Assembly: GCF_027460265.1 (NCBI RefSeq)
Contig: NZ_JAPZBC010000001.1
Span: 6,333,001 to 6,397,000, forward strand
Reading direction: 5' to 3'
Source: Streptomyces sp. WMMC940
GTDB lineage: Bacteria; Actinomycetota; Actinomycetes; Streptomycetales; Streptomycetaceae
Length of the DNA stretch: 64,000 nucleotides
Made by a program: the position numbers and the translations under genes. Below the pieces are notes generated by a model. It was given only the letters and a program-made list of their open reading frames with translations, searched no databases and had not been told where the DNA came from. Shown here piece by piece: positions 1 through 64,000 of this stretch (positions within the stretch are counted from its first letter, which is position 1; every line of letters starts with the position of its first letter).

Positions 1-1
1 C

Positions 2-922
2 TCGAACTGCCCGCGTCCCACCTGCCACCTCTGGCCGGGCGCGGCCTGCGACGGCACCCACCAGACCGCCGTGCACGGCATGTACGAGCAGGCGCTGGGC
101 AATCCCGCGACGCCGGTCGGCGTCGCTGCCGGTTTCGCCCGCCACCCTTCGATGCCGCTCCGCCTGCGGTTGGCCGCCCGACCCGACCTGACCCCCGGGC
201 TCTGGCGACAGCTCTCGGCGGACCCTACTCCCGGCGTCCGGGCGGAACTCGCCGGGAACCCCGCGCTCGACGAAACGCAGATACGGGTCCTGGCCGCGGA
301 CCGCGACCCGGAGGTCCGGCGTCGTCTCGCGTTCCACCCCCGGGTGCCGCTCGACGTACTCGGTCCCCTGGCCGATACCGCCAGGATCGGCTCGACCCTG
401 CCGCCCCGGATCGCCGCCGCCACTCCCACCGAGGTCGACGAGCTCGCCCGGTCCCCTCATCCGGCGGTGCGCATGCTCCTCGCCGAACGGCGGGATCTGC
501 CGGCGACGGTGCGCGATCTGCTCGCCGCCGACCCCGATGCGAAGGTCCTGAAGTCCATCGCGGGGCATCCGGGCCTGTCCGAACGGCAGTTGCGCGCCAT
601 GGTCGACCGACACGGTGCCCGGGTGATCGCCAGGGTGGCGGGCAACCCGGACGCTTCCCCGGCACTGCTGGAGGACCTGGTGCGGCACGACCCCCCGATC
701 CAGCGGGTGCTCAGGGAGGTGGCCGCGCACGGGGCGGCGACGCCCCCCGCGCTGCTCGGCTGCCTGGCCGACGGGCGGGGAAGGCGCGCCGCCGCCGGTA
801 ACCCCGCCCTGCCACCGCGGTCCCTGGCCGGCCTGCTCGACGATGACGACTGGCTCGTGGTTCGGGCGGCGGCCGCGAACCCTTCGCTGCCCCTCGCCGT
901 GATGACCCGGTTCGTACCGTGA
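2..922 (+). CDS. Leucine-rich-variant (LRV) repeat protein, N-terminus outside the window
   Basis: The reading frame is already open at base 2, so the gene starts upstream of the window; an internal GTG lies at 71. The protein consists of about ten to twelve imperfect 22-25-residue units of the kind 'VRAELAGNPAL...L' and 'VRRRLAFHPRVPLDVL', the helical LRV/HEAT-like pattern with a recurring N-P or H-P turn. The first visible residues contain a cysteine cluster (C-x4-C-x8-C within codons 2-17 of the frame). This resembles the small Fe-S domain found at the N-terminus of some LRV proteins, but part of it is cut off. LRV proteins are thought to be binding scaffolds and no specific role can be read from this fragment. 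It ends at TGA 920-922 and is followed by two hairpins. Confidence 0.75.
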   Translation, partial: SNCPRPTCHLWPGAACDGTHQTAVHGMYEQALGNPATPVGVAAGFARHPSMPLRLRLAARPDLTPGLWRQLSADPTPGVRAELAGNPALDETQIRVLAADRDPEVRRRLAFHPRVPLDVLGPLADTARIGSTLPPRIAAATPTEVDELARSPHPAVRMLLAERRDLPATVRDLLAADPDAKVLKSIAGHPGLSERQLRAMVDRHGARVIARVAGNPDASPALLEDLVRHDPPIQRVLREVAAHGAATPPALLGCLADGRGRRAAAGNPALPPRSLAGLLDDDDWLVVRAAAANPSLPLAVMTRFVP

Positions 923-1092
923 TTCCGAGGCCGGTCCCGGCTGCCCTCGCAGAGGAGGCCCGGCGAGGCCGGCCCGGTCGGGGACGGACGAAGGAAGGTC
1001 GTGGACCTCGCATGCAAGAAGAGCGAGGACAGCTCGTCTGCCTGCTCCATCACCAGGATGATGGCCCGCGGCCGACCGTGCGAACGGGAACG

Positions 1093-1140
1093 CCCCGGAG
1101 CCCGCTCCGGGGGTGGGACCGGATCTCCTCCGGTCCCACC
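1093..1140. terminator. Two adjacent stem-loops between converging genes
   Basis: The first stem pairs 1093-1101 with 1104-1112 (9 bp, 2-nt loop). The second pairs 1112-1123 with 1129-1140 (12 bp, 5-nt loop). They lie between the LRV gene on the plus strand and the GDSL remnant on the minus strand, where a bidirectional terminator is expected. There is no U-tract, as is usual in Streptomyces. Confidence 0.6.
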
Positions 1141-1184
1141 CGGTGACGGCCCGTCGGTTGCCGCTTGGTGCCGCCTGTCACGAC

Positions 1185-1578
1185 GTGGCCGGTCCGGGTG
1201 CCGGAGCAGGCGAGGTCGTAGGTGGTGTCGGTGGCGATACCGGTGCGGTGGATCGCGCCCCGGGCGAGCGGTGGCACCAGTTGTCGGGCCCGTCGGTGCC
1301 CCGCTCGTAGGTGCCGATGCCTTCGCCGGAGTCTTCGCTGTCGCCGAGCGAGACGATGGAGGTCCAGCGCTCGTCGAACGGGCGCTCGGCGGGGCTTCCG
1401 TAGAGCGCTGCGGCCTCCGCCGCCCGGATGCGCTCCAGTTCCGCAGGCAGCGGCGCCGAGACGGCCGGGGGGTGCCGGCCCCGGCTGCCGGCGCCGTGGC
1501 CGTCAGACCGCCGAGTGCGGCGGCCGAGGCGACGACGGCCACGAGAGTACGCCGGATCTTGCGTCTTCTGCGGTGTAT
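1185..1578 (-). pseudogene. Decayed secreted SGNH/GDSL hydrolase (start codon lost, two frameshifts, truncated)
   Basis: Read on the minus strand, an AGGAGG box (1585-1590) precedes ATA at 1578 where an ATG is expected. From there the frame encodes an Arg-rich n-region and hydrophobic core (LVAVVASAAALGGL, then an A-rich cleavage zone), a typical secretion signal. After a six-C run near 1470 the meaning moves to a second frame with the GDS block 'IVSLGDSEDSGEGIGTYE' and 'DNWCHRS'. At a G run near 1265 it moves to a third frame with 'IHRTGIATDTTYDLACSGT'. In family members the GDS serine is the nucleophile, and about 200 more residues including the catalytic Asp and His follow; here similarity stops after ACSGT. 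Lost start, two shifts and missing C-terminus together indicate a dead gene rather than reading errors alone. Confidence 0.75.
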
Positions 1579-1899
1579 GGACGTCCTCCTGTCCGTCGAA
1601 CGGTTTACCGCCGGTTTCTACGGGTGGGCAACGCCGGTGGGAACGCCGAGAACGAGACAAAAGAGGCCGGTTCGCGTAGTGCGCCGTGGCCGCGGTCCAC
1701 CGGTACGGTCCGACTGCACCGCCGGACCTGGACGGTTCACGAGCCGGCAGGTGGTGTGTGCATGAGCCGACGGCGCCTCGGGACGGGACTGCGGCCGCCG
1801 CTCGCCGGCGAACGCCGAGGGCGGCGCAGCACGGGAGGCGACCGTGCCGGCGCACGCCGATCCCCGGGGCTCGCCCCCGGTCCTCGCCCAAGGAGTGAG
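1579..1899. other. Intergenic region, no gene recognised
   Basis: This stretch separates the 5' end of the GDSL remnant (minus strand) from the MBL hydrolase (plus strand). It holds the remnant's ribosome-binding site at 1585-1590 and presumably divergent promoters. A frame in phase with the downstream gene stays open through it, but its composition looks random and no start has a better ribosome site than the ATG at 1900. Confidence 0.5.
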
Positions 1900-3210
1900 A
1901 TGACCTTCTCCGTCACCGAGTACGCCGACCGCGTCTGGAACGGCGAGATCGACGACAGCATCGTGAGCACCCCGAAGAGCGGCGCCGGAGTGATCGACGT
2001 CGTCGACGGCGTCGGATGGCGCCCCGGATTCGGCAACGTCTTCGCGTTCCGCGCGGCCGGAGAGCTGCTCCTGTTCGACACGGGGAACCCGTATGACGCC
2101 TCAGGCCTCCACCAGGACCTGCGCCGGTGGAGCAGGACGCCGGTGACCACCGCGGTCTTCTCGCACGGCCATGTCGACCACGTGGGTGGGACCGGCCCGT
2201 TCGACGCCGAGGAAGGCCCGGCGCTCACCGTCGTCGCGCACGAGAGGACCGGGGCGCGCTTCGACCGGTATCTCCTCACCAACGGCTACAACGCGGTGAT
2301 CAACCAACGGCAGTTCCAGCTTCCGGACCTGACCTGGCCCACCGAGTACCGCCGCCCGGACGTCACCTACCGAGACGGCATGACCCTCACGACCGGCGGG
2401 CTCACCTGCGAGCTGTTCCACGTCCGCGGTGAGACCGACGACGCGACCGTGGCCTGGTTCCCCCGGTGGCGCATCCTGTGCCCCGGTGACATGTTCATCT
2501 GGCTCGCCCCGAACTGCGGCAACCCCCAGAAGGTGCAGCGCTATCCGCGGGAGTGGGCCCTCGCGCTGCGCCGCATGGCCGCCCTGGACGCGGAGATCAT
2601 GCTTCCCTCGCACGGCGCGCCGGTCTTCGGCGCCGATCGCGTCCGCCAGGCGCTGGAGGAGACGGCGGAGTGGCTGGAGAGCCTGGTGGAGCAGACCCTG
2701 GCGGGCCTCAACGCGGGCGCACGACTGGACGACCTCCTGCACACGGTCAGCCCTCCGGCCCATCTGTCGGACCGTCCGTACCTGCGGGCCGCCTACGACG
2801 AGCCCGAGTTCGTGGTGCACAACCTGTGGCGCCAGTACGGCGGTTGGTACGACGGCAACCCGGCCCGGCTGAAACCCGCTTCCGACGCCCGGCTGGCGGC
2901 CGAGCTCGCCGGGCTCGCCGGCGGGGCCCAGGTGCTGGCCGACGCCGCGCGGCGCCACGCCGACGCCGGCGAGTTCCGGCTGGCCGGGCACCTCGCGGAG
3001 CTGGCCGTGCTGGCCGAGCCCGACTGGGCGTCCCTGCACCGTGTGCGGGCGGAGGTCTACGAGGCACGAGCGGAGGAGGAGGCGTCCCTGATGGCCAGGG
3101 GCGTCTTCCGCTGGGCCGCCTCGGAGTCGCGGCGCAAGTGCGAGGAGGACGCCCGAGGGCCGGCCGCGCGCGAGGGAACGGAGCCGCACGGGGCCTCTGC
3201 GTCGACGTAG
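1900..3210 (+). CDS. Metallo-beta-lactamase-fold hydrolase, alkyl-sulfatase-like
   Basis: This 436-residue protein starts at ATG 1900 behind AAGGAG. It carries the MBL zinc signature S-H89-G-H91-V-D93-H94, a downstream 'CPGDMF' aspartate loop and 'PSHGAPV' with His238. After the MBL domain (about residues 25-255) comes 'QYGGWYDGNPARLKP' (near 310-325), a hallmark of the helical dimerisation domain of SdsA1-type alkylsulfatases. Those enzymes are usually about 650 residues with a C-terminal SCP2-like domain, which is missing here. A hydrolase for a sulfated or other small ester is the reasonable call; the substrate is unknown. There is no signal peptide, so it should be cytosolic. Confidence 0.8.
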   Translation: MTFSVTEYADRVWNGEIDDSIVSTPKSGAGVIDVVDGVGWRPGFGNVFAFRAAGELLLFDTGNPYDASGLHQDLRRWSRTPVTTAVFSHGHVDHVGGTGPFDAEEGPALTVVAHERTGARFDRYLLTNGYNAVINQRQFQLPDLTWPTEYRRPDVTYRDGMTLTTGGLTCELFHVRGETDDATVAWFPRWRILCPGDMFIWLAPNCGNPQKVQRYPREWALALRRMAALDAEIMLPSHGAPVFGADRVRQALEETAEWLESLVEQTLAGLNAGARLDDLLHTVSPPAHLSDRPYLRAAYDEPEFVVHNLWRQYGGWYDGNPARLKPASDARLAAELAGLAGGAQVLADAARRHADAGEFRLAGHLAELAVLAEPDWASLHRVRAEVYEARAEEEASLMARGVFRWAASESRRKCEEDARGPAAREGTEPHGASAST

Positions 3211-3735
3211 CCGCCGCGCCTTCGTCCGGGCCCGCCACCCGACGGCGCGGCGACCGGGCGAGGGGCGCGGGCGAGCGGGCGAGCGGGAGGGCCGGTGCCG
3301 CACCGGCCAGTCCGGTGGCCGGCGTGCCGGCTGCCAGGGCCTGTTCGTTTCGGACTCGATCAGCTCGATCAGCTCGATCAGCTCGATCCCGATGTCCGTG
3401 TTCCTGTCCGTTTTCATCTCCAGGCCGCATCCTCCTTCGGGGGGGACTGGACCGGCGCGGCGTCAGGAGCCGCGCCGGCCATGGGTCCACCCTGGCGCGT
3501 CCGCCGGCCCCGGGGCCTCGGTCGATCGGCCGATGGACCGGAGGAACGTCCGATCCGTCGGTGGGGGGAACGGCACAGTGCCGCGCGGCGGCGGAACCCC
3601 GTCGAACGCCGCGATCGGCCTCGATCGGACCGCATCGACCGATGCCCGGCCACGCTCGGCGCGGACGACGCGTCCCTGAGCACATCGCATACTGACGGAT
3701 CGTCAATTCCCAATGTCCGTAGCCCCATTGAAAAC
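3211..3735. other. Long intergenic region with a short tandem repeat
   Basis: About 525 bp without a convincing gene lie between the MBL hydrolase and the TetR gene. Open frames on both strands here have arginine/proline-rich shadow composition. The only clear structure is the 9-bp tandem repeat at 3361-3387. The A+T-richer end (about 3690-3750) should hold the TetR promoter. Confidence 0.5.
3361..3387. repeat. Three 9-bp tandem repeats (CAGCTCGAT)
   Basis: CAGCTCGAT occurs at 3361-3369, 3370-3378 and 3379-3387, with a partial unit (CTCGAT) just before. A multiple-of-three unit in a region without a credible gene is probably a simple slippage array. Confidence 0.8.
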
Positions 3736-3748
3736 TGAGTTGAACTCA
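3736..3748. promoter_or_regulatory. Probable TetR operator
   Basis: TGAGTT-G-AACTCA is a perfect inverted repeat around one central base, 22 bp upstream of the TetR start. Its position fits autoregulation of the TetR/dioxygenase pair. Confidence 0.5.
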
Positions 3749-3769
3749 ACTTAGTCTGAGGAGGTGACC

Positions 3770-4363
3770 ATGCCCACACGTCCCCGCGGCGCCGCCTCGC
3801 GCGCCCTGCTGCTGCGCGCCGCGGCCGAGGAGCTGGCCGGGAACGGGACGCTGGAGGTCGCCGCCGTCGCCCGCCGTGCCGGAGTCAGCGTCGGCCTGCC
3901 CTATCGCTACTTCGGCACCCGGAGCGGGCTTCTCATCGCCGTCGTCGAGTCCTTCTACGAACGGCTCGCCGAAGCCTGCATGCTGCGCGAGTACGACGAT
4001 CCGACCTGGGCCGAACGGGAGTCGCGACGGGTTCGCGACTGGGTGGGGTTCCTCTACGCCGAACCACTCGCCCCGTTGATCCTCGGCGGCCACGTCGGCG
4101 ACGGCGAGGTGGCCGCCTTCCAGACGCGCCGGCGCTCCGTCCTCGTCGAGCTGGCGGCCCGCAACATCGCCCGTGCCCAGCGCACGGGGGAGCTCCCGGC
4201 CCGCAGTGATCCCGAGTTGCTGGCCGCCGCCACCCTCGCGGGAGCCGCCGCCATGGTCGCGGTGGCCCTCACCCGCACCCCGCGCCCACCCGCCGAGGAG
4301 GTGACCGCCCACGTGTGGGCCTTCCTCCGCGGCGCGGTGCACCTGTCCGGCACCGCCGCCTGA
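3770..4363 (+). CDS. TetR-family transcriptional regulator
   Basis: The protein has 197 residues. ATG 3770 is preferred because GAGGAGG lies 5-6 bases upstream; an in-phase GTG at 3764 falls inside that site. The N-terminal helix-turn-helix is 'VAAVARRAGVSVGLPYRYFGTRSGLL' (about residues 28-53), with the Y-R-Y-F recognition-helix ending typical of TetR. The rest is the variable helical ligand-binding domain. A perfect palindrome lies just upstream, and the dioxygenase-like gene starts 13 bp downstream, so this is probably its local repressor. The ligand cannot be inferred. Confidence 0.88.
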   Translation: MPTRPRGAASRALLLRAAAEELAGNGTLEVAAVARRAGVSVGLPYRYFGTRSGLLIAVVESFYERLAEACMLREYDDPTWAERESRRVRDWVGFLYAEPLAPLILGGHVGDGEVAAFQTRRRSVLVELAARNIARAQRTGELPARSDPELLAAATLAGAAAMVAVALTRTPRPPAEEVTAHVWAFLRGAVHLSGTAA

Positions 4364-4376
4364 GAGGACGCACGCC

Positions 4377-5285
4377 GTGCCCCCGACCCCCGAGGCCCTC
4401 CGTCGCGCAGGCGGCGATCGCGTCGAGACGCCGGAAGACCTCGCCGCACACCTGGCTGCCGGGTACCCGCGCACCCGCAGCGCGGGCGCAAGGGTCGGCC
4501 GCGCCACCGTCGAGGCCGACCTCGCCGCCGTCGAGCGCGACGGTTACGTGCTCCTCCCCGAACTGCTCTCCCCCGGGGAGTGCGCCGAGATCCGGCAGGC
4601 TGTGACGCCGCTGCTCGACAGGACCGGGCGCAACGCCTTCGAGGGCCACCGGACACAGCGCGTCTACAGTCTGCTCAACAAGACCCGCTGCTGCGACCGG
4701 CTCGTCGACCACCCCAGGGTCCTGGCCCTGCTGGACCGGCTGTTCGAGCCCGGCTACCTGCTGTCCCAGCTCCAGGTCATCAACATCAACCCGGGCGAGC
4801 ACGCCCAACTGCTGCACACCGACGACGCGTTCTACCGTTCACCGCGCCCGCGGCCACCGCTCGGAGCGGCCACGGTGTGGGCCGTCGACCCGTTCACCCA
4901 CGACAACGGTGCGACCGTCCTCCTGCCGGGCAGCCACCGCTGGGGCGACGACCGCCGCCCCGGCGGCCGTGACCCCCGCGTGACGGCCGTGATGCCCCCC
5001 GGCTCCTGCCTGTTCTTCGTCGGCACCCTGTGGCACGGCGGCGGCGCCAACCGCTCAGGCGGCGACCGCCTCTCCCTGACCGCCCAGTACTGTCAGCCCT
5101 GGCTGCGACCCCAGGAAGCCTTCACCCTCTCCGTCACGCGCGACACCGCCAGGGCGGTGTCCGAGGACATCCGGCGCATGATCGGCTACAGCGTCCACCC
5201 CCCGTTCATCGGCATGGTCGACGGCATGCACCCTCGACGCCTGCTGGAGGCGCGTCCCTCCGCCTCACGGCCGGCGGGCGGGTGA
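4377..5285 (+). CDS. Phytanoyl-CoA dioxygenase (PhyH) family oxygenase
   Basis: This 302-residue protein has a GTG start 13 bp after the TetR stop, so the two form one transcript. It has the double-stranded beta-helix pattern of Fe(II)/2-oxoglutarate oxygenases: H147-T-D149 in 'LLHTDDAFY' and the distal His220 in 'LWHGGGANRS', followed by the Arg/Ser region that in this fold binds the 2-oxoglutarate carboxylate. 'VLLPGSHRWG' is also characteristic of PhyH proteins. Family members hydroxylate lipids or secondary metabolites. No biosynthetic cluster surrounds this one, so its substrate is unknown; control by the upstream TetR suggests a small-molecule-inducible function. Confidence 0.85.
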   Translation: MPPTPEALRRAGGDRVETPEDLAAHLAAGYPRTRSAGARVGRATVEADLAAVERDGYVLLPELLSPGECAEIRQAVTPLLDRTGRNAFEGHRTQRVYSLLNKTRCCDRLVDHPRVLALLDRLFEPGYLLSQLQVININPGEHAQLLHTDDAFYRSPRPRPPLGAATVWAVDPFTHDNGATVLLPGSHRWGDDRRPGGRDPRVTAVMPPGSCLFFVGTLWHGGGANRSGGDRLSLTAQYCQPWLRPQEAFTLSVTRDTARAVSEDIRRMIGYSVHPPFIGMVDGMHPRRLLEARPSASRPAGG

Positions 5286-5428
5286 CCGGCCGTGCCCCCG
5301 GAGCCCGGCCGCCGGCGCCGCGGAGCACGGCAGCTCGCATCCCATGGACTCCATGATGCGGCCCTGGGTCTCCTCGACTCGGAGGTGCCGCCGCGCGGGA
5401 CGGGGACGGGGAGCCCGGGGCGGTTGCG

Positions 5429-8659
<3,231 letters not shown>

Positions 8660-8685
8660 ACGAGCCCTGCCGCTCTCCCGAGCGA

Positions 8686-8755
8686 GATTTCCGCGACGGG
8701 ATTTCCGCGACGGGATTTCCGTGACGGGATTTCCGTGACGGGATTTCCGTGACGG
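8686..8755. repeat. Five tandem copies of a 14-bp unit between argJ and argB
   Basis: The unit GATTTCCGYGACGG repeats head to tail at 8686, 8700, 8714, 8728 and 8742; the first two copies read CGCG and the last three CGTG. A degenerate sixth copy follows from 8756. The array lies in the 236-bp argJ-argB spacer, the only large gap in an otherwise tightly packed operon. Its perfection points to recent slippage. Confidence 0.95.
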
Positions 8756-8895
8756 GATTCAGTTCTCCCGGACGGGATTCCGCGCAGGCCGGAGCACGCC
8801 GGCGAGCCCGGGCCCGGACCCCCGGCGCGGCAGCGAGTCCCGGGCGAGCGAGCCGTGGAACGACTTCTGAGCGAGACCCGAGAAAGCCGGAGCCG

Positions 8896-9801
8896 ATGAG
8901 CACCCGCAAGCACACCGCACTCCCCAAGGCACAGACGCTGATCGAGGCGCTGCCCTGGCTCACCCGCCATCACGGCAGGACGGTCGTGATCAAGTTCGGC
9001 GGCAACGCCATGGTCGACGAGGAGCTGAAGTCCGCCTTCGCCCAGGACGTGGTGTTCCTGCGGCATGCCGGACTCAAGCCCGTCGTCGTGCACGGCGGCG
9101 GCCCGCAGATCAGCGCCCAGCTGGACAGGCACGGCCTGGTCAGCGAGTTCAAGGCCGGACTGCGCGTGACCACGCCCGAGGCCATGGACGTCGTCCGCAT
9201 GGTGCTCGCCGGGCAGGTCCAGCGCGAACTGGTGGGGCTGCTCAACCAGCACGGCCCCCTCGCCGTCGGCCTCACCGGCGAGGACGCCCACACCATCACC
9301 GCCACCCAGCACCGGCCCACCATCGACGGCGAACTCGTCGACATCGGCCGGGTCGGCGAGATCACCGAGATCGACACCGGCGCGATCAGGGCCCTCCTGG
9401 ACGACGGCCGCATCCCCGTCGTCTCCTCCATCGCCCGCTCCGCCGACGACGGCCACGTCTACAACGTCAACGCGGACACCGCTGCGGCCGCCCTGGCCGC
9501 CGCTCTCGGCGCGGAGACGCTGATGGTCCTCACCGACGTCGAGGGCCTCTACGAGGACTGGCCCCGCAGCGACGAGGTGATCAGCCGGCTCACCGCCACC
9601 GAGCTGGAGAAACTCCTGCCCGAGCTCTCCAGCGGCATGGTCCCCAAGATGCAGGGCTGCCTCCACGCCGTGCGCAACGGCGTGAACACCGCGCGCGTTA
9701 TCGACGGCCGGGTGCAGCACTCCATCCTGCTGGAGATCTTCACCGACGAGGGCATCGGCACGATGGTCGTGCCCGACGGGACCGAAGGGGGACCGGCATG
9801 A
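8896..9801 (+). CDS. argB: Acetylglutamate kinase
   Basis: This 301-residue kinase phosphorylates N-acetylglutamate, usually the arginine-feedback-controlled step. The amino-acid-kinase motifs are '[10 protein letters not shown]' (phosphate loop, Lys), '[10 protein letters not shown]' (substrate glycines), '[14 protein letters not shown]' and '[14 protein letters not shown]'. The N-terminal extension ahead of VVIKF (about 30 residues, containing the helix '[11 protein letters not shown]') is typical of hexameric, arginine-inhibited enzymes. ATG 8896 follows GGAG at 8889; the frame is open further upstream but only through the tandem repeat. The stop overlaps the argD start (ATGA). Confidence 0.97.
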
Positions 9802-11001
9802 GCGACGCCACCGCCAACCAGCGGCTCTCACAGCGCTGGCAGGGCTCGATGATGGACAACTACGGCACCCCGGCGCTCTCACTGGTGCGCGGTGAGGGAG
9901 CCAGGGTCCAGGACGCCGACGGCACCGAGTACCTGGACTTCGTCGGCGGCATCGCCGTCAACGCGCTCGGCCACGCCCACCCGGCCGTCGTCGAGGCCGT
10001 CACCCGCCAGATCGGAACGCTCGGCCATGTGTCGAACCTGTACGTCGCCGAACCGCCCGTCGCGCTGGCCGAGCGGCTGCTCCGGCTGTCCGGCCGCCCC
10101 GGCCGTGTCTTCTTCTGCAACTCCGGGGCCGAGGCCAACGAGGCAGCCTTCAAGATCGGCCGGCTGACGGGCCGTCCGCACATGGTCGCCACTCAGGGCG
10201 GTTTCCACGGCCGGACGATGGGCGCGCTCGCGTTCACCGGCCAGCCGGCCAAGCAGCAGCCCTTCCTGCCCCTGCCGGGAGACGTCACGCACGTGCCGTA
10301 CGGGGACGCCGACGCGCTGCGGGGCCGCCGTCACCGAGGACACCGCCCTGGTGATCGTCGAGCCGGTGCAGGGTGAGAACGGCGTGGTCGTACCGCCGCC
10401 CGGCTATCTCCGGGCCGCACGGGAGATCACCCGCGCCACCGGGACGCTTCTCGTGCTCGACGAGGTGCAGACGGGCATCGGCCGGACCGGCCACTGGTTC
10501 GAGTACCAGGCCCACGACGGCGTCGACCCCGACGTCGTCACCCTCGCCAAGGGACTCGGCGGCGGCCTGCCGCTCGGGGCCGCCATCGCCTTCGGCCCGG
10601 CCGCCGAACTGCTCCGGCCCGGGCAGCACGGCACCACGTTCGGCGGCAACCCGGTCGCCTGTGCCGCCGGGCTCGCCGTCCTCACCGCCCTCGACGGCAC
10701 GCTCGACGAGGTCAAGCGGACCGGGGAGAAGCTGAGGGACGGGGTCGAGTCCCTGGGGCACCCACTGGTCTCCCACGTCCGCGGGGCGGGCCTGCTGCTG
10801 GGTATCGTGCTCACCGAGCCTCTCGCCGCCCGGGTGCAGCAGGTGGCTCAGGGTGCCGGACTCCTGGTCAACGCGCCCGCCCCCGACGTCGTACGGATCA
10901 TGCCGCCGCTGATCATCGGCGACGCGGAGGTGGACGCCTTCCTCCGGGTGCTCCCGGGCATCCTCGACGAGACACACGGGGACGGACGATCCGGAGAATG
11001 A
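9798..11001 (+). pseudogene. argD: Acetylornithine aminotransferase, interrupted by a 1-bp frameshift
   Basis: Both halves of an approximately 400-residue class-III PLP aminotransferase are present but in different frames. The 5' part (ATG 9798) runs correctly through '[14 protein letters not shown]' and '[15 protein letters not shown]' to 'GDADALR', then reads a nonsense tail to a stop at 10376. The 3' part resumes as '[20 protein letters not shown]' and holds '[15 protein letters not shown]', the PLP lysine in '[10 protein letters not shown]' (Lys251 after correction) and '[13 protein letters not shown]'. Removing one G from the GGGG run at 10321-10324 restores a single frame of normal length. 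The rest of the gene is intact and well conserved, so this is either a very recent mutation or a sequence error. Confidence 0.9.
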
Positions 11002-11008
11002 GACGACG

Positions 11009-11572
11009 ATGACCGATGCGCAGGGCACCGAGAACTGGGCGTCCCCCCAGACGGAGTCCGGGGGAGGGCCGTCCGTGCCGCAGACCCGCACGGCCCGCCA
11101 CCGCCGGATCGTGGACATCCTCAACCGGCAGCCGGTGCGCTCCCAGAGCCAGCTGGCCAAGCTGCTCGCCGACGACGGGCTGAGCGTCACCCAGGCGACC
11201 CTCAGCCGCGACCTCGACGAGCTCGGGGCGGTGAAGATCCGGAACACCGGTGGGGAGCTCATCTACGCGGTGCCGAGCGAGGGCGGATTCCGCACCCCGC
11301 AGGCCCCGTTGGGCGAGTCCGCCAAGGAGGAGCGGATGCGCCGCCTCTCCGGTGAGCTGCTGATCTCCGCGGAGGCCTCGGCGAACCTGGTGGTCCTGCG
11401 TACGCCCCCGGGCGCGGCGCAGTTCCTCGCCTCGGCCATCGACCAGGCCGAACTCCACGCGATCCTCGGCACGATCGCGGGCGACGACACCCTGCTGCTC
11501 ATCTCCCGCGATCCGGCGGGCGGCCAGGCCCTCGCGGACCATCTGCTGCGACTGGCGCAGAGGGACCGCTGA
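11009..11572 (+). CDS. argR: Arginine repressor
   Basis: The protein has 187 residues and starts 7 bp after argD. The N-terminal winged helix is '[47 protein letters not shown]' (about residues 30-77), with the S/T-Q-A-T-L-S-R-D recognition helix diagnostic of ArgR/AhrC. The C-terminal half, including '[14 protein letters not shown]', is the oligomerisation and arginine-binding domain. It carries an extra N-terminal extension of about 28 residues before the winged helix. It should bind the boxes at 6424-6461 and those ahead of argG, closing a feedback loop. A very strong hairpin follows the stop. Confidence 0.96.
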
Positions 11573-11590
11573 CCGGCCGGCACGGAGGGA

Positions 11591-11648
11591 CCGCCGACCG
11601 GCCCCGCCGCAGCGGTCGCGCGACCGCTGCGGCGGGACCGGTCGGCGG
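11591..11648. terminator. Strong bidirectional terminator of the arg operon
   Basis: The arms 11591-11618 and 11621-11648 pair over 28 bp with one mismatch and a 2-nt loop. The hairpin separates argR (plus strand) from the converging apbE-like gene (minus strand) and probably ends transcription from both sides. Confidence 0.9.
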
Positions 11649-11696
11649 CCCGCGAAGGCGTCCACGCCCGCCTGCCCACCCGGTCCGGGGCCGCCC

Positions 11697-12491
11697 TCAG
11701 GCCGCCCGGCCCTCCCCGTCACCGTGCCGCCCCTGATACCGGGCGAATCCGCTGGTCTGCCAGGTGGTGCCGTCCGCGGTGACGGCGAACCCCTCCGTGC
11801 CGGGTAGCTGTTCCAGCCAGGCGCGTGCTCCCGCGCCCATGGCGTACGCGGCCGTCGCCCGTGCGTCGGCCTGGGTCAGCCCCCGGCTGACGACGGTCAT
11901 CGACGCCAGGCCGTCGTCCGGAGCGCCGCCCGAGCGCGGATCGACGATGTGGCAGCCGCGTTCGGCCGGGCCCGAGGTCGCGACGGCGAGACCGTCGTGC
12001 GCCTCGACGACCGCCGCGAGACCCCCGGGGTGGAGCGGGTCGGAGATGCCGATCCGCCAGGGGCCGCCGTACAGCTGGACGTCGCCGCCGCCGTTGAGGC
12101 AGACCGCCGCCGCGCCGGACGAGGCGATCATGACCACCGCGCGCTGCACGGCCCATCCCTTCACCAGGCCGGTGGGATCGAGCCCGCCCGCGTAGCGCGG
12201 GGTGAACCAGCCGTCGCTCAGGCGTTCCTCGGTCTCGCAGAGCCCGAAGACCTCGGCGACGTCCGGCTCGCAGTCGGCGAGGGTGAGCTCGCCGACTGCG
12301 AGCCTGCTGATCTGGCTGTCCGGGCGGTACGGCGAGAACACCTCGTCCACGTGGTGCAGTCCGGCGACGGCGGCGGCGAGCCCGGCACGCACACGCTCGC
12401 GGTCGGCATCGCCCTCCAGCCGCACATCGAACGAGAACACCGTGCCCATGACGTGCTCGACATGGCGCATCCGCGCCCGTTCCCCGGTCAC
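11697..12491 (-). CDS. apbE: FAD:protein FMN transferase (ApbE family)
   Basis: This 264-residue protein covalently attaches FMN from FAD to a threonine of target proteins. Family features are 'HVMGTVFSFDVR' at the N-terminus, 'DPTGLVKGWAV', 'CLNGGGDVQLYG' and 'HIVDPRSGGAPDD', plus a C-terminal segment with 'TQADARATAAYAMG' carrying the Mg-binding acidic/Thr residues. It starts with GTG 12491, which overlaps the stop of the FMN-binding gene (GTGA). It is therefore co-translated with its likely substrate, which carries two flavinylation motifs. No signal peptide is seen, suggesting that it acts before the target is exported. Confidence 0.9.
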   Translation of the reverse strand: MTGERARMRHVEHVMGTVFSFDVRLEGDADRERVRAGLAAAVAGLHHVDEVFSPYRPDSQISRLAVGELTLADCEPDVAEVFGLCETEERLSDGWFTPRYAGGLDPTGLVKGWAVQRAVVMIASSGAAAVCLNGGGDVQLYGGPWRIGISDPLHPGGLAAVVEAHDGLAVATSGPAERGCHIVDPRSGGAPDDGLASMTVVSRGLTQADARATAAYAMGAGARAWLEQLPGTEGFAVTADGTTWQTSGFARYQGRHGDGEGRAA

Positions 12492-13369
12492 AGTCCCGCC
12501 TTGTCGAGGGCGCTCTGCAGGGAGCTGATGTAGCCCTGGCTGGTGTAGGTGGCGCCGGAGACGGCGTCGATCTCGGCGCTCTGGGCGGCGACGGCCGCCT
12601 GGTTGAGTTTGGGTACGGCGTCGGCGGCGATCTTGCGGCTGTTGGCGTCGGAGCTGGGCGCCTTGACGGCCTCGGCGGCGGTGACCCGGCCGCCGCTGAC
12701 GGTGAGGCGCACCTGTACGTCGCCGTACTGGGTGCCCGCCACGTCCCCGAGCACCGATTCCGCGGCGCCGTCCTGCCCGGAACCGGAGCCGGAATCCGAA
12801 CCGTCGCCGTCGCCGGTGCCCGTCTCCCCGCCCGGGGCGTCCGCGCCGCTCCCGGCGCCGGGCGTCGCACCCTGCTGCGCACCGTCCCCGGAGCCGGATC
12901 CCGCCGCCCCCGCCTTGTCGAGGGCGCTCTGCAGGGAGCTGATGTAGCCCTGGCTGGTGTAGGTGGCGCCGGAGACGGCGTCGATCTCGCCGTTCTGGGC
13001 GGCGACGGCCGCCTGGTTGAGTTTGGGTACGGCGTCGGCGGCGATCTTGCGGCTGTTGGCGTCGGTGCTCGGCACCTTGACGGCCCGGGCCCCCGTGATC
13101 CGGCCGTTGCTCAGTGTGAGCTCGACCTGCACGGGCCCGAACTGGGTGTCGGCCTCGTCCCCGAGCACGGTCTCGCCGCCCGCCGGTACGGCGCCGCTGC
13201 CGGCGGGTGCCGAGGCGGCGGGCGGTGCGCCGCCGGCCTGCGACGAGGCTCCCGCCACCGTGGTGCCCGGCTGCTTCAGCGTCAGCAGTAGCGCGACGGC
13301 CGACGTGGTGCCGGCGACCGCGACCATCATCCGGAGCAGTGGATGCTTCCTCTTCACGTACGGCCTCAC
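12488..13369 (-). CDS. Membrane-anchored protein with two FMN-binding domains
   Basis: The protein has 293 residues and its GTG start (13369) overlaps the stop of the upstream reductase gene. An N-terminal basic segment and one hydrophobic stretch (about residues 11-31) act as signal or anchor. Two FMN-binding (NqrC/RnfG-type) domains follow, at about 66-150 and 204-293, joined by a Gly/Ser/Asp-rich linker (about 152-203). Each ends with D-A-V-S-G-A-T-Y-T-S, the flavinylation motif; the acceptor threonines would be Thr136 and Thr274. The two domains are nearly identical in DNA as well as protein. It probably carries covalent FMN outside the membrane and receives electrons from the ferric-reductase-like partner. 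Confidence 0.88.
   Translation of the reverse strand: MRPYVKRKHPLLRMMVAVAGTTSAVALLLTLKQPGTTVAGASSQAGGAPPAASAPAGSGAVPAGGETVLGDEADTQFGPVQVELTLSNGRITGARAVKVPSTDANSRKIAADAVPKLNQAAVAAQNGEIDAVSGATYTSQGYISSLQSALDKAGAAGSGSGDGAQQGATPGAGSGADAPGGETGTGDGDGSDSGSGSGQDGAAESVLGDVAGTQYGDVQVRLTVSGGRVTAAEAVKAPSSDANSRKIAADAVPKLNQAAVAAQSAEIDAVSGATYTSQGYISSLQSALDKAGL
12495..13069. repeat. Recent internal duplication of the FMN-binding domain
   Basis: The segment 12495-12655 recurs at 12909-13069, offset by 414 bp (138 codons). Only a few mismatches occur over about 160 bp, and the first 80 bp or so are identical. Such similarity implies either a recent tandem duplication or gene conversion keeping the copies alike. 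Confidence 0.9.
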
Positions 13370-14739
13370 ATCTCGAACGACTCGTGATGGATGCGACGCG
13401 ACGGCACGCCCGCCGCCCGCAGTGCGTTGTAGGACTCCTCGGCGAGCCCGGGCGGGCCGCAGAGGTACACGTCGTGCTCGTCGATGTCGGGGAACACTTC
13501 CTTCAGCCGCTCGGTGGTGATCTCCGGACGTGCCCCGTCCGGCCCGTTCACGGCGTACAGCAGCTTCGCCCGGCGGGCCTCGGCGATCTCCTGGAGCTCG
13601 GTCCACAGCGCCAGGTCCTCCGTCGAGCCGGCGCGGTAGAGCAGCGACAGGTCTCCCGGGCCGCCCGGCAGCGTCTCGAACAGTGCGCGCAGCGGGGTGA
13701 TCCCGGCGCCTCCGGCGATCAGGAGCACCTTGTTCCGGCTGCGCCGGCCCGCGGTCATCGCCCCGTAGGGACCCTCGGCCCAGACCCTGGTCCCCGGCTC
13801 CAGCCGGCCGAGCGCCCTGCTGTGCTCCCCGGCGGCCTTGACGGTGATGCGCAGCAGATCGGGGCGGGGCGGCGCGGAGAGGGAGTACGGGTTGGAGCTC
13901 CAGCGCAGGCCGTCGGCGAGGAACCGCCAGCGGAAGAACTGGCCCGCCTCCGCGCCGATCCGGTGCAGCCGCCGCCCCGTGATCAGGACGGACACCACGC
14001 CCGGTGCCTCGTCCACCACGGATTCCACCCGCATCCGGTGCCGCAGGTTGAGCCGCACCGGGGCCAGGATCCGGTACCAGAGGAGCAGTGCGCCGACCGT
14101 GCCGTAGAGCACGTACCAGATCGTGCGGGCGGTCGCGCTCGCCACGAACTCCGAGCCCGTGGCGAGCTGGTGCCAGAACGTCAGGTACACGGCGACATAG
14201 GTCAGCAGATGCAGGTAGTACCAGGTCTCGTAGCGCATCCGGCGGCGCACCGCGCCCGCCGAGACGAAACCGACCACCAGCAGCAGCGCCGTACCGATCG
14301 TCGCCTCGACCATCTCGGGGAAGTCGACGACGACGGTGACGGTCTGCTCGACCAGGCCGGTGCGGGCCTGGACGGAGTACCCCCAGACGGTGAGGACGAC
14401 ATGGGCGGTGACCAGGCTGATCGCGTACCGGCCGCTCATCGCGTGCCAGCGCGTCGCCCGGTCGGAGCCCACCCGCCGCTCCAGCGCGGGGACGCGGGCC
14501 ATTTGCAGCACCACGAGGGCGATCATGTAGCCGCCGAGCAGGCCCGTGATCCGGCCCGCGCCGATCAGCCACTCCGCGGTGTCCATGTGGACGACCGCGG
14601 TGTTGTCCCACCACAGCCACATGACGGCGGCGGCCCCGGCCCAGGCGGCGACCAGCAGCACCGTCGCCGGATTGCGGCGCGGCCGGATCGCCTGCATGGT
14701 CAGGCGTCTGGCGGCCCGACCGCTCTGAATCATCGTCAC
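13366..14739 (-). CDS. Ferric-reductase-like transmembrane flavoprotein with NAD(P)H-oxidoreductase domain
   Basis: The protein has 457 residues. GTG 14739 is chosen over ATG 14733 because AGGAG ends five bases before it. The N-terminal half has about six membrane helices of the ferric-reductase (haem b) type, starting 'VLLVAAWAGAAAVMWLWW', with histidines in 'RWHAMSGRYAISLVTAHVVL' and 'YLHLLTYVAVYLTFWHQL' as likely haem ligands. The C-terminal half is a ferredoxin-reductase module: 'NPYSLSA' (FAD), 'LLIAGGAGITPLRALFE' (NAD(P)) and 'VYLCGPPGL'. The stop overlaps the FMN-binding gene, which overlaps apbE. The three probably pass electrons from NAD(P)H across the membrane to covalently bound FMN; the final acceptor is not shown. 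Confidence 0.88.
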   Translation of the reverse strand: MTMIQSGRAARRLTMQAIRPRRNPATVLLVAAWAGAAAVMWLWWDNTAVVHMDTAEWLIGAGRITGLLGGYMIALVVLQMARVPALERRVGSDRATRWHAMSGRYAISLVTAHVVLTVWGYSVQARTGLVEQTVTVVVDFPEMVEATIGTALLLVVGFVSAGAVRRRMRYETWYYLHLLTYVAVYLTFWHQLATGSEFVASATARTIWYVLYGTVGALLLWYRILAPVRLNLRHRMRVESVVDEAPGVVSVLITGRRLHRIGAEAGQFFRWRFLADGLRWSSNPYSLSAPPRPDLLRITVKAAGEHSRALGRLEPGTRVWAEGPYGAMTAGRRSRNKVLLIAGGAGITPLRALFETLPGGPGDLSLLYRAGSTEDLALWTELQEIAEARRAKLLYAVNGPDGARPEITTERLKEVFPDIDEHDVYLCGPPGLAEESYNALRAAGVPSRRIHHESFEM

Positions 14740-15035
14740 CGCTGCTCCTCGGTCATCCGTCTCGCCCAGGTGGATACGGAGAGGAGGTACGCGGAGTTCA
14801 ATCGGCGGGCGGACCGCTCGGAGCATCGCCGGGCGAGGCGCCCCAGGGATCCCCGGCCCGCCGCCCGGAAGGGGATGGTCCGCTGTCCCCGGCACCTCCT
14901 TCCCCACGGCCGCCCCCGGGGCCGGCGGCGGGCGTGCCGTCGCGGCCACGGCCTGAGTCCGGCGTGGCGGCGGGGAGGCGCCGAGGGCCGCACGCGTCCG
15001 GCGTCCGTGCGCGGTACGGTCGCGACGCGCGCGGC
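14740..15035. other. Spacer between two minus-strand units
   Basis: About 296 bp between the 3' end of the PNPOx-like gene and the start of the reductase gene. It should hold the promoter of the electron-transfer operon. No gene or clear hairpin was recognised. Confidence 0.4.
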
Positions 15036-15592
<557 letters not shown>

Positions 15593-15617
<25 letters not shown>

Positions 15618-17125
15618 GCCCGGATTATGGCTCGGACGCGCCAACGGCGCCGAGGTGCGCCGCTGTTGGCCGGGTGTGCCGGGGCCGCCCCCGGCTCCGG
15701 AACCGTCCCCGCTTCCCCGTCCGCCCCCTTCTCCCCGTCCGTCCGGGGCCGTTCGGGCAGTCCCGCCCGCCACCGCAGGCGCAGCAGTACGTACTCGCTG
15801 AACAGATGCGTGCAGCGGTTCAGCAGCGCGTCCAGTTCGGTGGGGTCGTGGTGCCCTCCCACCGGCGGCTCCCACTGCTGGATCGCGGGCGCCGCCAGGG
15901 CCCTGAGCGACGGGTCCCGGTCGTCCAGCAGGGCGACCGCGGCACGCAGTTCCGCGACCCCGCCACGGGCGCGCAGCAGACGGAAGGCCGCCAGCCGGGT
16001 GTGGGCGGGGCTCCGGCGCGCGGTGAGCCGGTGCAGGAGCCAGCCCTCCGGGAGCCGGTCGGCCCAGGGGAGCAGCGCGGTCGCGGCCTCCCGGGCGACG
16101 GCGGGCGCGGGGTCGTCGAGCAGCGGCCGCAGCCGCTCGAGGTCGGTCCTGCCGAGCAGACGGAGACCGGCGACGGCCCGGGCCCGTACCGACGGGACGG
16201 GATGGGCGGTCAGCGGCCACAGCAGTCGGGCGTCCCGGGGCTCGCCGCACTCGGCGAGTCCGAGCGGCGCCCAGGCCGGAATGCCGCGGTCGGACGGGTC
16301 GGCGCACAGGGCGCGGTAGACGGGGAGCGGTTCGGCTCCCCCCTGCCGCAGCACATAGCGGGCGCAGGCCCGTACCAGCCCCGAGCGGTCGGTGAGGTAC
16401 GGACGGGCGTCGCCGTGGCGTCCGGCCCGGCGCAGGACCGTCACCCCGGCGGACCGCGCATCGGGGTGCCGTGACCGCAGCAGCGGGACGAGCACGTCGT
16501 CGCCGGTGGGGCCGAGCGCGAGTGCGGCCTCGGCGCACAGGCGCCGCACGACGGCGTCGTCGTCGGCCTCGGCGGTGAGGGCCAGGCGCGCTGCGGGGAG
16601 GAGCCCGCGCTCCACGGCGAGGCCGTGGGCGAACCGGCGGGTGGCGCGATCCGGCGCGGCCAGCAGGGGTTCGAGGGCTGCGGGCCGGGCGGTCTGCAGG
16701 AGCGCGGCCACGGCCTCGCGCGCGAACTCGCCGCGCTCGCGGCGCGCCAAGCGCAGGACGAGCGCTGTCAGCGGCACCAGTGTTTCCGGCTCCGCCCCGG
16801 CCAGCAGTACGGGAAGCAGCTCCCGGGCCCGCGACCGGACCGGACCGGCCCAGTCCGCGGTCCGGATCACGAGCAGCGGCAGCAGCTCCGGGCGACCGGC
16901 GACCTGCTCCAGAGCCGCTTCCCGGACCCTCCCGTCGCGGTGGCACAGCGCCAGTGCGGGCACGAGGGCGCGGTCCCGGGACTGGCTCTCGGGTGCGTTC
17001 GGCCGTACGAGGCGGGCCTCCGCGTCGAGCTCCAGCCAGGCGTCCGGGTCCGTCGCGCCGAGCGCCTCGTGGAGCCCCATCCCCTGCATGAGCCGCTCGG
17101 CGGCCGTGTTCCCCCTGGTCAGCAT
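15593..17125 (-). CDS. HEAT-repeat protein
   Basis: The protein has 510 residues from ATG 17125. In-phase starts up to 17188 exist but run into the argG promoter. It is almost entirely alpha-helical repeat: units such as '[40 protein letters not shown]' and '[22 protein letters not shown]' recur about a dozen times, each with the A/V-R-x-x-A-x-x-x-L pattern of HEAT or PBS-lyase repeats. It lacks catalytic motifs and is probably a protein-binding scaffold. It is divergent from argG, with about 115 bp between the starts. Confidence 0.8.
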
Positions 17126-17176
17126 GGTGTGAGGGTATGCAGCGGGGTGACCGGCGGCCATCGGATTTCCCGTGCG

Positions 17177-17241
17177 TTGACAAAACATACGGAGGACTGC
17201 ATAGTTATACCCATCACCGCATGCACCGTAAGGAGAAACCC
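17177..17241 (+). promoter_or_regulatory. argG promoter with ARG-box-like sequence and ribosome site
   Basis: TTGACA (17177-17182) followed after 17 bp by CATAGT (17200-17205) is a good vegetative promoter. TGCATAGTTATACCCAT (from 17198) overlaps the -10 and resembles the ARG boxes of argC, with a further GCATGC at 17219-17224. AAGGAG (17230-17235) is six bases ahead of GTG 17242. ArgR repression is therefore expected here as well. Confidence 0.6.
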
Positions 17242-18435
17242 GTGACCGAGCGCGTCGTACTCGCCTACTCGGGCGGTCTGGACACCTCCGTCGCCATCGG
17301 CTGGATCGCCGAGGAGACGGGCGCCGAGGTCATCGCCGTTGCCGTGGACGTCGGCCAGGGCGGCGAGGACCTGGACGTCATCCGCAAGCGCGCGCTCGCC
17401 TGCGGTGCCGTCGAGGCCGAGGTCGCGGACGCCAAGGACGAGTTCGCCGAGGAGTACTGCCTCCCGGCGATCAAGGCCAACGCCCTCTACATGGACCGCT
17501 ACCCGCTGGTCTCCGCCCTCTCCCGGCCGACGATCGTCAAGCACCTCGTGGCCGCCGCGAAGAAGCACGGCGCCTCGATCGTGGCCCACGGCTGCACCGG
17601 CAAGGGCAACGACCAGGTGCGGTTCGAGGCGGGCATCGCCTCCCTCGCCCCCGACCTGAAGTGCATCGCCCCGGTCCGTGACTACGCGATGACCCGGGAC
17701 AAGGCCATCGCGTTCTGCGAGGCGAAGCAGCTCCCGATCGCCACCACCAAGAAGTCGCCCTACTCGATCGACCAGAACGTCTTCGGGCGCGCCGTCGAGA
17801 CCGGCTTCCTGGAGGACATCTGGAACGGGCCGATCGAGGACATCTACGAGTACACCTCCAACCCGGCCGAGGTCCGCGAGGCCGACGAGGTGATCATCTC
17901 CTTCAAGGAGGGCGTGCCGGTCGCACTCGACGGCAAGCCCGTCACCGTCCTGCAGGCGATCCAGCAGCTCAACGAGCGGGCCGGCGCCCAGGGCATCGGC
18001 CGGATCGACATGGTCGAGGACCGGCTCGTCGGCATCAAGTCCCGCGAGGTGTACGAGGCCCCGGGCGCGATCGCGCTGATCACCGCCCACCAGGAGCTGG
18101 AGAACGTCACCGTCGAGCGCGAGCTGGCCCGGTACAAGCGGCAGGTCGAGCAGCGCTGGGGCGAGCTCGTCTACGACGGCCTGTGGTTCTCGCCGCTCAA
18201 GCGGGCCCTGGAGGGCTTCGTCGACGAGGCCAACCAGCACGTCACCGGCGACATCCGGATGACCCTGCACGGCGGCCGCGCCGTCGTCACCGGCCGGCGG
18301 TCGGAGCAGTCGCTGTACGACTTCAACCTCGCGACGTACGACACGGGCGACACGTTCGACCAGTCGAAGGCCCAGGGCTTCATCGACATCTTCGGTCTCT
18401 CGTCGAAGATCGCCGCGAAGCGCGACCTCGCCTGA
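17242..18435 (+). CDS. argG: Argininosuccinate synthase
   Basis: This 397-residue enzyme joins citrulline and aspartate using ATP. Motifs are the PP-loop '[12 protein letters not shown]' at the N-terminus, '[11 protein letters not shown]', '[14 protein letters not shown]' and '[12 protein letters not shown]'. GTG 17242 with AAGGAG six bases upstream gives the standard N-terminus; the in-phase ATG 17221 would place the ribosome site inside the coding sequence. It has its own promoter rather than belonging to the argC operon, and argH follows after 140 bp. Confidence 0.97.
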
Positions 18436-18473
18436 TTCCCGTTTCCTGGGGCAACGTCTTCCACAGGTGCACC

Positions 18474-18535
18474 GCCGCCTCCCCTCCCGTCCGCCGGGGC
18501 CGGGCCCGCCGAGGCCCGGGAGCAGGGGAGGCGGC
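18474..18535 (+). terminator. Stem-loop in the argG-argH spacer
   Basis: A 12-bp stem pairs 18474-18485 with 18524-18535, with further GC-rich pairing inside the loop. It could end some argG transcripts or act as an attenuator or RNA-stability element before argH. There is no T-run and no visible arginine-rich leader peptide. Confidence 0.5.
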
Positions 18536-18563
18536 CGTACATCCGAAGCCCGGCAATTCTTGA

Positions 18564-20003
<1,440 letters not shown>

Positions 20004-20006
20004 CCG

Positions 20007-20041
20007 CCGCGGCGGCACCGGCCCGACCGGTGCCGCCGCGG
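20007..20041. terminator. Terminator after argH
   Basis: A perfect 15-bp stem (20007-20021 with 20027-20041) and 5-nt loop start three bases after the argH stop, facing the converging HAD remnant. Confidence 0.9.
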
Positions 20042-20086
20042 CACCGCCCCTCCCCGCAGCACCGCCACCCGCAGCGCCCCCGCCCC

Positions 20087-20569
20087 TCACAGCGCCGCCG
20101 CCCAGTCCGCGAGCGCGTCGAAGTCCGGCCGGATCAGTCCGATCCGGTGGTCGACGTGCAGCAGCAGGGCGGCGGCGAGGTGCTTCCGGTCGACGTACTC
20201 GCGGTCCGGGTCCGTGATCTCGTCGTCGATCCAGGCGAACGGTCGCCCGGCCGCGTACTCCAGCACGTACTGCGTCTTCCAGAACGTCCCCCGCGGCGAG
20301 GCGCCGTGCATCACGGGCCAGTCGATGAACGGCAGCTCGGGCAGCCCCAGGCGCGGTCCCACCCAGACATTGGCGTCGCCCTTCCACGTCGTCGCCCAGA
20401 CCAGTTCGTACCGGTCCCCGAGTGCGAGCAGCTCCGCGCCGTGACCCGGGTTGAGCCAGACCCGCAGGGGCTTGTCGTGCGCCCAGCCGCCGGGCCGCAT
20501 CCGGTGCGTCGTGTACCCCTCGGGCCGGCGTTCCGGTTGCCCGCCGTACGGGTTCAGTGGTCCGTCTAT
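20087..20569 (-). pseudogene. HAD-family gene, 3' part, cut off by the mobile element
   Basis: The minus-strand frame reads 'GPLNPYGGQPERRPEGYTTHRMRPGG' and on through 'VWATTWKGDANVWVGP' and 'FAWIDDEIT', which match the small actinobacterial HAD-like proteins that normally begin with a hydrophobic strand and D-x-D-G-P-L-N-P-Y. Here the codons before GPLNPY (a GTG-started VVGKID) come from the mobile element, so the first catalytic aspartate is missing. The missing ten codons lie at 26146-26175. Joining them across the shared ATAGAC restores a 168-residue protein. Translation from the element-derived GTG could give a 164-residue product lacking the DxD motif. Confidence 0.88.
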
Positions 20570-20579
20570 TTTACCGACC
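20564..20579. repeat. Left junction of the element: 6-bp core plus 10-bp end repeat
   Basis: On the plus strand GTCTAT (20564-20569, core) is followed by TTTACCGACC (20570-20579). The core also occurs at the right junction (26146-26151), and the 10-bp sequence occurs there in inverted orientation as GGTCGGTAAA (26136-26145). Confidence 0.9.
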
Positions 20580-20685
20580 ACAGGAGCCCTGATACCGGCT
20601 CTGAACTGCGACGATACATAGACTACATGTACGTGACGCCGAGTTGGGGCCGATGATGTCGTCCGTCTGAGTGATCCGGGGCCCC

Positions 20686-21231
20686 ATGTCTTTGGCCAAG
20701 GAAAACGAGGCTGCGCTTGATCGAGGAGTCGGGCAGCATGACGGTGTGGCTGATCTGCTGTGGGGAGACGTGAGCCGTTTCTTCGACCCGGATGTGATGG
20801 GGTCTCTGCCGGACCTGCGTGTCCCAGATGCCTCGGTGGAGAGCTGGCAGGCGGTCCTTGATCTTGTCGAGGCGAGAGGTTGGCATTGCCGGTACTCCGA
20901 AGGCGAGACCGTGCTGCCGGTCCCTCGGGCGGAGACCGTCCTGTCCCGCCCGGCGGACGCTGAATGTCCGAACCTGCGGGTCTGGCCGACTGCCGATGTT
21001 CTGGCGATCTTCCGATTCCAGGACGACGGTGAGATCGACTTCGACGTCGACCTGCGGGAGTTGCAGGGCCAGGAGCGACTTGATGTGTTCTGCGACTTCT
21101 TGCGGGAGATCGGGCGGTGCTTGGGCAAACCGGTGTTCATGGACGCTGAGGGCGATCATGGTCATCCGGTGCTCGGCTTCGATATCGACGCCGACCGAGT
21201 CGTCCTCCTGGCCGAGCCGCCGGCCAGGTGA
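20686..21231 (+). CDS. Unknown protein, cargo of the Tn554-like element
   Basis: The frame is open from GTG 20671. ATG 20686 gives 181 residues, but GTG 20746 ('VADLLWGDVSRFFDPDVMGSLPDL') is equally plausible, since the text before it is weakly conserved-looking. The protein is acidic and soluble, without signal peptide or membrane segments. It has an aromatic 'WGDVSRFFDPD' start, a middle block 'ADVLAIFRFQDDGEIDFDVDLREL' and a C-terminal 'GHPVLGFDIDADRVVLL' strand pattern, suggesting a small alpha/beta domain. No family was recognised. It is convergent with the next gene and lies entirely within the insertion. Confidence 0.6.
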   Translation: MSLAKENEAALDRGVGQHDGVADLLWGDVSRFFDPDVMGSLPDLRVPDASVESWQAVLDLVEARGWHCRYSEGETVLPVPRAETVLSRPADAECPNLRVWPTADVLAIFRFQDDGEIDFDVDLRELQGQERLDVFCDFLREIGRCLGKPVFMDAEGDHGHPVLGFDIDADRVVLLAEPPAR

Positions 21232-21279
21232 TTGCGGTCGCCGGCCGCGACCCGCAGCGGGCGCCACTGCGGAGGATGA

Positions 21280-21690
21280 TCAGTCGGTAGCGCCCGCCGA
21301 GCGGAGCGAGCGGCCGAGCTCACCGACGAGCAGACGAGGGTGGCGCCGCCACCACCACATGTCGCTGGGGTCGAATCCGCTGATCCGGTGGAACCGTGAC
21401 AGCGAGATGCCGTCGTCGAAGACGGTGGCGGCCCGGAAACGGTCGTCGAGGGCCTTGACCTGCGGGGTCCATAGGACGATCACGCGCTCCGTGAGGATCG
21501 GCCACGCCTCGTGCAGCCAGTTCCGGCTGTAGAGGTCGTTGGTGTATTCGTCCACCAGGTCGCTGTAACCGTCCTCGACCTGGCCCACGAGCCAGGCCCA
21601 CTTGTCGACCATCTCTTGGACGGTGAATGCCTTGCGCCAGCCGCGTTGACGCAGGACCTCGCCTGCTGCCGACTCGTTGTGGGGCTCCAT
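21280..21690 (-). CDS. Unknown protein, second cargo gene
   Basis: This 136-residue protein starts at ATG 21690. It is rich in Trp and charged residues ('QRGWRKAFTVQEMVDKWAWLVGQVEDGYSDLVDEYTNDL', 'NWLHEAWPILTERVI', 'DMWWWRRHPRLL'), predicted mostly helical and soluble, and has no catalytic motif that I recognise. It is convergent with the neighbouring unknown gene (48-bp gap). A strong hairpin separates it from tnpC, so it is transcribed independently of the transposition genes. Confidence 0.6.
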   Translation of the reverse strand: MEPHNESAAGEVLRQRGWRKAFTVQEMVDKWAWLVGQVEDGYSDLVDEYTNDLYSRNWLHEAWPILTERVIVLWTPQVKALDDRFRAATVFDDGISLSRFHRISGFDPSDMWWWRRHPRLLVGELGRSLRSAGATD

Positions 21691-21711
21691 CTGCCGGATC
21701 CTGGCATACGA

Positions 21712-21754
21712 CTCGGTCCGGTGACCACGGGTTTCCCGTGGTCACCGGACCGAG
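21712..21754. terminator. Perfect 20-bp hairpin after tnpC
   Basis: The arms 21712-21731 and 21735-21754 are perfectly complementary with a 3-nt loop. The hairpin lies between the end of tnpC (21772) and the start of the minus-strand cargo gene (21690). It should terminate the tnpABC transcript and insulate the cargo gene. Confidence 0.88.
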
Positions 21755-21771
21755 CGGCACTACTTGAGTTC

Positions 21772-22347
21772 TCAGCTGTCGACGATCTGGGCTTCGAGGT
21801 CGGCGAGGCGCCGGTCCTGGAAGCGGAGGTTGGAGCGGGCGGCCTTGAGTCGCTCGTCGAGGGTGCGGTTGTCGGTCGTGAGCTGGCGGACGCGTTGTTT
21901 GAGGGTGGTGTTCTCGGTGGTGATCCGCTGGATGGCCTCTTCGGTCCACTCGGCTTCCAAGTCCCTGATCTGGCCGAGGAGTTCGCCGATGCGGGTGCGC
22001 TGGGTGAGGATCTCGGCCTGGGCGGCCTTGAGAGCGTCCTCGGCGTTCAGGGCACGTTCGCGCCAGGTCGCCTCGCGTTCGTCGTGCTGGTCGGCAAGCA
22101 ACTGGGTCCGGCGGTCTCCGGACTCGGCCATCGCGCTGGCGACCGTGGCTCGGGCCTCGGCGTTGTCGTAGAGGAAGGTGCGCGAGACGTCTGCGCGACG
22201 GGCGACAGCGGCGACGCTGACCTGGGCTTTCTCGCGCCGAAGCCGGGTGATGGCTTCGCGGACCCGCTGGAGCGCGGTCTCCGTCCTGTGGCGGCGGGCC
22301 TCCAGGGCGGCGGCCGTGCGGGGTTCTGGGACGGCAGCGGTCTTCAT
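21772..22347 (-). CDS. tnpC: TnpC-like transposition accessory protein (HTH plus coiled coil)
   Basis: This 191-residue protein has ATG 22347 overlapping the tnpB stop (ATGA). The N-terminal part has a helix-turn-helix-like segment, 'VSVAAVARRADVSRTFLYDNAEA' (about residues 44-66). The remainder is a long heptad-rich coiled coil ('IGELLGQIRDLEAEWTEEAIQRI', 'TTLKQRVRQLTTDNRTLDERL'). This layout matches the third protein of Tn554-type elements, which affects orientation and efficiency of transposition. It is the last gene of the tnp unit and ends before a strong hairpin. Confidence 0.82.
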   Translation of the reverse strand: MKTAAVPEPRTAAALEARRHRTETALQRVREAITRLRREKAQVSVAAVARRADVSRTFLYDNAEARATVASAMAESGDRRTQLLADQHDEREATWRERALNAEDALKAAQAEILTQRTRIGELLGQIRDLEAEWTEEAIQRITTENTTLKQRVRQLTTDNRTLDERLKAARSNLRFQDRRLADLEAQIVDS

Positions 22348-24847
22348 ACGATGTCCTGATCGGGGTCGTTGTCGGTTGTGCGCGTATCGCTGTACTCGCT
22401 CTGGTCGCCTTCGCCGCCTGCGGCGGCGAGGTCCGCGGCGCGGAAGGCGGTGGACCACACGCGGTGGAAGTAGTCCTGCGGTTTGCGCAGATCCAGGGCG
22501 AGCGCGTCGTCGAGGAGCCCGAGCCCCGCCAGGGCCTTCTCCAGGCCGTCGATGGCGCGGGCGGTGGGCTCGAAGTAGCGGTGGAGGTAGTCGGCGGTGG
22601 CGTCGTCCGGGGCGCCCTCGGCCAGCAGCCGCCACTGCTCGCGCTTGCGCTGCCAGTAGAGGAGGTCCGCGCCGGAGAGGACGAACTTGTCGCAGTTGTG
22701 GCAGTCGAGGTTCCAGGGACAGGCGCCGCCATCGACGACCGGCTGGAAGGTGCAGAACCCACCCTCAGCTGGGGTGCTGCGGCGGGCCAAGTCGACGGCG
22801 ATGGCCAGTGCCTGCTCCTTGGTGAGTGCCTCGGACGAGTCCCCCGCGAGAAGCTCCCCCGGCGTGGCGGTACCGGGGCCGGCGACCCACACGTGCTGGA
22901 GCACGTTCTCCAGGTCAGTGTTGGAGAGATGGACGTAGTGCTCGGCCATCCTGTCCGAGACGTGCCCGAGATAGCGACGGATGTGGGTGAGGGTGGCGCC
23001 TTGGCGGAGGAGGCTGGTGGCCAGGGTGTGGCGGGCCTGGTGGGGGACGCAATGACCGATGTCCATGGAGTCGACCCAGGGGCGGAAACGGCTGTAGAAC
23101 CAGGGTCTGCTCAGTGCGATTGTTCCGTCGGTGCTGCGGTAGTTGGTGGGGAACAGCGCGAGGCCGTCGCGTTCCTTGCCCGTTGGGGTGTAGCCGTGTT
23201 CGTCGGCGAATCGGCCGAGGGTCTTGCGTTGCCGGTCGGCGATGAGGCCGAAGAGCGACTCGGGGATGCGGATGGCCGCGTCGTAATTGCCCACCTTGGT
23301 CTGGTCGTGCCAGAGCATCGCGAGCCCGTTGAGCCGGCCAATACAGTTCCAGCGGAGCTCGATCACCTCGCCCAACCGTCGTCCGGTCACCACGACGATC
23401 TCCCAGATGTCTCGAGCTCCCTCGTCATCCGGATCGTGGACACGTGTGAGCTCGGCGAGATTGCGCTCGTCTGCCAGTGCGCGTGCCACCTCGTCGGCGA
23501 AGGGGCGCCGACGCTTCGGATAGGCCGTGGCGCCGGCGTTCGGCAGCGCGACGACGCATCGGACCGGACCATGGCCAAAGAGGGGAGTCCATGGCGTTCG
23601 CGATGTCTCTGATCTGCCACGAAGCGATCGGCGTGCTCCTTCGCCAAGACTGCGGGGTCGTGGCCCCCGCCAGGGGCATCGACTTCAAGGAAAGCGCTTA
23701 ATTCGGTCATCGCGCGGCGAATTTGGTCGAGTTTGTGAGCGCTGGGGCATCGGGGTGAACTCAGGATCTCGGCAAAGTAGTCCCACGCGATTCCCTGTAG
23801 CCATTGTTGGGAGATCTCGGTGAGGCTGATATGCCCGAGTCGCTGATCGAGGCTGACGCCGAAGTGCCTGGTTTCGATAAATCCAGCCGCCTTGGTCTCC
23901 TCGCGCGTGAAATAGATTAGACGCAACTCATGGAGGATCTCTTTCGTGATCCCCGTGGCGGTCTTAGTCAAGGAGGAGACGTCCAGATCGATGATCGAGC
24001 TCGCGTCTGTTTCGCGACAGGCATTCACTACCATGCGGAGTGCGATGACATCCCAACGGGCAGGACGCGACCGTTGGGTGTGAGTGAACAGTCCCCACTG
24101 GATCTCCTTCTGTGTCAGGGGACGCAGGCCACGCAGGTTCAACTGGGCGGGCAAGGCAACTGCGGCCTCCGCATTGCACCATGTCTGGAACTGGTTGCGG
24201 TCCGTGTAACTGACTGCAGCTTCGTCGTCACGCCACCATCTCTGCGAAATCGATGCGCCGCCGGGAGCACCCGCCCTCCGGTAGGCGTTACCGTGCCGAC
24301 GGCATAGTCCAATCGGCGACTCTGCCAACAGAGGACAGACCAGCACCGCGCAAGCCCCAAACCCCGGAGAAGGGCTTTGCTCGGCGACCCACTCATCCAA
24401 GTCGAGTACGGCTTCTTTTCCAGCTCGCGCCCGACTCCACTTCTTGAAGTGCAATTCGCAGAGACGGTACTCACCCGGTCGCGCGGGGCGCTCGGGACAG
24501 ATCAGGCACGACATATTGCCGTAATGATCGGTTGATTGACCCAAAGGTTCAGCAGTGCTGAGAAAAGCAGACCGGCTGACTCCTTGCTTCGCGACGGTCA
24601 GCCACTCTTCTCGATGGCTGTGGCAGAAGTCGCCGAGGCCGGTAGCGCGCTCGCAACCACCGACCCGGCAGAACCATCGATAGGTCTGGTGTCCCTGTGG
24701 GATTTGGATGATGTCGTCGTGAAACAGGGGATCGAAGGAGGGCGCGTTCATCAGCGCGGTGAGGATCTCCAAACGATCTCTGCCGATCCGCGTGTCGCTC
24801 CGGTGCGTGGTCAGCAAGGGCAGCAGGAAGGCGTCCCGGCGCTTCAT
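22344..24847 (-). pseudogene. tnpB: TnpB-like tyrosine recombinase, split by a frameshift
   Basis: The 5' part begins at ATG 24847 (overlapping the tnpA stop). It contains Cys/His clusters ('WFCRVGGCERATGLGDFCHSH', 'CLICPERPARPGEYRLCELH') suggesting metal binding, then a core-binding region. Near 23545-23570 the homology leaves this frame, which runs on to a stop at 23387, and continues in the frame 'ALPNAGATAYPKRRRPFADEVARAL'. The 3' part has the catalytic set: Arg in 'VTGRRLGEVIEL', Lys in 'QTKVGNYDAA', 'HQARHTLATSLL', 'YLGH' and the nucleophile in 'MAEHYVHLS'. A C-terminal 'CPWNLDCHNCDKFV' zinc-type motif follows. A -1 shift would rejoin the halves. There is a TTA leucine codon at 23699-23701. 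Confidence 0.82.
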
Positions 24848-26058
24848 CGGTTCTCACCCCAGACGGTACGCAGAGCAGCGTCGAAGACCGGATCGTGGAT
24901 GTCGACGTGGCCGTAGACCTCGTCGACCATCGCGGCCGAGGCCCAGCCGCCCGCGTCCCGGGCGATCAGGGTGTTGCCCTTCGCAGCGTCGAGAACAGCC
25001 GAGGTAAACGTGTGCCGGAAGGCATGAGGCTTCACCAGCCCCAGACCAGCGCGTTTCCCTGCCCGGCCGAGCATCCGGCGGGCGCCGACCGGGGCCCACG
25101 GCTGACCCGCATCAGCGCCGTGCAGCTGGACCAGGAGCATGCCGTGCCGGGCGCCGCGCGGGAACTCGGTCGTCATGTACTCGAAGTAGGAGTGCACCAT
25201 CGCCGGGCTGACTCGCTTGATCAGCCCGCCGGTGACCGTCCCCCGCGTGACCTGCCACGGGTGCTTGGTCTTGGCCTCGGCCTGGTTCGGGTTGCCGGGT
25301 CGGTGGCAGACGTGCAGGTGCGGGGTGCGGCACTCGCCGCAGGCCGCGTTCTCCCGTAGGTGCAGGTCGACCAGGTGCAACCCGCACAGTTCGCCGATCC
25401 TCAGACCCCCGTCGGCGAGCCAGTCGACCACCAGCCGGTCCCGCGCGGCGTTCACCGCCTCCAGCAGCTTCTCCCTCGCCCCGTCGGGCAACATCTTCGG
25501 GTGCCGGCGGTGCGGCCCCTTCGGTGCCAGCGGGTTCGTGGGCAATGGCGACTTCGCGTGGCCGAGGAACGAGCGGCGGCGGTCCACCCGCGACGGCAGC
25601 CGGGACCTGTCGAGCTTCCCACCGAGCTCGCCGTTGATGCCGAGGGAGGCTTGGTGCAGGTAGAAGCCCTTCAGACAGGCCGCCGCAGTCGACAGCGCGG
25701 AGGGGCTGTAGGGGCGCTTGCCGACCCGCCATGGTTCTCCGAGAGGCATGCGGACCTCGGCGCCGACGATCCCCATGTACCGTTCCAGGTCGCGCAGTTG
25801 GACCGCGTCGAAGGCCAGGCACTCGCGCTCCAGCCAGCGCAGATGGTCCACCAGGTAGTACGCGTAGGTCTTCTGTGTGCCCGAGCCTTCATGCTCCCGC
25901 AGGAACCGATCCGCCTCCGTGTGGAGCGTGCCCTCAGGCCAGACGATCGTCCATGATCTCCGCCCGTCCTTCCGCTCGATCCGCTGGACCCTCAGGTCTC
26001 CGATCACGACGTGCCGTACCACTTGTCCTCCGTACCGACTCCGGAACATGACAGACAT
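24844..26058 (-). CDS. tnpA: TnpA-like tyrosine recombinase
   Basis: The protein has 404 residues from ATG 26058; an in-phase start at 26100 would leave only 45 bp to the element end. It has a core-binding domain with 'GTQKTYAYYLVDHLRWLERE', then the catalytic domain: Arg in 'DGGLRIGELCGLHL', 'HAFRHTFTSAVL' (H-x-x-R), the 'GGWASAAMV' position and the tyrosine in 'DEVYGHVD'. A cysteine pair in 'ENAACGECRTPHLHVC' interrupts the domain. It is the first gene of the tnp unit, reading away from the right end of the element. Together with TnpB it should recombine the ends at the GTCTAT core. Confidence 0.87.
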   Translation of the reverse strand: MSVMFRSRYGGQVVRHVVIGDLRVQRIERKDGRRSWTIVWPEGTLHTEADRFLREHEGSGTQKTYAYYLVDHLRWLERECLAFDAVQLRDLERYMGIVGAEVRMPLGEPWRVGKRPYSPSALSTAAACLKGFYLHQASLGINGELGGKLDRSRLPSRVDRRRSFLGHAKSPLPTNPLAPKGPHRRHPKMLPDGAREKLLEAVNAARDRLVVDWLADGGLRIGELCGLHLVDLHLRENAACGECRTPHLHVCHRPGNPNQAEAKTKHPWQVTRGTVTGGLIKRVSPAMVHSYFEYMTTEFPRGARHGMLLVQLHGADAGQPWAPVGARRMLGRAGKRAGLGLVKPHAFRHTFTSAVLDAAKGNTLIARDAGGWASAAMVDEVYGHVDIHDPVFDAALRTVWGENR

Positions 26059-26067
26059 CTCGGCCCC

Positions 26068-26077
26068 GGTCGGTAAA
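26068..26077. repeat. Subterminal copy of the element end sequence
   Basis: GGTCGGTAAA, identical to the terminal 10 bp at 26136-26145, occurs again 68 bp further inside in the same orientation, just upstream of the tnpA start. It may be an accessory recombinase-binding site or an operator for tnpA. Confidence 0.75.
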
Positions 26078-26135
26078 CGAGCCCATGACGTCCTGGTCAC
26101 AAGCCCAGACGGACATCACGGGCGGCACTACCCGC

Positions 26136-26151
26136 GGTCGGTAAAGTCTAT
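26136..26151. repeat. Right junction of the element: 10-bp end repeat plus 6-bp core
   Basis: GGTCGGTAAA (26136-26145) is the inverse of the left end. GTCTAT (26146-26151) is the direct repeat of the left core and is also codons 9-10 of the interrupted HAD gene. Confidence 0.9.
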
Positions 26152-26175
26152 GTCGATCAACAGCAGTGGCTTCAT
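26146..26175 (-). pseudogene. HAD-family gene, 5' fragment (ten codons)
   Basis: Read on the minus strand from ATG 26175, the codons give MKPLLLIDID, the first beta strand and the D-x-D catalytic motif of a HAD protein. The fragment ends exactly at the ATAGAC core. Continuing directly with 20563 downwards gives D-I-D-G-P-L-N-P-Y, the expected family motif, in frame. Confidence 0.88.
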
Positions 26176-26222
26176 GCGCTCAGCTTCCCGTCCCATCCTT
26201 CGATGAGGCATTGAATATTCGT

Positions 26223-26242
26223 TTGAGACATTTACGTCTCAA
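26223..26242. promoter_or_regulatory. Probable TetR operator
   Basis: TTGAGAC-N6-GTCTCAA is a perfect inverted repeat 18 bp upstream of the TetR start. Another half-site (GTCTC) abuts the start codon at 26256-26260. It is suited to autoregulation of the TetR-MFS operon. Confidence 0.65.
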
Positions 26243-26260
26243 TCGGTGTATGGTTGTCTC

Positions 26261-26812
26261 ATGGCCATGGATCGTGAACAGGTGCTGCGCGCCGCCGCCG
26301 CCCTCCTCGCCCGCAAGTCGACCGCGACGATGGACGAGGTCGCCCGTGCGGCGGGCATCGGTCGCGCCACCCTGCACCGGCACTTCGCCGGGCGGGACGC
26401 GCTGGTGAAGGCGCTCGAAGCCTTCGGCATCGAGGAGTTCGAGGCGGCCGTCGACCGTGCGGCGCTCGAGGACGGTCCCGCCGGCGACGCGCTGCGCCGG
26501 CTGATCGCCGAGATGGAGTCGGCGGCGGAGCTCCTCGCGTTCCTGGTCACCGAGAACCAGCTGTTCGAGGGCGACCAGGTCGACGAGGGCTGGGCCCGGC
26601 TCGACGCCCGGGTCGGCGCCCTGTTCCGACGGGGCCAGGAACAGGGCGAGTTCCGGATCGACCTCCCGCCCATCTGGCTCACCGAGGCCCTCTACGGCCT
26701 CATCAGCACCTGCGCCTGGGCCGTCATGGACGGCCGGGTCGCCAAGAACGACTTCCAGTACATGATCGCCGAGCTGCTGCTCGGCGGAGCACGACGGAGT
26801 GTGGAGAAATGA
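26261..26812 (+). CDS. TetR-family repressor of the adjacent efflux pump
   Basis: This 183-residue protein starts at ATG 26261. The helix-turn-helix is 'ATMDEVARAAGIGRATLHRHFAGRDALV' (about residues 23-50). The C-terminal domain is the ligand pocket. Its stop overlaps the start of the MFS transporter (ATGA), and a palindrome lies directly upstream. This is the classic arrangement of a drug-sensing repressor and its pump. It lies immediately beyond the mobile element but outside its boundaries. Confidence 0.9.
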   Translation: MAMDREQVLRAAAALLARKSTATMDEVARAAGIGRATLHRHFAGRDALVKALEAFGIEEFEAAVDRAALEDGPAGDALRRLIAEMESAAELLAFLVTENQLFEGDQVDEGWARLDARVGALFRRGQEQGEFRIDLPPIWLTEALYGLISTCAWAVMDGRVAKNDFQYMIAELLLGGARRSVEK

Positions 26813-28356
26813 CCAGCAGTACCGTCCGGCGCGTGAGCGGGGCGGACGAGACCGTGTACCGCCCCGGGCGCTGGCTGGCCCTGGCGGTGCTGGTCCTGGC
26901 CGTCCTGCTGGTGGCCGTGGACGCCACCGTGCTCGGCCTCGCGACGCCCTTCCTCAGCGAGGACCTCAAGCCCACCGGCACCCAGCTGCTGTGGATCGGC
27001 GACGTCTACTCGTTCGTCATCGCGGGCCTGCTCGTCTCCATGGGCAGCCTCGGCGACCGGATCGGCCGCAAGAAGCTGCTGCTGACCGGTGCCGTCGCCT
27101 TCGGCGCCGTGTCCGTGCTCAACGCCTACGCCACCACGCCCGAGACGATGATCCTCGCCCGGGCCCTGCTGGGCGTCGCAGGGGCCACGCTCATGCCCTC
27201 CACACTGGCGCTGATCCGCAACATCTTCCACGACCCGCGCGAACGCAGCATCGCCATCGGGATCTGGGGCGCCATGGCCTCGGCCGGTGCCGCCGTCGGA
27301 CCGGTCGTCGGTGGCTTCCTGCTGGAGCACTTCTGGTGGGGCTCCGTCTTCCTCATCAACCTGCCCGTGATGGCCGTCCTCGTCCTCGTCGGTGTCAGAC
27401 TGCTGCCCGAGTCGAAGAACCCCGTCGCCGGCCCCTGGGACCTGGTCAGCGTCGCCCTGTCGCTGATCGGCATGGTCGGCGTCGTCTACGCGATCAAGGA
27501 GGCCGCGAGCCATGGAGTGGGCTGGGAGTCCGGCGCCGCCGCGCTCATCGGCGCCGCCGCGCTGTACGGATTCGTCCGCAGGCAGTTCACCCTGCCGTCG
27601 CCGCTGCTCGACATGCGACTGTTCCGCCACCGCGGCTTCTCCGGTGCGGTGCTCGCCGACCTGCTGACCATCCTGGGCCTGTCGGGGCTGGTCTTCTTCC
27701 TCTCCCAGTTCCTCCAACTCGTCCAGGAGAGGCCTCCGTTGGAGGCCGGGCTGGCGGAACTGCCCGCCGCGATCGGCGCGGTGGCGACCGGACTCGTCGC
27801 CGGTCGCTTCGCCCGGCGGTTCTCCGTCCGGTCCGTCGTGGCCGGGGGGCTCGCCGCCGTGGGCGTCGCGCTCGCCGTGCTGACCGTCATCGGCAGCTCC
27901 ACGGGCTATCCGCTGCTCGGCGCGGCCCTGCTCGTCGTCGGAGTCGGTGCCGGTTTCTCGTTCACCGTCACGGCCGACGTCATCCTCTCCAGCGTGCCGA
28001 AGGAGCAGGCCGGCTCTGCCTCGGCCGTGTCCGAGACGGCGTACGAACTCGGTGCCGCACTCGGTATCGCGCTGCTCGGCTCGATCGTGACCGGTGTGTA
28101 CCGGGACTTCGCGACACCGGCCGGGGTGCCGGCGGACGTGGCGTCCGCCGCCCATGAATCGCTGGGCGGGGCGGTGGAGGCGGCGGCCGTGCTGCCGGCC
28201 CACCAGCAGGCCGAGCTGGTCGGCGCGGCGCAGGAGGCGTTCGTCGAGGGGCTGCGGCTCGCGTCGGGCGCGGGCGCCGCGGTGCTGCTGGCCACCGCGG
28301 TGGCCGCCTGGTTCCTCATGCGCGGCCAGAAGCTGGCGGACGGCATCGAGCACTGA
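26809..28356 (+). CDS. MFS drug/proton antiporter, 14-helix (DHA2) type
   Basis: The protein has 515 residues. Hydrophobic segments begin with 'ALAVLVLAVLLVAVDATVLGLATPFL', where V-D-x-T-V is motif D1 of the DHA2 family. Motif A is 'GSLGDRIGRKKLLL', and motif C is present as 'ASAGAAVGPVVGGFLL'. The length and about 14 segments fit QacA/SmvA-like multidrug exporters, which use the proton gradient to expel cationic drugs. It is translationally coupled to the TetR gene, so it should be induced by the TetR ligand. A palindromic hairpin follows downstream. Confidence 0.9.
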   Translation: MTSSTVRRVSGADETVYRPGRWLALAVLVLAVLLVAVDATVLGLATPFLSEDLKPTGTQLLWIGDVYSFVIAGLLVSMGSLGDRIGRKKLLLTGAVAFGAVSVLNAYATTPETMILARALLGVAGATLMPSTLALIRNIFHDPRERSIAIGIWGAMASAGAAVGPVVGGFLLEHFWWGSVFLINLPVMAVLVLVGVRLLPESKNPVAGPWDLVSVALSLIGMVGVVYAIKEAASHGVGWESGAAALIGAAALYGFVRRQFTLPSPLLDMRLFRHRGFSGAVLADLLTILGLSGLVFFLSQFLQLVQERPPLEAGLAELPAAIGAVATGLVAGRFARRFSVRSVVAGGLAAVGVALAVLTVIGSSTGYPLLGAALLVVGVGAGFSFTVTADVILSSVPKEQAGSASAVSETAYELGAALGIALLGSIVTGVYRDFATPAGVPADVASAAHESLGGAVEAAAVLPAHQQAELVGAAQEAFVEGLRLASGAGAAVLLATAVAAWFLMRGQKLADGIEH

Positions 28357-28488
28357 CGCCCGGGTGCGGCGGCTCCTCCGGTGCTCCGGGGCCACGGTCC
28401 CGCGCACGGGAGCGGGGCCGGGCCGATGGCCGGCCGGCGTCACGCGGCCCGGCACCGTCGACCCGCGCGCTGCTCCGTGCGAGGTTCC

Positions 28489-28512
28489 GGCCGGGGGCCG
28501 CGGCCCCCGGCC
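28489..28512. terminator. Palindromic terminator between converging genes
   Basis: A perfect 24-bp GC palindrome (12 bp each side) sits between the MFS gene and the minus-strand acyltransferase gene. Confidence 0.7.
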
Positions 28513-28552
28513 CCGAGGGGCGGCCGGACGAAGCCGACCGTCCGGAGAAGGC

Positions 28553-29224
28553 TCAGGCGGCCTTCGCCTTGGTGGCGTACATGTCCACGTACTCCTGGCC
28601 GGACAGCCGCATCACCTCGGTCATCACCGAGTCGGTCACCGCCCGCAGCACATAGCGGTCGCGGTCCATCCCCTCGTAGCGGGAGAACTCCATCGGCTTG
28701 CCGAAGCGGACCGTCACCCGGCCCGGACGCGGCAGGCCGGCGCCGCCCGGCTGGAGCTTGTCCGTGCCGATCATGGCGAACGGGACGACGGGGGCACCCG
28801 TCATCAGGGTGAGCCGCGCGATGCCCGTACGGCCGCGGTACAGACGGCCGTCGGGGGAGCGGGTGCCCTCGGGGTAGATGCCGAAGACCTTGCCCTCCTC
28901 CAGCACCCGCCGGCCCGTCATCAGTGCCGCCACACCACCGTTCGCGCCGTCCCGGTCCACCGGGATCATGCCGACGCCGGTGAAGAACCAGGCCATCAGC
29001 CGGCCCTTGAGCCCCTTGCCGGTGACGTACTCGTCCTTGCCGATGAAGTAGACCGGCCGGTCGCACACGATCGGGAGCACCATCGAGTCGATGAAGGTGA
29101 GGTGGTTGCCGGCGAGGATGACGGGGCCGTCCCCGGGGATGTTCTCCGCGCCTTCCACACGCGGGCGGAACATCAGGCGCAGGATCGGTCCGAGCACTGC
29201 CTTGATGAGTGACAAGCGGGACAA
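28553..29224 (-). CDS. 1-acyl-sn-glycerol-3-phosphate acyltransferase (PlsC family)
   Basis: This 223-residue protein makes phosphatidic acid by acylating lysophosphatidate, or acylates a related lipid. The catalytic N-H-x4-D is seen in 'LAGNHLTFIDSMVLP' and the substrate block in 'GIYPEGTRSPDGRLYRGRTG'. The start is TTG 29224 (LSRLSLIKAVLGPI) because GGAGG lies five bases upstream; the frame is open further but has no ribosome site. An amphipathic N-terminal helix rather than a full membrane span is typical. It is divergent from the secreted glycerophosphodiesterase, which also acts on phospholipid products. Confidence 0.9.
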   Translation of the reverse strand: MSRLSLIKAVLGPILRLMFRPRVEGAENIPGDGPVILAGNHLTFIDSMVLPIVCDRPVYFIGKDEYVTGKGLKGRLMAWFFTGVGMIPVDRDGANGGVAALMTGRRVLEEGKVFGIYPEGTRSPDGRLYRGRTGIARLTLMTGAPVVPFAMIGTDKLQPGGAGLPRPGRVTVRFGKPMEFSRYEGMDRDRYVLRAVTDSVMTEVMRLSGQEYVDMYATKAKAA

Positions 29225-29467
29225 CGGGTCCTCCGGTGTCAGGAGCGGGACGGCGGTACGGCCGGCGAAGTCTCTGCAGGTGAGGACGATACTCGCGGGT
29301 GCCGCCCGACCGCACATTGGGTTCACCGAGCAGATACACAGTGTTGACCTGAGTTTGGTCCGCGTTTGCCCCGGGTCTCCCGCAGGTAACGCCCCCGGGC
29401 CTAGCCTGTCCGCCGCGCGGCCGCGCCGATCGGGCGCGGGACGACACCATCAGACGGAGGAGCGTTT

Positions 29468-30652
29468 ATGACACACGGTGCGGAAAGTACCCCCGGGCGG
29501 CGGACCCTCCTGGGGGCGGCGGTGCTCGGGTCGGCGGCTCTGGGGACGGCCGCCGCGCCGGGCGCGCACGCCGCGGAACGCGCCGCCGGGGACGGCCGGA
29601 CCCCGGGCGAGCGGCACGGCGGCGGCTCCGGCCACCGCTCGCTGCCGGTGCCCACCGTCATCGCCCACCGCGGGGCGAGCGGCTACCGGCCCGAGCACAC
29701 CATCGGCGCGTACCAGCTGGCCCTGGACATGGGGGCGCACGTCATCGAGCAGGACCTCGTGCCCACGAAGGACGGGCACCTGGTCTGCCGCCACGAGAAC
29801 GACATCACCGGCACCACCGACGTCGCCGCCCGTCCCGAGTTCGCCTCGCGCAGGACGACCAAGTCGGTGGACGGCGCCGGTATCACGGGCTGGTTCACCG
29901 AGGACTTCACGCTCGCCGAGCTGAAGACGCTGCGCGCCAAGGAGCGGATACCGGCGAGCCGCCAGGAGAACACCCTCTACGACGGGCGGTGGACGATCCC
30001 CACCTTCGAGGAGGTACTGCGCTGGGCCGACGCGGAGGGTCGCCGCCGGGGCCGGCCGGTCTGGCTGCACGCCGAGACCAAGCACCCCACCTACTTCCGC
30101 GGTATCGGCCTCGGCCTGGAGGAGCGCCTGGCGAAGCTGCTGCGCCGTTACGGCCGGCACCGCGCGCACTCGCCCGTCTTCCTCCAGTCGTTCGAGCCGA
30201 GCAGCATCCAGCGGCTCGCGAAGCTGGTGGACTCGCCGCGCGTCGTCCTGCTCTCCGGCGCGAACACCCGCCCCTGGGACTTCGTCCAGGCCGGTGACCC
30301 GCGCACGGTCGCGGACCTGATCACCCCCCAGGGCCTGAAGTGGATCTCCTCGTACGCACAGGGCATCGGACCCACCCTCGACCTCATCGTGCCGAGGGAC
30401 GCGAGCGGCAGGCTGGGCACGCCCACCACGCTCGTCCGCGACGCCCACGCCCGGGGCCTGATCCTGCACCCGTACACGATGCGGAACGAGAACTCCTTCC
30501 TGCCCGCCGACTTCCGGCGCGGCACGGACCCGAACGCGTACGGGGACGTGTTCGGCGCGTACCGGGTGTACTTCGAGCAGGGCATCGACGGGATCTTCAC
30601 CGACAGCCCGGACACGGGCCTGCTGGCCCACGCCGACTTCGTCGGCGGCTGA
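29468..30652 (+). CDS. glpQ: Secreted glycerophosphodiester phosphodiesterase
   Basis: This 394-residue protein has a probable Tat signal ('PGRRTLLGAAVLGSAALGT', then 'GAHAAE' for cleavage near residue 36). The GDPD barrel follows: 'IAHRGASGYRPEHT' (catalytic His and Glu), 'IEQDLVPTKDGHLVCRHEN' (metal Glu/Asp and second His), 'LHAETKHP' and 'IDGIFTDSPDTGL' at the end. It hydrolyses glycerophosphodiesters to glycerol-3-phosphate and alcohol outside the cell, as in phosphate scavenging. GGAGGA precedes ATG 29468. No PHO box was identified. Confidence 0.92.
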   Translation: MTHGAESTPGRRTLLGAAVLGSAALGTAAAPGAHAAERAAGDGRTPGERHGGGSGHRSLPVPTVIAHRGASGYRPEHTIGAYQLALDMGAHVIEQDLVPTKDGHLVCRHENDITGTTDVAARPEFASRRTTKSVDGAGITGWFTEDFTLAELKTLRAKERIPASRQENTLYDGRWTIPTFEEVLRWADAEGRRRGRPVWLHAETKHPTYFRGIGLGLEERLAKLLRRYGRHRAHSPVFLQSFEPSSIQRLAKLVDSPRVVLLSGANTRPWDFVQAGDPRTVADLITPQGLKWISSYAQGIGPTLDLIVPRDASGRLGTPTTLVRDAHARGLILHPYTMRNENSFLPADFRRGTDPNAYGDVFGAYRVYFEQGIDGIFTDSPDTGLLAHADFVGG

Positions 30653-30795
30653 CGGTTCGTCGAACCGCGCACCGGCCGGGTGACGGGCCACCGTCGCCCG
30701 GCCGGCCCCCGTCAGCCGCCGTACGGCCGTCATGCGGTCGGGTGAGACCGTGCCGCGGTGGAAACCACAGATCGTGGCGGGGCGTCCCGCAAGGC

Positions 30796-31473
30796 ATGAC
30801 ACCGTGTGAAGAGGACGCCGCCCCACCCGCCGTCACCGCGCGGGGCGCGATGGCGACCAGGCCCGCGACCGTCGTCCGGACCGGTCCCGCGCAGGGGCCG
30901 GGGGCCGGCCGTGGCGCCGCCGGGGCCCGCACGGCCCCCGGCGCCGTGCGGTCGGGGGCCGCCGGAGCGCTCGTGCGCGATCTGCGGCCGCTCGTCGCGG
31001 CGGAGGCGAGCGCCGAGGCGCACGGCGAGGCCCTGGACTCCGGGGACCTGGAACAGTCCGTCTGGGTGCGGCTGCTGGAACGGCTCGACGCCGAAGGCCC
31101 ACCGCCCGACGCGGCCGGCTGGGTCGCGGGGGCCGTACGGGAGGAGGCGAGCCGGGCCCGGCACCACGCCCTGCGGGAAGCCCCCTACCCGGACGAGCCC
31201 GCCACGGGACCCGCCGCCTGCCCCGAACGGGCCGCGCTCGTCGCGGAACGGCGCCGCGCCCTGAGGGCCGCCGTCGCCCGGGCACCGGGTCACTGCCGTC
31301 GGCTGCTGACTGCGATGCTGGCGCCGGAGGACCCCACGTACCGCGAAATCGCAGGAGAGTTGGGAATCTCACAAGGAAGTCTGGGGCCGATGCGTTCCCG
31401 CTGCCTGGGATGTTTGCGCAGAATGCTCGCGACAGAGGTTGCGGCTCCTGAACTCCGGGGAATGGAGCGGTAG
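30796..31473 (+). CDS. Sigma-70-family-like regulator (region 4 helix-turn-helix)
   Basis: The protein has 225 residues from ATG 30796. After a low-complexity Ala/Gly/Arg head (to about residue 60) comes a helical part resembling sigma region 2 ('LEQSVWVRLLERLDAEG'), with 'VAGAVREEASRARHHALRE' further on. The C-terminal half has region 4: 'PTYREIAGELGISQGSLGPMRSRCLGCLRRML'. Region 2 is weak, so it may be an atypical sigma factor or a transcription regulator derived from one. It is a single gene between glpQ and a GNAT gene. Confidence 0.75.
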   Translation: MTPCEEDAAPPAVTARGAMATRPATVVRTGPAQGPGAGRGAAGARTAPGAVRSGAAGALVRDLRPLVAAEASAEAHGEALDSGDLEQSVWVRLLERLDAEGPPPDAAGWVAGAVREEASRARHHALREAPYPDEPATGPAACPERAALVAERRRALRAAVARAPGHCRRLLTAMLAPEDPTYREIAGELGISQGSLGPMRSRCLGCLRRMLATEVAAPELRGMER

Positions 31474-31509
31474 ACAACCGGGCGGCAGGTGAGCGGGAGG
31501 CATGCGCAC

Positions 31510-32037
31510 ATGGGCATGAGCGTGACCATCTCAGCGGCAACGGCAGAGGACGCCGAACAGATCCTCAAGCTGCAGTACCTGTGCTACCAGAGCGAGGCCG
31601 AGCTCTACGGCGACTACCGCCTGGAACCGCTCACCCAGACCCTCGGCGAACTGCGCGCCGAGCTCGACCGCGGCCACGCCCTGGTGGCCCGCCTCGGTGA
31701 CGAGGTGATCGCGTCCGTACGCGGCGAGATCGACGGCGAGGGCACCGCCACGATCGGCAAGCTCATCGTCCACCCCCGGATGCAGCGCCACGGACTCGGC
31801 GGCCGGCTGCTCGACGCCATCGAGGCGCACTTCGCGGGTGAGCCCGCGGCCCGCCGCTTCCAGCTCCTCACCGGCCACCGCAGCGAGCGGAACCTGCGCC
31901 TGTACCGCAGCCACGGCTACGCGACCGTGTCCACCCGGGTGCTGACCCCGAAGCTGACGCTCCTCACGATGGAGAAGGACGCGACGGCCGCGGTGCCCCC
32001 GGCCCGGACCGCGGGGACGTTCGTCACCAGCGCGTAG
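31510..32037 (+). CDS. GNAT-family N-acetyltransferase
   Basis: This 175-residue protein uses ATG 31510, downstream of GGGAGG at 31494-31499; ATG 31516 is the alternative. The acetyl-CoA site is 'IGKLIVHPRMQRHGLGGRLLDAIEAHF' (Q/R-x-x-G-x-G/A motif A), followed by 'GHRSERNLRLYRSHGYA' (motif B). The acceptor substrate cannot be predicted. It faces the membrane-protein pair across a hairpin. Confidence 0.85.
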   Translation: MGMSVTISAATAEDAEQILKLQYLCYQSEAELYGDYRLEPLTQTLGELRAELDRGHALVARLGDEVIASVRGEIDGEGTATIGKLIVHPRMQRHGLGGRLLDAIEAHFAGEPAARRFQLLTGHRSERNLRLYRSHGYATVSTRVLTPKLTLLTMEKDATAAVPPARTAGTFVTSA

Positions 32038-32052
32038 TCCCCGCGCGGTCCG

Positions 32053-32082
32053 CCGGGGGCCGGTCCGGAGGGAGGCCCCCGG
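32053..32082. terminator. Hairpin between converging genes
   Basis: A 9-bp stem (32053-32061 with 32074-32082) lies just after the GNAT stop and before the 3' end of the minus-strand membrane gene. Confidence 0.6.
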
Positions 32083-32144
32083 TTCGCGGGCGAGGGGCCG
32101 GTCCTTCGAGGCGGCCCGTCCGGCATGTGGCCGCGGGGCAGGGT

Positions 32145-32612
32145 TCAGCGCCGGGCCCCGCGCAGCCAGAGCATTCCGGTGACGGGCAGCAGCACCGGAA
32201 TGAACAGGTACCCGATGCCGTAGTCGGACCAGACCGTGGTGTCCGGGAAGGCGGACGGATCCACCAGCGTCCACGTGCCCACGGTCAGCACGCCCACCAG
32301 CTCCGCGGCGCAGCACACCAGTGCCGCCCTGCGGGCCCGCTCGCCGCCGCGGAACAGGGTGTACGTGATGAAGGCGTACACCACCGCGGCGATCGCGGAG
32401 AGCGAGTACGCGAGCGGGGCGCGTTCGTACGCGGTGGCGATCTCGTAGACCGAGCGCGACACGGCGCCCACCGACATCACCCCGTACAGCCACACCAGCA
32501 GCAGTCCGGGGCCCTTGACCAGCCTCGTCGCCGACGCCTCCCGGACGCCGCCCTCGGCGGTGCTCCCGGTCGTCCCCGTCTCGCCGGCCACCTCAGCCTC
32601 CCCAGATGTCAT
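32145..32612 (-). CDS. Small four-helix membrane protein, function unknown
   Basis: This 155-residue protein has a disordered acidic head (about 30 residues), then four hydrophobic segments: 'GLLLVWLYGVMSVGAVSR', 'YSLSAIAAVVYAFITYTLF', 'AALVCCAAELVGVLTVGTW' and 'IGYLFIPVLLPVTGMLWL'. It overlaps the preceding membrane-protein gene by 20 bp, so they are co-expressed and may interact. No family name was recognised with confidence. Confidence 0.75.
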   Translation of the reverse strand: MTSGEAEVAGETGTTGSTAEGGVREASATRLVKGPGLLLVWLYGVMSVGAVSRSVYEIATAYERAPLAYSLSAIAAVVYAFITYTLFRGGERARRAALVCCAAELVGVLTVGTWTLVDPSAFPDTTVWSDYGIGYLFIPVLLPVTGMLWLRGARR

Positions 32613-32952
32613 GGAGCCGGACCTCCAGCACCGCGAGCACGACCGCCCCGGCCGCGACCGTCGCCGAACCCCAGCGGGTCCGCTCGGCCAGTGACAGGAA
32701 CCCGGCGGCGGGAACCGCGGCGAACGCCCCGATCAGATAGGCGATGAAGATCGTCGCGCCCTCCTCGGCCTTCTCCCCCCTCGCCAGCTGCACCACCCCG
32801 ATCACCAGCTGGACCAGCGCCAGCAGCGTGACCACGGCCATGCCGATGAAGTGCCAGTCCTTGGTGGGCTGGTCCCGGAATGCGGCGAAACCGCACCAGG
32901 CGGCGAGGGCGAGAGCGGCCACGGACACCGCGACGGTCAGGGCGACGAGCAT
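32593..32952 (-). CDS. Small membrane protein, function unknown
   Basis: This 119-residue protein starts at ATG 32952. Four hydrophobic segments fill most of its length ('LTVAVSVAALALAAWCGFAAF', 'FIGMAVVTLLALVQLVIGVVQL', 'ATIFIAYLIGAFAAVPAAGFLSL', 'ATVAAGAVVLAVLEVRL'). Its 3' end overlaps the next membrane gene by 20 bp. The two form an operon transcribed away from metNIQ. Confidence 0.75.
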   Translation of the reverse strand: MLVALTVAVSVAALALAAWCGFAAFRDQPTKDWHFIGMAVVTLLALVQLVIGVVQLARGEKAEEGATIFIAYLIGAFAAVPAAGFLSLAERTRWGSATVAAGAVVLAVLEVRLHDIWGG

Positions 32953-33238
32953 GGGTGAGAGCGTATTACGGGCCAAAAGACCCCATGCGCGCGGCCCCGG
33001 CGGGACCGGTGCCCGAGGTGGGCGTGGGCTTCGCCGCCGGGGTGACGACCGTGGCCCCGACCACAACCGGGGCCGCCCCCGAGCCGGCCTCCGGCACCGT
33101 CGTCCCCGGCCGCCCGGCCGTGTCCGCGCAGGTCACGGCCCATGGGGGTGGAGATCGCCGCCATCGCCTTGCGTCCGGATTCCGGACTCCCGCGTTCCGC
33201 TATTCGGACGGCCGTGATCCGCTCCCGGGGCGGTCTGT

Positions 33239-33250
33239 TTTACTGGCCGC
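33239..33250 (+). promoter_or_regulatory. Probable -10 region for a leaderless transcript
   Basis: TTTACT at 33239-33244 (within TGTTTTACT) ends six bases before ATG 33251, so transcription would begin at or next to the A of that ATG. No ribosome-binding site precedes the ATG. This spacing is that of a leaderless mRNA. A -35 box is not clear. Confidence 0.5.
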
Positions 33251-33337
33251 ATGACCACGACGAGCAGCCGCACCCTTGCGACCGAGGCGATCACGACGCC
33301 CGGTGCTCGTTGTATGTGTCGAATGTGCGCCTTCTGA
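33251..33337 (+). CDS. Cys-rich leader peptide of the methionine importer operon
   Basis: This open frame of 28 codons begins with ATG directly after a -10-like sequence. It starts MTTTSSRTLATEA and ends R-C-M-C-R-M-C-A-F followed by TGA: three Cys, two Met and two Arg codons in the last nine. It is 199 bp upstream of metN on the same strand. Short leaderless peptides with clustered Cys codons are known in mycobacteria as cysteine-responsive attenuators of sulfur-metabolism operons, and similar leader peptides are annotated in Streptomyces. By analogy, stalling at scarce Cys or Met could alter RNA folding between 33338 and 33536, where small hairpins are visible (for example 33354-33358 with 33367-33371). 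Confidence 0.6.
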   Translation: MTTTSSRTLATEAITTPGARCMCRMCAF

Positions 33338-33536
33338 GGGCCCCTGCCTGAGCCTCGCGCCCCGAAGCGAGACCCCGACAGCCATGCCGTGTCCGCCGTG
33401 ACGGCGACGGACCGAGCCTGCCCGCGCACACGCTGCCGAACCGGCCGTCCGTGCTGCGCCGACTGTCCCCAAGACGACATGCCCCGTGCCCGGCGAGGGA
33501 ACCCCGCGCCGTGCACTCGACAGTGACGGAAACCCT
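33338..33536. other. Leader region between the Cys peptide and metN
   Basis: About 200 bp with several short GC stems, including 33354-33358/33367-33371 and a compact hairpin around 33398-33412. I see no gene here and nothing matching the conserved core of SAM riboswitches. It may be the attenuator region controlled by the leader peptide. Confidence 0.45.
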
Positions 33537-34613
33537 GTGATCACCACTACGGGCCTCACCAAGGTCTATCAGTCGCGAGGCCGCGACATCACCGCTCTCG
33601 ACGGAGTCGACCTGCACGTCCGCGAGGGCGAGGTGTTCGGCGTCGTCGGCCGCAGCGGAGCCGGGAAGTCCTCCCTCATCCGCTGCGTGAACCTGCTGGA
33701 ACGCCCCACCTCCGGCAGCGTCCTCGTCGACGGCGCCGATCTGACCGCCCTGGCCGGACGCGGCAACCGCGCCGGAAGGGAACTCCGGCGGGCGCGCAGC
33801 CGCATCGGCATGGTCTTCCAGCACTTCAACCTGCTGTCCTCGCGCACCGTGCGGGACAACGTCGAACTGCCGCTGGAGATCCTCGGCGTCTCCGGAGCCG
33901 AACGTACGCGCCGCGCCCTCGAACTCCTCGATCTCGTCGGCCTCGCAGACGAGGCCCGGGCCTATCCAGGACAGCTCTCCGGCGGCCAGAAGCAGCGCGT
34001 CGGCATCGCCCGTGCCCTCGCCGGCAACCCCAAGGTGCTGCTCTCCGACGAGGCCACCAGCGCCCTCGACCCCGAGACCACCCGGGGCGTCCTCCAACTG
34101 CTGCGCGACCTCAACCGGCAGCTCGGGCTGACCGTGCTCCTCATCACGCACGAGATGGACGTCGTCAAGACCGTCTGCGACTCCGCCGCCCTGATGGAGC
34201 AGGGTCGGATCGTCGAGTCCGGCACGGTCGGCGAACTGCTCGCCACGCCGGGCTCCGAGCTCGCCCACGAGCTGTTCCCCGTCACCGGGGACGCCTCGGG
34301 CCCGGACCGCACCGTCGTGGACGTCACCTTCCACGGCGACGCCGCCACCCAGCCGGTGGTGTCCCAGCTGTCCCGCACCTACAACATCGACATATCGATC
34401 CTCGGCGCCGCGATGGACACCGTCGGAGGCAAGCAGATCGGCCGGATGCGCATCGAGCTGCCCGGCCGCTACGAGGACAACGTCGTACCCGTCGGCTTCC
34501 TGCGCGAGCAGGGCCTGCAGGTCGACGTCGTCGACGAGGACGCGCCGCCCGCGGTACCGGCGCAGAGCACCGGGGCCCGGGGCGCCGCACTGGTGAAGGA
34601 GGCCGTCAAGTGA
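33537..34613 (+). CDS. metN: Methionine ABC transporter ATP-binding protein
   Basis: This 358-residue protein uses GTG 33537 (MITTTGLTKVYQ); the frame is open to GTG 33486, but the added text is not family-like. The ABC motifs are Walker A 'GRSGAGKS' (residues 38-45), the Q-loop 'VFQHFN', the signature 'LSGGQKQR' and Walker B 'VLLSDEAT'. The C-terminal region from about residue 265 ('VVDVTFHGDAATQPVVSQLSRTYNIDISIL') is the ACT-like NIL domain, which binds methionine and inhibits transport when internal methionine is high. Its stop overlaps the metI start. Confidence 0.93.
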   Translation: MITTTGLTKVYQSRGRDITALDGVDLHVREGEVFGVVGRSGAGKSSLIRCVNLLERPTSGSVLVDGADLTALAGRGNRAGRELRRARSRIGMVFQHFNLLSSRTVRDNVELPLEILGVSGAERTRRALELLDLVGLADEARAYPGQLSGGQKQRVGIARALAGNPKVLLSDEATSALDPETTRGVLQLLRDLNRQLGLTVLLITHEMDVVKTVCDSAALMEQGRIVESGTVGELLATPGSELAHELFPVTGDASGPDRTVVDVTFHGDAATQPVVSQLSRTYNIDISILGAAMDTVGGKQIGRMRIELPGRYEDNVVPVGFLREQGLQVDVVDEDAPPAVPAQSTGARGAALVKEAVK

Positions 34614-35278
34614 CGTGGTCGGAGATGCAGCCCCTGCTCACCCAGGGCACCCTGGACACCCTCTACATGGTCCTGTGGTCCACTCTGGTCACCGCGATCG
34701 GCGGGCTGCCGCTCGGTGTCCTCCTCGTCCTCACCGACAAGGGCGGACTGCTCCAGAACACCCCGGTGAACAAGGCCGTCGGCGTCGTCGTGAACATCGG
34801 CCGCTCGCTGCCGTTCATCATCCTGCTGATCGCGCTGATCCCCTTCACCACGGCCGTGGTCGGCACCTTCATCGGCCCGACCGCCATGATCGTGCCGCTG
34901 GCCGTGGGCGCCGTCCCGTTCTTCGCGCGACTCGTCGAGACGGCGATCCGCGAGGTCGACCACGGACTGGTCGAAGCCGTCCAGTCCATGGGCGGATCCG
35001 TCCCGACGATCATCCGCAAGGTGCTGCTCCCGCAGGCCCTTCCCTCGATCGTGGCCGCCGTCACCACCACCGTGATCGTGCTCGTCGGCTACTCGGCCAT
35101 GGCCGGCGCGGTCGGCGGAGAGGGCCTCGGCTCCAAGGCCGTCACCTACGGCTTCCAGCGGTTCGAGACCGAGTTCATGCTCGTCACGGTCGTCGTCCTG
35201 ATCGCGATCGTCACGGCCGTACAGCTGATCGGCGACGGGATCGTCCGGCTGCTGGCCCGCCGCGGTCGCGCCGCCTGA
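34610..35278 (+). CDS. metI: Methionine ABC transporter permease
   Basis: The protein has 222 residues and a GTG start overlapping the metN stop (GTGA). It has five or six membrane segments, opening 'TLDTLYMVLWSTLVTAIGGLPLGVLLV'. The coupling loop 'EAVQSMGGSVPTIIRKVLLPQALPSIVAA' (E-A-A-x3-G motif) contacts the ATPase. The C-terminal 'YGFQRFETEFMLVTVVVLIAIV' is typical of MetI. It forms the membrane channel of the MetNIQ importer. Confidence 0.95.
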   Translation: MTWSEMQPLLTQGTLDTLYMVLWSTLVTAIGGLPLGVLLVLTDKGGLLQNTPVNKAVGVVVNIGRSLPFIILLIALIPFTTAVVGTFIGPTAMIVPLAVGAVPFFARLVETAIREVDHGLVEAVQSMGGSVPTIIRKVLLPQALPSIVAAVTTTVIVLVGYSAMAGAVGGEGLGSKAVTYGFQRFETEFMLVTVVVLIAIVTAVQLIGDGIVRLLARRGRAA

Positions 35279-35385
35279 CCACCACCCCGCACCACCCGGT
35301 GCCGGCGCTTCGCCCCGGCACCTCCAGAGAGCCCGCACTCCTTGTCCGGGCGCCATCACCGCAACACCAGAAAGAGGCACTCTTC

Positions 35386-36243
35386 GTGCGCAACCACCGA
35401 CAGAACACCAGGCTCGCCGTCGCCGCCACCGCCGCGCTCGCGCTCGGCCTCACGGCCTGCGGCACCGCCTCCGACCCGGCCGTGACCGGCGACAAGGCCG
35501 CGGAGTCCGAGCCCCTCGTCGTCGCGGCCTCCCCGACCCCGCACGCCGACATCCTGAACTTCGTCGAGAAGAACCTCGCCGACAAGGCCGGACTCGAGCT
35601 GGAGGTCAGGGAGTTCACGGACTACGTCCTGCCGAACACCGCCACCCAGTCCGGCCAGGTCGACGCCAACTACTTCCAGCACAAGCCGTACCTGGACGAC
35701 TTCAACGAGAAGAACGACACCACCGTCGTCCCGGTGGTCGACGTCCACCTCGAGCCGCTCGGCCTGTACTCGAAGAAGTTCCGGTCGGTCGAGGACATCG
35801 CGCCCGGGCAGACCGTCGCCGTCCCCAACGACACGACCAACGAGGGCCGCGCGCTCCGGCTCCTCGCCGAGCACGGCCTCATCACCCTCAAGCCGGGTGT
35901 CGGCACCAGCGCCAAGCTGTCCGACATCACCGACAGGAAGGGCCTGGAGTTCAAGGAACTGGAGGCCGCCACCGTGCCCCGCGCCCTGAACGACGTCGAC
36001 GCCGCCGTCATCAACGGCAACTACGCCATCGAGGCCGACCTCAAGCCCTCCGAGGACGCGCTCGTCCTGGAGAAGGCGGAGGGCAACCCCTACGCCAACT
36101 TCCTCGCCGTCAAGAAGGGCAACGAGAAGGACCCGCGCGTCGCGAAGCTCGCGAAGCTCCTCAACTCCCCCGAGGTGAAGAAGTACATCGAGGACACCTA
36201 CACCGGCTCGGTCGTCCCGGCGTTCGGCGCCCCCGCCAAGTGA
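35386..36243 (+). CDS. metQ: Methionine-binding lipoprotein
   Basis: This 285-residue protein starts with GTG 35386 behind AGAGG. Its signal peptide ends in the lipobox L-T-A-C25, so it is anchored to the outer face of the membrane. NlpA/MetQ motifs are 'VVAASPTPHADILNFV', 'REFTDYVLPNTATQSGQVDANYFQHKPYL' and 'AAVINGNYAIEADL'. It delivers D/L-methionine or related compounds to MetNI. The gene lies 107 bp after metI and is followed by a strong terminator, completing the operon. Confidence 0.95.
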   Translation: MRNHRQNTRLAVAATAALALGLTACGTASDPAVTGDKAAESEPLVVAASPTPHADILNFVEKNLADKAGLELEVREFTDYVLPNTATQSGQVDANYFQHKPYLDDFNEKNDTTVVPVVDVHLEPLGLYSKKFRSVEDIAPGQTVAVPNDTTNEGRALRLLAEHGLITLKPGVGTSAKLSDITDRKGLEFKELEAATVPRALNDVDAAVINGNYAIEADLKPSEDALVLEKAEGNPYANFLAVKKGNEKDPRVAKLAKLLNSPEVKKYIEDTYTGSVVPAFGAPAK

Positions 36244-36280
36244 CGCCGTTCGTACGGCCCTTGAGGACGTCCCGATGAAC

Positions 36281-36317
36281 GCGGGCCCCGCGCACCACCG
36301 CGGTGCGCGGGGCCCGC
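36281..36317. terminator. Terminator of the metNIQ operon
   Basis: A perfect 16-bp GC stem (36281-36296 with 36302-36317) encloses a loop that is itself palindromic (ACCGCGGT). It lies 38 bp after the metQ stop. Confidence 0.9.
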
Positions 36318-36421
36318 GGCGTATCGTGGGCCGTTCCGAACCCGGCCATGCACATCGCCGCCCCGATGCTGCATGCTGTGCCTTTACGGCCCTTACGACG
36401 GTCTTCGGCATGGAGCTGCGC

Positions 36422-37060
36422 ATGACTACCACCTTCCCGGACATCTCCATCAGCACGGAGAGGTTGGTTCTGCGCGCGCTCGAACCCGCCGACGCCCCCG
36501 CTCTCGCCGAGATGATGAACGACGAACAAGTCGCCGCCTGGACCGCCGTGCCCCAGCCCTACACCGAGGCCGCGGCCCACGGCTGGATCACCGACCGCGC
36601 CCCCAAGGAACGCGCCGCGGGCCGGGGCATAGACCTCGCCGTCACCGAGTTCCTCACCCAGCGCCTGGTGGGGGTGATCCAGCTGAGCAGGACCGACTGG
36701 CGGGTGCGTGCCAGCGAGATGTCGTACATCATCGCCCCCTGGGCCCGCGGCGAGGGCTACGCCTCCGAGGCGGCCCTCGCCACCGCCCAGTGGCTCTTCC
36801 GCGACCAGCGCTTCGAGCGCCTCGAACTGCGTACCGCCGCCGACAACACCGCCTCCCAGCAGGTCGCCCAGAAGATCGGCTGCATCAGCGAAGGCGTCCT
36901 GCGGGGCGCCTGCATAGCCCGCACCCGCACCGAGGGCGGGGGCTGGGCGGATCTGCGCACCGATTTCATCGTCTGGAGCCTGCTCCCCGAGGACCTGGAA
37001 GGGGTCGCCGACCAGATGGCCGAGGCGGGCGGATTCGGCGCCTACACCGACTGGAACTGA
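36422..37060 (+). CDS. RimJ/RimL-type GNAT N-acetyltransferase
   Basis: The protein has 212 residues. ATG 36422 is preferred over ATG 36410 because GGAG (36412-36415) is six bases ahead. The start 'ISTERLVLRALEPADAPALAEMM' is typical of ribosomal-protein-alanine acetyltransferase relatives. The CoA motif is 'MSYIIAPWARGEGYASEAALATAQWLF', followed by 'ELRTAADNTASQQVAQKIGCISEGVLRG'. It probably acetylates an N-terminus or small amine; the target is unknown. Confidence 0.88.
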   Translation: MTTTFPDISISTERLVLRALEPADAPALAEMMNDEQVAAWTAVPQPYTEAAAHGWITDRAPKERAAGRGIDLAVTEFLTQRLVGVIQLSRTDWRVRASEMSYIIAPWARGEGYASEAALATAQWLFRDQRFERLELRTAADNTASQQVAQKIGCISEGVLRGACIARTRTEGGGWADLRTDFIVWSLLPEDLEGVADQMAEAGGFGAYTDWN

Positions 37061-37429
37061 CCGGCCGCCGGCGGCGGCGGGACCGCGGACCGGGCCCCGG
37101 GAATGGGGCGTACGGACCGGGCCGGCGCGCCGTCCAGGGCGAAGGGTCCCGTCGACCGCCCGGACGCACGGGGAGGCGGGTGGACGGTCTCCGGGTGGAC
37201 GAGCCGGGCGGCGGGTGGACGCTCTCTCCGGTGGACGCACCGGGGGGCGCGCCCGAGTCGTCCCTTCCGGACGCGGGCCCGGCCGTACGGGTCCGGAGGA
37301 ACCGGCGGACCCCGCACCGGAGCGGCCCGCACCCCCGCCCGTCACCGACACCGGGTAACCTCGGCCCTGCCTGCCCCACACCCCGTGGGTACGGTCCTCA
37401 CCTGCGACGACACCAGGAGAAAGACGACC
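37061..37429. other. Intergenic region before cobL
   Basis: About 370 bp without a convincing gene. From about 37170 to 37250 a loose repeat of GGGTGGACG-type words occurs. No cobalamin riboswitch elements were recognised. The cobL promoter presumably lies near the end. Confidence 0.45.
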
Positions 37430-38644
37430 ATGGCCGACCGGGTCACGGTGATCGGCTGGGACGGCTCGCCGCTGACCGCGGCCGCCAGGTCCGCCCTGTC
37501 CGCGGCCACGCTCGTCGCCGGGGCCGCCCACCACCTGGCGCTTCCCGAGGTACCGCCGGGCGCCGAACGCGTCCGCCTCGGCAGCGTCGACCTCGCCGCC
37601 CGCAGGATCGCGGGGCACCGCGGCAGCCCCGTCGTCCTCGCCGACGGCGACCCGGGCTTCTTCGGCGTCGTACGCACCCTGCGCGCGCCGCAGCACGGCC
37701 TCGAGGTGGAGGTCGTCCCCGCCGTCTCCTCCGTCGCCGCCGCCTTCGCCCGGGCGGGGATGCCCTGGGACGACGCCCGGATCGTCGTCGCCCACAGCCG
37801 CACGCTGCGGCGCGCGGTCAACGTCTGCCGGGCCCGTCCCAAGGTGGCCGTCCTCACCTCACCGGGCGCCGGACCCGCCGAACTCGCACTGCTCCTCGAC
37901 GGCGTCCACCGCACCTTCGTGATCTGCGAGGAGCTCGGCACCGAGCGCGAGCAGGTCACCGTGCTGACCTCCGACAAGGTCGCCGACCACAGCTGGCGCG
38001 ACCCCAACGTGGTCATCGTCATCGGCGGCGCCGCCGGCGCCCAGGGCGGTGCCGGCTGGGTCGCCGGTGGGGAGCCCGGCCATTCCGCGCAGGTACGCGG
38101 CTGGGCCCTGCCGGGCGGCGAGAGCCGGCCGGCCGCCGAGAGCGAGTCGCTGCAGCTTCGCGCCGCCCAACTCGCCCGGCTCGGACCGCGCCTGGGCGAC
38201 CTCGTGTGGGACATCGGCTGCGGCAGCGGGGAGCTGGCCGCCGACGCGGCCCGCTTCGGTGCCGCGGTGATCGCCGTCGACGACGACCCCGCCGCCTGCA
38301 TCCGGGCCGACGCCGCCGCCCGCCGCCACGGCGTCCTCCTGCAGACCGTCCGCGGCCGGGCGCCGCACGTCCTGGAACGGCTCCCCGAACCGGACGTCGT
38401 ACGGATCGGCGGGGGCGGCGTCCCCGTCGTCACCGCCTGTGCCGACCGCAGGCCCGAGCGCATCGTCACCCACGCCTCCACCCGGGACGAGGCCGAGGCG
38501 ATCGGCGCGGCGCTCACGGAGGGCGGCTACGACGTCGAGTGCGCCCTCCTCCAGTCCGTCGAGCTCGATACCGGCGACTGGTCGGAACGCGAGCGGTCGG
38601 TCGTCTTCCTGCTCGCCGGCCGGCGTGGGGATCACGTTTCCTGA
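37430..38644 (+). CDS. cobL: Precorrin-6Y C5,15-methyltransferase (decarboxylating), CobL
   Basis: This 404-residue bifunctional cobalamin-pathway enzyme is a fusion of CbiE-like and CbiT-like parts. The N-terminal half (about 1-205) is a tetrapyrrole methylase: 'VTVIGWDGSPLTAAARSAL', 'VLADGDPGFFGVVRTL', 'VVPAVSSVAAAFARAG'. The C-terminal half (about 240-404) is a Rossmann SAM methyltransferase with 'LVWDIGCGSGELAADAARF' and 'VRIGGGG', which also decarboxylates C12. ATG 37430 follows AGGAGA. It is the first of three cobalamin genes here, each apparently with its own promoter. Confidence 0.93.
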   Translation: MADRVTVIGWDGSPLTAAARSALSAATLVAGAAHHLALPEVPPGAERVRLGSVDLAARRIAGHRGSPVVLADGDPGFFGVVRTLRAPQHGLEVEVVPAVSSVAAAFARAGMPWDDARIVVAHSRTLRRAVNVCRARPKVAVLTSPGAGPAELALLLDGVHRTFVICEELGTEREQVTVLTSDKVADHSWRDPNVVIVIGGAAGAQGGAGWVAGGEPGHSAQVRGWALPGGESRPAAESESLQLRAAQLARLGPRLGDLVWDIGCGSGELAADAARFGAAVIAVDDDPAACIRADAAARRHGVLLQTVRGRAPHVLERLPEPDVVRIGGGGVPVVTACADRRPERIVTHASTRDEAEAIGAALTEGGYDVECALLQSVELDTGDWSERERSVVFLLAGRRGDHVS

Positions 38645-39012
38645 CCGCTCGGCCGCCGTCCCCCGGCCGCCCCTGGACCGGGCGCGGAACCGTGGCGCGG
38701 TAGGCTGGCCGATCGTTGTACCGCAGCCGGTCGTTGGTCGATTCGCTCGCCAATATCCGGAAAAGGGGACGATTTTGGCCCCGGTTGTGGTACGGCGCGA
38801 CCGGGGGACGCGCAACGTGGCGCAGTCCACACCGAACCGTGGCCGATCCTGCTGCCGCGGACGCGAACGCCCACGACAATGCTTGTGTCCGCGGGCTTTC
38901 GTGCCGCGTGGGGCACACGCTCGTTCTTGTAGTGACGGGCACGGGTGTGTGCCGCGATCGGGCGTCCCGGGCGAAGGTCTGAAGGAGCACAACCGATGGG
39001 CGAGGGGTACGC
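38645..39012. other. Intergenic region before the bluB-cobT gene
   Basis: About 370 bp. TTGGTC (38733-38738) with an A+T-rich CAATAT about 17 bp downstream may form a promoter. No conserved riboswitch or hairpin was recognised, and the frames running through it have shadow composition. Confidence 0.4.
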
Positions 39013-42000
39013 ATGACTGACACCGGCCAGGTCCCGGGCCAGGGACTGCCGGAGAACGCAGGCATGGTGGAGCAGCCGGGCGTCCCCGCTCCCGGCGCGT
39101 ACACCTACCTCGACCACTCCGGCGGTGCCCCAGAAGCCGTCACCGAGGACGACGACCTGCTCCTGATGCCGGGTGCGCAGGGAGCGTGGAGCGACCCGGC
39201 CGCGGCCCCGCCCACGGCGCCCGAGCCGGCCCCGGCGGCGGCTCACGGCACGGGCCACGTCCAGCCGGTACCGGTCGCCCAGGACACCGTGGCGGCCCTG
39301 CATCCGCAGGTTCCCGGCGCGCAGGCCGCGCCGGGGTACGCCGGGGCCGGGACGGCCGCCGTGCCCGAGCAGACGCACGCGCACACGGCGCAGGAGCAGC
39401 AGTACACGGTTCACGAACAGCGGCTCCGAACGGCCGAGCAGCAGACCACCCCCGCTCAGGGCGTGCCGCAGCAGGCCGCCGGCGCACAGGCCGCTGCCGG
39501 GCCGGTGACGGCCGAGCAGCCGGTGGCCGGGCAGGTTGTGACCGCCGGGGCCGCCACCGTCCACGGACAGCCCGCCGTCCAGGAGCAGCCGCCCGCTCCG
39601 GCGCAGCCGGCGGCCCACGACCGGCAGTCCGTGCACGGTCAGGCCGTTCCGCACGGTCAGCCCGCCCAGGACCCGCAGACCGCGGCGGAGCAGCCTTTGC
39701 ACGAGGCCGGGGCCCACGAGGCCGGCGGCCGGGACTCCGGATCCCTCGATCTCGGCGGTGTGCGGATGCCGCCGCCCGCCGCGTCCGCGCAGACGCCGCC
39801 CCAGGCCCGCCGCCCCCTCCACATGGGCCCGCCGGTCCCCGAGGCGAACAGCGGTGTGGTCCGCTCACTCGCCGACCGCGGCCCCGCCGCCCATCGCGCC
39901 GGCGGCGCATCCTCCCAGCAGGGAGCCGTGACGGCACCCGTCGCGGGTCCGCCGGCCGGCGGACCGGAGTACCTTGACGTGCCGCGTGACGAGGCGGACC
40001 TGCTGCCCGGTCCGCAGCTGGGCGTGATCCCTCCGCAGGGCGCGTCCCCTTGGGCCGCCCGGCATGCGCAGCCCGGGGCCGCCGTGACCGTCCCCGCGGA
40101 GACCGCATCCGAGGCGGTCGCCCCGGTCTCCGCCGAAACGGTCCCCCCGCGGGCCGTGCCCACCTCCGCCGCCGAACCGGCGGCGCCCGAGCCGTATCCG
40201 GCGGGAGTGCCCGCCGAGGTGGCACCGGAGTCCATGGCCACCGGGCAGTTCCCGGCGGTGGAGGGTTCCCTGCCGACGGGTCCCCGACCCGCGACCTCGC
40301 CGGTGGCCGTGATCGTGCCGGCCGAGGAGGGGCAGCGGGGCGCCGAGGTACCCGTGCCTTCCCCCGAGCCCCCCTCGCCCGCCGCCGACTCCGCCACGAC
40401 TCCCCCCGAGGCCGTCGTGGTCTCCGAGCCGGAGCCCGAGTCGGTGGAGGCGCCCCAGCCCGTCGCCGCGTCCGGGTCCGTACCGGCGCCCGGGGCCGGC
40501 GCGGCGGAGCCGGTCGCTGCTCCGGAACACGTCGCCGCAGCCGGTACCGGTGCGGCTCCGGAGCCGGAGTCCGTCGCCGTCGTGCCCGCGCCCCGCGAGG
40601 GGGAGGACGAGGACGAGACCGCCGCGGCCGACCGGGCGGCGCGGACCGGGCGGAGCGCCGAGGTCCTCGACGCCACGCAGCCGGCCGGGACCCCCGTACC
40701 GGCTCCCGAGGGCCGCTCCACGGGCGAGCCCGGGGGAGTCGGGCCCGTGCCCGCCGCCGAGCGGACGCCCGGGGCCGAGACCGCCGCGGACGCCGAACGG
40801 CCCGGAGTGCCGGAGGACGCCGGGAGCGCGGCCGCCGGGTCAGTACCGGCCCTGGCGGGGGAAACCGCCCCCGAAGCCGAGTCGCCGGCCGAGACGCGGG
40901 CGGAGGTCGGGCCCGAGTCGCCCGCCGAGCCCGAGCCGGGCCGGGAGCCCGGGACACAGCCCGTCGCCGACGGGGTGCGGGGTGCCGGTGAGGACGTCGA
41001 GGCGGAGGCCGAGGAGATCCAGGGCGCGGCGGCGCCCGGATACGCCGACGCCGAACGCGAAGCCGTACTCCGCGTGATGCGCGAGCGCCGGGACATCCGC
41101 AACGGCTTCCGCAGCGATCCCGTCCCGCACGACGTCCTGCTCCGGGTCCTCGAGGCCGCGCACACCGCGCCCTCCGTGGGCCACTCCCAGCCCTGGGACT
41201 TCGTCGTCATCCGTTCCGCCGAGACCCGGCGCTCGATGCACGAACTCGCCCAGCGCCAGCGCGAGGCGTACGCCAAGTCGCTGCCCAAGGGCCGGGCCAA
41301 GCAGTTCAAGGAACTGAAGATCGAGGCCATCCTCGACACACCCGTCAACATCGTCGTCACCGCCGACCCGACACGCGGCGGCCGTCACACCCTCGGCCGG
41401 CACACCCAGCCGCAGATGGCTCCGTACTCCTCCGCCCTGGCCGTCGAGAACCTCTGGCTCGCCGCCCGCGCCGAGGGACTCGGCGTCGGCTGGGTCAGCT
41501 TCTTCGACGAGCGCGAGATGGTCCGCGCGCTCGGCCTGCCCGAGCACCTGGAGGTCGTGGCCTACCTCTGCGTGGGCTACGTCGACGAGTTCCCCGAGGA
41601 GCCCGAACTGATGCAGGCGGGCTGGTCCAAGCGCCGGCCGCTGTCCTGGGTCGTCCACGAGGAGACGTACGGCCGCCGCGCCCTGCCCGGCGAGGAACCC
41701 CACGACCTGCTCCAGGAGACCGTTTCCAACATCCGCCCGCTGGACGCCAAGGCGCTCGGCGAGGCGTGGGAGCGGCAGAAGCGGATGACCAAGCCCGCGG
41801 GCGCTCTCGGCATGCTCGAGATCATCTCCGCGCAGCTGGCCGGGCTGTCCCGGATGTGCCCGCCCCCGATCCCGGAGCCCGCGGCCGTCGCGATCTTCGC
41901 CGGCGACCACGGTGTGCACGCCCAGGGAGTCACTGCCTGGCCTCAGGAAGTGACCGGACAGATGGTCGCGAACTTCCTCGGTGGGGGAGCGGTCTGCAAC

Positions 42001-42756
42001 GCCTTCGCCAACCAGGTCGGTGCGGAGGTCTGCGTCATCGACGTCGGTGTCGCCTCCGACCTCCCGGCCACCCCCGGGCTGCTGCCGCGGAAGGTGCGCC
42101 CCGGAACGGCCGACTTCACGACCGGACCCGCACTCGGCCGCGAGGAGGTCCTCGCCGCGATCGAAGTGGGCATCGAGACCGCCCGCGACCTGGTCTCCGC
42201 GGGCAACAAGGCGCTGCTCACCGGTGAGATGGGCATCGCCAACACGACGGCGTCGGCCGCGCTGATCTCCGTCTACACCGGGGTGGACCCGGCGGAGGTC
42301 ACCGGGCGCGGCACCGGCATCAACGACGAGATGCACGCCCGGAAGGTGGATGTCGTCCGCCGTGCGCTGGAACTCCACCAGCCGGACGTGGCCGATCCCG
42401 TCGGCGTCCTCGCGGCGGTCGGCGGCCTGGAGCACGCGGCCCTGGTCGGCTTCATCCTGGGCGGTGCGTCGCTGCGTACGCCGGTCGTCCTGGACGGCGT
42501 CTCCGCGGGCGCCGCGGCGCTGGTCGCCCGGGCGGTGGCGCCCGAGGCCCTCGCGGCATGCATCGCCGGACACCGCAGCGCCGAGCCCGGCCACGTAGCC
42601 GCCCTGAACAAGCTGGGCCTGCGTCCGCTGGTCGACCTGGACCTCCGCCTCGGCGAGGGTACGGGCGCACTGCTCGCGCTCCCGCTCGTCCAGAGCGCGG
42701 CCCGCGCGATGCACGAGGTGGCGACGTTCGACTCGGCCGGCGTCACGGAGAAGTAG
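39013..42756 (+). CDS. cobT: BluB-CobT fusion with a long low-complexity N-terminus
   Basis: This is a 1247-residue protein. Residues 1 to about 676 are Pro/Ala/Glu/Gln-rich and disordered ('AEQPVAGQVV', 'AAPEPYPAGVPAEV'). Residues about 677-890 are a nitroreductase-fold domain ('RERRDIRNGFRSDPVPHDVLLRVLEAAHTAPSVGHSQPWDFVVIR', 'GLGVGWVSFFDEREM') matching BluB, which breaks down FMN to 5,6-dimethylbenzimidazole. Residues about 905-1247 are nicotinate-nucleotide:dimethylbenzimidazole phosphoribosyltransferase ('IFAGDHGVHAQGVTAWPQEVT', 'GEMGIANTTASAAL', catalytic Glu in 'LRLGEGTGALLALPL'). The fusion would make the lower ligand of B12 and activate it in one polypeptide. ATG 39013 has a G-rich ribosome site. 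Confidence 0.9.
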   Translation: MTDTGQVPGQGLPENAGMVEQPGVPAPGAYTYLDHSGGAPEAVTEDDDLLLMPGAQGAWSDPAAAPPTAPEPAPAAAHGTGHVQPVPVAQDTVAALHPQVPGAQAAPGYAGAGTAAVPEQTHAHTAQEQQYTVHEQRLRTAEQQTTPAQGVPQQAAGAQAAAGPVTAEQPVAGQVVTAGAATVHGQPAVQEQPPAPAQPAAHDRQSVHGQAVPHGQPAQDPQTAAEQPLHEAGAHEAGGRDSGSLDLGGVRMPPPAASAQTPPQARRPLHMGPPVPEANSGVVRSLADRGPAAHRAGGASSQQGAVTAPVAGPPAGGPEYLDVPRDEADLLPGPQLGVIPPQGASPWAARHAQPGAAVTVPAETASEAVAPVSAETVPPRAVPTSAAEPAAPEPYPAGVPAEVAPESMATGQFPAVEGSLPTGPRPATSPVAVIVPAEEGQRGAEVPVPSPEPPSPAADSATTPPEAVVVSEPEPESVEAPQPVAASGSVPAPGAGAAEPVAAPEHVAAAGTGAAPEPESVAVVPAPREGEDEDETAAADRAARTGRSAEVLDATQPAGTPVPAPEGRSTGEPGGVGPVPAAERTPGAETAADAERPGVPEDAGSAAAGSVPALAGETAPEAESPAETRAEVGPESPAEPEPGREPGTQPVADGVRGAGEDVEAEAEEIQGAAAPGYADAEREAVLRVMRERRDIRNGFRSDPVPHDVLLRVLEAAHTAPSVGHSQPWDFVVIRSAETRRSMHELAQRQREAYAKSLPKGRAKQFKELKIEAILDTPVNIVVTADPTRGGRHTLGRHTQPQMAPYSSALAVENLWLAARAEGLGVGWVSFFDEREMVRALGLPEHLEVVAYLCVGYVDEFPEEPELMQAGWSKRRPLSWVVHEETYGRRALPGEEPHDLLQETVSNIRPLDAKALGEAWERQKRMTKPAGALGMLEIISAQLAGLSRMCPPPIPEPAAVAIFAGDHGVHAQGVTAWPQEVTGQMVANFLGGGAVCNAFANQVGAEVCVIDVGVASDLPATPGLLPRKVRPGTADFTTGPALGREEVLAAIEVGIETARDLVSAGNKALLTGEMGIANTTASAALISVYTGVDPAEVTGRGTGINDEMHARKVDVVRRALELHQPDVADPVGVLAAVGGLEHAALVGFILGGASLRTPVVLDGVSAGAAALVARAVAPEALAACIAGHRSAEPGHVAALNKLGLRPLVDLDLRLGEGTGALLALPLVQSAARAMHEVATFDSAGVTEK

Positions 42757-42770
42757 CACGGCGACAGGGC

Positions 42771-42797
42771 GCGCGCCATCCGTCACGGGTGGCGCGC
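42771..42797. terminator. Hairpin after cobT
   Basis: GCGCGCCA (42771-42778) pairs with TGGCGCGC (42790-42797), starting 15 bases after the stop codon. Confidence 0.65.
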
Positions 42798-43074
42798 CCC
42801 TGCCGATGCCGCACCTGTGCGCGGGCGTTCCGCGTCCGCGCCGGCGTTGCGCCCGTGCGCCGGGCGCCGCGCGTCCGCACGGCGACCGGTGCGCGGACGC
42901 CGCGATGTGCGGGAGCGGCATGGTGCTCACCCGGGGCGCGAGCCGTCCTCCCGGCGCTCGCATTGTCGCGCCCCCCACCCCGTATCGTGTTCGCCAGGAC
43001 CGTCTCACCCGTCCCCACCAGCCGCTTCACCGTCGCAGCGGCCCCGCCCCGCCGCACCGAGGAGCCGCACCGCC
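42798..43074. other. Spacer before cobA
   Basis: With the preceding hairpin, about 320 bp separate cobT and cobA. Nothing beyond a probable promoter near 42975-42995 and a ribosome site (GAGGAG at 43059-43064) was noticed. Confidence 0.4.
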
Positions 43075-44352
43075 ATGGCCGAGCCCGCCGAGCAAGCCAA
43101 GAGCCCCGCGCACCCGCAGCCCGACTCCCGCGAGGAGCACCCCGCCTACCCCGTCGGACTCCGCCTCGCGGGCCGGCGCGTCGTCGTCCTCGGCGGTGGC
43201 CAGGTCGCCCAGCGCCGTCTCCCGGCCCTCATCGCCGCCGGTGCCGACATCACCCTGGTCTCACCGTCCGCGACCCCGTCCGTCGAGGCCATGGCGCAGG
43301 CGGGGGAGATCACCTGGGCCCGCCGCCGCTACCAGGACGGGGACATCGCCGACGCCTGGTACGCGCTCGTCGCCACCAGTGATCCCGTCGCCAACGAGTC
43401 CGCCTCGGCCGAGGCGGAAAGGACCAGGACCTGGTGCGTGCGGTCCGACGACGCCGAAGCGGCGACGGCGTGGACACCGGCCACCGGACGCAGCGAGGGT
43501 GTGACGGTCGCGGTGCTCACGGGCCGGGACCCGCGCCGGTCGGCCGCCGTGCGGGACGCCATCGTCGAGGGTCTGCGCGACGGTTCCCTCGCCGCACCGC
43601 GCCGTCGTGACCGTACGCCGTTCGTCGCCCTCGTCGGCGGCGGCCCGGGCGATCCCGACCTGATCACCGTGCGCGGCCGCCGGCTGCTCGCCGAGGCCGA
43701 CGTCGTCATCGCCGACCGTCTCGGCCCGCGCGACCTGCTCGACGAACTCCCGCCGCACGTCGAGGTGATCGACGCCGCGAAGATCCCGTACGGGCGTTTC
43801 ATGGCGCAGGAGGCGATCAACAACGCCCTCGTCGAGCACGCCAAGGCGGGCAGGTCGGTCGTGCGGCTCAAGGGGGGCGACCCGTTCGTCTTCGGCCGCG
43901 GCATGGAGGAGGCGCAGGCCCTGGCCGAGGCCGGTATCGCCTGCACGGTCGTGCCGGGCATCTCCAGTTCGATCTCCGTTCCGGGCGCAGCCGGCATCCC
44001 GGTCACCCATCGCGGTGTGGCCCACGAGTTCACGGTGGTCAGCGGCCATGTCGCGCCGGACGATCCCCGTTCGCTCGTCGACTGGGAGTCGCTCGCCAAG
44101 CTGACCGGCACGCTGGTGATCCTCATGGGCGTCGACAAGATCGGTGCCATCGCCGAGGCCCTCGTCGCCCACGGCAAGGCGCCGGACACCCCGCTCGCGC
44201 TGGTGCAGGAGGGCACCACGGCCGCCCAGCGACGGGTGGACGCGACGCTCGCGACGGTCGCGGAGACCGTCAGGACGCAGGACGTCCGGCCACCCGCGGT
44301 CATCGTCATCGGCGATGTCGTCGCCGAGGCCCTCACAAGTAACCATCGGTAA
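43075..44352 (+). CDS. cobA: Uroporphyrinogen-III C-methyltransferase with N-terminal precorrin-2 dehydrogenase-like domain
   Basis: The protein has 425 residues from ATG 43075. The N-terminal part (about 20-175) is a Rossmann domain ('RVVVLGGGQVAQRRLPALIAAGADITLVSP') like the dehydrogenase part of CysG. The C-terminal part (about 180-420) is the SUMT methylase: 'FVALVGGGPGDPDLITVRGRRLL', 'AKIPYGRFMAQEAIN', 'RLKGGDPFVFGRGMEE' and 'VVPGISSSISVPGAAGIPVTHRG'. It should turn uroporphyrinogen III into precorrin-2 and, if the first domain is active, sirohydrochlorin, feeding cobalamin and siroheme synthesis. Confidence 0.92.
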   Translation: MAEPAEQAKSPAHPQPDSREEHPAYPVGLRLAGRRVVVLGGGQVAQRRLPALIAAGADITLVSPSATPSVEAMAQAGEITWARRRYQDGDIADAWYALVATSDPVANESASAEAERTRTWCVRSDDAEAATAWTPATGRSEGVTVAVLTGRDPRRSAAVRDAIVEGLRDGSLAAPRRRDRTPFVALVGGGPGDPDLITVRGRRLLAEADVVIADRLGPRDLLDELPPHVEVIDAAKIPYGRFMAQEAINNALVEHAKAGRSVVRLKGGDPFVFGRGMEEAQALAEAGIACTVVPGISSSISVPGAAGIPVTHRGVAHEFTVVSGHVAPDDPRSLVDWESLAKLTGTLVILMGVDKIGAIAEALVAHGKAPDTPLALVQEGTTAAQRRVDATLATVAETVRTQDVRPPAVIVIGDVVAEALTSNHR

Positions 44353-44406
44353 CGGAACTCCGTCCCGCCCGTTGGCACCTCTCCCCGGACAAGGCAGTAT
44401 CACCCT

Positions 44407-45225
44407 GTGGCAGATCTCATCACCATCGACGACCCCGAGGACCCGCGCCTGCGTGACTACACGGGCCTGACCGACGTCGAACTGCGGCGCAAGCGCGAAC
44501 CGGCGGAGGGCCTGTTCATCGCCGAGGGGGAGAAGGTCATCCGCCGCGCCCGGCACGCCGGTTACGAGATGCGATCGATGCTGCTGTCCGCCAAGTGGGT
44601 CGACGTCATGCGCGACGTGATCGACGAGGTCCCGGCGCCGGTGTACGCGGTCAGCCCGGACCTCGCCGAACGCGTCACCGGCTACCACGTCCACCGGGGC
44701 GCCCTCGCGTCCATGCAGCGCAGGCCCCTGCCGACGGCCGGCGAGCTCCTGCGGGACGCCCGCCGTGTCGTGATCATGGAATCGGTCAACGACCACACCA
44801 ACATCGGCGCGATCTTCCGGAGTGCCGCCGCCCTCGGGATGGACGCGGTGCTGCTCTCGCCCGACTGCGCCGACCCGCTCTACCGGCGCTCGGTGAAGGT
44901 CTCGATGGGCGCGGTGTTCTCCGTTCCGTACGCCCGCCTCGACTCCTGGCCCAAAGGACTGGAGACCGTACGGGAGCCGGGCTTCAAGCTGCTCGCGCTC
45001 ACCCCGGACGAGAAGGCGTCGCCGATCGACGAGGCCGCTCCGCACCGGCTGGACCGGGTCGCGCTGATGCTGGGCGCCGAGGGCGACGGGCTGTCCACGC
45101 AGGCCCTGGTGGCGGCCGACGAGTGGGTGCGCATCCCGATGGCCCACGGCGTGGACTCGCTGAACGTCGGCGCGGCCGCGGCGGTGGCGTTCTACGCGGT
45201 GGCCACGAGCCGCCCCGGGAACTGA
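44407..45225 (+). CDS. TrmH/SpoU-family RNA 2'-O-methyltransferase
   Basis: The protein has 272 residues with a GTG start. The substrate-binding domain begins 'DPRLRDYTGLTDVELRRKREPAEGLFIAEGEKVIRRA'. The SPOUT catalytic part has motif 1 'ESVNDHTNIGAIFRSAAALGMDAVLL', motif 2 'RVALMLGAEGDGLS' and motif 3 'IPMAHGVDSLNVGAAAAVAFY', which form the knotted SAM site. It methylates a ribose in rRNA or tRNA; the exact site is unknown. It lies 54 bp after cobA. Confidence 0.9.
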   Translation: MADLITIDDPEDPRLRDYTGLTDVELRRKREPAEGLFIAEGEKVIRRARHAGYEMRSMLLSAKWVDVMRDVIDEVPAPVYAVSPDLAERVTGYHVHRGALASMQRRPLPTAGELLRDARRVVIMESVNDHTNIGAIFRSAAALGMDAVLLSPDCADPLYRRSVKVSMGAVFSVPYARLDSWPKGLETVREPGFKLLALTPDEKASPIDEAAPHRLDRVALMLGAEGDGLSTQALVAADEWVRIPMAHGVDSLNVGAAAAVAFYAVATSRPGN

Positions 45226-45325
45226 CCGGACCGGTTTCCGCGGGGCCCGCCACGCCCTACGGCGTGTCTCGAACGTCCCGTCCGACCGGGGGCTCGCCCC
45301 GCGGGCGGACGGAGCTGCCTTCGCA

Positions 45326-46525
45326 CTAGCCCCGCAGGCTCTGCGCCACCGTGATGCCCAGCGCCACGACGAGCGTCACCACGACGAACACGAAGATCCG
45401 CTGGCGCAGCAGGCGGGGATTGGCCGGCCTGCGCCCGGTGGACGTCGCCCTGGCACCGGGCCGGGACGCGGGCCGGCCGCCCGTCTTCGCGCCGCCGCGC
45501 GACTGCGGCGGCCGCGAGCCGCCCGTACGGGGTGCCTGCCGTCGCGGCATCCGTTCCCGGGACGCGGCCGGCCCCGGGCTCCCCCCGGTGGCCGGCGGCC
45601 TGCCGTGGGTCGTCCGCTCCGTGTACCGCGCGGTCCCGCGCCCCGGCGTCAGCTCCTGCTCGGCCCGTTCCCGCTGGGCCGGGGGACGCACCTCCGACAG
45701 ACCCTGCGCCTCACGAGCGGCGATCTCCTTCAGCCGCATGGACAACTGCAGGGTGCTGGGCCGTTCCTCGGGGTCCTTCGCCAGGCATGCGCGCAGCAGC
45801 GGGGCCAGCGCGTCCGGCACGCCGTGCAGTTGCGGCTCCTCGTGCACCACGCGGTACAGCATCACTTCGGAACTGCCGTGCCCGAAGGGGGAGTCGCCCG
45901 TCGCGGCGTACGCCAGCGTGGCCCCCAGCGAGAAGACGTCCGTGGCGGGGGTGACCACGGCGCCGCGCACCTGCTCGGGAGCGAGGAAGCCGGGGGAGCC
46001 GACGGCGGTGCCCACATGGGTCAGCGTGCTCGCGCCGGTGGCCCAGGCGATGCCGAAGTCGATGATCCTGGGGCCCTTGGGGGAGAGGAGGATGTTCGAC
46101 GGCTTGAGGTCCCGATGGACCACCCCGGCCTCGTGGACGGCCACGAGCCCCTCGGACAGCGCCGCCCCGACGGCGGCCGTCTCGGCGGCGGACAGCAGGC
46201 CCTCCCCGGCCACCCGGTCGTGCAGGGACGGCCCGGGTACGTACTGCGTGGCGAACCAGGGACGGTCCGCCTCGAGGTCCGCGGCGACGAGCCGGGCCGT
46301 GCAGCCGCCCCGGATCCGCCGGGCGGCCGACACCTCACGGGCGAAGCGGGACCGGAACTCCTGGTCCTCGGCGAGGTCCGGGCGGATCACCTTCAGCGCG
46401 ACGCGCTGACCGCGCCGGTCGGAGCCGAGGTACACGACCCCCATGCCGCCGGCGCCGAGTCGCCGGTGCAGCCTGAACGAGCCGACGACACGCGGATCCT
46501 CGCGCCGGAGCCGCATCATCGCCAT
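45326..46525 (-). CDS. Membrane-anchored Ser/Thr protein kinase (PknB type)
   Basis: The protein has 399 residues from ATG 46525, which has GGGG about six bases upstream; ATG 46531 is equally possible. The kinase domain (about 13-260) has 'LGAGGMGVVYLGSD' (Gly loop), 'VALKVI' (Lys), 'VVHRDLKPSNILL' (catalytic loop), 'IIDFGIAW' (DFG) and 'GSPGFLAPEQ' (activation/APE). Then come a basic, Pro/Arg-rich linker and a C-terminal membrane helix ('IFVFVVVTLVVALGITVAQSL') with only two or three residues after it, so there is no external sensor domain. It probably phosphorylates cytosolic targets near the membrane. Confidence 0.92.
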   Translation of the reverse strand: MAMMRLRREDPRVVGSFRLHRRLGAGGMGVVYLGSDRRGQRVALKVIRPDLAEDQEFRSRFAREVSAARRIRGGCTARLVAADLEADRPWFATQYVPGPSLHDRVAGEGLLSAAETAAVGAALSEGLVAVHEAGVVHRDLKPSNILLSPKGPRIIDFGIAWATGASTLTHVGTAVGSPGFLAPEQVRGAVVTPATDVFSLGATLAYAATGDSPFGHGSSEVMLYRVVHEEPQLHGVPDALAPLLRACLAKDPEERPSTLQLSMRLKEIAAREAQGLSEVRPPAQRERAEQELTPGRGTARYTERTTHGRPPATGGSPGPAASRERMPRRQAPRTGGSRPPQSRGGAKTGGRPASRPGARATSTGRRPANPRLLRQRIFVFVVVTLVVALGITVAQSLRG

Positions 46526-46730
46526 GTTCATCCCCGCCGGCCGGTGGTCCTTCTGACGTGGCACAGCTTACGTACCCGTGGGCCGGTGTGCTCATAGGCC
46601 GCGCCCTCGCGGGCCGATCGATTGTCAGTGCCCGGTGGGAGAATTGAGGAGTGGTCAGGAGTCCTGGGGAAGCAGGCCGGCTGACCCTTGCGCGATCCCA
46701 ATGAGGCGCGGCAGAAGGGGGATTGGATCG

Positions 46731-47096
46731 ATGAAGGGCGACCGCGTGGAGATGGTCGTGGACGCGGGGGACACGACGAGGACGTACGAAGTGGTGGCAA
46801 GCCGGGTAGGACGGCGGGTCGAGACGGCGGTCCGGCGGGGGGTGGTCGAGGTGAGCGAAGTCACGCGTTCCGGTTTCATCGTGCGAACGGCCCGCTTCAA
46901 TGGCCAACCGGGTGGCGCTGGTCGAGCAGCCCGTGCCCGCCGAAGGGCCCGGAGACCGCCGTCCCCTCCGGGAAGACCCCCAGACCTAGGTCCACTTCTC
47001 CACCCAGGGGAGTACATCGGGACGGGCGGACTCATCCTCCTGGAGGCCCGCCAATCGGTACGCGGGCATGACGTGGCGGACCTCCGGGCTCCCTAG
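46731..47096 (+). CDS. Small conserved actinobacterial protein, frameshifted at its C-terminus
   Basis: From ATG 46731 the first 56 residues ('MKGDRVEMVVDAGDTTRTYE', 'SRVGRRVETAVRRGVVEVSEV') look like a small beta-rich domain typical of Streptomyces. At 46899-46900 an extra A (TTCAATGG instead of TTCATGG) moves the frame. The expected ending, MANRVALVEQPV to a TAG at 46987-46989, is replaced by an Arg/Pro-rich tail running to 47096 (121 residues instead of about 85). The function is unknown. It is divergent from the kinase gene. Confidence 0.65.
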   Translation: MKGDRVEMVVDAGDTTRTYEVVASRVGRRVETAVRRGVVEVSEVTRSGFIVRTARFNGQPGGAGRAARARRRARRPPSPPGRPPDLGPLLHPGEYIGTGGLILLEARQSVRGHDVADLRAP

Positions 47097-47175
47097 TCTT
47101 GAGGTCAAGCGGCGGGGGCGGCACTCGTCCCCCGAGGTCACGCACCCGCCGCGCCGACTCGACGGGAGAGGAACC

Positions 47176-47382
47176 ATGGCGGACACGGCATCGCGGACCA
47201 TGATCCGCACGCAGGGGCGCAAGGCCTTCGCCGCGTTCGACGGCCGTCCCGGCGGCCGTCGCCACCCGCTGGTGGCCACGGCCATGGTCCTCCCCCTCGC
47301 GACACTGCTCGTCGTCGTCTTCGGCGGCTGGGAGGCAGTGGTCACACAGGCGTCGTCCGTGGGCGTGATGCTGGGGCGCTGA
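47176..47382 (+). CDS. Small single-span membrane protein
   Basis: This 68-residue protein starts at ATG 47176 behind GAGAGGA. A basic N-terminal half is followed by one hydrophobic segment ('HPLVATAMVLPLATLLVVVFGGW') and a short outside tail. No function is recognised. Confidence 0.65.
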   Translation: MADTASRTMIRTQGRKAFAAFDGRPGGRRHPLVATAMVLPLATLLVVVFGGWEAVVTQASSVGVMLGR

Positions 47383-47698
47383 GCGGCGCCCCGGGCCCGG
47401 GAGAGCGGCCCGGGCCGGGGACATCCCACCCATAACCCCGTGGGGACGGGGGTGCGGCGGACGACAGCGCTCGGCCGGCCGGCTGGGGAGCCGGCCGGCC
47501 GAGCGCTATTGCTCGGTCCGGGACTGTGCCGCTCCGGGGCCGGGAGTCGGTCGGCGACCCCGTCGCTGTCCGGTCCGCCCGGCCCGCGGCCTCCCGAGGT
47601 CCCGTCCGTGCGTCCCGTCGTCGCCTGCCCGGCCCTTCGGCCACGACCACTCCCAGGGCTGCCGCAGGCCCGGGCGCACCTGCCCGTACCCTCGGCGC
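47383..47698. other. Intergenic region with terminator
   Basis: About 315 bp between the small membrane protein and the APH-fold gene. It contains the terminator at 47466-47507. The remaining 190 bp show no gene and should hold the promoter of the next gene. Confidence 0.45.
47466..47507. terminator. Perfect 19-bp hairpin
   Basis: The arms 47466-47484 and 47489-47507 are perfectly complementary with a GGGG loop, 84 bp after the small membrane-protein gene. ATTG follows the stem. Confidence 0.9.
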
Positions 47699-48673
47699 GT
47701 GGAGCAGAGCGATCGCGCGCTGGTGCGCGCCCTTGCGGAGGTCGCGCGGAAGGCGGCGCACGTGCCCGGGCCGCGGGCCGCGTGCCGGGCCTGCGGGCAG
47801 GAGGCGGACGTGCTGGCCGAACGGGCCGACGCCGTCGTCGTACGGCACGGCCCTGCGGTCGCCAAGGCCCACGCGCCGTGGACGGACCCCGACGCGCACC
47901 GCGTACGGATCGCCGTCGCCGCGCATCCGCGGCTCGCCGGGATACTCCTGCCGCCCGTCCGGGGCACCGCGCACCTCGGCGAGCGTCCCGTCACCACCTG
48001 GCCCTACGGCAGTCCGGTGGACCCCGCGGACCCGGACGCGGCCCCCTGGGAGGAGGCCGCGGCGCTGCTCGCCCGGCTCCACTCGGTGCCGCTCCACGCT
48101 CTGCCCGGCCCGCTGCCCGCGATGCGGGGCCCCGCCAAGGCCGCCGCGGCGGTGGCCCGGATGCACTCGGCAGCGCCCGCGCATCCCGCCGTGTGCGCCG
48201 TGCTGGGCGCCTGGAGCCGGCTCCCCGCCTGGGCCCGCGACGAGGCTCCCGCGCCCGTGCCTGCCCGTCTGTGCCACGGCGACCTCCATCTGGGCCAACT
48301 GGTCCGCCATCCCGCGGACGAGGGCCCCTGGCAGCTCATCGACGTCGACGACCTCGGCCTCGGCGACGCCGCCTGGGACCTCGCCCGCCCGGCGGCGTGG
48401 TTTGCGGCGGGCCTACTCGCCCCTGACGTATGGGCGCGCTTCCTGGGCGCCTACCGGGCCGCCGGCGGCCCGGCCGCCGGGCCCGACGGAGCCGATCCGT
48501 GGCCACCGCTCGACGTGCCGGCCCGCGCCCTGACCGTCCAGGCCGCGGCCCTCGCCGTGGCGAGGAGCACCGCCGAAGGGCGCGATCTCGACGACGTGGA
48601 GCGGGCGATGACCGACGCATGCGCCCGAATTGCCTTCCTCCCGCCCGAGTTGGACGACATGATCCCGTCGTAG
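47699..48673 (+). CDS. Aminoglycoside-phosphotransferase-fold kinase
   Basis: This 324-residue protein has a GTG start. The APH catalytic loop is 'RLCHGDLHLGQLVRH' (H-G-D-x-H-x3-N/Q) and the metal-binding segment 'QLIDVDDLGLGDAAWDLARPAAWF'. The N-terminal lobe is degenerate, with 'ACRACGQEADVLAERADAVVVRHGPAVAKAHA' carrying a possible ATP lysine. Such proteins phosphorylate small alcohols or antibiotics. Nothing in the context indicates resistance, so a metabolic kinase is as likely. Confidence 0.85.
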   Translation: MEQSDRALVRALAEVARKAAHVPGPRAACRACGQEADVLAERADAVVVRHGPAVAKAHAPWTDPDAHRVRIAVAAHPRLAGILLPPVRGTAHLGERPVTTWPYGSPVDPADPDAAPWEEAAALLARLHSVPLHALPGPLPAMRGPAKAAAAVARMHSAAPAHPAVCAVLGAWSRLPAWARDEAPAPVPARLCHGDLHLGQLVRHPADEGPWQLIDVDDLGLGDAAWDLARPAAWFAAGLLAPDVWARFLGAYRAAGGPAAGPDGADPWPPLDVPARALTVQAAALAVARSTAEGRDLDDVERAMTDACARIAFLPPELDDMIPS

Positions 48674-48725
48674 ATTGGGCACGGGATCACCCGATGAGAC
48701 CGAGCGGCGAGGAGCTGACCGAACG

Positions 48726-48989
48726 ATGCAGTGTCCCAAGTGCCATGCACCGATGCACACGTACAACCGCAACGGCGTCCAGATCGAGCAGTGCAGCGGC
48801 TGCCGGGGGATATTCCTGGACTACGGCGAACTGGAGGCGCTGACCCGTCTGGAGAGCCAGTGGGTGCAGCAGGCTCCGCCGCCCGCCCCGCAGGGCTATC
48901 CGGCGCCCGCGCAGCCGGCCTGGGGCGCCCCGCACCACGGCGGTCACCACCGTCAGCGGGGCTTCGGGCGGATGCTCTTCTCGTCCTGA
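48726..48989 (+). CDS. Small zinc-ribbon protein (TFIIB-type zinc finger)
   Basis: This 87-residue protein starts at ATG 48726. It has 'MQCPKCHAPM' and 'QIEQCSGCRGIFLDYGELEAL', giving the C-P-x-C ... C-x-G-C-x-G-I/V-W/F-L-D zinc-ribbon pattern. The rest is a Pro/Gln/His-rich tail ending 'RGFGRMLFSS'. It probably binds zinc and a partner protein or nucleic acid. It is the last plus-strand gene before the tRNA operon. Confidence 0.82.
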   Translation: MQCPKCHAPMHTYNRNGVQIEQCSGCRGIFLDYGELEALTRLESQWVQQAPPPAPQGYPAPAQPAWGAPHHGGHHRQRGFGRMLFSS

Positions 48990-49070
48990 CGACGGCCGGC
49001 CGCTCCCGGGACCGGCTCCTCCGGGTGACCGGGACCCGGCCCCCGGCGGCGACGGTGCCGGGAACACGAC

Positions 49071-49105
49071 GGAGCCCCCGTCCGCGCACTGCGGCCGGGG
49101 GCTCC
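49071..49105 (-). terminator. Terminator of the tRNA operon
   Basis: GGAGCCCCCG (49071-49080) pairs with 49096-49105 in a 10-bp GC stem. It is seven bases beyond the 3' end of the last tRNA-Val and may also serve the converging zinc-ribbon gene. Confidence 0.75.
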
Positions 49106-49111
49106 GGGCGG

Positions 49112-49183
49112 TGGACGATACTGGGATTGAACCAGTGACCTCTTCCGTGTCAGGGAAGCGCTCTCCCGCTGAGCTAATCGTCC
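49112..49183 (-). tRNA. tRNA-Val(GAC), copy 3 of the transcript
   Basis: The 72-nt minus-strand cloverleaf has acceptor GGACGAT/ATCGTCC and anticodon loop CTGACAC (anticodon GAC). CCA is not encoded. Confidence 0.95.
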
Positions 49184-49226
49184 TCGGGGCCACGGCCCGG
49201 AGGCCGTGGGTAGTGCGTGTGCTGCG

Positions 49227-49298
49227 TGGACGATACTGGGATTGAACCAGTGACCTCTTCCGTGTCAGGGAAGCGCTCTCCCGCTGAGCTAATCGTCC
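49227..49298 (-). tRNA. tRNA-Val(GAC), copy 2
   Basis: This sequence is identical to the neighbouring Val(GAC) copies, 115 bp away on each side. Confidence 0.95.
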
Positions 49299-49341
49299 TC
49301 GGGATCACGGCCCGGAGGCCGTGGGTAGTGCGTGTGCTGCG

Positions 49342-49413
49342 TGGACGATACTGGGATTGAACCAGTGACCTCTTCCGTGTCAGGGAAGCGCTCTCCCGCT
49401 GAGCTAATCGTCC
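49342..49413 (-). tRNA. tRNA-Val(GAC), copy 1
   Basis: The first of three identical Val(GAC) genes in transcription order. Its 5' end is four bases from the tRNA-Cys gene. Confidence 0.95.
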
Positions 49414-49417
49414 TTGG

Positions 49418-49488
49418 AGGTGGAGACGGGATTTGAACCCGTGTAGACGGCTTTGCAGGCCGTTGCCTCGCCTCTCGGCCACTCCACC
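49418..49488 (-). tRNA. tRNA-Cys(GCA)
   Basis: 71 nt; acceptor GGTGGAG/CTCCACC, anticodon loop CTGCAAA (anticodon GCA). It lies between tRNA-Gly and tRNA-Val, the usual Streptomyces order. Confidence 0.95.
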
Positions 49489-49524
49489 CCGGAGTGCGGG
49501 GGTCGGGAAGATCCCCCTCATTCG

Positions 49525-49597
49525 AGCGGACGACGAGATTCGAACTCGCGACCCTCACCTTGGCAAGGTGATGCTCTACCAACTGAGCCACGTCCGC
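49525..49597 (-). tRNA. tRNA-Gly(GCC)
   Basis: 73 nt; acceptor GCGGACG/CGTCCGC, anticodon loop TTGCCAA (anticodon GCC). It is the first tRNA of the operon, whose promoter should lie in 49600-49700. Confidence 0.95.
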
Positions 49598-49765
49598 CTG
49601 TCGTTTCCGGCCCGCTTCCGCGTCCCGGCGACGTGTTGAACTTTAGCGGATTCCTGGGCCAGCACAAAAACGCGTTTCCGCAGCGTGCTGAGCCGTGCTC
49701 ACGCCGGGTTCGTCTCCGGGTGCGCGCCGGAGCGACCGCCGGGGGCCCGCCATAGACTCACAGCC

Positions 49766-50812
49766 GTGCACGACCTCGCTCCCATGGCCCGCTTCGGCGG
49801 CCTCGTCGCCACCGACCTCAGGGACGTCACCAGCGACCCCGAGGCGCTCGACTCGTCCGGCTTCTGGGCCGTCTCCGCCGATTTCGAAGGGCGTCTGACC
49901 TGCGCCCGCTTCGGTGACGTCCGCCCCGAGCCGGTGCCCGCGCCGGACCCGGCGCGCTGGTGCGGACCCGCCGCCGGGGACTGGACCTCGTCCCTGGACC
50001 GGGCCGCGTACACCGCTGGAGTGCGCCGCATCCGGGAGCACATCGCGGCCGGCGAGGTCTACCAGGCGAACCTCTGCCGGGTGCTGTCCGCGCCGCTGCG
50101 CGATCCCGCCGCCGCCGACGTCGACGCCCTGACCGCGCTCCTCGCGCGCGGCAACCCGGCCCCCTACGCCGGAACGATCAGGCTGCCCGCGCACGGTGTG
50201 GAGATCGCCACCGCCTCTCCCGAGCTCTATCTGCGCCGGGAGGGGAGCACGGTGGAGTCAGGTCCGATCAAGGGCACCGGCCGCACGGCGGCCGATCTCC
50301 TGGAGAAGGACCACGCCGAGAACGTGATGATCGTGGACCTGGTCCGCAACGACCTCGGGCGGGTGAGCGCCTCGGGGTCCGTGACCGTCCCGGCCCTGTG
50401 CGCCGTCGAGGCCCATCCCGGCCTGGTCCACCTCGTGTCCACCGTTCGCGGCGAGCTCGTGCCCGGCGCCGGATGGCGCGAGCTGCTGGACGCCACCTTC
50501 CCGCCCGGCTCGGTCACCGGAGCGCCGAAGTCCAGCGCCCTGCGGATCCTGGCCGGGCTGGAGACGGCACCGCGCGGCCCGTACTGCGGCGGCATCGGCT
50601 GGGTCGACGCGGACCGAGGGGCCGGCGAGCTGGCCGTGGGCATACGCACCTTCTGGATCGACCGTTCCCAGGGAGTCCTCCGCTTCGGAACCGGCGCCGG
50701 GATCACCTGGGGCTCCGACCCGGAGCGGGAGTGGGACGAGACCGAGCTGAAGGCGTCCCGGCTGCTCGCGGTAGCGTCGGGAACGTACGCGCAGAGTGGA
50801 AGGACGGTGTGA
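49766..50812 (+). CDS. pabB: Chorismate-binding enzyme, aminodeoxychorismate synthase component I-like
   Basis: This 348-residue protein starts at GTG 49766; ATG 49784 is the alternative. The C-terminal three quarters is the chorismate-binding domain: 'AGEVYQANLCRVLSA', 'SPELYLRREGSTVESGPIKGTGRT' (P-I-K-G-T active-site lysine), 'ENVMIVDLVRNDLGRV' and 'PGSVTGAPKSSALRIL'. The N-terminal part is shorter than in full PabB, as in many stand-alone actinobacterial versions that borrow a PabA glutaminase. Its stop overlaps the start of the lyase-like gene by one base (TGATG). Together they would convert chorismate to 4-aminobenzoate for folate. Confidence 0.88.
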   Translation: MHDLAPMARFGGLVATDLRDVTSDPEALDSSGFWAVSADFEGRLTCARFGDVRPEPVPAPDPARWCGPAAGDWTSSLDRAAYTAGVRRIREHIAAGEVYQANLCRVLSAPLRDPAAADVDALTALLARGNPAPYAGTIRLPAHGVEIATASPELYLRREGSTVESGPIKGTGRTAADLLEKDHAENVMIVDLVRNDLGRVSASGSVTVPALCAVEAHPGLVHLVSTVRGELVPGAGWRELLDATFPPGSVTGAPKSSALRILAGLETAPRGPYCGGIGWVDADRGAGELAVGIRTFWIDRSQGVLRFGTGAGITWGSDPEREWDETELKASRLLAVASGTYAQSGRTV

Positions 50813-51639
50813 TGAGGATCTGGGTCAACGGCGGACTGCGGGACGCCGACGACGCCCTGGTTTCCGTGTTCGACCACGGGCTGACCGTGGGCGACGGCAT
50901 CTTCGAGACCGTGAAGTCGACCGACGGCCGCCCCTTCGCCCTCACCCGGCACCTCGACCGGCTCACCCGCTCGGCCCGCGGTCTCGGCCTGCCCGACCCG
51001 GACCACGACGAGGTCCGCCGCGCCTGCACGGCCGTGCTCGAGGCGAACCCCGTGCCGCTGGGCCGGCTGCGGATCACCTACACCGGCGGGCTCTCCCCGC
51101 TCGGCTCCGACCGCGGCGACAAGGGTCCCTCCCTCGTCGTCGCCCTCGCCGCGACCACGCGCAGGCCCGACACCACCGCGGTGATCACGGTGCCGTGGAC
51201 GCGCAACGAGCGCGGTGCGCTGGCGGGGCTGAAGACCACCTCGTACGCCGAGAACGTCGTCGCCCTGGCCCGGGCCCACGAGCAGGGCGCGTCCGAGGCG
51301 CTGTTCGCCAACACCGTCGGGCGGCTCTGCGAGGGCACCGGCTCGAACGTCTTCGTCGTCGTCGACGGCCGGCTGATCACCCCGCCCGTCTCCTCGGGCT
51401 GCCTCGCCGGGATCACCCGCGCGCTGACCGTGGACTGGACCGGAGCGCAGGAGGCGGACCTGCCGATGGACGTGCTGGAGCACGCCGAGGAGATCTTCCT
51501 GACCTCCTCGACCCGTGACGTCCAGGCCGTCCACCGCGTCGACGGCCGCGAGCTGCCCGGCGCCCCCGGCCCCCTGACGGCCAAGGCCATGCGGATCTTC
51601 GAGGAGCACGCCGCCGCGGACCCGGATCCGCTGCCCTGA
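50812..51639 (+). CDS. pabC: Class-IV PLP enzyme, 4-amino-4-deoxychorismate lyase-like
   Basis: This 275-residue protein is coupled to the pabB-like gene. The fold-type IV motifs are 'RIWVNGGLRDADDALVSVFDHGLTVGDGIFETVKSTDGRPFALTRHLDRL', the PLP lysine in 'AGLKTTSYAENVVAL', 'GRLCEGTGSNVFVVVDGRLITPPVSSGCLAGITR' and 'EIFLTSSTRDV'. These suit aminodeoxychorismate lyase, but branched-chain or D-amino-acid aminotransferases share them. The pabB neighbour is what favours the lyase call. Confidence 0.87.
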   Translation: MRIWVNGGLRDADDALVSVFDHGLTVGDGIFETVKSTDGRPFALTRHLDRLTRSARGLGLPDPDHDEVRRACTAVLEANPVPLGRLRITYTGGLSPLGSDRGDKGPSLVVALAATTRRPDTTAVITVPWTRNERGALAGLKTTSYAENVVALARAHEQGASEALFANTVGRLCEGTGSNVFVVVDGRLITPPVSSGCLAGITRALTVDWTGAQEADLPMDVLEHAEEIFLTSSTRDVQAVHRVDGRELPGAPGPLTAKAMRIFEEHAAADPDPLP

Positions 51640-51697
51640 GGGACGAGTCCGTACGGGCATGGTGACGGGTGCCCTCCGGGCAGGTAGAACACCCCTG

Positions 51698-52537
51698 ATG
51701 ACCACCACCCTGCGGCCGACCGGGCCGCTCCAGCGGGGCGCGGACGGCGCCTTGGCACGCGGCTACGACGTCTGCGTCAACGGCAGGCCCGTGGGCACCG
51801 TCGAACTCGCCCGCGACCCGGACGCCGGTCCGTCGGCCGGTGTCGTGCGGGCCCTGCGCATCGACGAGGGGGACCGTGGCCGTGGCCGGGGCGCGGTCGC
51901 GGCGCTCGCGGCCGAGGAGGTGCTGCGCGGCTGGGGCTGCAACCGCGTCGTGGCCGTCGTCCCCGCGGACGCCACCGCCGCCCTGCGTCTGGCCACCGCG
52001 CTCTGGTACACGGGGACCGGCCGCACCCTGCGCAAGGAACTGCCGCCCGAACCGCCCGCGCTGCCCGACGGAATGGCGAGCCGCCCTCTCACGGACGCGG
52101 AGTTCCCGTCGTGGCGGTCGGCGGCCGTCGAGCGGTACGCGCGCACCTGGACGGAACGGGGCCTGCCCCCGGACCGCGCCCGCGCCCGGTCCGAGACCGA
52201 CCACCGCGAGAAGCTCCCCGACGGGCCCGCGACCCGAGGCGCATGGCTGCGCGCGCTGGTCGTGGACGGCGCAGCCGTGGGGCACGTCTGGGTCGCGGAA
52301 CACGCGCCGCGTCCGGGGGAACCGGGCGCCTACGTGTACGACGTGCACGTGGACGAGGAGCACCGCGGCCGGGGCTGCGGACGCGCTCTGATGCTGGTCG
52401 CCGAGCGGATCGCCCACGAGGCCGGCGCGCCCGGGCTCGGACTGCACGTCGCCGCCGGGAACGCGCGGGCCGCCGGCCTCTACGCGTCACTCGGCTACCG
52501 GACGGCCTTCCACCACCTGGCCAAGCCGCTGGTCTAG
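51698..52537 (+). CDS. Protein with two GNAT acetyltransferase domains
   Basis: The protein has 279 residues from ATG 51698. The second half is a clear GNAT ('AYVYDVHVDEEHRGRGCGRALMLVAERIAHEAG', 'LHVAAGNARAAGLYASLGYRTAF'). The first half has its own, less conserved CoA-like loop ('VVRALRIDEGDRGRGRGAVAALAAEEVL'). Tandem GNATs of this type include mycothiol synthase, but the sequence here is not close enough to assign it. It follows pabC by 58 bp and may share its transcript. Confidence 0.8.
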   Translation: MTTTLRPTGPLQRGADGALARGYDVCVNGRPVGTVELARDPDAGPSAGVVRALRIDEGDRGRGRGAVAALAAEEVLRGWGCNRVVAVVPADATAALRLATALWYTGTGRTLRKELPPEPPALPDGMASRPLTDAEFPSWRSAAVERYARTWTERGLPPDRARARSETDHREKLPDGPATRGAWLRALVVDGAAVGHVWVAEHAPRPGEPGAYVYDVHVDEEHRGRGCGRALMLVAERIAHEAGAPGLGLHVAAGNARAAGLYASLGYRTAFHHLAKPLV

Positions 52538-52661
52538 TGCCCGGGCGGGGTGTCCCGTCGAGGACCGGCGTCCGGTGCACGGGTTCTCCCCGGCCCTCCG
52601 GGCCGAGGGACCGCGAGGTGCCGCCCCCGGTTGTGCCGCGCGTACTGCCGGGGGCCGCGCG

Positions 52662-53168
52662 TCACTCCGCGAGGAGCCGGTCCGCGATCCCCTCGATGCG
52701 CTCGCGCAGCCCCTCCTGGCTCTTGCCGCCGTCGAGCCTCTCGTCGCCGATGACGTACGTCGGGGTGCCGGTGACTCCGATCGCCTTGCCCTCGGCCTGG
52801 TCGGCGTCGACGATCAGGATGTGCCGTCCGTCGACCAGGGCGGTGTCGAACTCCTCGGCGTCCAGGCCGAGTTCACGGGCGATCCGAACGAGGAAGCGCT
52901 CGCCCTCGCCGTCCAGCTCCTCGACCCGGGCGAGCACGGCCTCCACGTACTCCCAGCCCTTGCCCTGTTCGACGGCCTCCTCCGCGGCCTGCGCGGCGGC
53001 GAAGGCGTGCTTGTGCTTCTCCAGCGGGAAGTGGCGCAGGCGGAGCTCCAGCCGGTCGCCGTAGCGCGCGCGCAGGGCCCGCAGGTCGCAGAGGGCGGTA
53101 CGGCAGTCGGGGCACTGCAGCTCGCACCAGACGTCCAGGACGACGGGGGCGGGGGAGGGGTCGCTCAT
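52662..53168 (-). CDS. DsbA-family thioredoxin-fold oxidoreductase
   Basis: This 168-residue protein starts at ATG 53168. 'VVLDVWCELQCPDCRTALCDL' holds the C-P-D-C redox motif at the start of the first helix. A helical insertion follows ('KHAFAAAQAAEEAVEQGKGWEY'), and 'GVTGTPTYVIGDERLDGG' has the cis-proline loop. It lacks a signal peptide, so it is a cytosolic disulfide oxidoreductase, possibly of the FrnE or mycothiol-dependent type. Confidence 0.87.
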   Translation of the reverse strand: MSDPSPAPVVLDVWCELQCPDCRTALCDLRALRARYGDRLELRLRHFPLEKHKHAFAAAQAAEEAVEQGKGWEYVEAVLARVEELDGEGERFLVRIARELGLDAEEFDTALVDGRHILIVDADQAEGKAIGVTGTPTYVIGDERLDGGKSQEGLRERIEGIADRLLAE

Positions 53169-53362
53169 GAGGCCAGTCTTCCAGCCGTGCCGTCCGGGTC
53201 CGGACCCGGACCTGCCCGGCACCTGAGGAGGAGGCCGCCCCGGAGATCTCCCTGAGGTGGGCCGGGGCCGTGGCCCCGCCCCCGCCACCCGGTGCAGGAT
53301 GGAGGTGACCGCTTTCTCCCGGGCGACCCCGGGAGTGCCGTCCCGCTCGCCTGGAGGACCGG

Positions 53363-53815
53363 ATGATTGCCGAGACGATTTGTGCCGCGGTGTCCGCGGC
53401 CGGACTGGGCATCGCCGCGGTCGCGGCGTACCGGAAGCGCTTCCTCACGGCTGCCCGCATCGCGGCGTACGCGCTCGTCCCCCTGGGCCTCGTCCTGACG
53501 GGCGTCGTGGAGTGGGCGGCGGGCACGGTCTTCAGCCCCACGGCCTGGGTCGGCGTGGGTGTGCTCGGCGCGGCGTTTGGGCTGTTCATGACCACGCGCG
53601 CCGTGGAGCGGCGCAGACTGGCCAGGGCGTCCGCGGAGGACGGCGCCGGACCGCGCCCGGTCGCGCCCTCGGCCTCGGCACCCGCGGTCGGCAGGGCCGG
53701 CCGCCCGACCGCCGGGTCCGGGGGAGCGGCCAAGGCCAAGGGGAAGCCGTCCGCCGCCGGGACGGACGACGACTTCAGCGACATCGAGGCCATTCTGAAG
53801 AAGCACGGCATCTGA
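53363..53815 (+). CDS. Small membrane protein with charged tail, function unknown
   Basis: The protein has 150 residues with GGAGG ahead of ATG 53363. Three hydrophobic segments ('ETICAAVSAAGLGIAAVAAY', 'IAAYALVPLGLVLTGVVEWAAG', 'WVGVGVLGAAFGLFMTTRAV') are followed by a soluble Ala/Gly-rich tail ending 'DDDFSDIEAILKKHGI', a short acidic helix likely to bind a partner. It is conserved-looking but of unknown role. Confidence 0.75.
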   Translation: MIAETICAAVSAAGLGIAAVAAYRKRFLTAARIAAYALVPLGLVLTGVVEWAAGTVFSPTAWVGVGVLGAAFGLFMTTRAVERRRLARASAEDGAGPRPVAPSASAPAVGRAGRPTAGSGGAAKAKGKPSAAGTDDDFSDIEAILKKHGI

Positions 53816-53949
53816 GCCGCGAGGAGCCGGCCGGTCCCCGCGGTGCGCGGCCCCGCGTCGAACACCACCACGGGATCCGGTGAACTGCCCCGGCGTTCAC
53901 GCGTGTTGGACGTTCGTCGGGGCACGTCCTGCGTCATCATCACCCCGAG

Positions 53950-54102
53950 ATGCTGGATACTTCCCGGGGCCAGGCCCCCGCCCCCTCCGACGAGCCGCGT
54001 GGCTGTCTCTTCGCGCTCTCCCAGCCGCCCCTGATGATCTTCCTCGGGGTGATCGGCTGTCTTCTGCTCATGGCCGCGGTCCACGACCTCTTCCTGCTGT
54101 GA
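53950..54102 (+). CDS. 50-residue single-span membrane protein
   Basis: This short frame of 50 codons runs from ATG 53950 to TGA 54100-54102. It has a polar N-terminus (MLDTSRGQAPAPSDEPRGC), then a hydrophobic span (LMIFLGVIGCLLLMAAVHDL) and two leucines at the end. Composition and third-position GC fit a real Streptomyces gene rather than a shadow. The ribosome site is weak. It could be a small regulatory membrane protein; its function is unknown. Confidence 0.6.
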   Translation: MLDTSRGQAPAPSDEPRGCLFALSQPPLMIFLGVIGCLLLMAAVHDLFLL

Positions 54103-54124
54103 GCCGACGTGACCCGACTGGAAC

Positions 54125-54691
54125 TCAGCCGGCCGCTTCCCTGCGGCGTGCCCGGTAGGCGGCGACGTGCAGGCGATTGCCGCAGGTGCGGCTGTCGCAG
54201 TAGCGGCGCGAGCGATTGCGTGACAGATCGACGAAGGCGCGGCCGCAGCCCGGCGCCTCGCAGCGCCGCAGCCGCTCCTGCTCGCCCGCCACGATCATGA
54301 ACGCCAGGGCCATGCCGCAGTCGGCCGCGAGGTGCTCGGCGACCGAGGCGCCCGGCGCGAAGTAGTGGACGTGCCAGTCGTAGCCGTCGTGATCCGTCAG
54401 CTGCGGTGTGGTCCCCGCGGAGGCCACGAGCCGGTTGATGAGCTCGGCGGCGGCTCGGGCGTCCGGCGCGGCGAAGACGTCCTCGAACCTGCTCCGTACC
54501 TCGCGCACGGCCTTGAGGTCCGGTGCGCGGAGCTCGCCCACGTCACTGATGTTGTACTTCTGCACGAACGTGTAGAGCGACGGGACGTCCCCGAGCTCGT
54601 CGCCATCGGGGCTCTCGTCGCGTTCGGGCGCGGTGTTCAGCAGATCGACGACGATGTCGAGGGCGATGCGGGTGTCGTGAGGGATCAGCAC
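54125..54691 (-). CDS. CGNR zinc-finger protein (putative stress-induced regulator)
   Basis: This 188-residue protein has a GTG start. The N-terminal helical ABATE-type region begins 'DTRIALDIVVDLLNTAPERDE'. The C-terminus has 'RRCEAPGCGRAFVDLSRNRSRRYCDSRTCGNRLHVAAYRARRR', with four cysteines and the C-G-N-R motif. Family members bind DNA or act as transcription regulators. It is a single gene. Confidence 0.87.
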   Translation of the reverse strand: MLIPHDTRIALDIVVDLLNTAPERDESPDGDELGDVPSLYTFVQKYNISDVGELRAPDLKAVREVRSRFEDVFAAPDARAAAELINRLVASAGTTPQLTDHDGYDWHVHYFAPGASVAEHLAADCGMALAFMIVAGEQERLRRCEAPGCGRAFVDLSRNRSRRYCDSRTCGNRLHVAAYRARRREAAG

Positions 54692-54881
54692 GATTCGCTC
54701 CCTGGCCTGCTGCGGGCTGGGCGCCCGCCGAATTGCGCTGACTCTAGCCGGTCCGCGGAGAACGCGACGGCGCCGTCGTCGCGGTGGATTCCGCGGCGAC
54801 GGCGCCGGAGCTGCCCTTATGCGGTTGTCCGTGCGGTGCCGTCTCCCCGAGTCGGACGGCGCCTGCTGCCCTCGCCCTGGA

Positions 54882-55295
54882 TCAGCTTTCCGCCAGGATG
54901 TGCGAGAGCTCGGTATCGAGATCGAAATGGCGATGCTCCGTGCCGGGCGGGACCGCGGCGTCCGTCCGCTTGAGGAACGACTCCAGGGCCCGCGCCGGCG
55001 CCTCCAGCAGGGCCTCGCCCTCCGGAGAGCTCAGTGCGATGCAGACGACGCCCTGGCCGTGACTGCGCGACGGCCAGACTCTGACGTCGCCGGTGCCGGT
55101 GGGCCGGTGAAGCCCCTCGGCGAGAAGGTCGCGGGCGAACACCCATTCGACCGTCTCCTCGGCTCCGGTATGGAAGGTGGCGTGCACGGCATACGGATCG
55201 GCCGTGTCATACCGCAGGCCCGCGGGTACAGGCAGTGAGGACTCGCTCGATACAACGAGGCGCAGGTGCAGCTCGCAGCTGACCGTGGTGTTCAT
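54882..55295 (-). CDS. ssgB: Sporulation/cell-division protein SsgB
   Basis: This 137-residue protein starts at ATG 55295. The sequence 'MNTTVSCELHLRLVVSSESS', with 'YDTADPYAVHATFHTGAEETVEWVFARDLLAEGL' and 'GQGVVCIALSSPEGEALLEAP', is that of SsgB, the most conserved SsgA-like protein. In Streptomyces SsgB is placed by SsgA and recruits FtsZ to sporulation septa. Full length with no changes in the conserved core. It is divergent from the PGPGW membrane gene with about 190 bp between them. This gene alone identifies a sporulating actinomycete. Confidence 0.96.
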   Translation of the reverse strand: MNTTVSCELHLRLVVSSESSLPVPAGLRYDTADPYAVHATFHTGAEETVEWVFARDLLAEGLHRPTGTGDVRVWPSRSHGQGVVCIALSSPEGEALLEAPARALESFLKRTDAAVPPGTEHRHFDLDTELSHILAES

Positions 55296-55483
55296 AAGCG
55301 CCAGGGCCTTTCGCTCAGTGTGCGCTCGGGGATTCGCACGTCGGCGAAATCGACATGCCACCTACGGTGCCGTTGTAAACCCCTCTGTCTGTTTTGTGAT
55401 CCTTGGGGTACCCCGTTCGGAGGAGTCCCACGTACGACCGTGCGGTCATGCCGACCGGCTGATTCGTCGGGTACGTTGGGATT

Positions 55484-55942
55484 ATGAATGCGGAGAGTGA
55501 CGAGCGGACCGGGGCTGCCGCTACTGCGGCCCCAGGCTCCGCCACGGGGGATGTGACCGCGCCCGGCGAGCTCGTTCTCGGCTCGAGGGCGCCCGAGTTC
55601 GTGAAGAGACGGCGGACGCTTCATCTGAGCTGGCAGGTCGGCGTCTTCATCGTCGGCCTCGCGGTCGTCGTGGCCGGCGTGATCATGCTTCCGCTGCCCG
55701 GGCCGGGCTGGTTGGTGATCTTCGCGGGCATGGCGATCTGGGCCACGGAGTTCGTCTGGGCGCAGCTCGTCCTGCACTGGACGAAACGGAAAGTGACCGA
55801 GGCGGCACAGCGGGCGCTGGACCCCAAGGTCCGCCGGCGCAACCTCGTCCTGACCACCGTCGGCCTGGTGATCATCGGCGTGCTGTGCGCGATCTACCTC
55901 TCGGAATTCGGGTTGGCGATGCCCTGGAGGATCGAACAGTGA
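55484..55942 (+). CDS. PGPGW-motif membrane protein (TIGR02611 type)
   Basis: This 152-residue protein has three hydrophobic segments: 'LSWQVGVFIVGLAVVVAGVIML', 'GWLVIFAGMAIWATEFVWAQLVL' and 'LVLTTVGLVIIGVLCAIYLSEF'. Between the first two lies the P-L-P-G-P-G-W motif that defines the family. A short basic amphipathic stretch ('WTKRKVTEAAQRALDPKVRRR') follows the second. The role is unknown. Confidence 0.87.
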   Translation: MNAESDERTGAAATAAPGSATGDVTAPGELVLGSRAPEFVKRRRTLHLSWQVGVFIVGLAVVVAGVIMLPLPGPGWLVIFAGMAIWATEFVWAQLVLHWTKRKVTEAAQRALDPKVRRRNLVLTTVGLVIIGVLCAIYLSEFGLAMPWRIEQ

Positions 55943-56038
55943 CCGAGGCCTGACGGCGACCGCCCGGAGGCCGCTTCCGGGCCGGGGTCAGGTGGTCATG
56001 GGGCACCGCTGACATGGGGTAATCTTTGCGGTGCGCCC

Positions 56039-56110
56039 GGGCGATTAGCTCAGTGGGAGAGCGCTTCGTTCACACCGAAGAGGTCACTGGTTCGAACCCA
56101 GTATCGCCCA
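56039..56110 (+). tRNA. tRNA-Val(CAC), first copy
   Basis: 72 nt; acceptor GGGCGAT/ATCGCCC, anticodon loop TTCACAC (anticodon CAC, reading GUG). CCA is not encoded. A terminator follows. Confidence 0.95.
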
Positions 56111-56120
56111 CCACCCGGAC

Positions 56121-56159
56121 CGAAGGCCCCGGAGACCGAGAGAGTCTCCGGGGCCTTCG
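56121..56159 (+). terminator. Terminator after tRNA-Val
   Basis: A perfect 16-bp stem (56121-56136 with 56144-56159) and 7-nt loop lie 10 bases after the tRNA. Confidence 0.9.
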
Positions 56160-56194
56160 GCGTGCCCGGCCGCGCGCCCGGCGGGATCACCCGT

Positions 56195-58756
56195 TCAGCG
56201 CATCCGGCCGAGGGTCTCCCGGATCCGGCGAGCGTCGCGCAGCCGCTGCTCGTACGTCGCCCCCACGGCCAGCAGCAGCAGTCCGGCCAGCGCCGGCGGC
56301 AGCCACCGCGGCAGGGCGTCCACGACCTGGACGACGTACGGCGCGAGTTCGTGCAGCGCGTCCAGGGCGAGCGTCAGCCCGCCGAGGACCAGCGGGGCCC
56401 GGAGCCGCAACCGGGCGCCGGCGAGCGTCACCCCGAGGGCGGCGAGACCCAGCAGAAGCGGTCGCGGCCAGTCGGTGTCGCCCCAGGCCGCCAGCAGGCT
56501 CGGCACCAGCGTCGCGGCGAGCCCGGGACCGTACGCGGCCCACGACGAGGCGGACGGGTCCCTGCGCCGCCGCAGTAGGCCGACGGCCAGCGCCGGGACG
56601 GTCACGGGCAGGGTGTACGCCTCGGGCACCTCCACCCCGGAGACGGCGAGGCGCACCCACGTCGCGGCGACGAACAGCACCGCGGCGACGTACCCGGCCA
56701 GGGGCCGGCGCTCGGCCCGTACCGCCGTGCCCGCGGCCACGACGCCCGCGAGCGCGAGCACCAGCGCCAGGGTCGGCGGGTGCGGCACCGCCAGTGCCAC
56801 GGCGACGAGTCCGGCCGCGGCGGACGTCGTCTCCGCCGGCAGGACGACCGGGTGCCGGCCGAGCCCGGCGCCGAGCAGCGCGGCCGCCGCCGGTACGGCG
56901 AGGAGCGCGAGGCCGATGCGGTGACCGGGAAGCTCCGCCGCGGCCGCCGCCGCGGCCACGAGCCCCGTGGCGCCCACCACGGCCGCACAGGTGGCGGCGG
57001 TCCGGACGAGCCCGCGGGCCGCCGCCGCTGCGCCGCCGCCGAGTGCCACCAGCACACCCAGCGCGATGAACGTGGCGGGCCGGGTCGCCAGGCCGAGCAG
57101 CGCGGCACTCGTCGCCGACCCCAGCGCGCACACGAGCGCCGTCCCGGCGAGGGCGCGGGCGGGGTCGAGGGCGCCCGACGGGGGCTCCGGCCGTGCGGTG
57201 ACGGGTTCGCCACGGGGGGTGCCGTCGGGCCGGACCGGTACCGCCTCGGGGCCCGCGGCGCCGGCCGTCTCGCCGGTGGTGCGGCCTCCGCCGCCCGCTC
57301 CGGCGACGGGGCGGGCCGGGTGCGGCATCGGTCCGGCCTCCTGCGTCGTCGGGAGGAAGGCGGCCGCGAGCGAGGGGCGGGCCGCCAGGGTGAGCGCCGC
57401 GGCCGTCACCGTCAGCTGGACGGCGAGCGTGGGTCCGAGCGGGAGGGACAGGGCGACGGGGGCGGCGACAGCGGCCGACCACGTCAGCACGAGCGCCGCG
57501 CACTCGGCGGCGGGGCGGGGCGGCGGCACGGCGGGCAGTAGCCGTGGCGCCGCCCACAGGGTCGCCGCCACCGCCGCCAGGGCCACCGGAGCGGTCCCCG
57601 CGCCCGGCAGGGCGACGTCGTGGACCGGCGGTCCGCCCCAGACGTCCTCGAGGGCGGCGGCCGGTCCCGTCAGGGCGAGCAGGGCGGCCGGCGCGGCCCA
57701 CAGCGCCGAGGCGAGATGGACCAGACCGGAGGCGGCTGCGAGCCCGGTGAGCACCCCCCGCGGCAGCGGGGCGCGTACGGCCGCGAGCAGTATCCCGGCG
57801 CACAGCAGGTACGTGGGCACGGCCCAGTCGGCCGGCACCGTCGCCCGCAGCACGCCGCCGGCCGCGGCGACCGCCGCGAGACCGCCGACGGCCGCGGTCA
57901 CCGCCGCTGCCGCCGGTGCGCGCCACGCGGCCACCAGCGCCAGGGCCGCGGCGGCGAGGAGCAGCATGGCCGGTTCCGCCGAGGCGGCCGGGGACCCCGC
58001 GGACAGGGACAGCCAGAGGCCGGTCAGCAGGGACCAGCCGCCCGTCGTCACGGCGCCGGTGACGGCGAGCGCCCGGACGGCCTTCCGCCGGGTGGCGAGC
58101 GCGATCACGATGTCGGTACCGGCCGTCGCCAGCGTCGCCCACGCGGTGACCCCGATGCCGCCGCCGGCGGACAGCGCCCAGAGCGGCAGTGGGAGCTGGC
58201 CCGCCACCACCGCACCCGGCAGCGGCAGGCGCAGCCGGCCGACGGCGCTCCCGTACGCGGCCCACACCGCAGCGAGCACACCGGCTGCCAGGGCCGTGTA
58301 GGCGACCGCGTCGGTCCCGGGAAGCGCGGCGCGCCGCAGCGCGTACGCGTCGAGGACGGTCAGGACGAGTCCGAGCGCCGCCACCGACTCCGCGGTCGAG
58401 ACGAGCTTCCGTCGCAGCAGCAGGAGCGGCGTCCCGAGGGCCGTGACGGTCACCGCGCCCAGCACGAGCGCGCGGCCGCCGATGCCCATGTGGCCCCAGC
58501 TGACCAGGGTGAAGGCGACGGCGGCGATCGTCAGCAGGACCCCGCCCAGGGTGAGCAGGACGTTCTGCGCACTGGGCGGCGACGTCTCGGCCGCCGTCCC
58601 CGGGGAGCGGGCCGGGGCCGGTGCGGCGCCGGCGGCCCGGAGAGCCGTCAGCAGCCAGGCTCTGCGGGACAGCAACTGGGCCCTGCGGGCGTCGAGTTGG
58701 ACCAGCTCACGGTCGATGAGCCGGAGCTCTTCGGCGGGCGGCGGTGCGTTCTCCAT
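56195..58756 (-). CDS. Large polytopic membrane protein (SCO7613-like), function unknown
   Basis: The protein has 853 residues from ATG 58756; GTG 58780 is possible and neither has a strong ribosome site. A soluble N-terminal helix pair ('IDRELVQLDARRAQLLSRRAWLLTAL') is followed by more than 20 hydrophobic, Ala/Leu/Val-rich segments. A soluble loop of about 70 residues (rich in G, P, E, R) lies near the middle, so the protein looks like two membrane halves. Actinobacteria carry several such proteins named after SCO7613; no transport or catalytic motif is visible. It lies antisense between two tRNA-Val(CAC) genes. Confidence 0.75.
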   Translation of the reverse strand: MENAPPPAEELRLIDRELVQLDARRAQLLSRRAWLLTALRAAGAAPAPARSPGTAAETSPPSAQNVLLTLGGVLLTIAAVAFTLVSWGHMGIGGRALVLGAVTVTALGTPLLLLRRKLVSTAESVAALGLVLTVLDAYALRRAALPGTDAVAYTALAAGVLAAVWAAYGSAVGRLRLPLPGAVVAGQLPLPLWALSAGGGIGVTAWATLATAGTDIVIALATRRKAVRALAVTGAVTTGGWSLLTGLWLSLSAGSPAASAEPAMLLLAAAALALVAAWRAPAAAAVTAAVGGLAAVAAAGGVLRATVPADWAVPTYLLCAGILLAAVRAPLPRGVLTGLAAASGLVHLASALWAAPAALLALTGPAAALEDVWGGPPVHDVALPGAGTAPVALAAVAATLWAAPRLLPAVPPPRPAAECAALVLTWSAAVAAPVALSLPLGPTLAVQLTVTAAALTLAARPSLAAAFLPTTQEAGPMPHPARPVAGAGGGGRTTGETAGAAGPEAVPVRPDGTPRGEPVTARPEPPSGALDPARALAGTALVCALGSATSAALLGLATRPATFIALGVLVALGGGAAAAARGLVRTAATCAAVVGATGLVAAAAAAAELPGHRIGLALLAVPAAAALLGAGLGRHPVVLPAETTSAAAGLVAVALAVPHPPTLALVLALAGVVAAGTAVRAERRPLAGYVAAVLFVAATWVRLAVSGVEVPEAYTLPVTVPALAVGLLRRRRDPSASSWAAYGPGLAATLVPSLLAAWGDTDWPRPLLLGLAALGVTLAGARLRLRAPLVLGGLTLALDALHELAPYVVQVVDALPRWLPPALAGLLLLAVGATYEQRLRDARRIRETLGRMR

Positions 58757-58921
58757 GGCGGCGAGTGTGGCGCGGGACACAGGGTGCCGGAATGGGCGTG
58801 GATACTCAGATCGCGGGTGAGTACGTGCGCACCCGGTGCCGAGCCCCGGCGGGGGCGGTCGAGGGCCGGAAAGGGAGTTTGAAGGAAACCCGCCGGTACC
58901 TGTATGGTTCAGTGCGTTCCC

Positions 58922-58993
58922 GGGCGATTAGCTCAGCGGGAGAGCGCTTCGTTCACACCGAAGAGGTCACTGGTTCGAACCCAGTATCGCCCA
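58922..58993 (+). tRNA. tRNA-Val(CAC), second copy
   Basis: 72 nt, identical to the copy at 56039 except for one D-loop base (CAGCGGGAG instead of CAGTGGGAG). Anticodon CAC. Confidence 0.95.
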
Positions 58994-59000
58994 CAGGCAG

Positions 59001-59030
59001 AGGCCGGTCCGTCATCAGGCGGACCGGCCT
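59001..59030 (+). terminator. Terminator after the second tRNA-Val
   Basis: An 11-bp stem (59001-59011 with 59020-59030) and 8-nt loop follow the tRNA by 7 bases. Confidence 0.85.
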
Positions 59031-59336
59031 TGTGCGTTCCCGGGTCAGCGTGCCTGATGGATCATCACCAAAGCCATGTGAAAGGGAGTCGGGACCGTCT
59101 TCCGCCTCCCTCTTGACTCGTTCCCGACCGTTGGCTTGAATGCGCATGAAGAGGTCCAGACCAATCGGCCCCGTGGAGGGGGCCGGTCTCCGGTCCTTCC
59201 CCCGGCCGGCGCCGGAGCGGGGGAGAGCGGCTGGGGTCCGGGCGGCGGCCGGTGCCCGGCCCCACGGAACGTACGGGTGTCCCGAAGCGGCGGGGCACCC
59301 GTACCCGTGTCCGGCCCTCCGCGGCAGGAACGCCGG
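59031..59336. other. Intergenic region with an orphan promoter-like sequence
   Basis: About 300 bp between the tRNA terminator and the 3' end of the minus-strand exonuclease gene. It contains TTGACT (59113-59118) and TTGAAT (59136-59141) 17 bp apart on the plus strand, then a GC hairpin (about 59166-59183). No plus-strand gene follows: frames beyond are antisense to the exonuclease. A small RNA or an antisense transcript is possible. Confidence 0.35.
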
Positions 59337-60065
59337 TCATGCCGCCCGGGCCGGAAGCTCGGGCCGCAGCGGCCACGCCGGATCCACCGACTCCTCCGAG
59401 CCGTTCCGGGCGAACCAGGCCTGCAGTCCTCGCGCCTGCGCCGCGTGCCACACCGCCTGCAGCGTGTGCAGCTCCGCCGCCGACAGCCGCTCCAGACGTG
59501 CGGCGAAACGGCGCCCGACCGCCCGGACGACGTCCAGCGCGGCGGTCGCGTCCGCCGCCGCGTCATGGGCCCCGGCCAGTTCGACGCCGTACTGCTCGCA
59601 CAGATCGGTGAGCGTGCGGCGGCCCTTGCGGTAGCGGTCCAGATGCTTGTCCAGCACCCGGGGGTCCAGCACGCACATCGGGACGTTCTCGAGGTAGCGC
59701 GCCAGCGACGAGGCGCGGTGGCGGCGCAGTTCACGGTCGAGCAGGGTCAGATCGAACGGCGCGTTCATCACCACGAGGGGGCGGCCCGCCGCACACTGCT
59801 CGGCCAGCGACCGGCCTATCTCCTCCATCACCGGCGCCGGCCAGCGGCCGTTGTGCTGCAGATGCTCCTCCGTGAGGCCGTGCACCGCGGTCGCCTCGTC
59901 CGGTACCGGCACGCCCGGGTTGACCAGCCAGCCGGTGACGCGCGTGCGTCCTCCCGGCGAATCCTGGACCACGAGCGCGGCCGACACGATGCGGTCGTGC
60001 TCCACGTCCACTCCGGTTGTCTCGGTGTCAAATGCGGCCAGGGGCCCTTCGTACCAGTGCGTCAT
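59337..60065 (-). CDS. DEDDh-family 3'-5' exonuclease
   Basis: This 242-residue protein starts at ATG 60065. It has the DnaQ-type motifs: Exo I 'LAAFDTETTGVDVEHDRIV' (D-x-E), Exo II 'PLVVMNAPFDLTLLDREL' and Exo IIIepsilon 'AGAHDAAADATAALDVV' (H-x4-D). The C-terminal 70 residues ('LHTLQAVWHAAQARGLQAWFARNG') are an extra helical region common to actinobacterial members. It is probably a DNA repair or proofreading-type nuclease acting on its own. It is divergent from the DUF4365 gene. Confidence 0.9.
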   Translation of the reverse strand: MTHWYEGPLAAFDTETTGVDVEHDRIVSAALVVQDSPGGRTRVTGWLVNPGVPVPDEATAVHGLTEEHLQHNGRWPAPVMEEIGRSLAEQCAAGRPLVVMNAPFDLTLLDRELRRHRASSLARYLENVPMCVLDPRVLDKHLDRYRKGRRTLTDLCEQYGVELAGAHDAAADATAALDVVRAVGRRFAARLERLSAAELHTLQAVWHAAQARGLQAWFARNGSEESVDPAWPLRPELPARAA

Positions 60066-60237
60066 CCCCGAACTCCTCGCCCATGCCTGGCAGATGGTGA
60101 TATCCCCTGCCCGAATCGGTGATACCCGGACCGTTTGCGCACTACGCGGCCGGGTGACAACACAGATGACGGGGCGCGCTGCTGACGGCCCGTCGCAAGG
60201 ACAAACCAATGGCACAGCCCGGAAGGCAGACGGAGCC

Positions 60238-60801
60238 ATGGCGCTCGCGCAGCCCGAACCGGGTGCGCTGCCCGAGCGGACCGCACCGCTGCGCGGAGCA
60301 CTCGCCACCACCGCCTGCATGGAGACCCTCCAGGTGGGGTACCTCCACGCGGTCGCGGCCGCCGCCGGCTGCTCGCTGTCCCAGCCGTTCCCCGACAACG
60401 GGATCGACTGGCACGTCAGCCACAGCGCTCCCGGCCACACCGTCGACGACGAGGTCACCATCAAGGTGCAGTTGAAGGCCACGTACCAGCTCGCACCCCA
60501 CCCGCGCGGACCCGCCTTCTCCTTCGCGCTCGACAACGAGCACCTGGTGAAGCTGGCCCGTACGCCCGTGTCGGTGCACAAGATCCTCGTCGTCATGATC
60601 GTGCCGCGGACCCGGGACGAGTGGCTGCGGGCCGGTCACGACCGGCTCGATCTCCGGCACTGCTGCTACTGGGCCAATCTGGCCGGCCACCCGGTGACGG
60701 GCCGGCGGCGGACCACCGTGCGGATCCCGACCTCGCGCATCTTCGACGACCGGGCGCTCTGCGAGATCATGACGCGGGTCGGGACGGGAGGGAGACCCTG
60801 A
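60238..60801 (+). CDS. DUF4365-family protein, possible PD-(D/E)xK-type nuclease fold
   Basis: This 187-residue protein starts at ATG 60238 with GGAG just upstream. The core 'DNGIDWHVSHSAPGHTVDDEVTIKVQLKAT' has Asp57 and, 21 residues later, Q78-L-K80, the spacing and D...(E/Q)-x-K pattern of restriction-endonuclease-like folds. 'ILVVMIVPRTRDEWLR' and 'HCCYWANLAGHPVT' are DUF4365-typical. Its stop and the next start share one base (TGATG), so the two proteins are made together. The function is unproven. Confidence 0.75.
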   Translation: MALAQPEPGALPERTAPLRGALATTACMETLQVGYLHAVAAAAGCSLSQPFPDNGIDWHVSHSAPGHTVDDEVTIKVQLKATYQLAPHPRGPAFSFALDNEHLVKLARTPVSVHKILVVMIVPRTRDEWLRAGHDRLDLRHCCYWANLAGHPVTGRRRTTVRIPTSRIFDDRALCEIMTRVGTGGRP

Positions 60802-62069
60802 TGCACCGCCCGATCGACGAATCCGCACCGCGGCCGGGCCGCTCCCCCGCGGTGCCGCACGCCCGTCCCGTGCCCCTGCCGTTCCCCGACGGCGTGCCCG
60901 CGCCCTGGTACGGCAGCGGAACCCCCGACCCCGCCCTGGTCGACCCCCTGGTACTCGGCGCGCTGCTGCACCGGCACGGATGGCGCAGACGCGGAGGGGC
61001 GGCCGGCCGGTACGCCCGCTGGACACCGCCGGGGCCCGGGGCCGGGGGCACGAGCCTGCTCGTGCCCGAGAGCCGGGAGTTCCCCGACTGCGAGGACCTG
61101 CTGGGCGAGGCGCTCACCGCGCTCGCCCGGTCCGCCGCGCCCTCGGCCCGCGAGGTGCTGGTCGGGCTGGCCGTGCCGAGCGACGAGATCCGCTGGTGGC
61201 GCGACGTGCCCCAGGGCCCGTCCGGCGCGGCGTCCTGGGCCGTGCAGGAGCAGTTGAGGTCCGCCGCCCGGCAACTGCTGCTCGCGGGGGCGCTCGCCGT
61301 GCGCGGGCGCGCCGGCTATTACGGGGCGCGCCACCGGCGGCAGGCGCAGGCGGTGCTGGAGGGCGTCCTGGTGGGCCCGGCGCCGGGCGGGCGCGGACTG
61401 ACCGCGTTCGTGCCCGTGGACACCGGCAGGTCCGTCGCCGTCCGGCTGCACCACGCGCTGCACGCGGCACGCGAGGCGATCGACTACCGGCGTGCAGCCG
61501 GCGGTATGGACGCCTTCGACGCGGCGGTCGCGGCGGGGGTCAGCCGCGAGCTGACCGAGGCGCTGGTGGCGCTGGTGCGGGGGTCCGAGGGCGCGCGGAT
61601 CGCGGTGGCGTGGTCCCCTTCGGCCGGAGTGCCGGAGGGCTGCGCGGCCCGGCCCGAACCGGTGGAGTTCTCGCCCGGCGACCTGCCCGCCCTGCGCGCG
61701 GCCGGCGCGCGCTATCTGCGGGACGAGCCGTCCGTTCCGGTCCGCGTCACCGGCACGGTGGTCCGGATGCGGCGCTCGGGCACGCGCGGCGAGGGGACGG
61801 TGCGGTTGCGCGTCCTCGCCGGGGCGGAGGTGCCGCATGTGCGCGCGGTTCTGGACGAGGACTCTTACCGGACCGCGGGTCACGCCCATCTCGTGGGGCT
61901 CCCGATCCGCGTCGTCGGCCGCCTCGAGAGCCGCGGCGGCTTCCGTCGCCTCAGCGACGCGACCGACGTCGTGCCGGTGCAGGTGGACGAGGCGGAGCGG
62001 GACAGGCTGATGAAGGCGCTGCACGAGAACCTGGACTTCTTCGAGGAGGCGTGCGGAGGGGACGACTGA
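60801..62069 (+). CDS. Unknown 422-residue protein coupled to DUF4365
   Basis: ATG 60801 overlaps the DUF4365 stop. There is no signal peptide or membrane segment. The N-terminus is Pro-rich; the middle is rich in Arg/Ala helices ('WWRDVPQGPSGAASWAVQEQLRSAARQLLLAGALAVRG'). A C-terminal block of about 90 residues ('VPVRVTGTVVRMRRSG', 'RLRVLAGAEVPHVRAVLDEDSYR', 'IRVVGRLESRGGFRRLSDATDV') has alternating strands like an OB-fold, which would suit nucleic-acid binding. No family was recognised. A role in one pathway with the nuclease-like neighbour is an inference from coupling only. Confidence 0.65.
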   Translation: MHRPIDESAPRPGRSPAVPHARPVPLPFPDGVPAPWYGSGTPDPALVDPLVLGALLHRHGWRRRGGAAGRYARWTPPGPGAGGTSLLVPESREFPDCEDLLGEALTALARSAAPSAREVLVGLAVPSDEIRWWRDVPQGPSGAASWAVQEQLRSAARQLLLAGALAVRGRAGYYGARHRRQAQAVLEGVLVGPAPGGRGLTAFVPVDTGRSVAVRLHHALHAAREAIDYRRAAGGMDAFDAAVAAGVSRELTEALVALVRGSEGARIAVAWSPSAGVPEGCAARPEPVEFSPGDLPALRAAGARYLRDEPSVPVRVTGTVVRMRRSGTRGEGTVRLRVLAGAEVPHVRAVLDEDSYRTAGHAHLVGLPIRVVGRLESRGGFRRLSDATDVVPVQVDEAERDRLMKALHENLDFFEEACGGDD

Positions 62070-62635
62070 CGGGCCCGCCGCGGTGCGCCCGCGGGACTGC
62101 GGGGCGATGCCGCGCCGGCTCATGGGCGGCGGGCGGAAGGACCGCCGGTGGATCGGCGGGCCCCGGGTCCGCCCGGGCTCGCTCGCGGGACGACCTCCGG
62201 CTCCCGGGCGCGGGGGAGTCCTCGGTGAAGCCGGGCGGCGCCCGAAGACGGAGGCGGCGGCGGGCGCCCGGCCGGGAACGCCGCACACGGCGGCGCGACG
62301 CCTGCGCGTCCGGCGGCGCTGCGCGGCGGCCTGCGCGTCGGATGGTGCTGCGCGTCCGGCGGCCTGGGCGTCGAACGGCGCTGTACGTCCAGTGCCTGCG
62401 CGTCTAGCGGCGCTGCGCGTCCGGCGGCGCTGTCCGGCGGCCTGCGCGTCGAAGGGCCCGTACGTGCGACGGCAGCGCACCGCGACGGCCCGCGCGGGCG
62501 GCGCGAGCCGTTCGGGGCGTCCCGCCCATCGCACGCGCGCAGCGCGTTTCGCGGGGCCGATCCGACGCTCGGTAGCATGACGTAGTGCACGCGCGATACC
62601 TCGGCGCGTGCTCCCCCTTCAGACAGGAGAGACCG
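62070..62635. other. Intergenic region before thrS with degenerate repeats
   Basis: About 565 bp without a convincing gene. The centre (62290-62450) is a degenerate GC-rich repeat. The last 60 bp should hold the thrS promoter; AGGAGAG at 62625-62631 is its ribosome site. No T-box leader features were recognised. Confidence 0.5.
62302..62428. repeat. Degenerate GC-rich repeats
   Basis: CTGCGCGTCCGGCGGC occurs exactly at 62302-62317, 62348-62363 and 62413-62428, with many partial copies (CTGCGCGTCG, GGCGGCCTG) in between. It looks like a decayed tandem array built from units of about 30 bp. Confidence 0.75.
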
Positions 62636-64000
62636 GTGTCAGACGTCCGTGTGATCATCCAACGCGATTCCGAGCGGGAAGAGCGCGTGGTGACCACGGG
62701 CACCACGGCGGCCGATCTCCTCGGCGGCGAGCGCACCGTGATCGCCGCGAGGGTCGGCGGGGAGCTGAAGGACCTCGCGTACCAGGTGAGGGACGGCGAG
62801 ATCGTCGAGCCCGTCGGGATCTCTTCCGAGGACGGCCTGAACATCCTGCGCCACTCCACCGCGCACGTCATGGCGCAGGCCGTGCAGGAGCTGTTCCCCG
62901 AGGCCAAGCTCGGCATCGGCCCGCCGGTCCGGGACGGCTTCTACTACGACTTCGACGTGGAGAAGCCCTTCACCCCCGAGGATCTCAAGGCCATCGAGAA
63001 GAAGATGCAGGAGATCCAGAAGCGCGGGCAGCGCTTCTCGCGCCGCGTCGTCACCGACGAGGCCGCGCGTGAGGAGCTCGCGGACGAGCCGTACAAGCTG
63101 GAGCTCATCGGGATCAAGGGTTCCGCCTCGCACGACGACGGCGCCGACGTGGAGGTGGGCGGCGGCGAGCTGACCATCTACGACAACCTGGACGCCAAGA
63201 CCGGCGAGCTGTGCTGGAAGGACCTCTGCCGGGGTCCCCACCTGCCCACCACCCGCAACATCCCGGCGTTCAAGCTGATGCGCAACGCGGCCGCGTACTG
63301 GCGCGGCAGCGAGAAGAACCCGATGCTGCAGCGCATCTACGGCACCGCCTGGCCGTCCAAGGAAGAGCTGAAGGCGCATCTGGACTTCCTCGCCGAGGCC
63401 GAGAAGCGGGACCACCGCAAGCTGGGCAACGAGCTGGACCTCTTCTCCTTCCCGGACGAGGTCGGCTCCGGGCTCGCGGTCTTCCACCCCAGGGGTGGCG
63501 TGATCCGCCGGGTCATGGAGGACTACTCGCGCAAGCGCCACGAGGAGCACGGCTACGAGTTCGTGTACTCGCCGCACGCGACCAAGGGCAAGCTGTTCGA
63601 GAAGTCGGGCCATCTGGACTGGTACGCCGAGGGCATGTACCCGCCCATGCAGCTCGACGAGGGCGTGGACTACTACCTCAAGCCCATGAACTGCCCGATG
63701 CACAACCTGATCTTCGACGCGCGCGGTCGCTCGTACCGTGAACTGCCACTGCGCCTCTTCGAGTTCGGCACCGTGTACCGCTACGAGAAGTCGGGCGTCG
63801 TGCACGGTCTGACCCGTGCCCGCGGCTTCACCCAGGACGACGCGCACATCTACTGCACCCGCGAGCAGATGGCGGAGGAGCTGGACAAGACCCTCACCTT
63901 CGTCCTGGACCTGCTGCGCGACTACGGTCTGACCGACTTCTACCTGGAGCTGTCCACCAAGGACCCGAACAAGTTCGTCGGCTCCGACGAGGTCTGGGAC
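62636..64000 (+). CDS. thrS: Threonyl-tRNA synthetase, 3' end outside the window
   Basis: GTG 62636 follows AGGAGAG by five bases; 455 codons are visible and the frame is open at the edge (the full enzyme has about 650). An N-terminal TGS domain ('[28 protein letters not shown]') is followed by the editing/second additional domain ('[35 protein letters not shown]'). The class-II core then begins: '[34 protein letters not shown]', '[15 protein letters not shown]' with the zinc-binding Cys, and motif 2 '[32 protein letters not shown]'. It charges tRNA-Thr and is essential. Confidence 0.96.

What the first reader, a model, noticed from the sequence alone, without database searches (positions are those of the whole stretch)
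20564..26175. Tn554-like element inserted precisely between the catalytic D-x-D and G-P-L-N-P-Y of a HAD gene
The two halves of one HAD-family gene lie 5.6 kb apart. Ten codons (MKPLLLIDID) are at 26175-26146 and the remaining 158 at 20563-20087; joining them at the shared ATAGAC restores a continuous frame and the family motif. Seen directly: the core direct repeat and the 10-bp inverted ends TTTACCGACC/GGTCGGTAAA. Known: Tn554-family elements use TnpA, TnpB and TnpC and recombine at a short core in a fixed site. Inference: this lineage uses the codons of HAD motif I as its attachment site, a highly conserved target that would give it a home in many Streptomyces.
Basis: partly seen in the sequence, partly recalled or inferred. 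Interest (0 to 1): 0.72.

Follow-up and report, generated by a model that had tools for sequence, protein, structure and literature searches.

The report
Jumping gene splits a conserved-motif codon
A 5.6-kb mobile element sits exactly inside the active-site codons of a Streptomyces gene; its relatives share the same ends but hit conserved spots in other genes, and which gene they hit goes with an apparently exchanged front part of one of their two recombinases.

Summary
A 5,576-bp TnpA-TnpB-TnpC element (20570-26145) splits a HAD gene after codon 10, with 10-bp inverted ends and a 6-bp core (ATAGAC) at both junctions. A syntenic relative has the empty site. The window's tnpB is broken (two frames), so this copy probably cannot move alone.

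The nearest relatives do use this HAD codon pair (7 distinct insertions, this one and one remnant included). The wider family, with the same ends, hits other genes: ComM, TniB- and TniA-like genes, an ATP-grasp gene and more. The core is usually a hydrophobic-acidic codon pair: 51 of 73 distinct sites end in D/E/N codon letters, against 7.7% of random flank positions. In four families tested the site ranks at the 87th-96th percentile of conservation.

Most novel: target goes with the N-terminal part of TnpB (three CCCH motifs), which between target groups is near-saturated at synonymous sites while tnpA, the tnpB 3' part and the ends are not; tnpA and tnpB-N trees conflict. I infer an exchangeable target-choosing module. 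TnpA predicts target nearly as well (28 against 31 of 38), so causality is open.

The parts
20087..20569 (-). HAD_SAK_2-like gene, codons 9-168 and stop (C-terminal part, core included)
   Evidence: intact homologue L082: PF18143 E 5.3e-6, 27.3 bits, just under the cutoff of 27.5
20564..20569 (-). 6-bp core at the cargo-side junction (attR-like): ATAGAC
20570..26145 (-). whole Tn554-related element, 5576 bp
20570..20638 (-). conserved 3'-terminal ~69 bp of the element, ending GGTCGGTAAA
20671..21231 (+). cargo gene 1, unknown function; not found in the other 38 elements compared
21280..21690 (-). cargo gene 2, unknown; also in L033 (71%) and a fragment in L079
21712..21754 (.). perfect 20-bp hairpin between tnpC and cargo, terminator-like by shape
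21772..22347 (-). tnpC (DUF6262, 191 aa)
   Evidence: PF19776 E 9.8e-11
22344..23489 (-). tnpB second frame: tyrosine recombinase catalytic domain
   Evidence: PF00589 E 1.7e-16
23387..24847 (-). tnpB first frame: N-terminal region, no Pfam hit; last ~43 residues do not align with the intact TnpB of near relatives
24293..24670 (-). three CCCH (zinc-knuckle-like) motifs, TnpB residues 60-185
   Evidence: of 12 Cys/His, 6 invariant and 6 in at least 90% of 52 sequences; all 12 invariant in 42 of those
24844..26100 (-). tnpA, tyrosine recombinase, 418 aa
   Evidence: PF00589 E 8.8e-13
26068..26077 (+). internal third copy of the terminal repeat, 68 bp inside the tnpA-side end
26136..26145 (+). 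terminal inverted repeat at the tnpA side
26146..26151 (-). 6-bp core at the tnpA-side junction (attL-like): ATAGAC = HAD codons 9-10
26146..26175 (-). HAD gene codons 1-10 (MKPLLLIDID)

Best explanation
This is a Tn554-related actinobacterial transposon (TnpA, long TnpB, TnpC). Its two tyrosine recombinases exchange strands across a 6-bp core flanked in the circular form by GGTCGGTAAA and TTTACCGACC (circle inferred). On insertion the target's own 6 bp stay at the tnpA side, and 6 bp brought from the donor site end up at the cargo side. TnpA and the ends are shared across the family. I infer that the N-terminal region of TnpB (three CCCH motifs, extending through about residue 540) reads the target DNA, and that elements switch targets by recombining this region in. 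Lineages persist by homing on codons a host gene cannot easily change, here motif I of a HAD gene. Shown: anatomy, empty site, shared ends, target diversity, TnpB-N/target association, mosaic history. Inferred: target reading by TnpB-N, zinc binding, circle, copy-in route.
For: Same ends, different targets. TnpB-N identity follows target group; in windows of 30 residues, within/between-group identity is 86-93/29-57% over residues 1-300 and 97-99/92-99% over 721-840. Fourfold synonymous identity between groups: 65-75% in tnpA, 40-55% in tnpB 1-540, 69-78% in 661-873; unrelated codons would give 39-40%. Clades of one gene are rejected by the other: p 4.7e-11, 0.002, 3.7e-4 (clades chosen after seeing the trees). 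HAD in the second set: 5 of 5 loci at >=74% TnpB-N, 3 of them insertions not seen before. L062 has a nuclease-group TnpB-N, sits in another gene and carries an ATCGAA core at its cargo side. Two 99.96% identical copies sit at equivalent sites of two TniA-like genes of one genome, in opposite orientations. Core polarity: the two 6-mers differ in 14 of 24 elements with both junctions; in the 5 where I could tell the native one (L042, L047, L048, L052, L062; for L048 and L062 from recalled protein motifs) it is at the tnpA side, the polarity described for SEs and Tn554 (PMC10214605, passages).
Against: Nearest neighbour by TnpA predicts target almost as well as by TnpB-N (28 of 38 against 31 of 38). 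Trees separate the two genes only slightly: target labels need 11 changes on tnpA and 8 on tnpB-N with TniB-like targets split in two, a split I made knowing the TnpB-N groups; with one TniB label it is 8 against 7. Several unrelated TnpB-N types hit ComM (25 of 28 ComM pairs are under 50% identical), and L061 uses the same TniA-like site as L037 with 57% TnpB-N identity. The divergent region includes the core-binding part and the start of the catalytic domain, so the selector is not narrowed to the CCCH part. AlphaFold gives a confident model (pLDDT 86.5) but no PDB fold match, so DNA binding is not supported by fold (inconclusive). No movement was observed, and the window copy has a broken tnpB. 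Target labels were assigned by me from flanking sequence, not blind.
Confidence: 0.62

Rival explanations
1. Target choice is a property of the whole recombinase set inherited by descent; TnpB-N merely diverges most and marks lineage, without reading DNA.
For: TnpA nearest neighbours also predict target, 28 of 38; same-target pairs are closer in TnpA too (92.5 against 87.1); with one TniB label the trees need 8 (tnpA) and 7 (tnpB-N) changes.
Against: Synonymous sites, not only amino acids, are near saturation in tnpB-N and not in tnpA or the tnpB 3' end; tnpA and tnpB-N trees conflict; the gap for TnpB-N remains after regressing on TnpA (18.6 points, 0 of 5000 permutations, TniB-like targets split).
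Confidence: 0.3
2. The catalytic-motif pattern is a by-product of a simple DNA preference (NTSGAS core) in GC-rich coding DNA plus our ability to recognise conserved motifs. This can be true together with the best explanation.
For: The core consensus is visible at DNA level and 6 further sites carry it in reverse; L072 has a GAG-containing core out of frame with the gene.
Against: In the four families tested, the 9-column window at the site is at conservation percentile 96, 96, 95 and 87, more than a plain core preference requires; same-group elements hit the same gene in different species.
Confidence: 0.35
3. A DDE-type transposon with 6-bp target duplications.
For: The 6 bp are identical on both sides in 10 of 24 elements, the window's included.
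Against: The other 14 of 24 differ; both recombinases match PF00589 and no DDE family was hit in the element's proteins.
Confidence: 0.02
4. The HAD gene is naturally encoded in two pieces.
For: None found.
Against: Intact homologues in many genomes and a syntenic empty site.
Confidence: 0.01

Closest known systems
Tn554-related actinobacterial transposons (Van Houdt et al. 2012, PMC3414803; passages read)
   Same: short and long tyrosine recombinases plus TnpC in one orientation; actinobacterial hosts including Streptomyces; long recombinase with an N-terminal extension of over 400 aa without recognisable domain
   Different: the passages seen give no ends, cores or targets for these elements and cite a unique site for Tn554; here conserved ends, a 6-bp core, many targets and a mosaic TnpB are described
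Tn554/Tn558/Tn6188 of Firmicutes (PMC3788773, PMC7843796; passages read)
   Same: tnpABC; 6-bp cores that can differ left and right (GATGTA, GATCCA for Tn558); insertion beside a highly conserved amino-acid motif
   Different: single site in radC and no inverted repeats in those two papers (PMC10214605, does describe imperfect ones for Tn554); here exact 10-bp inverted repeats and targets other than radC
Strand-biased circularizing elements, SEs (PMC10214605; passages read)
   Different: SEs carry a further gene, Tfp, absent here; mainly Gammaproteobacteria
GInts (PMC5385486; abstract and passages read)
   Same: several tyrosine recombinases plus a TnpC-like GinD; site-specific islands
   Different: three putative integrases, cargo from 2.5 kb to at least 70 kb, imperfect direct repeats

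Membership tests
Tn554-related actinobacterial transposons | adjacent short and long tyrosine recombinase genes | tested here: met
   TnpA 418 aa; TnpB 873 aa in the two nearest relatives, two frames in the window; both PF00589
Tn554-related actinobacterial transposons | third gene tnpC in the same orientation | tested here: met
   191-aa DUF6262 protein; sequence identity to Tn554 TnpC itself not tested
Tn554-related actinobacterial transposons | long N-terminal extension of the long recombinase without known domain | tested here: met
   no Pfam, NCBIfam or PADLOC hit for TnpB first frame
Tn554 sensu stricto (Firmicutes) | unique insertion site in radC | tested here: not met
   HAD gene here; other genes in relatives
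Tn554 sensu stricto (Firmicutes) | 6-bp core, no target duplication, imported 6 bp at one junction | tested here: met
   met in relatives: cores differ between sides in 14 of 24, native one at the tnpA side in 5 of 5 that I could decide; the window copy itself has equal cores and is uninformative
Tn554 sensu stricto (Firmicutes) | TnpA, TnpB and TnpC needed for transposition | not testable with these tools
   needs a mobility assay
SE elements | Tfp gene between intA and intB | tested here: not met
   tnpA and tnpB overlap by 4 bp, no gene between
GInts | three integrase-type genes plus ginD | tested here: not met
   two recombinases only

The most novel reading that the evidence does not exclude
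Tn554-type transposons are naturally retargetable: a zinc-knuckle-bearing N-terminal module of the long tyrosine recombinase selects the target by reading codons of conserved active-site motifs, and elements change host gene by swapping this module between conserved ends and a conserved TnpA.
Probability: 0.48. Interest if true: 0.82.

Novelty: new variant of a known kind. Interest (0 to 1): 0.65.

Why it matters
How tyrosine-recombinase transposons choose and change targets is poorly understood. If a separable TnpB region sets the target, the family is a natural panel of site-specific integrases with a common catalytic body, and the question of which Tn554 protein recognises the target becomes a direct domain-exchange experiment. 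It also suggests a general strategy: a mobile element keeps a reliable home by using codons that its hosts cannot change.

Tried and rejected

Weakened on recheck: with the TniB-like targets split into two labels the tnpB-N tree needs 8 changes and tnpA 11; that split was made knowing the TnpB-N groups. With one label it is 7 against 8. I changed three odds for this (best explanation and novel case down, the descent rival up).

Dropped rows: one search kept the best 80 of 119 relatives (79 loci). In one search, 20 of 79 gave no 5' end; L192 and L235 repeat L191 and L234; L214, L241 and L257 had doubtful ends; 54 were labelled. One search left out L041, L056, L057, L068, L076, L214, L241, L257, any end with more than 3 mismatches, and repeats of the same left 20 bp. 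One search used 18 elements of the closest group; L038, L040, L042, L050, L059, L064 and L065 were not used. In one search, loci with the gene interrupted or partial (L129, L135, L138, L152, L155, L176, L091) were left out; some rows kept there are near-copies (two loci of G025 and two of G047 among the TniB-like). In some searches elements were chosen by me.
Full report
WHAT IS THERE. The window lies in a 7.67-Mb genome of three contigs. On the minus strand the gene for a small HAD protein starts at 26175, is cut after codon 10 and resumes at 20563. Between the halves lies an element of 5,576 bp with exact 10-bp inverted ends. The 6 bp ATAGAC (codons 9-10, Ile-Asp of the D-x-D motif) stand at both junctions. 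The terminal 10-mer occurs three times in 64 kb, all in the element: both ends and once 68 bp inside the tnpA-side end. The genes are tnpA, tnpB and tnpC, then two small cargo genes behind a perfect 20-bp hairpin. The HAD gene is HAD_SAK_2-like: the intact homologue scores 27.3 bits, just under the cutoff of 27.5.

THE WINDOW COPY IS DAMAGED. In most relatives tnpB is one frame, 873 aa in the two nearest. In the window it falls into two frames, and 118 bp are missing relative to L058. The element is therefore probably immobile unless helped. No cargo match to L058 was found; the last 69 bp match again. Of 39 elements compared, only this one carries cargo gene 1.

EMPTY SITE. Of 100 relatives searched, 63 hold a HAD homologue at E<=1e-15, among them 50 of 61 same-genus genomes. 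In L082 the two window flanks are contiguous at 93.3-94.6% DNA identity and meet in the 6-bp core. There the core reads ATCGAC. None of 27 intact motifs read has the ATA codon that the window carries at both junctions; I cannot explain this.

RELATIVES. In 150 genus genomes, 61 matched TnpA at E<=1e-3, many of them only as distant tyrosine recombinases. In 392 genus genomes, 46 had a match at E<=1e-40; in 296 class-wide genomes, 6 did, in 4 of 114 genera. I fetched the surroundings and read both junctions where I could find them. The ends are shared; the targets are not. They include: HAD motif I (WIN, L058, L031); Walker B of TniB-like ATPases (L032, L034, L036); a conserved strand in TniA-like genes (L037, L038, L039, L061, L079); a nuclease-like gene at (V/I)E-(Y/F)K (L035, L043, L060, L066, L077); an ATP-grasp gene at (I/L)E-CNP (L040, L042); Walker B of ComM (sense: L046, L047, L051, L052, L053; antisense: L041, L067); an AlkB-like gene (L048); TrpA (L071); and a Ku-like gene (L114). 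Pfam passes its cutoffs for TniB-like L036, ATP-grasp, ComM, TrpA and the hydroxyacyl-CoA dehydrogenase of L062; it is below cutoff for AlkB-like and TniA-like, gave only a weak DUF5655 hit for the nuclease-like gene and nothing for L034. Those names, Ku and radical SAM, and the catalytic roles, are my reading from recalled motifs. Plasmid copies in Rhodococcus (L111, L112) also place an acidic codon at the core as I read the frames.

THE SITE. Over 73 distinct sites, the core's last three letters code for D, E or N in 51, against 7.7% of random flank positions; 6 more have it in reverse; 16 have neither, 8 of these TniA-like. Of the 51, 46 lie in a frame open over the 40 codons before. V, I, L, M or F fill 3.09 of the 4 places before the acid, against 1.22 for other acidic residues nearby. 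Sites of one target group are not independent. In four families with intact homologues, the 9-column window at the site ranks at conservation percentile 96 (HAD, 28 sequences), 96 (TniB-like, 20), 95 (nuclease-like, 16) and 87 (ATP-grasp, 28); the acidic residue alone ranks at 70, 91, 90 and 93. The other targets were not tested in this way.

HOW IT INTEGRATES. The two 6-mers are equal in 10 and differ in 14 of 24 elements with both junctions, so they are not a target duplication. In the five cases where I could tell the native one (L042, L047, L048, L052, L062; for L048 and L062 from recalled motifs), it stands at the tnpA side. This is the polarity reported for SEs and, by the same authors, for Tn554-related elements (PMC10214605, passages). 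Two copies, 99.96% identical over 5,281 bp, sit in one genome at the equivalent site of two TniA-like genes whose flanks match at about 70% DNA identity, in opposite orientations: movement is recent and orientation is free.

WHAT SETS THE TARGET. In the closest group, TnpA is 79-97% identical whatever the target. TnpB residues 1-440 are 75-94% identical within a target group, apart from L061 (55-57% to the other TniA-like cases) and L034, whose TniB-like target differs in sequence from that of L032 and L036 (55-57%); between groups identity is 36-59%, save the pairs named next. L062 looks like an exception but informs: it lies in a hydroxyacyl-CoA dehydrogenase gene, has a nuclease-group TnpB-N (90-94%) and carries at its cargo side a core, ATCGAA, unlike its own site. 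L033 and L034 also share TnpB-N at 90%, and L059 is 72% to both; L033's gene is unidentified and L059's site is off its contig. Over 18 elements, with TniB-like targets split in two, means for same-target against different-target pairs are 84.0 against 49.6 (TnpB-N), 92.5 against 87.1 (TnpA) and 85.5 against 82.6 (TnpC). Along TnpB, between-group identity climbs from 29-57% (residues 1-300) to 92-99% (721-840), while within-group identity stays at 86-99% up to residue 840. Fourfold synonymous identity between groups is 40-55% over residues 1-540, near the 39-40% expected for unrelated codons, but 65-75% in tnpA and 69-78% in the tnpB 3' part. So tnpB-N has an older history than the DNA around it.

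TREES. Clades of one gene are rejected by the other at p = 4.7e-11, 0.002 and 3.7e-4 (clades chosen after seeing the trees): tnpA and tnpB-N have recombined. The counts of target changes are weaker: 11 on tnpA and 8 on tnpB-N with the TniB-like targets split, but 8 and 7 with one TniB label.

SECOND SET. A scan of the one-genome-per-species collection found 119 relatives of TnpB-N and kept the best 80, giving 79 loci in named organisms; 54 were labelled. The 5 loci with TnpB-N at least 74% identical to the window's are in HAD motif I; 3 of them (S. swartbergensis, DSM 15324, CB01373) were not in the first set. I read none of the other 49 as that site; L232 is in a HAD gene at another place, antisense. 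Pairs with TnpB-N at 70% or more share the target in 35 of 43; 6 of the 8 misses involve L244, which is L062 again. Pairs under 50% share it in 25 of 1,190, all 25 in ComM. Nearest neighbours share the target in 31 of 38 by TnpB-N and 28 of 38 by TnpA (shuffled labels, TnpB-N: mean 2.5, maximum 10). The TnpA result tempers the claim: lineage alone predicts a good deal.

THE TnpB N-REGION. Of twelve Cys/His in three CCCH motifs, six are invariant and six are in at least 90% of 52 sequences; all twelve are invariant in 42 of these, most of which are 39-49% identical to the window's. AlphaFold gives a mean pLDDT of 86.5 for residues 1-443; no solved fold matches, which is inconclusive. DNA reading and zinc binding are inferred.

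KNOWN AND NEW. The class was defined in 2012 (PMC3414803, passages). Searches for Tn554 with Streptomyces, Actinobacteria, target site, insertion site, attachment site, core sequence or radC, for DUF6262, and for retargeting tyrosine recombinases listed no paper that I recognised as describing targets of these actinobacterial elements or a target role for TnpB. I opened eight papers: passages of seven, abstract and passages of one. Most subscription literature is not in that library. The element belongs to a known class; the target diversity at conserved motifs and the mosaic TnpB are, as far as these searches go, new.

Noticed in passing
window 20671-21231: Cargo gene 1 has 1,293 homologues at E<=0.001; the 120 listed are about 73-98% identical, many of them 161-aa Streptomyces hypothetical proteins, without Pfam domain. 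Why such a conserved unknown protein rides on a transposon is open.
   Followed up: partly
window 20564-20569 and 26146-26151: The core carries ATA, a codon rare in Streptomyces (recalled), at both junctions, whereas none of 27 intact HAD motifs read has it.
   Followed up: partly
   Followed up: no
   Followed up: partly
L046, L047, L051-L053, L067, L218, L226, L246, L251, L253, L260, L262, L263: ComM Walker B is hit by several unrelated TnpB-N types and in both orientations, a convergent hot target.
   Followed up: partly
L032, L034, L036, L037-L039, L190-L194, L196, L197, L199: TniA- and TniB-like transposition genes are frequent targets, so one mobile element disables another.
   Followed up: partly
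L245, L249: Two elements with 95% identical TnpB-N (L249 partial, 262 residues) sit at LE-ITxxCQxxC, which looks like the cluster motif of a radical SAM gene (motif named from recall).
   Followed up: no
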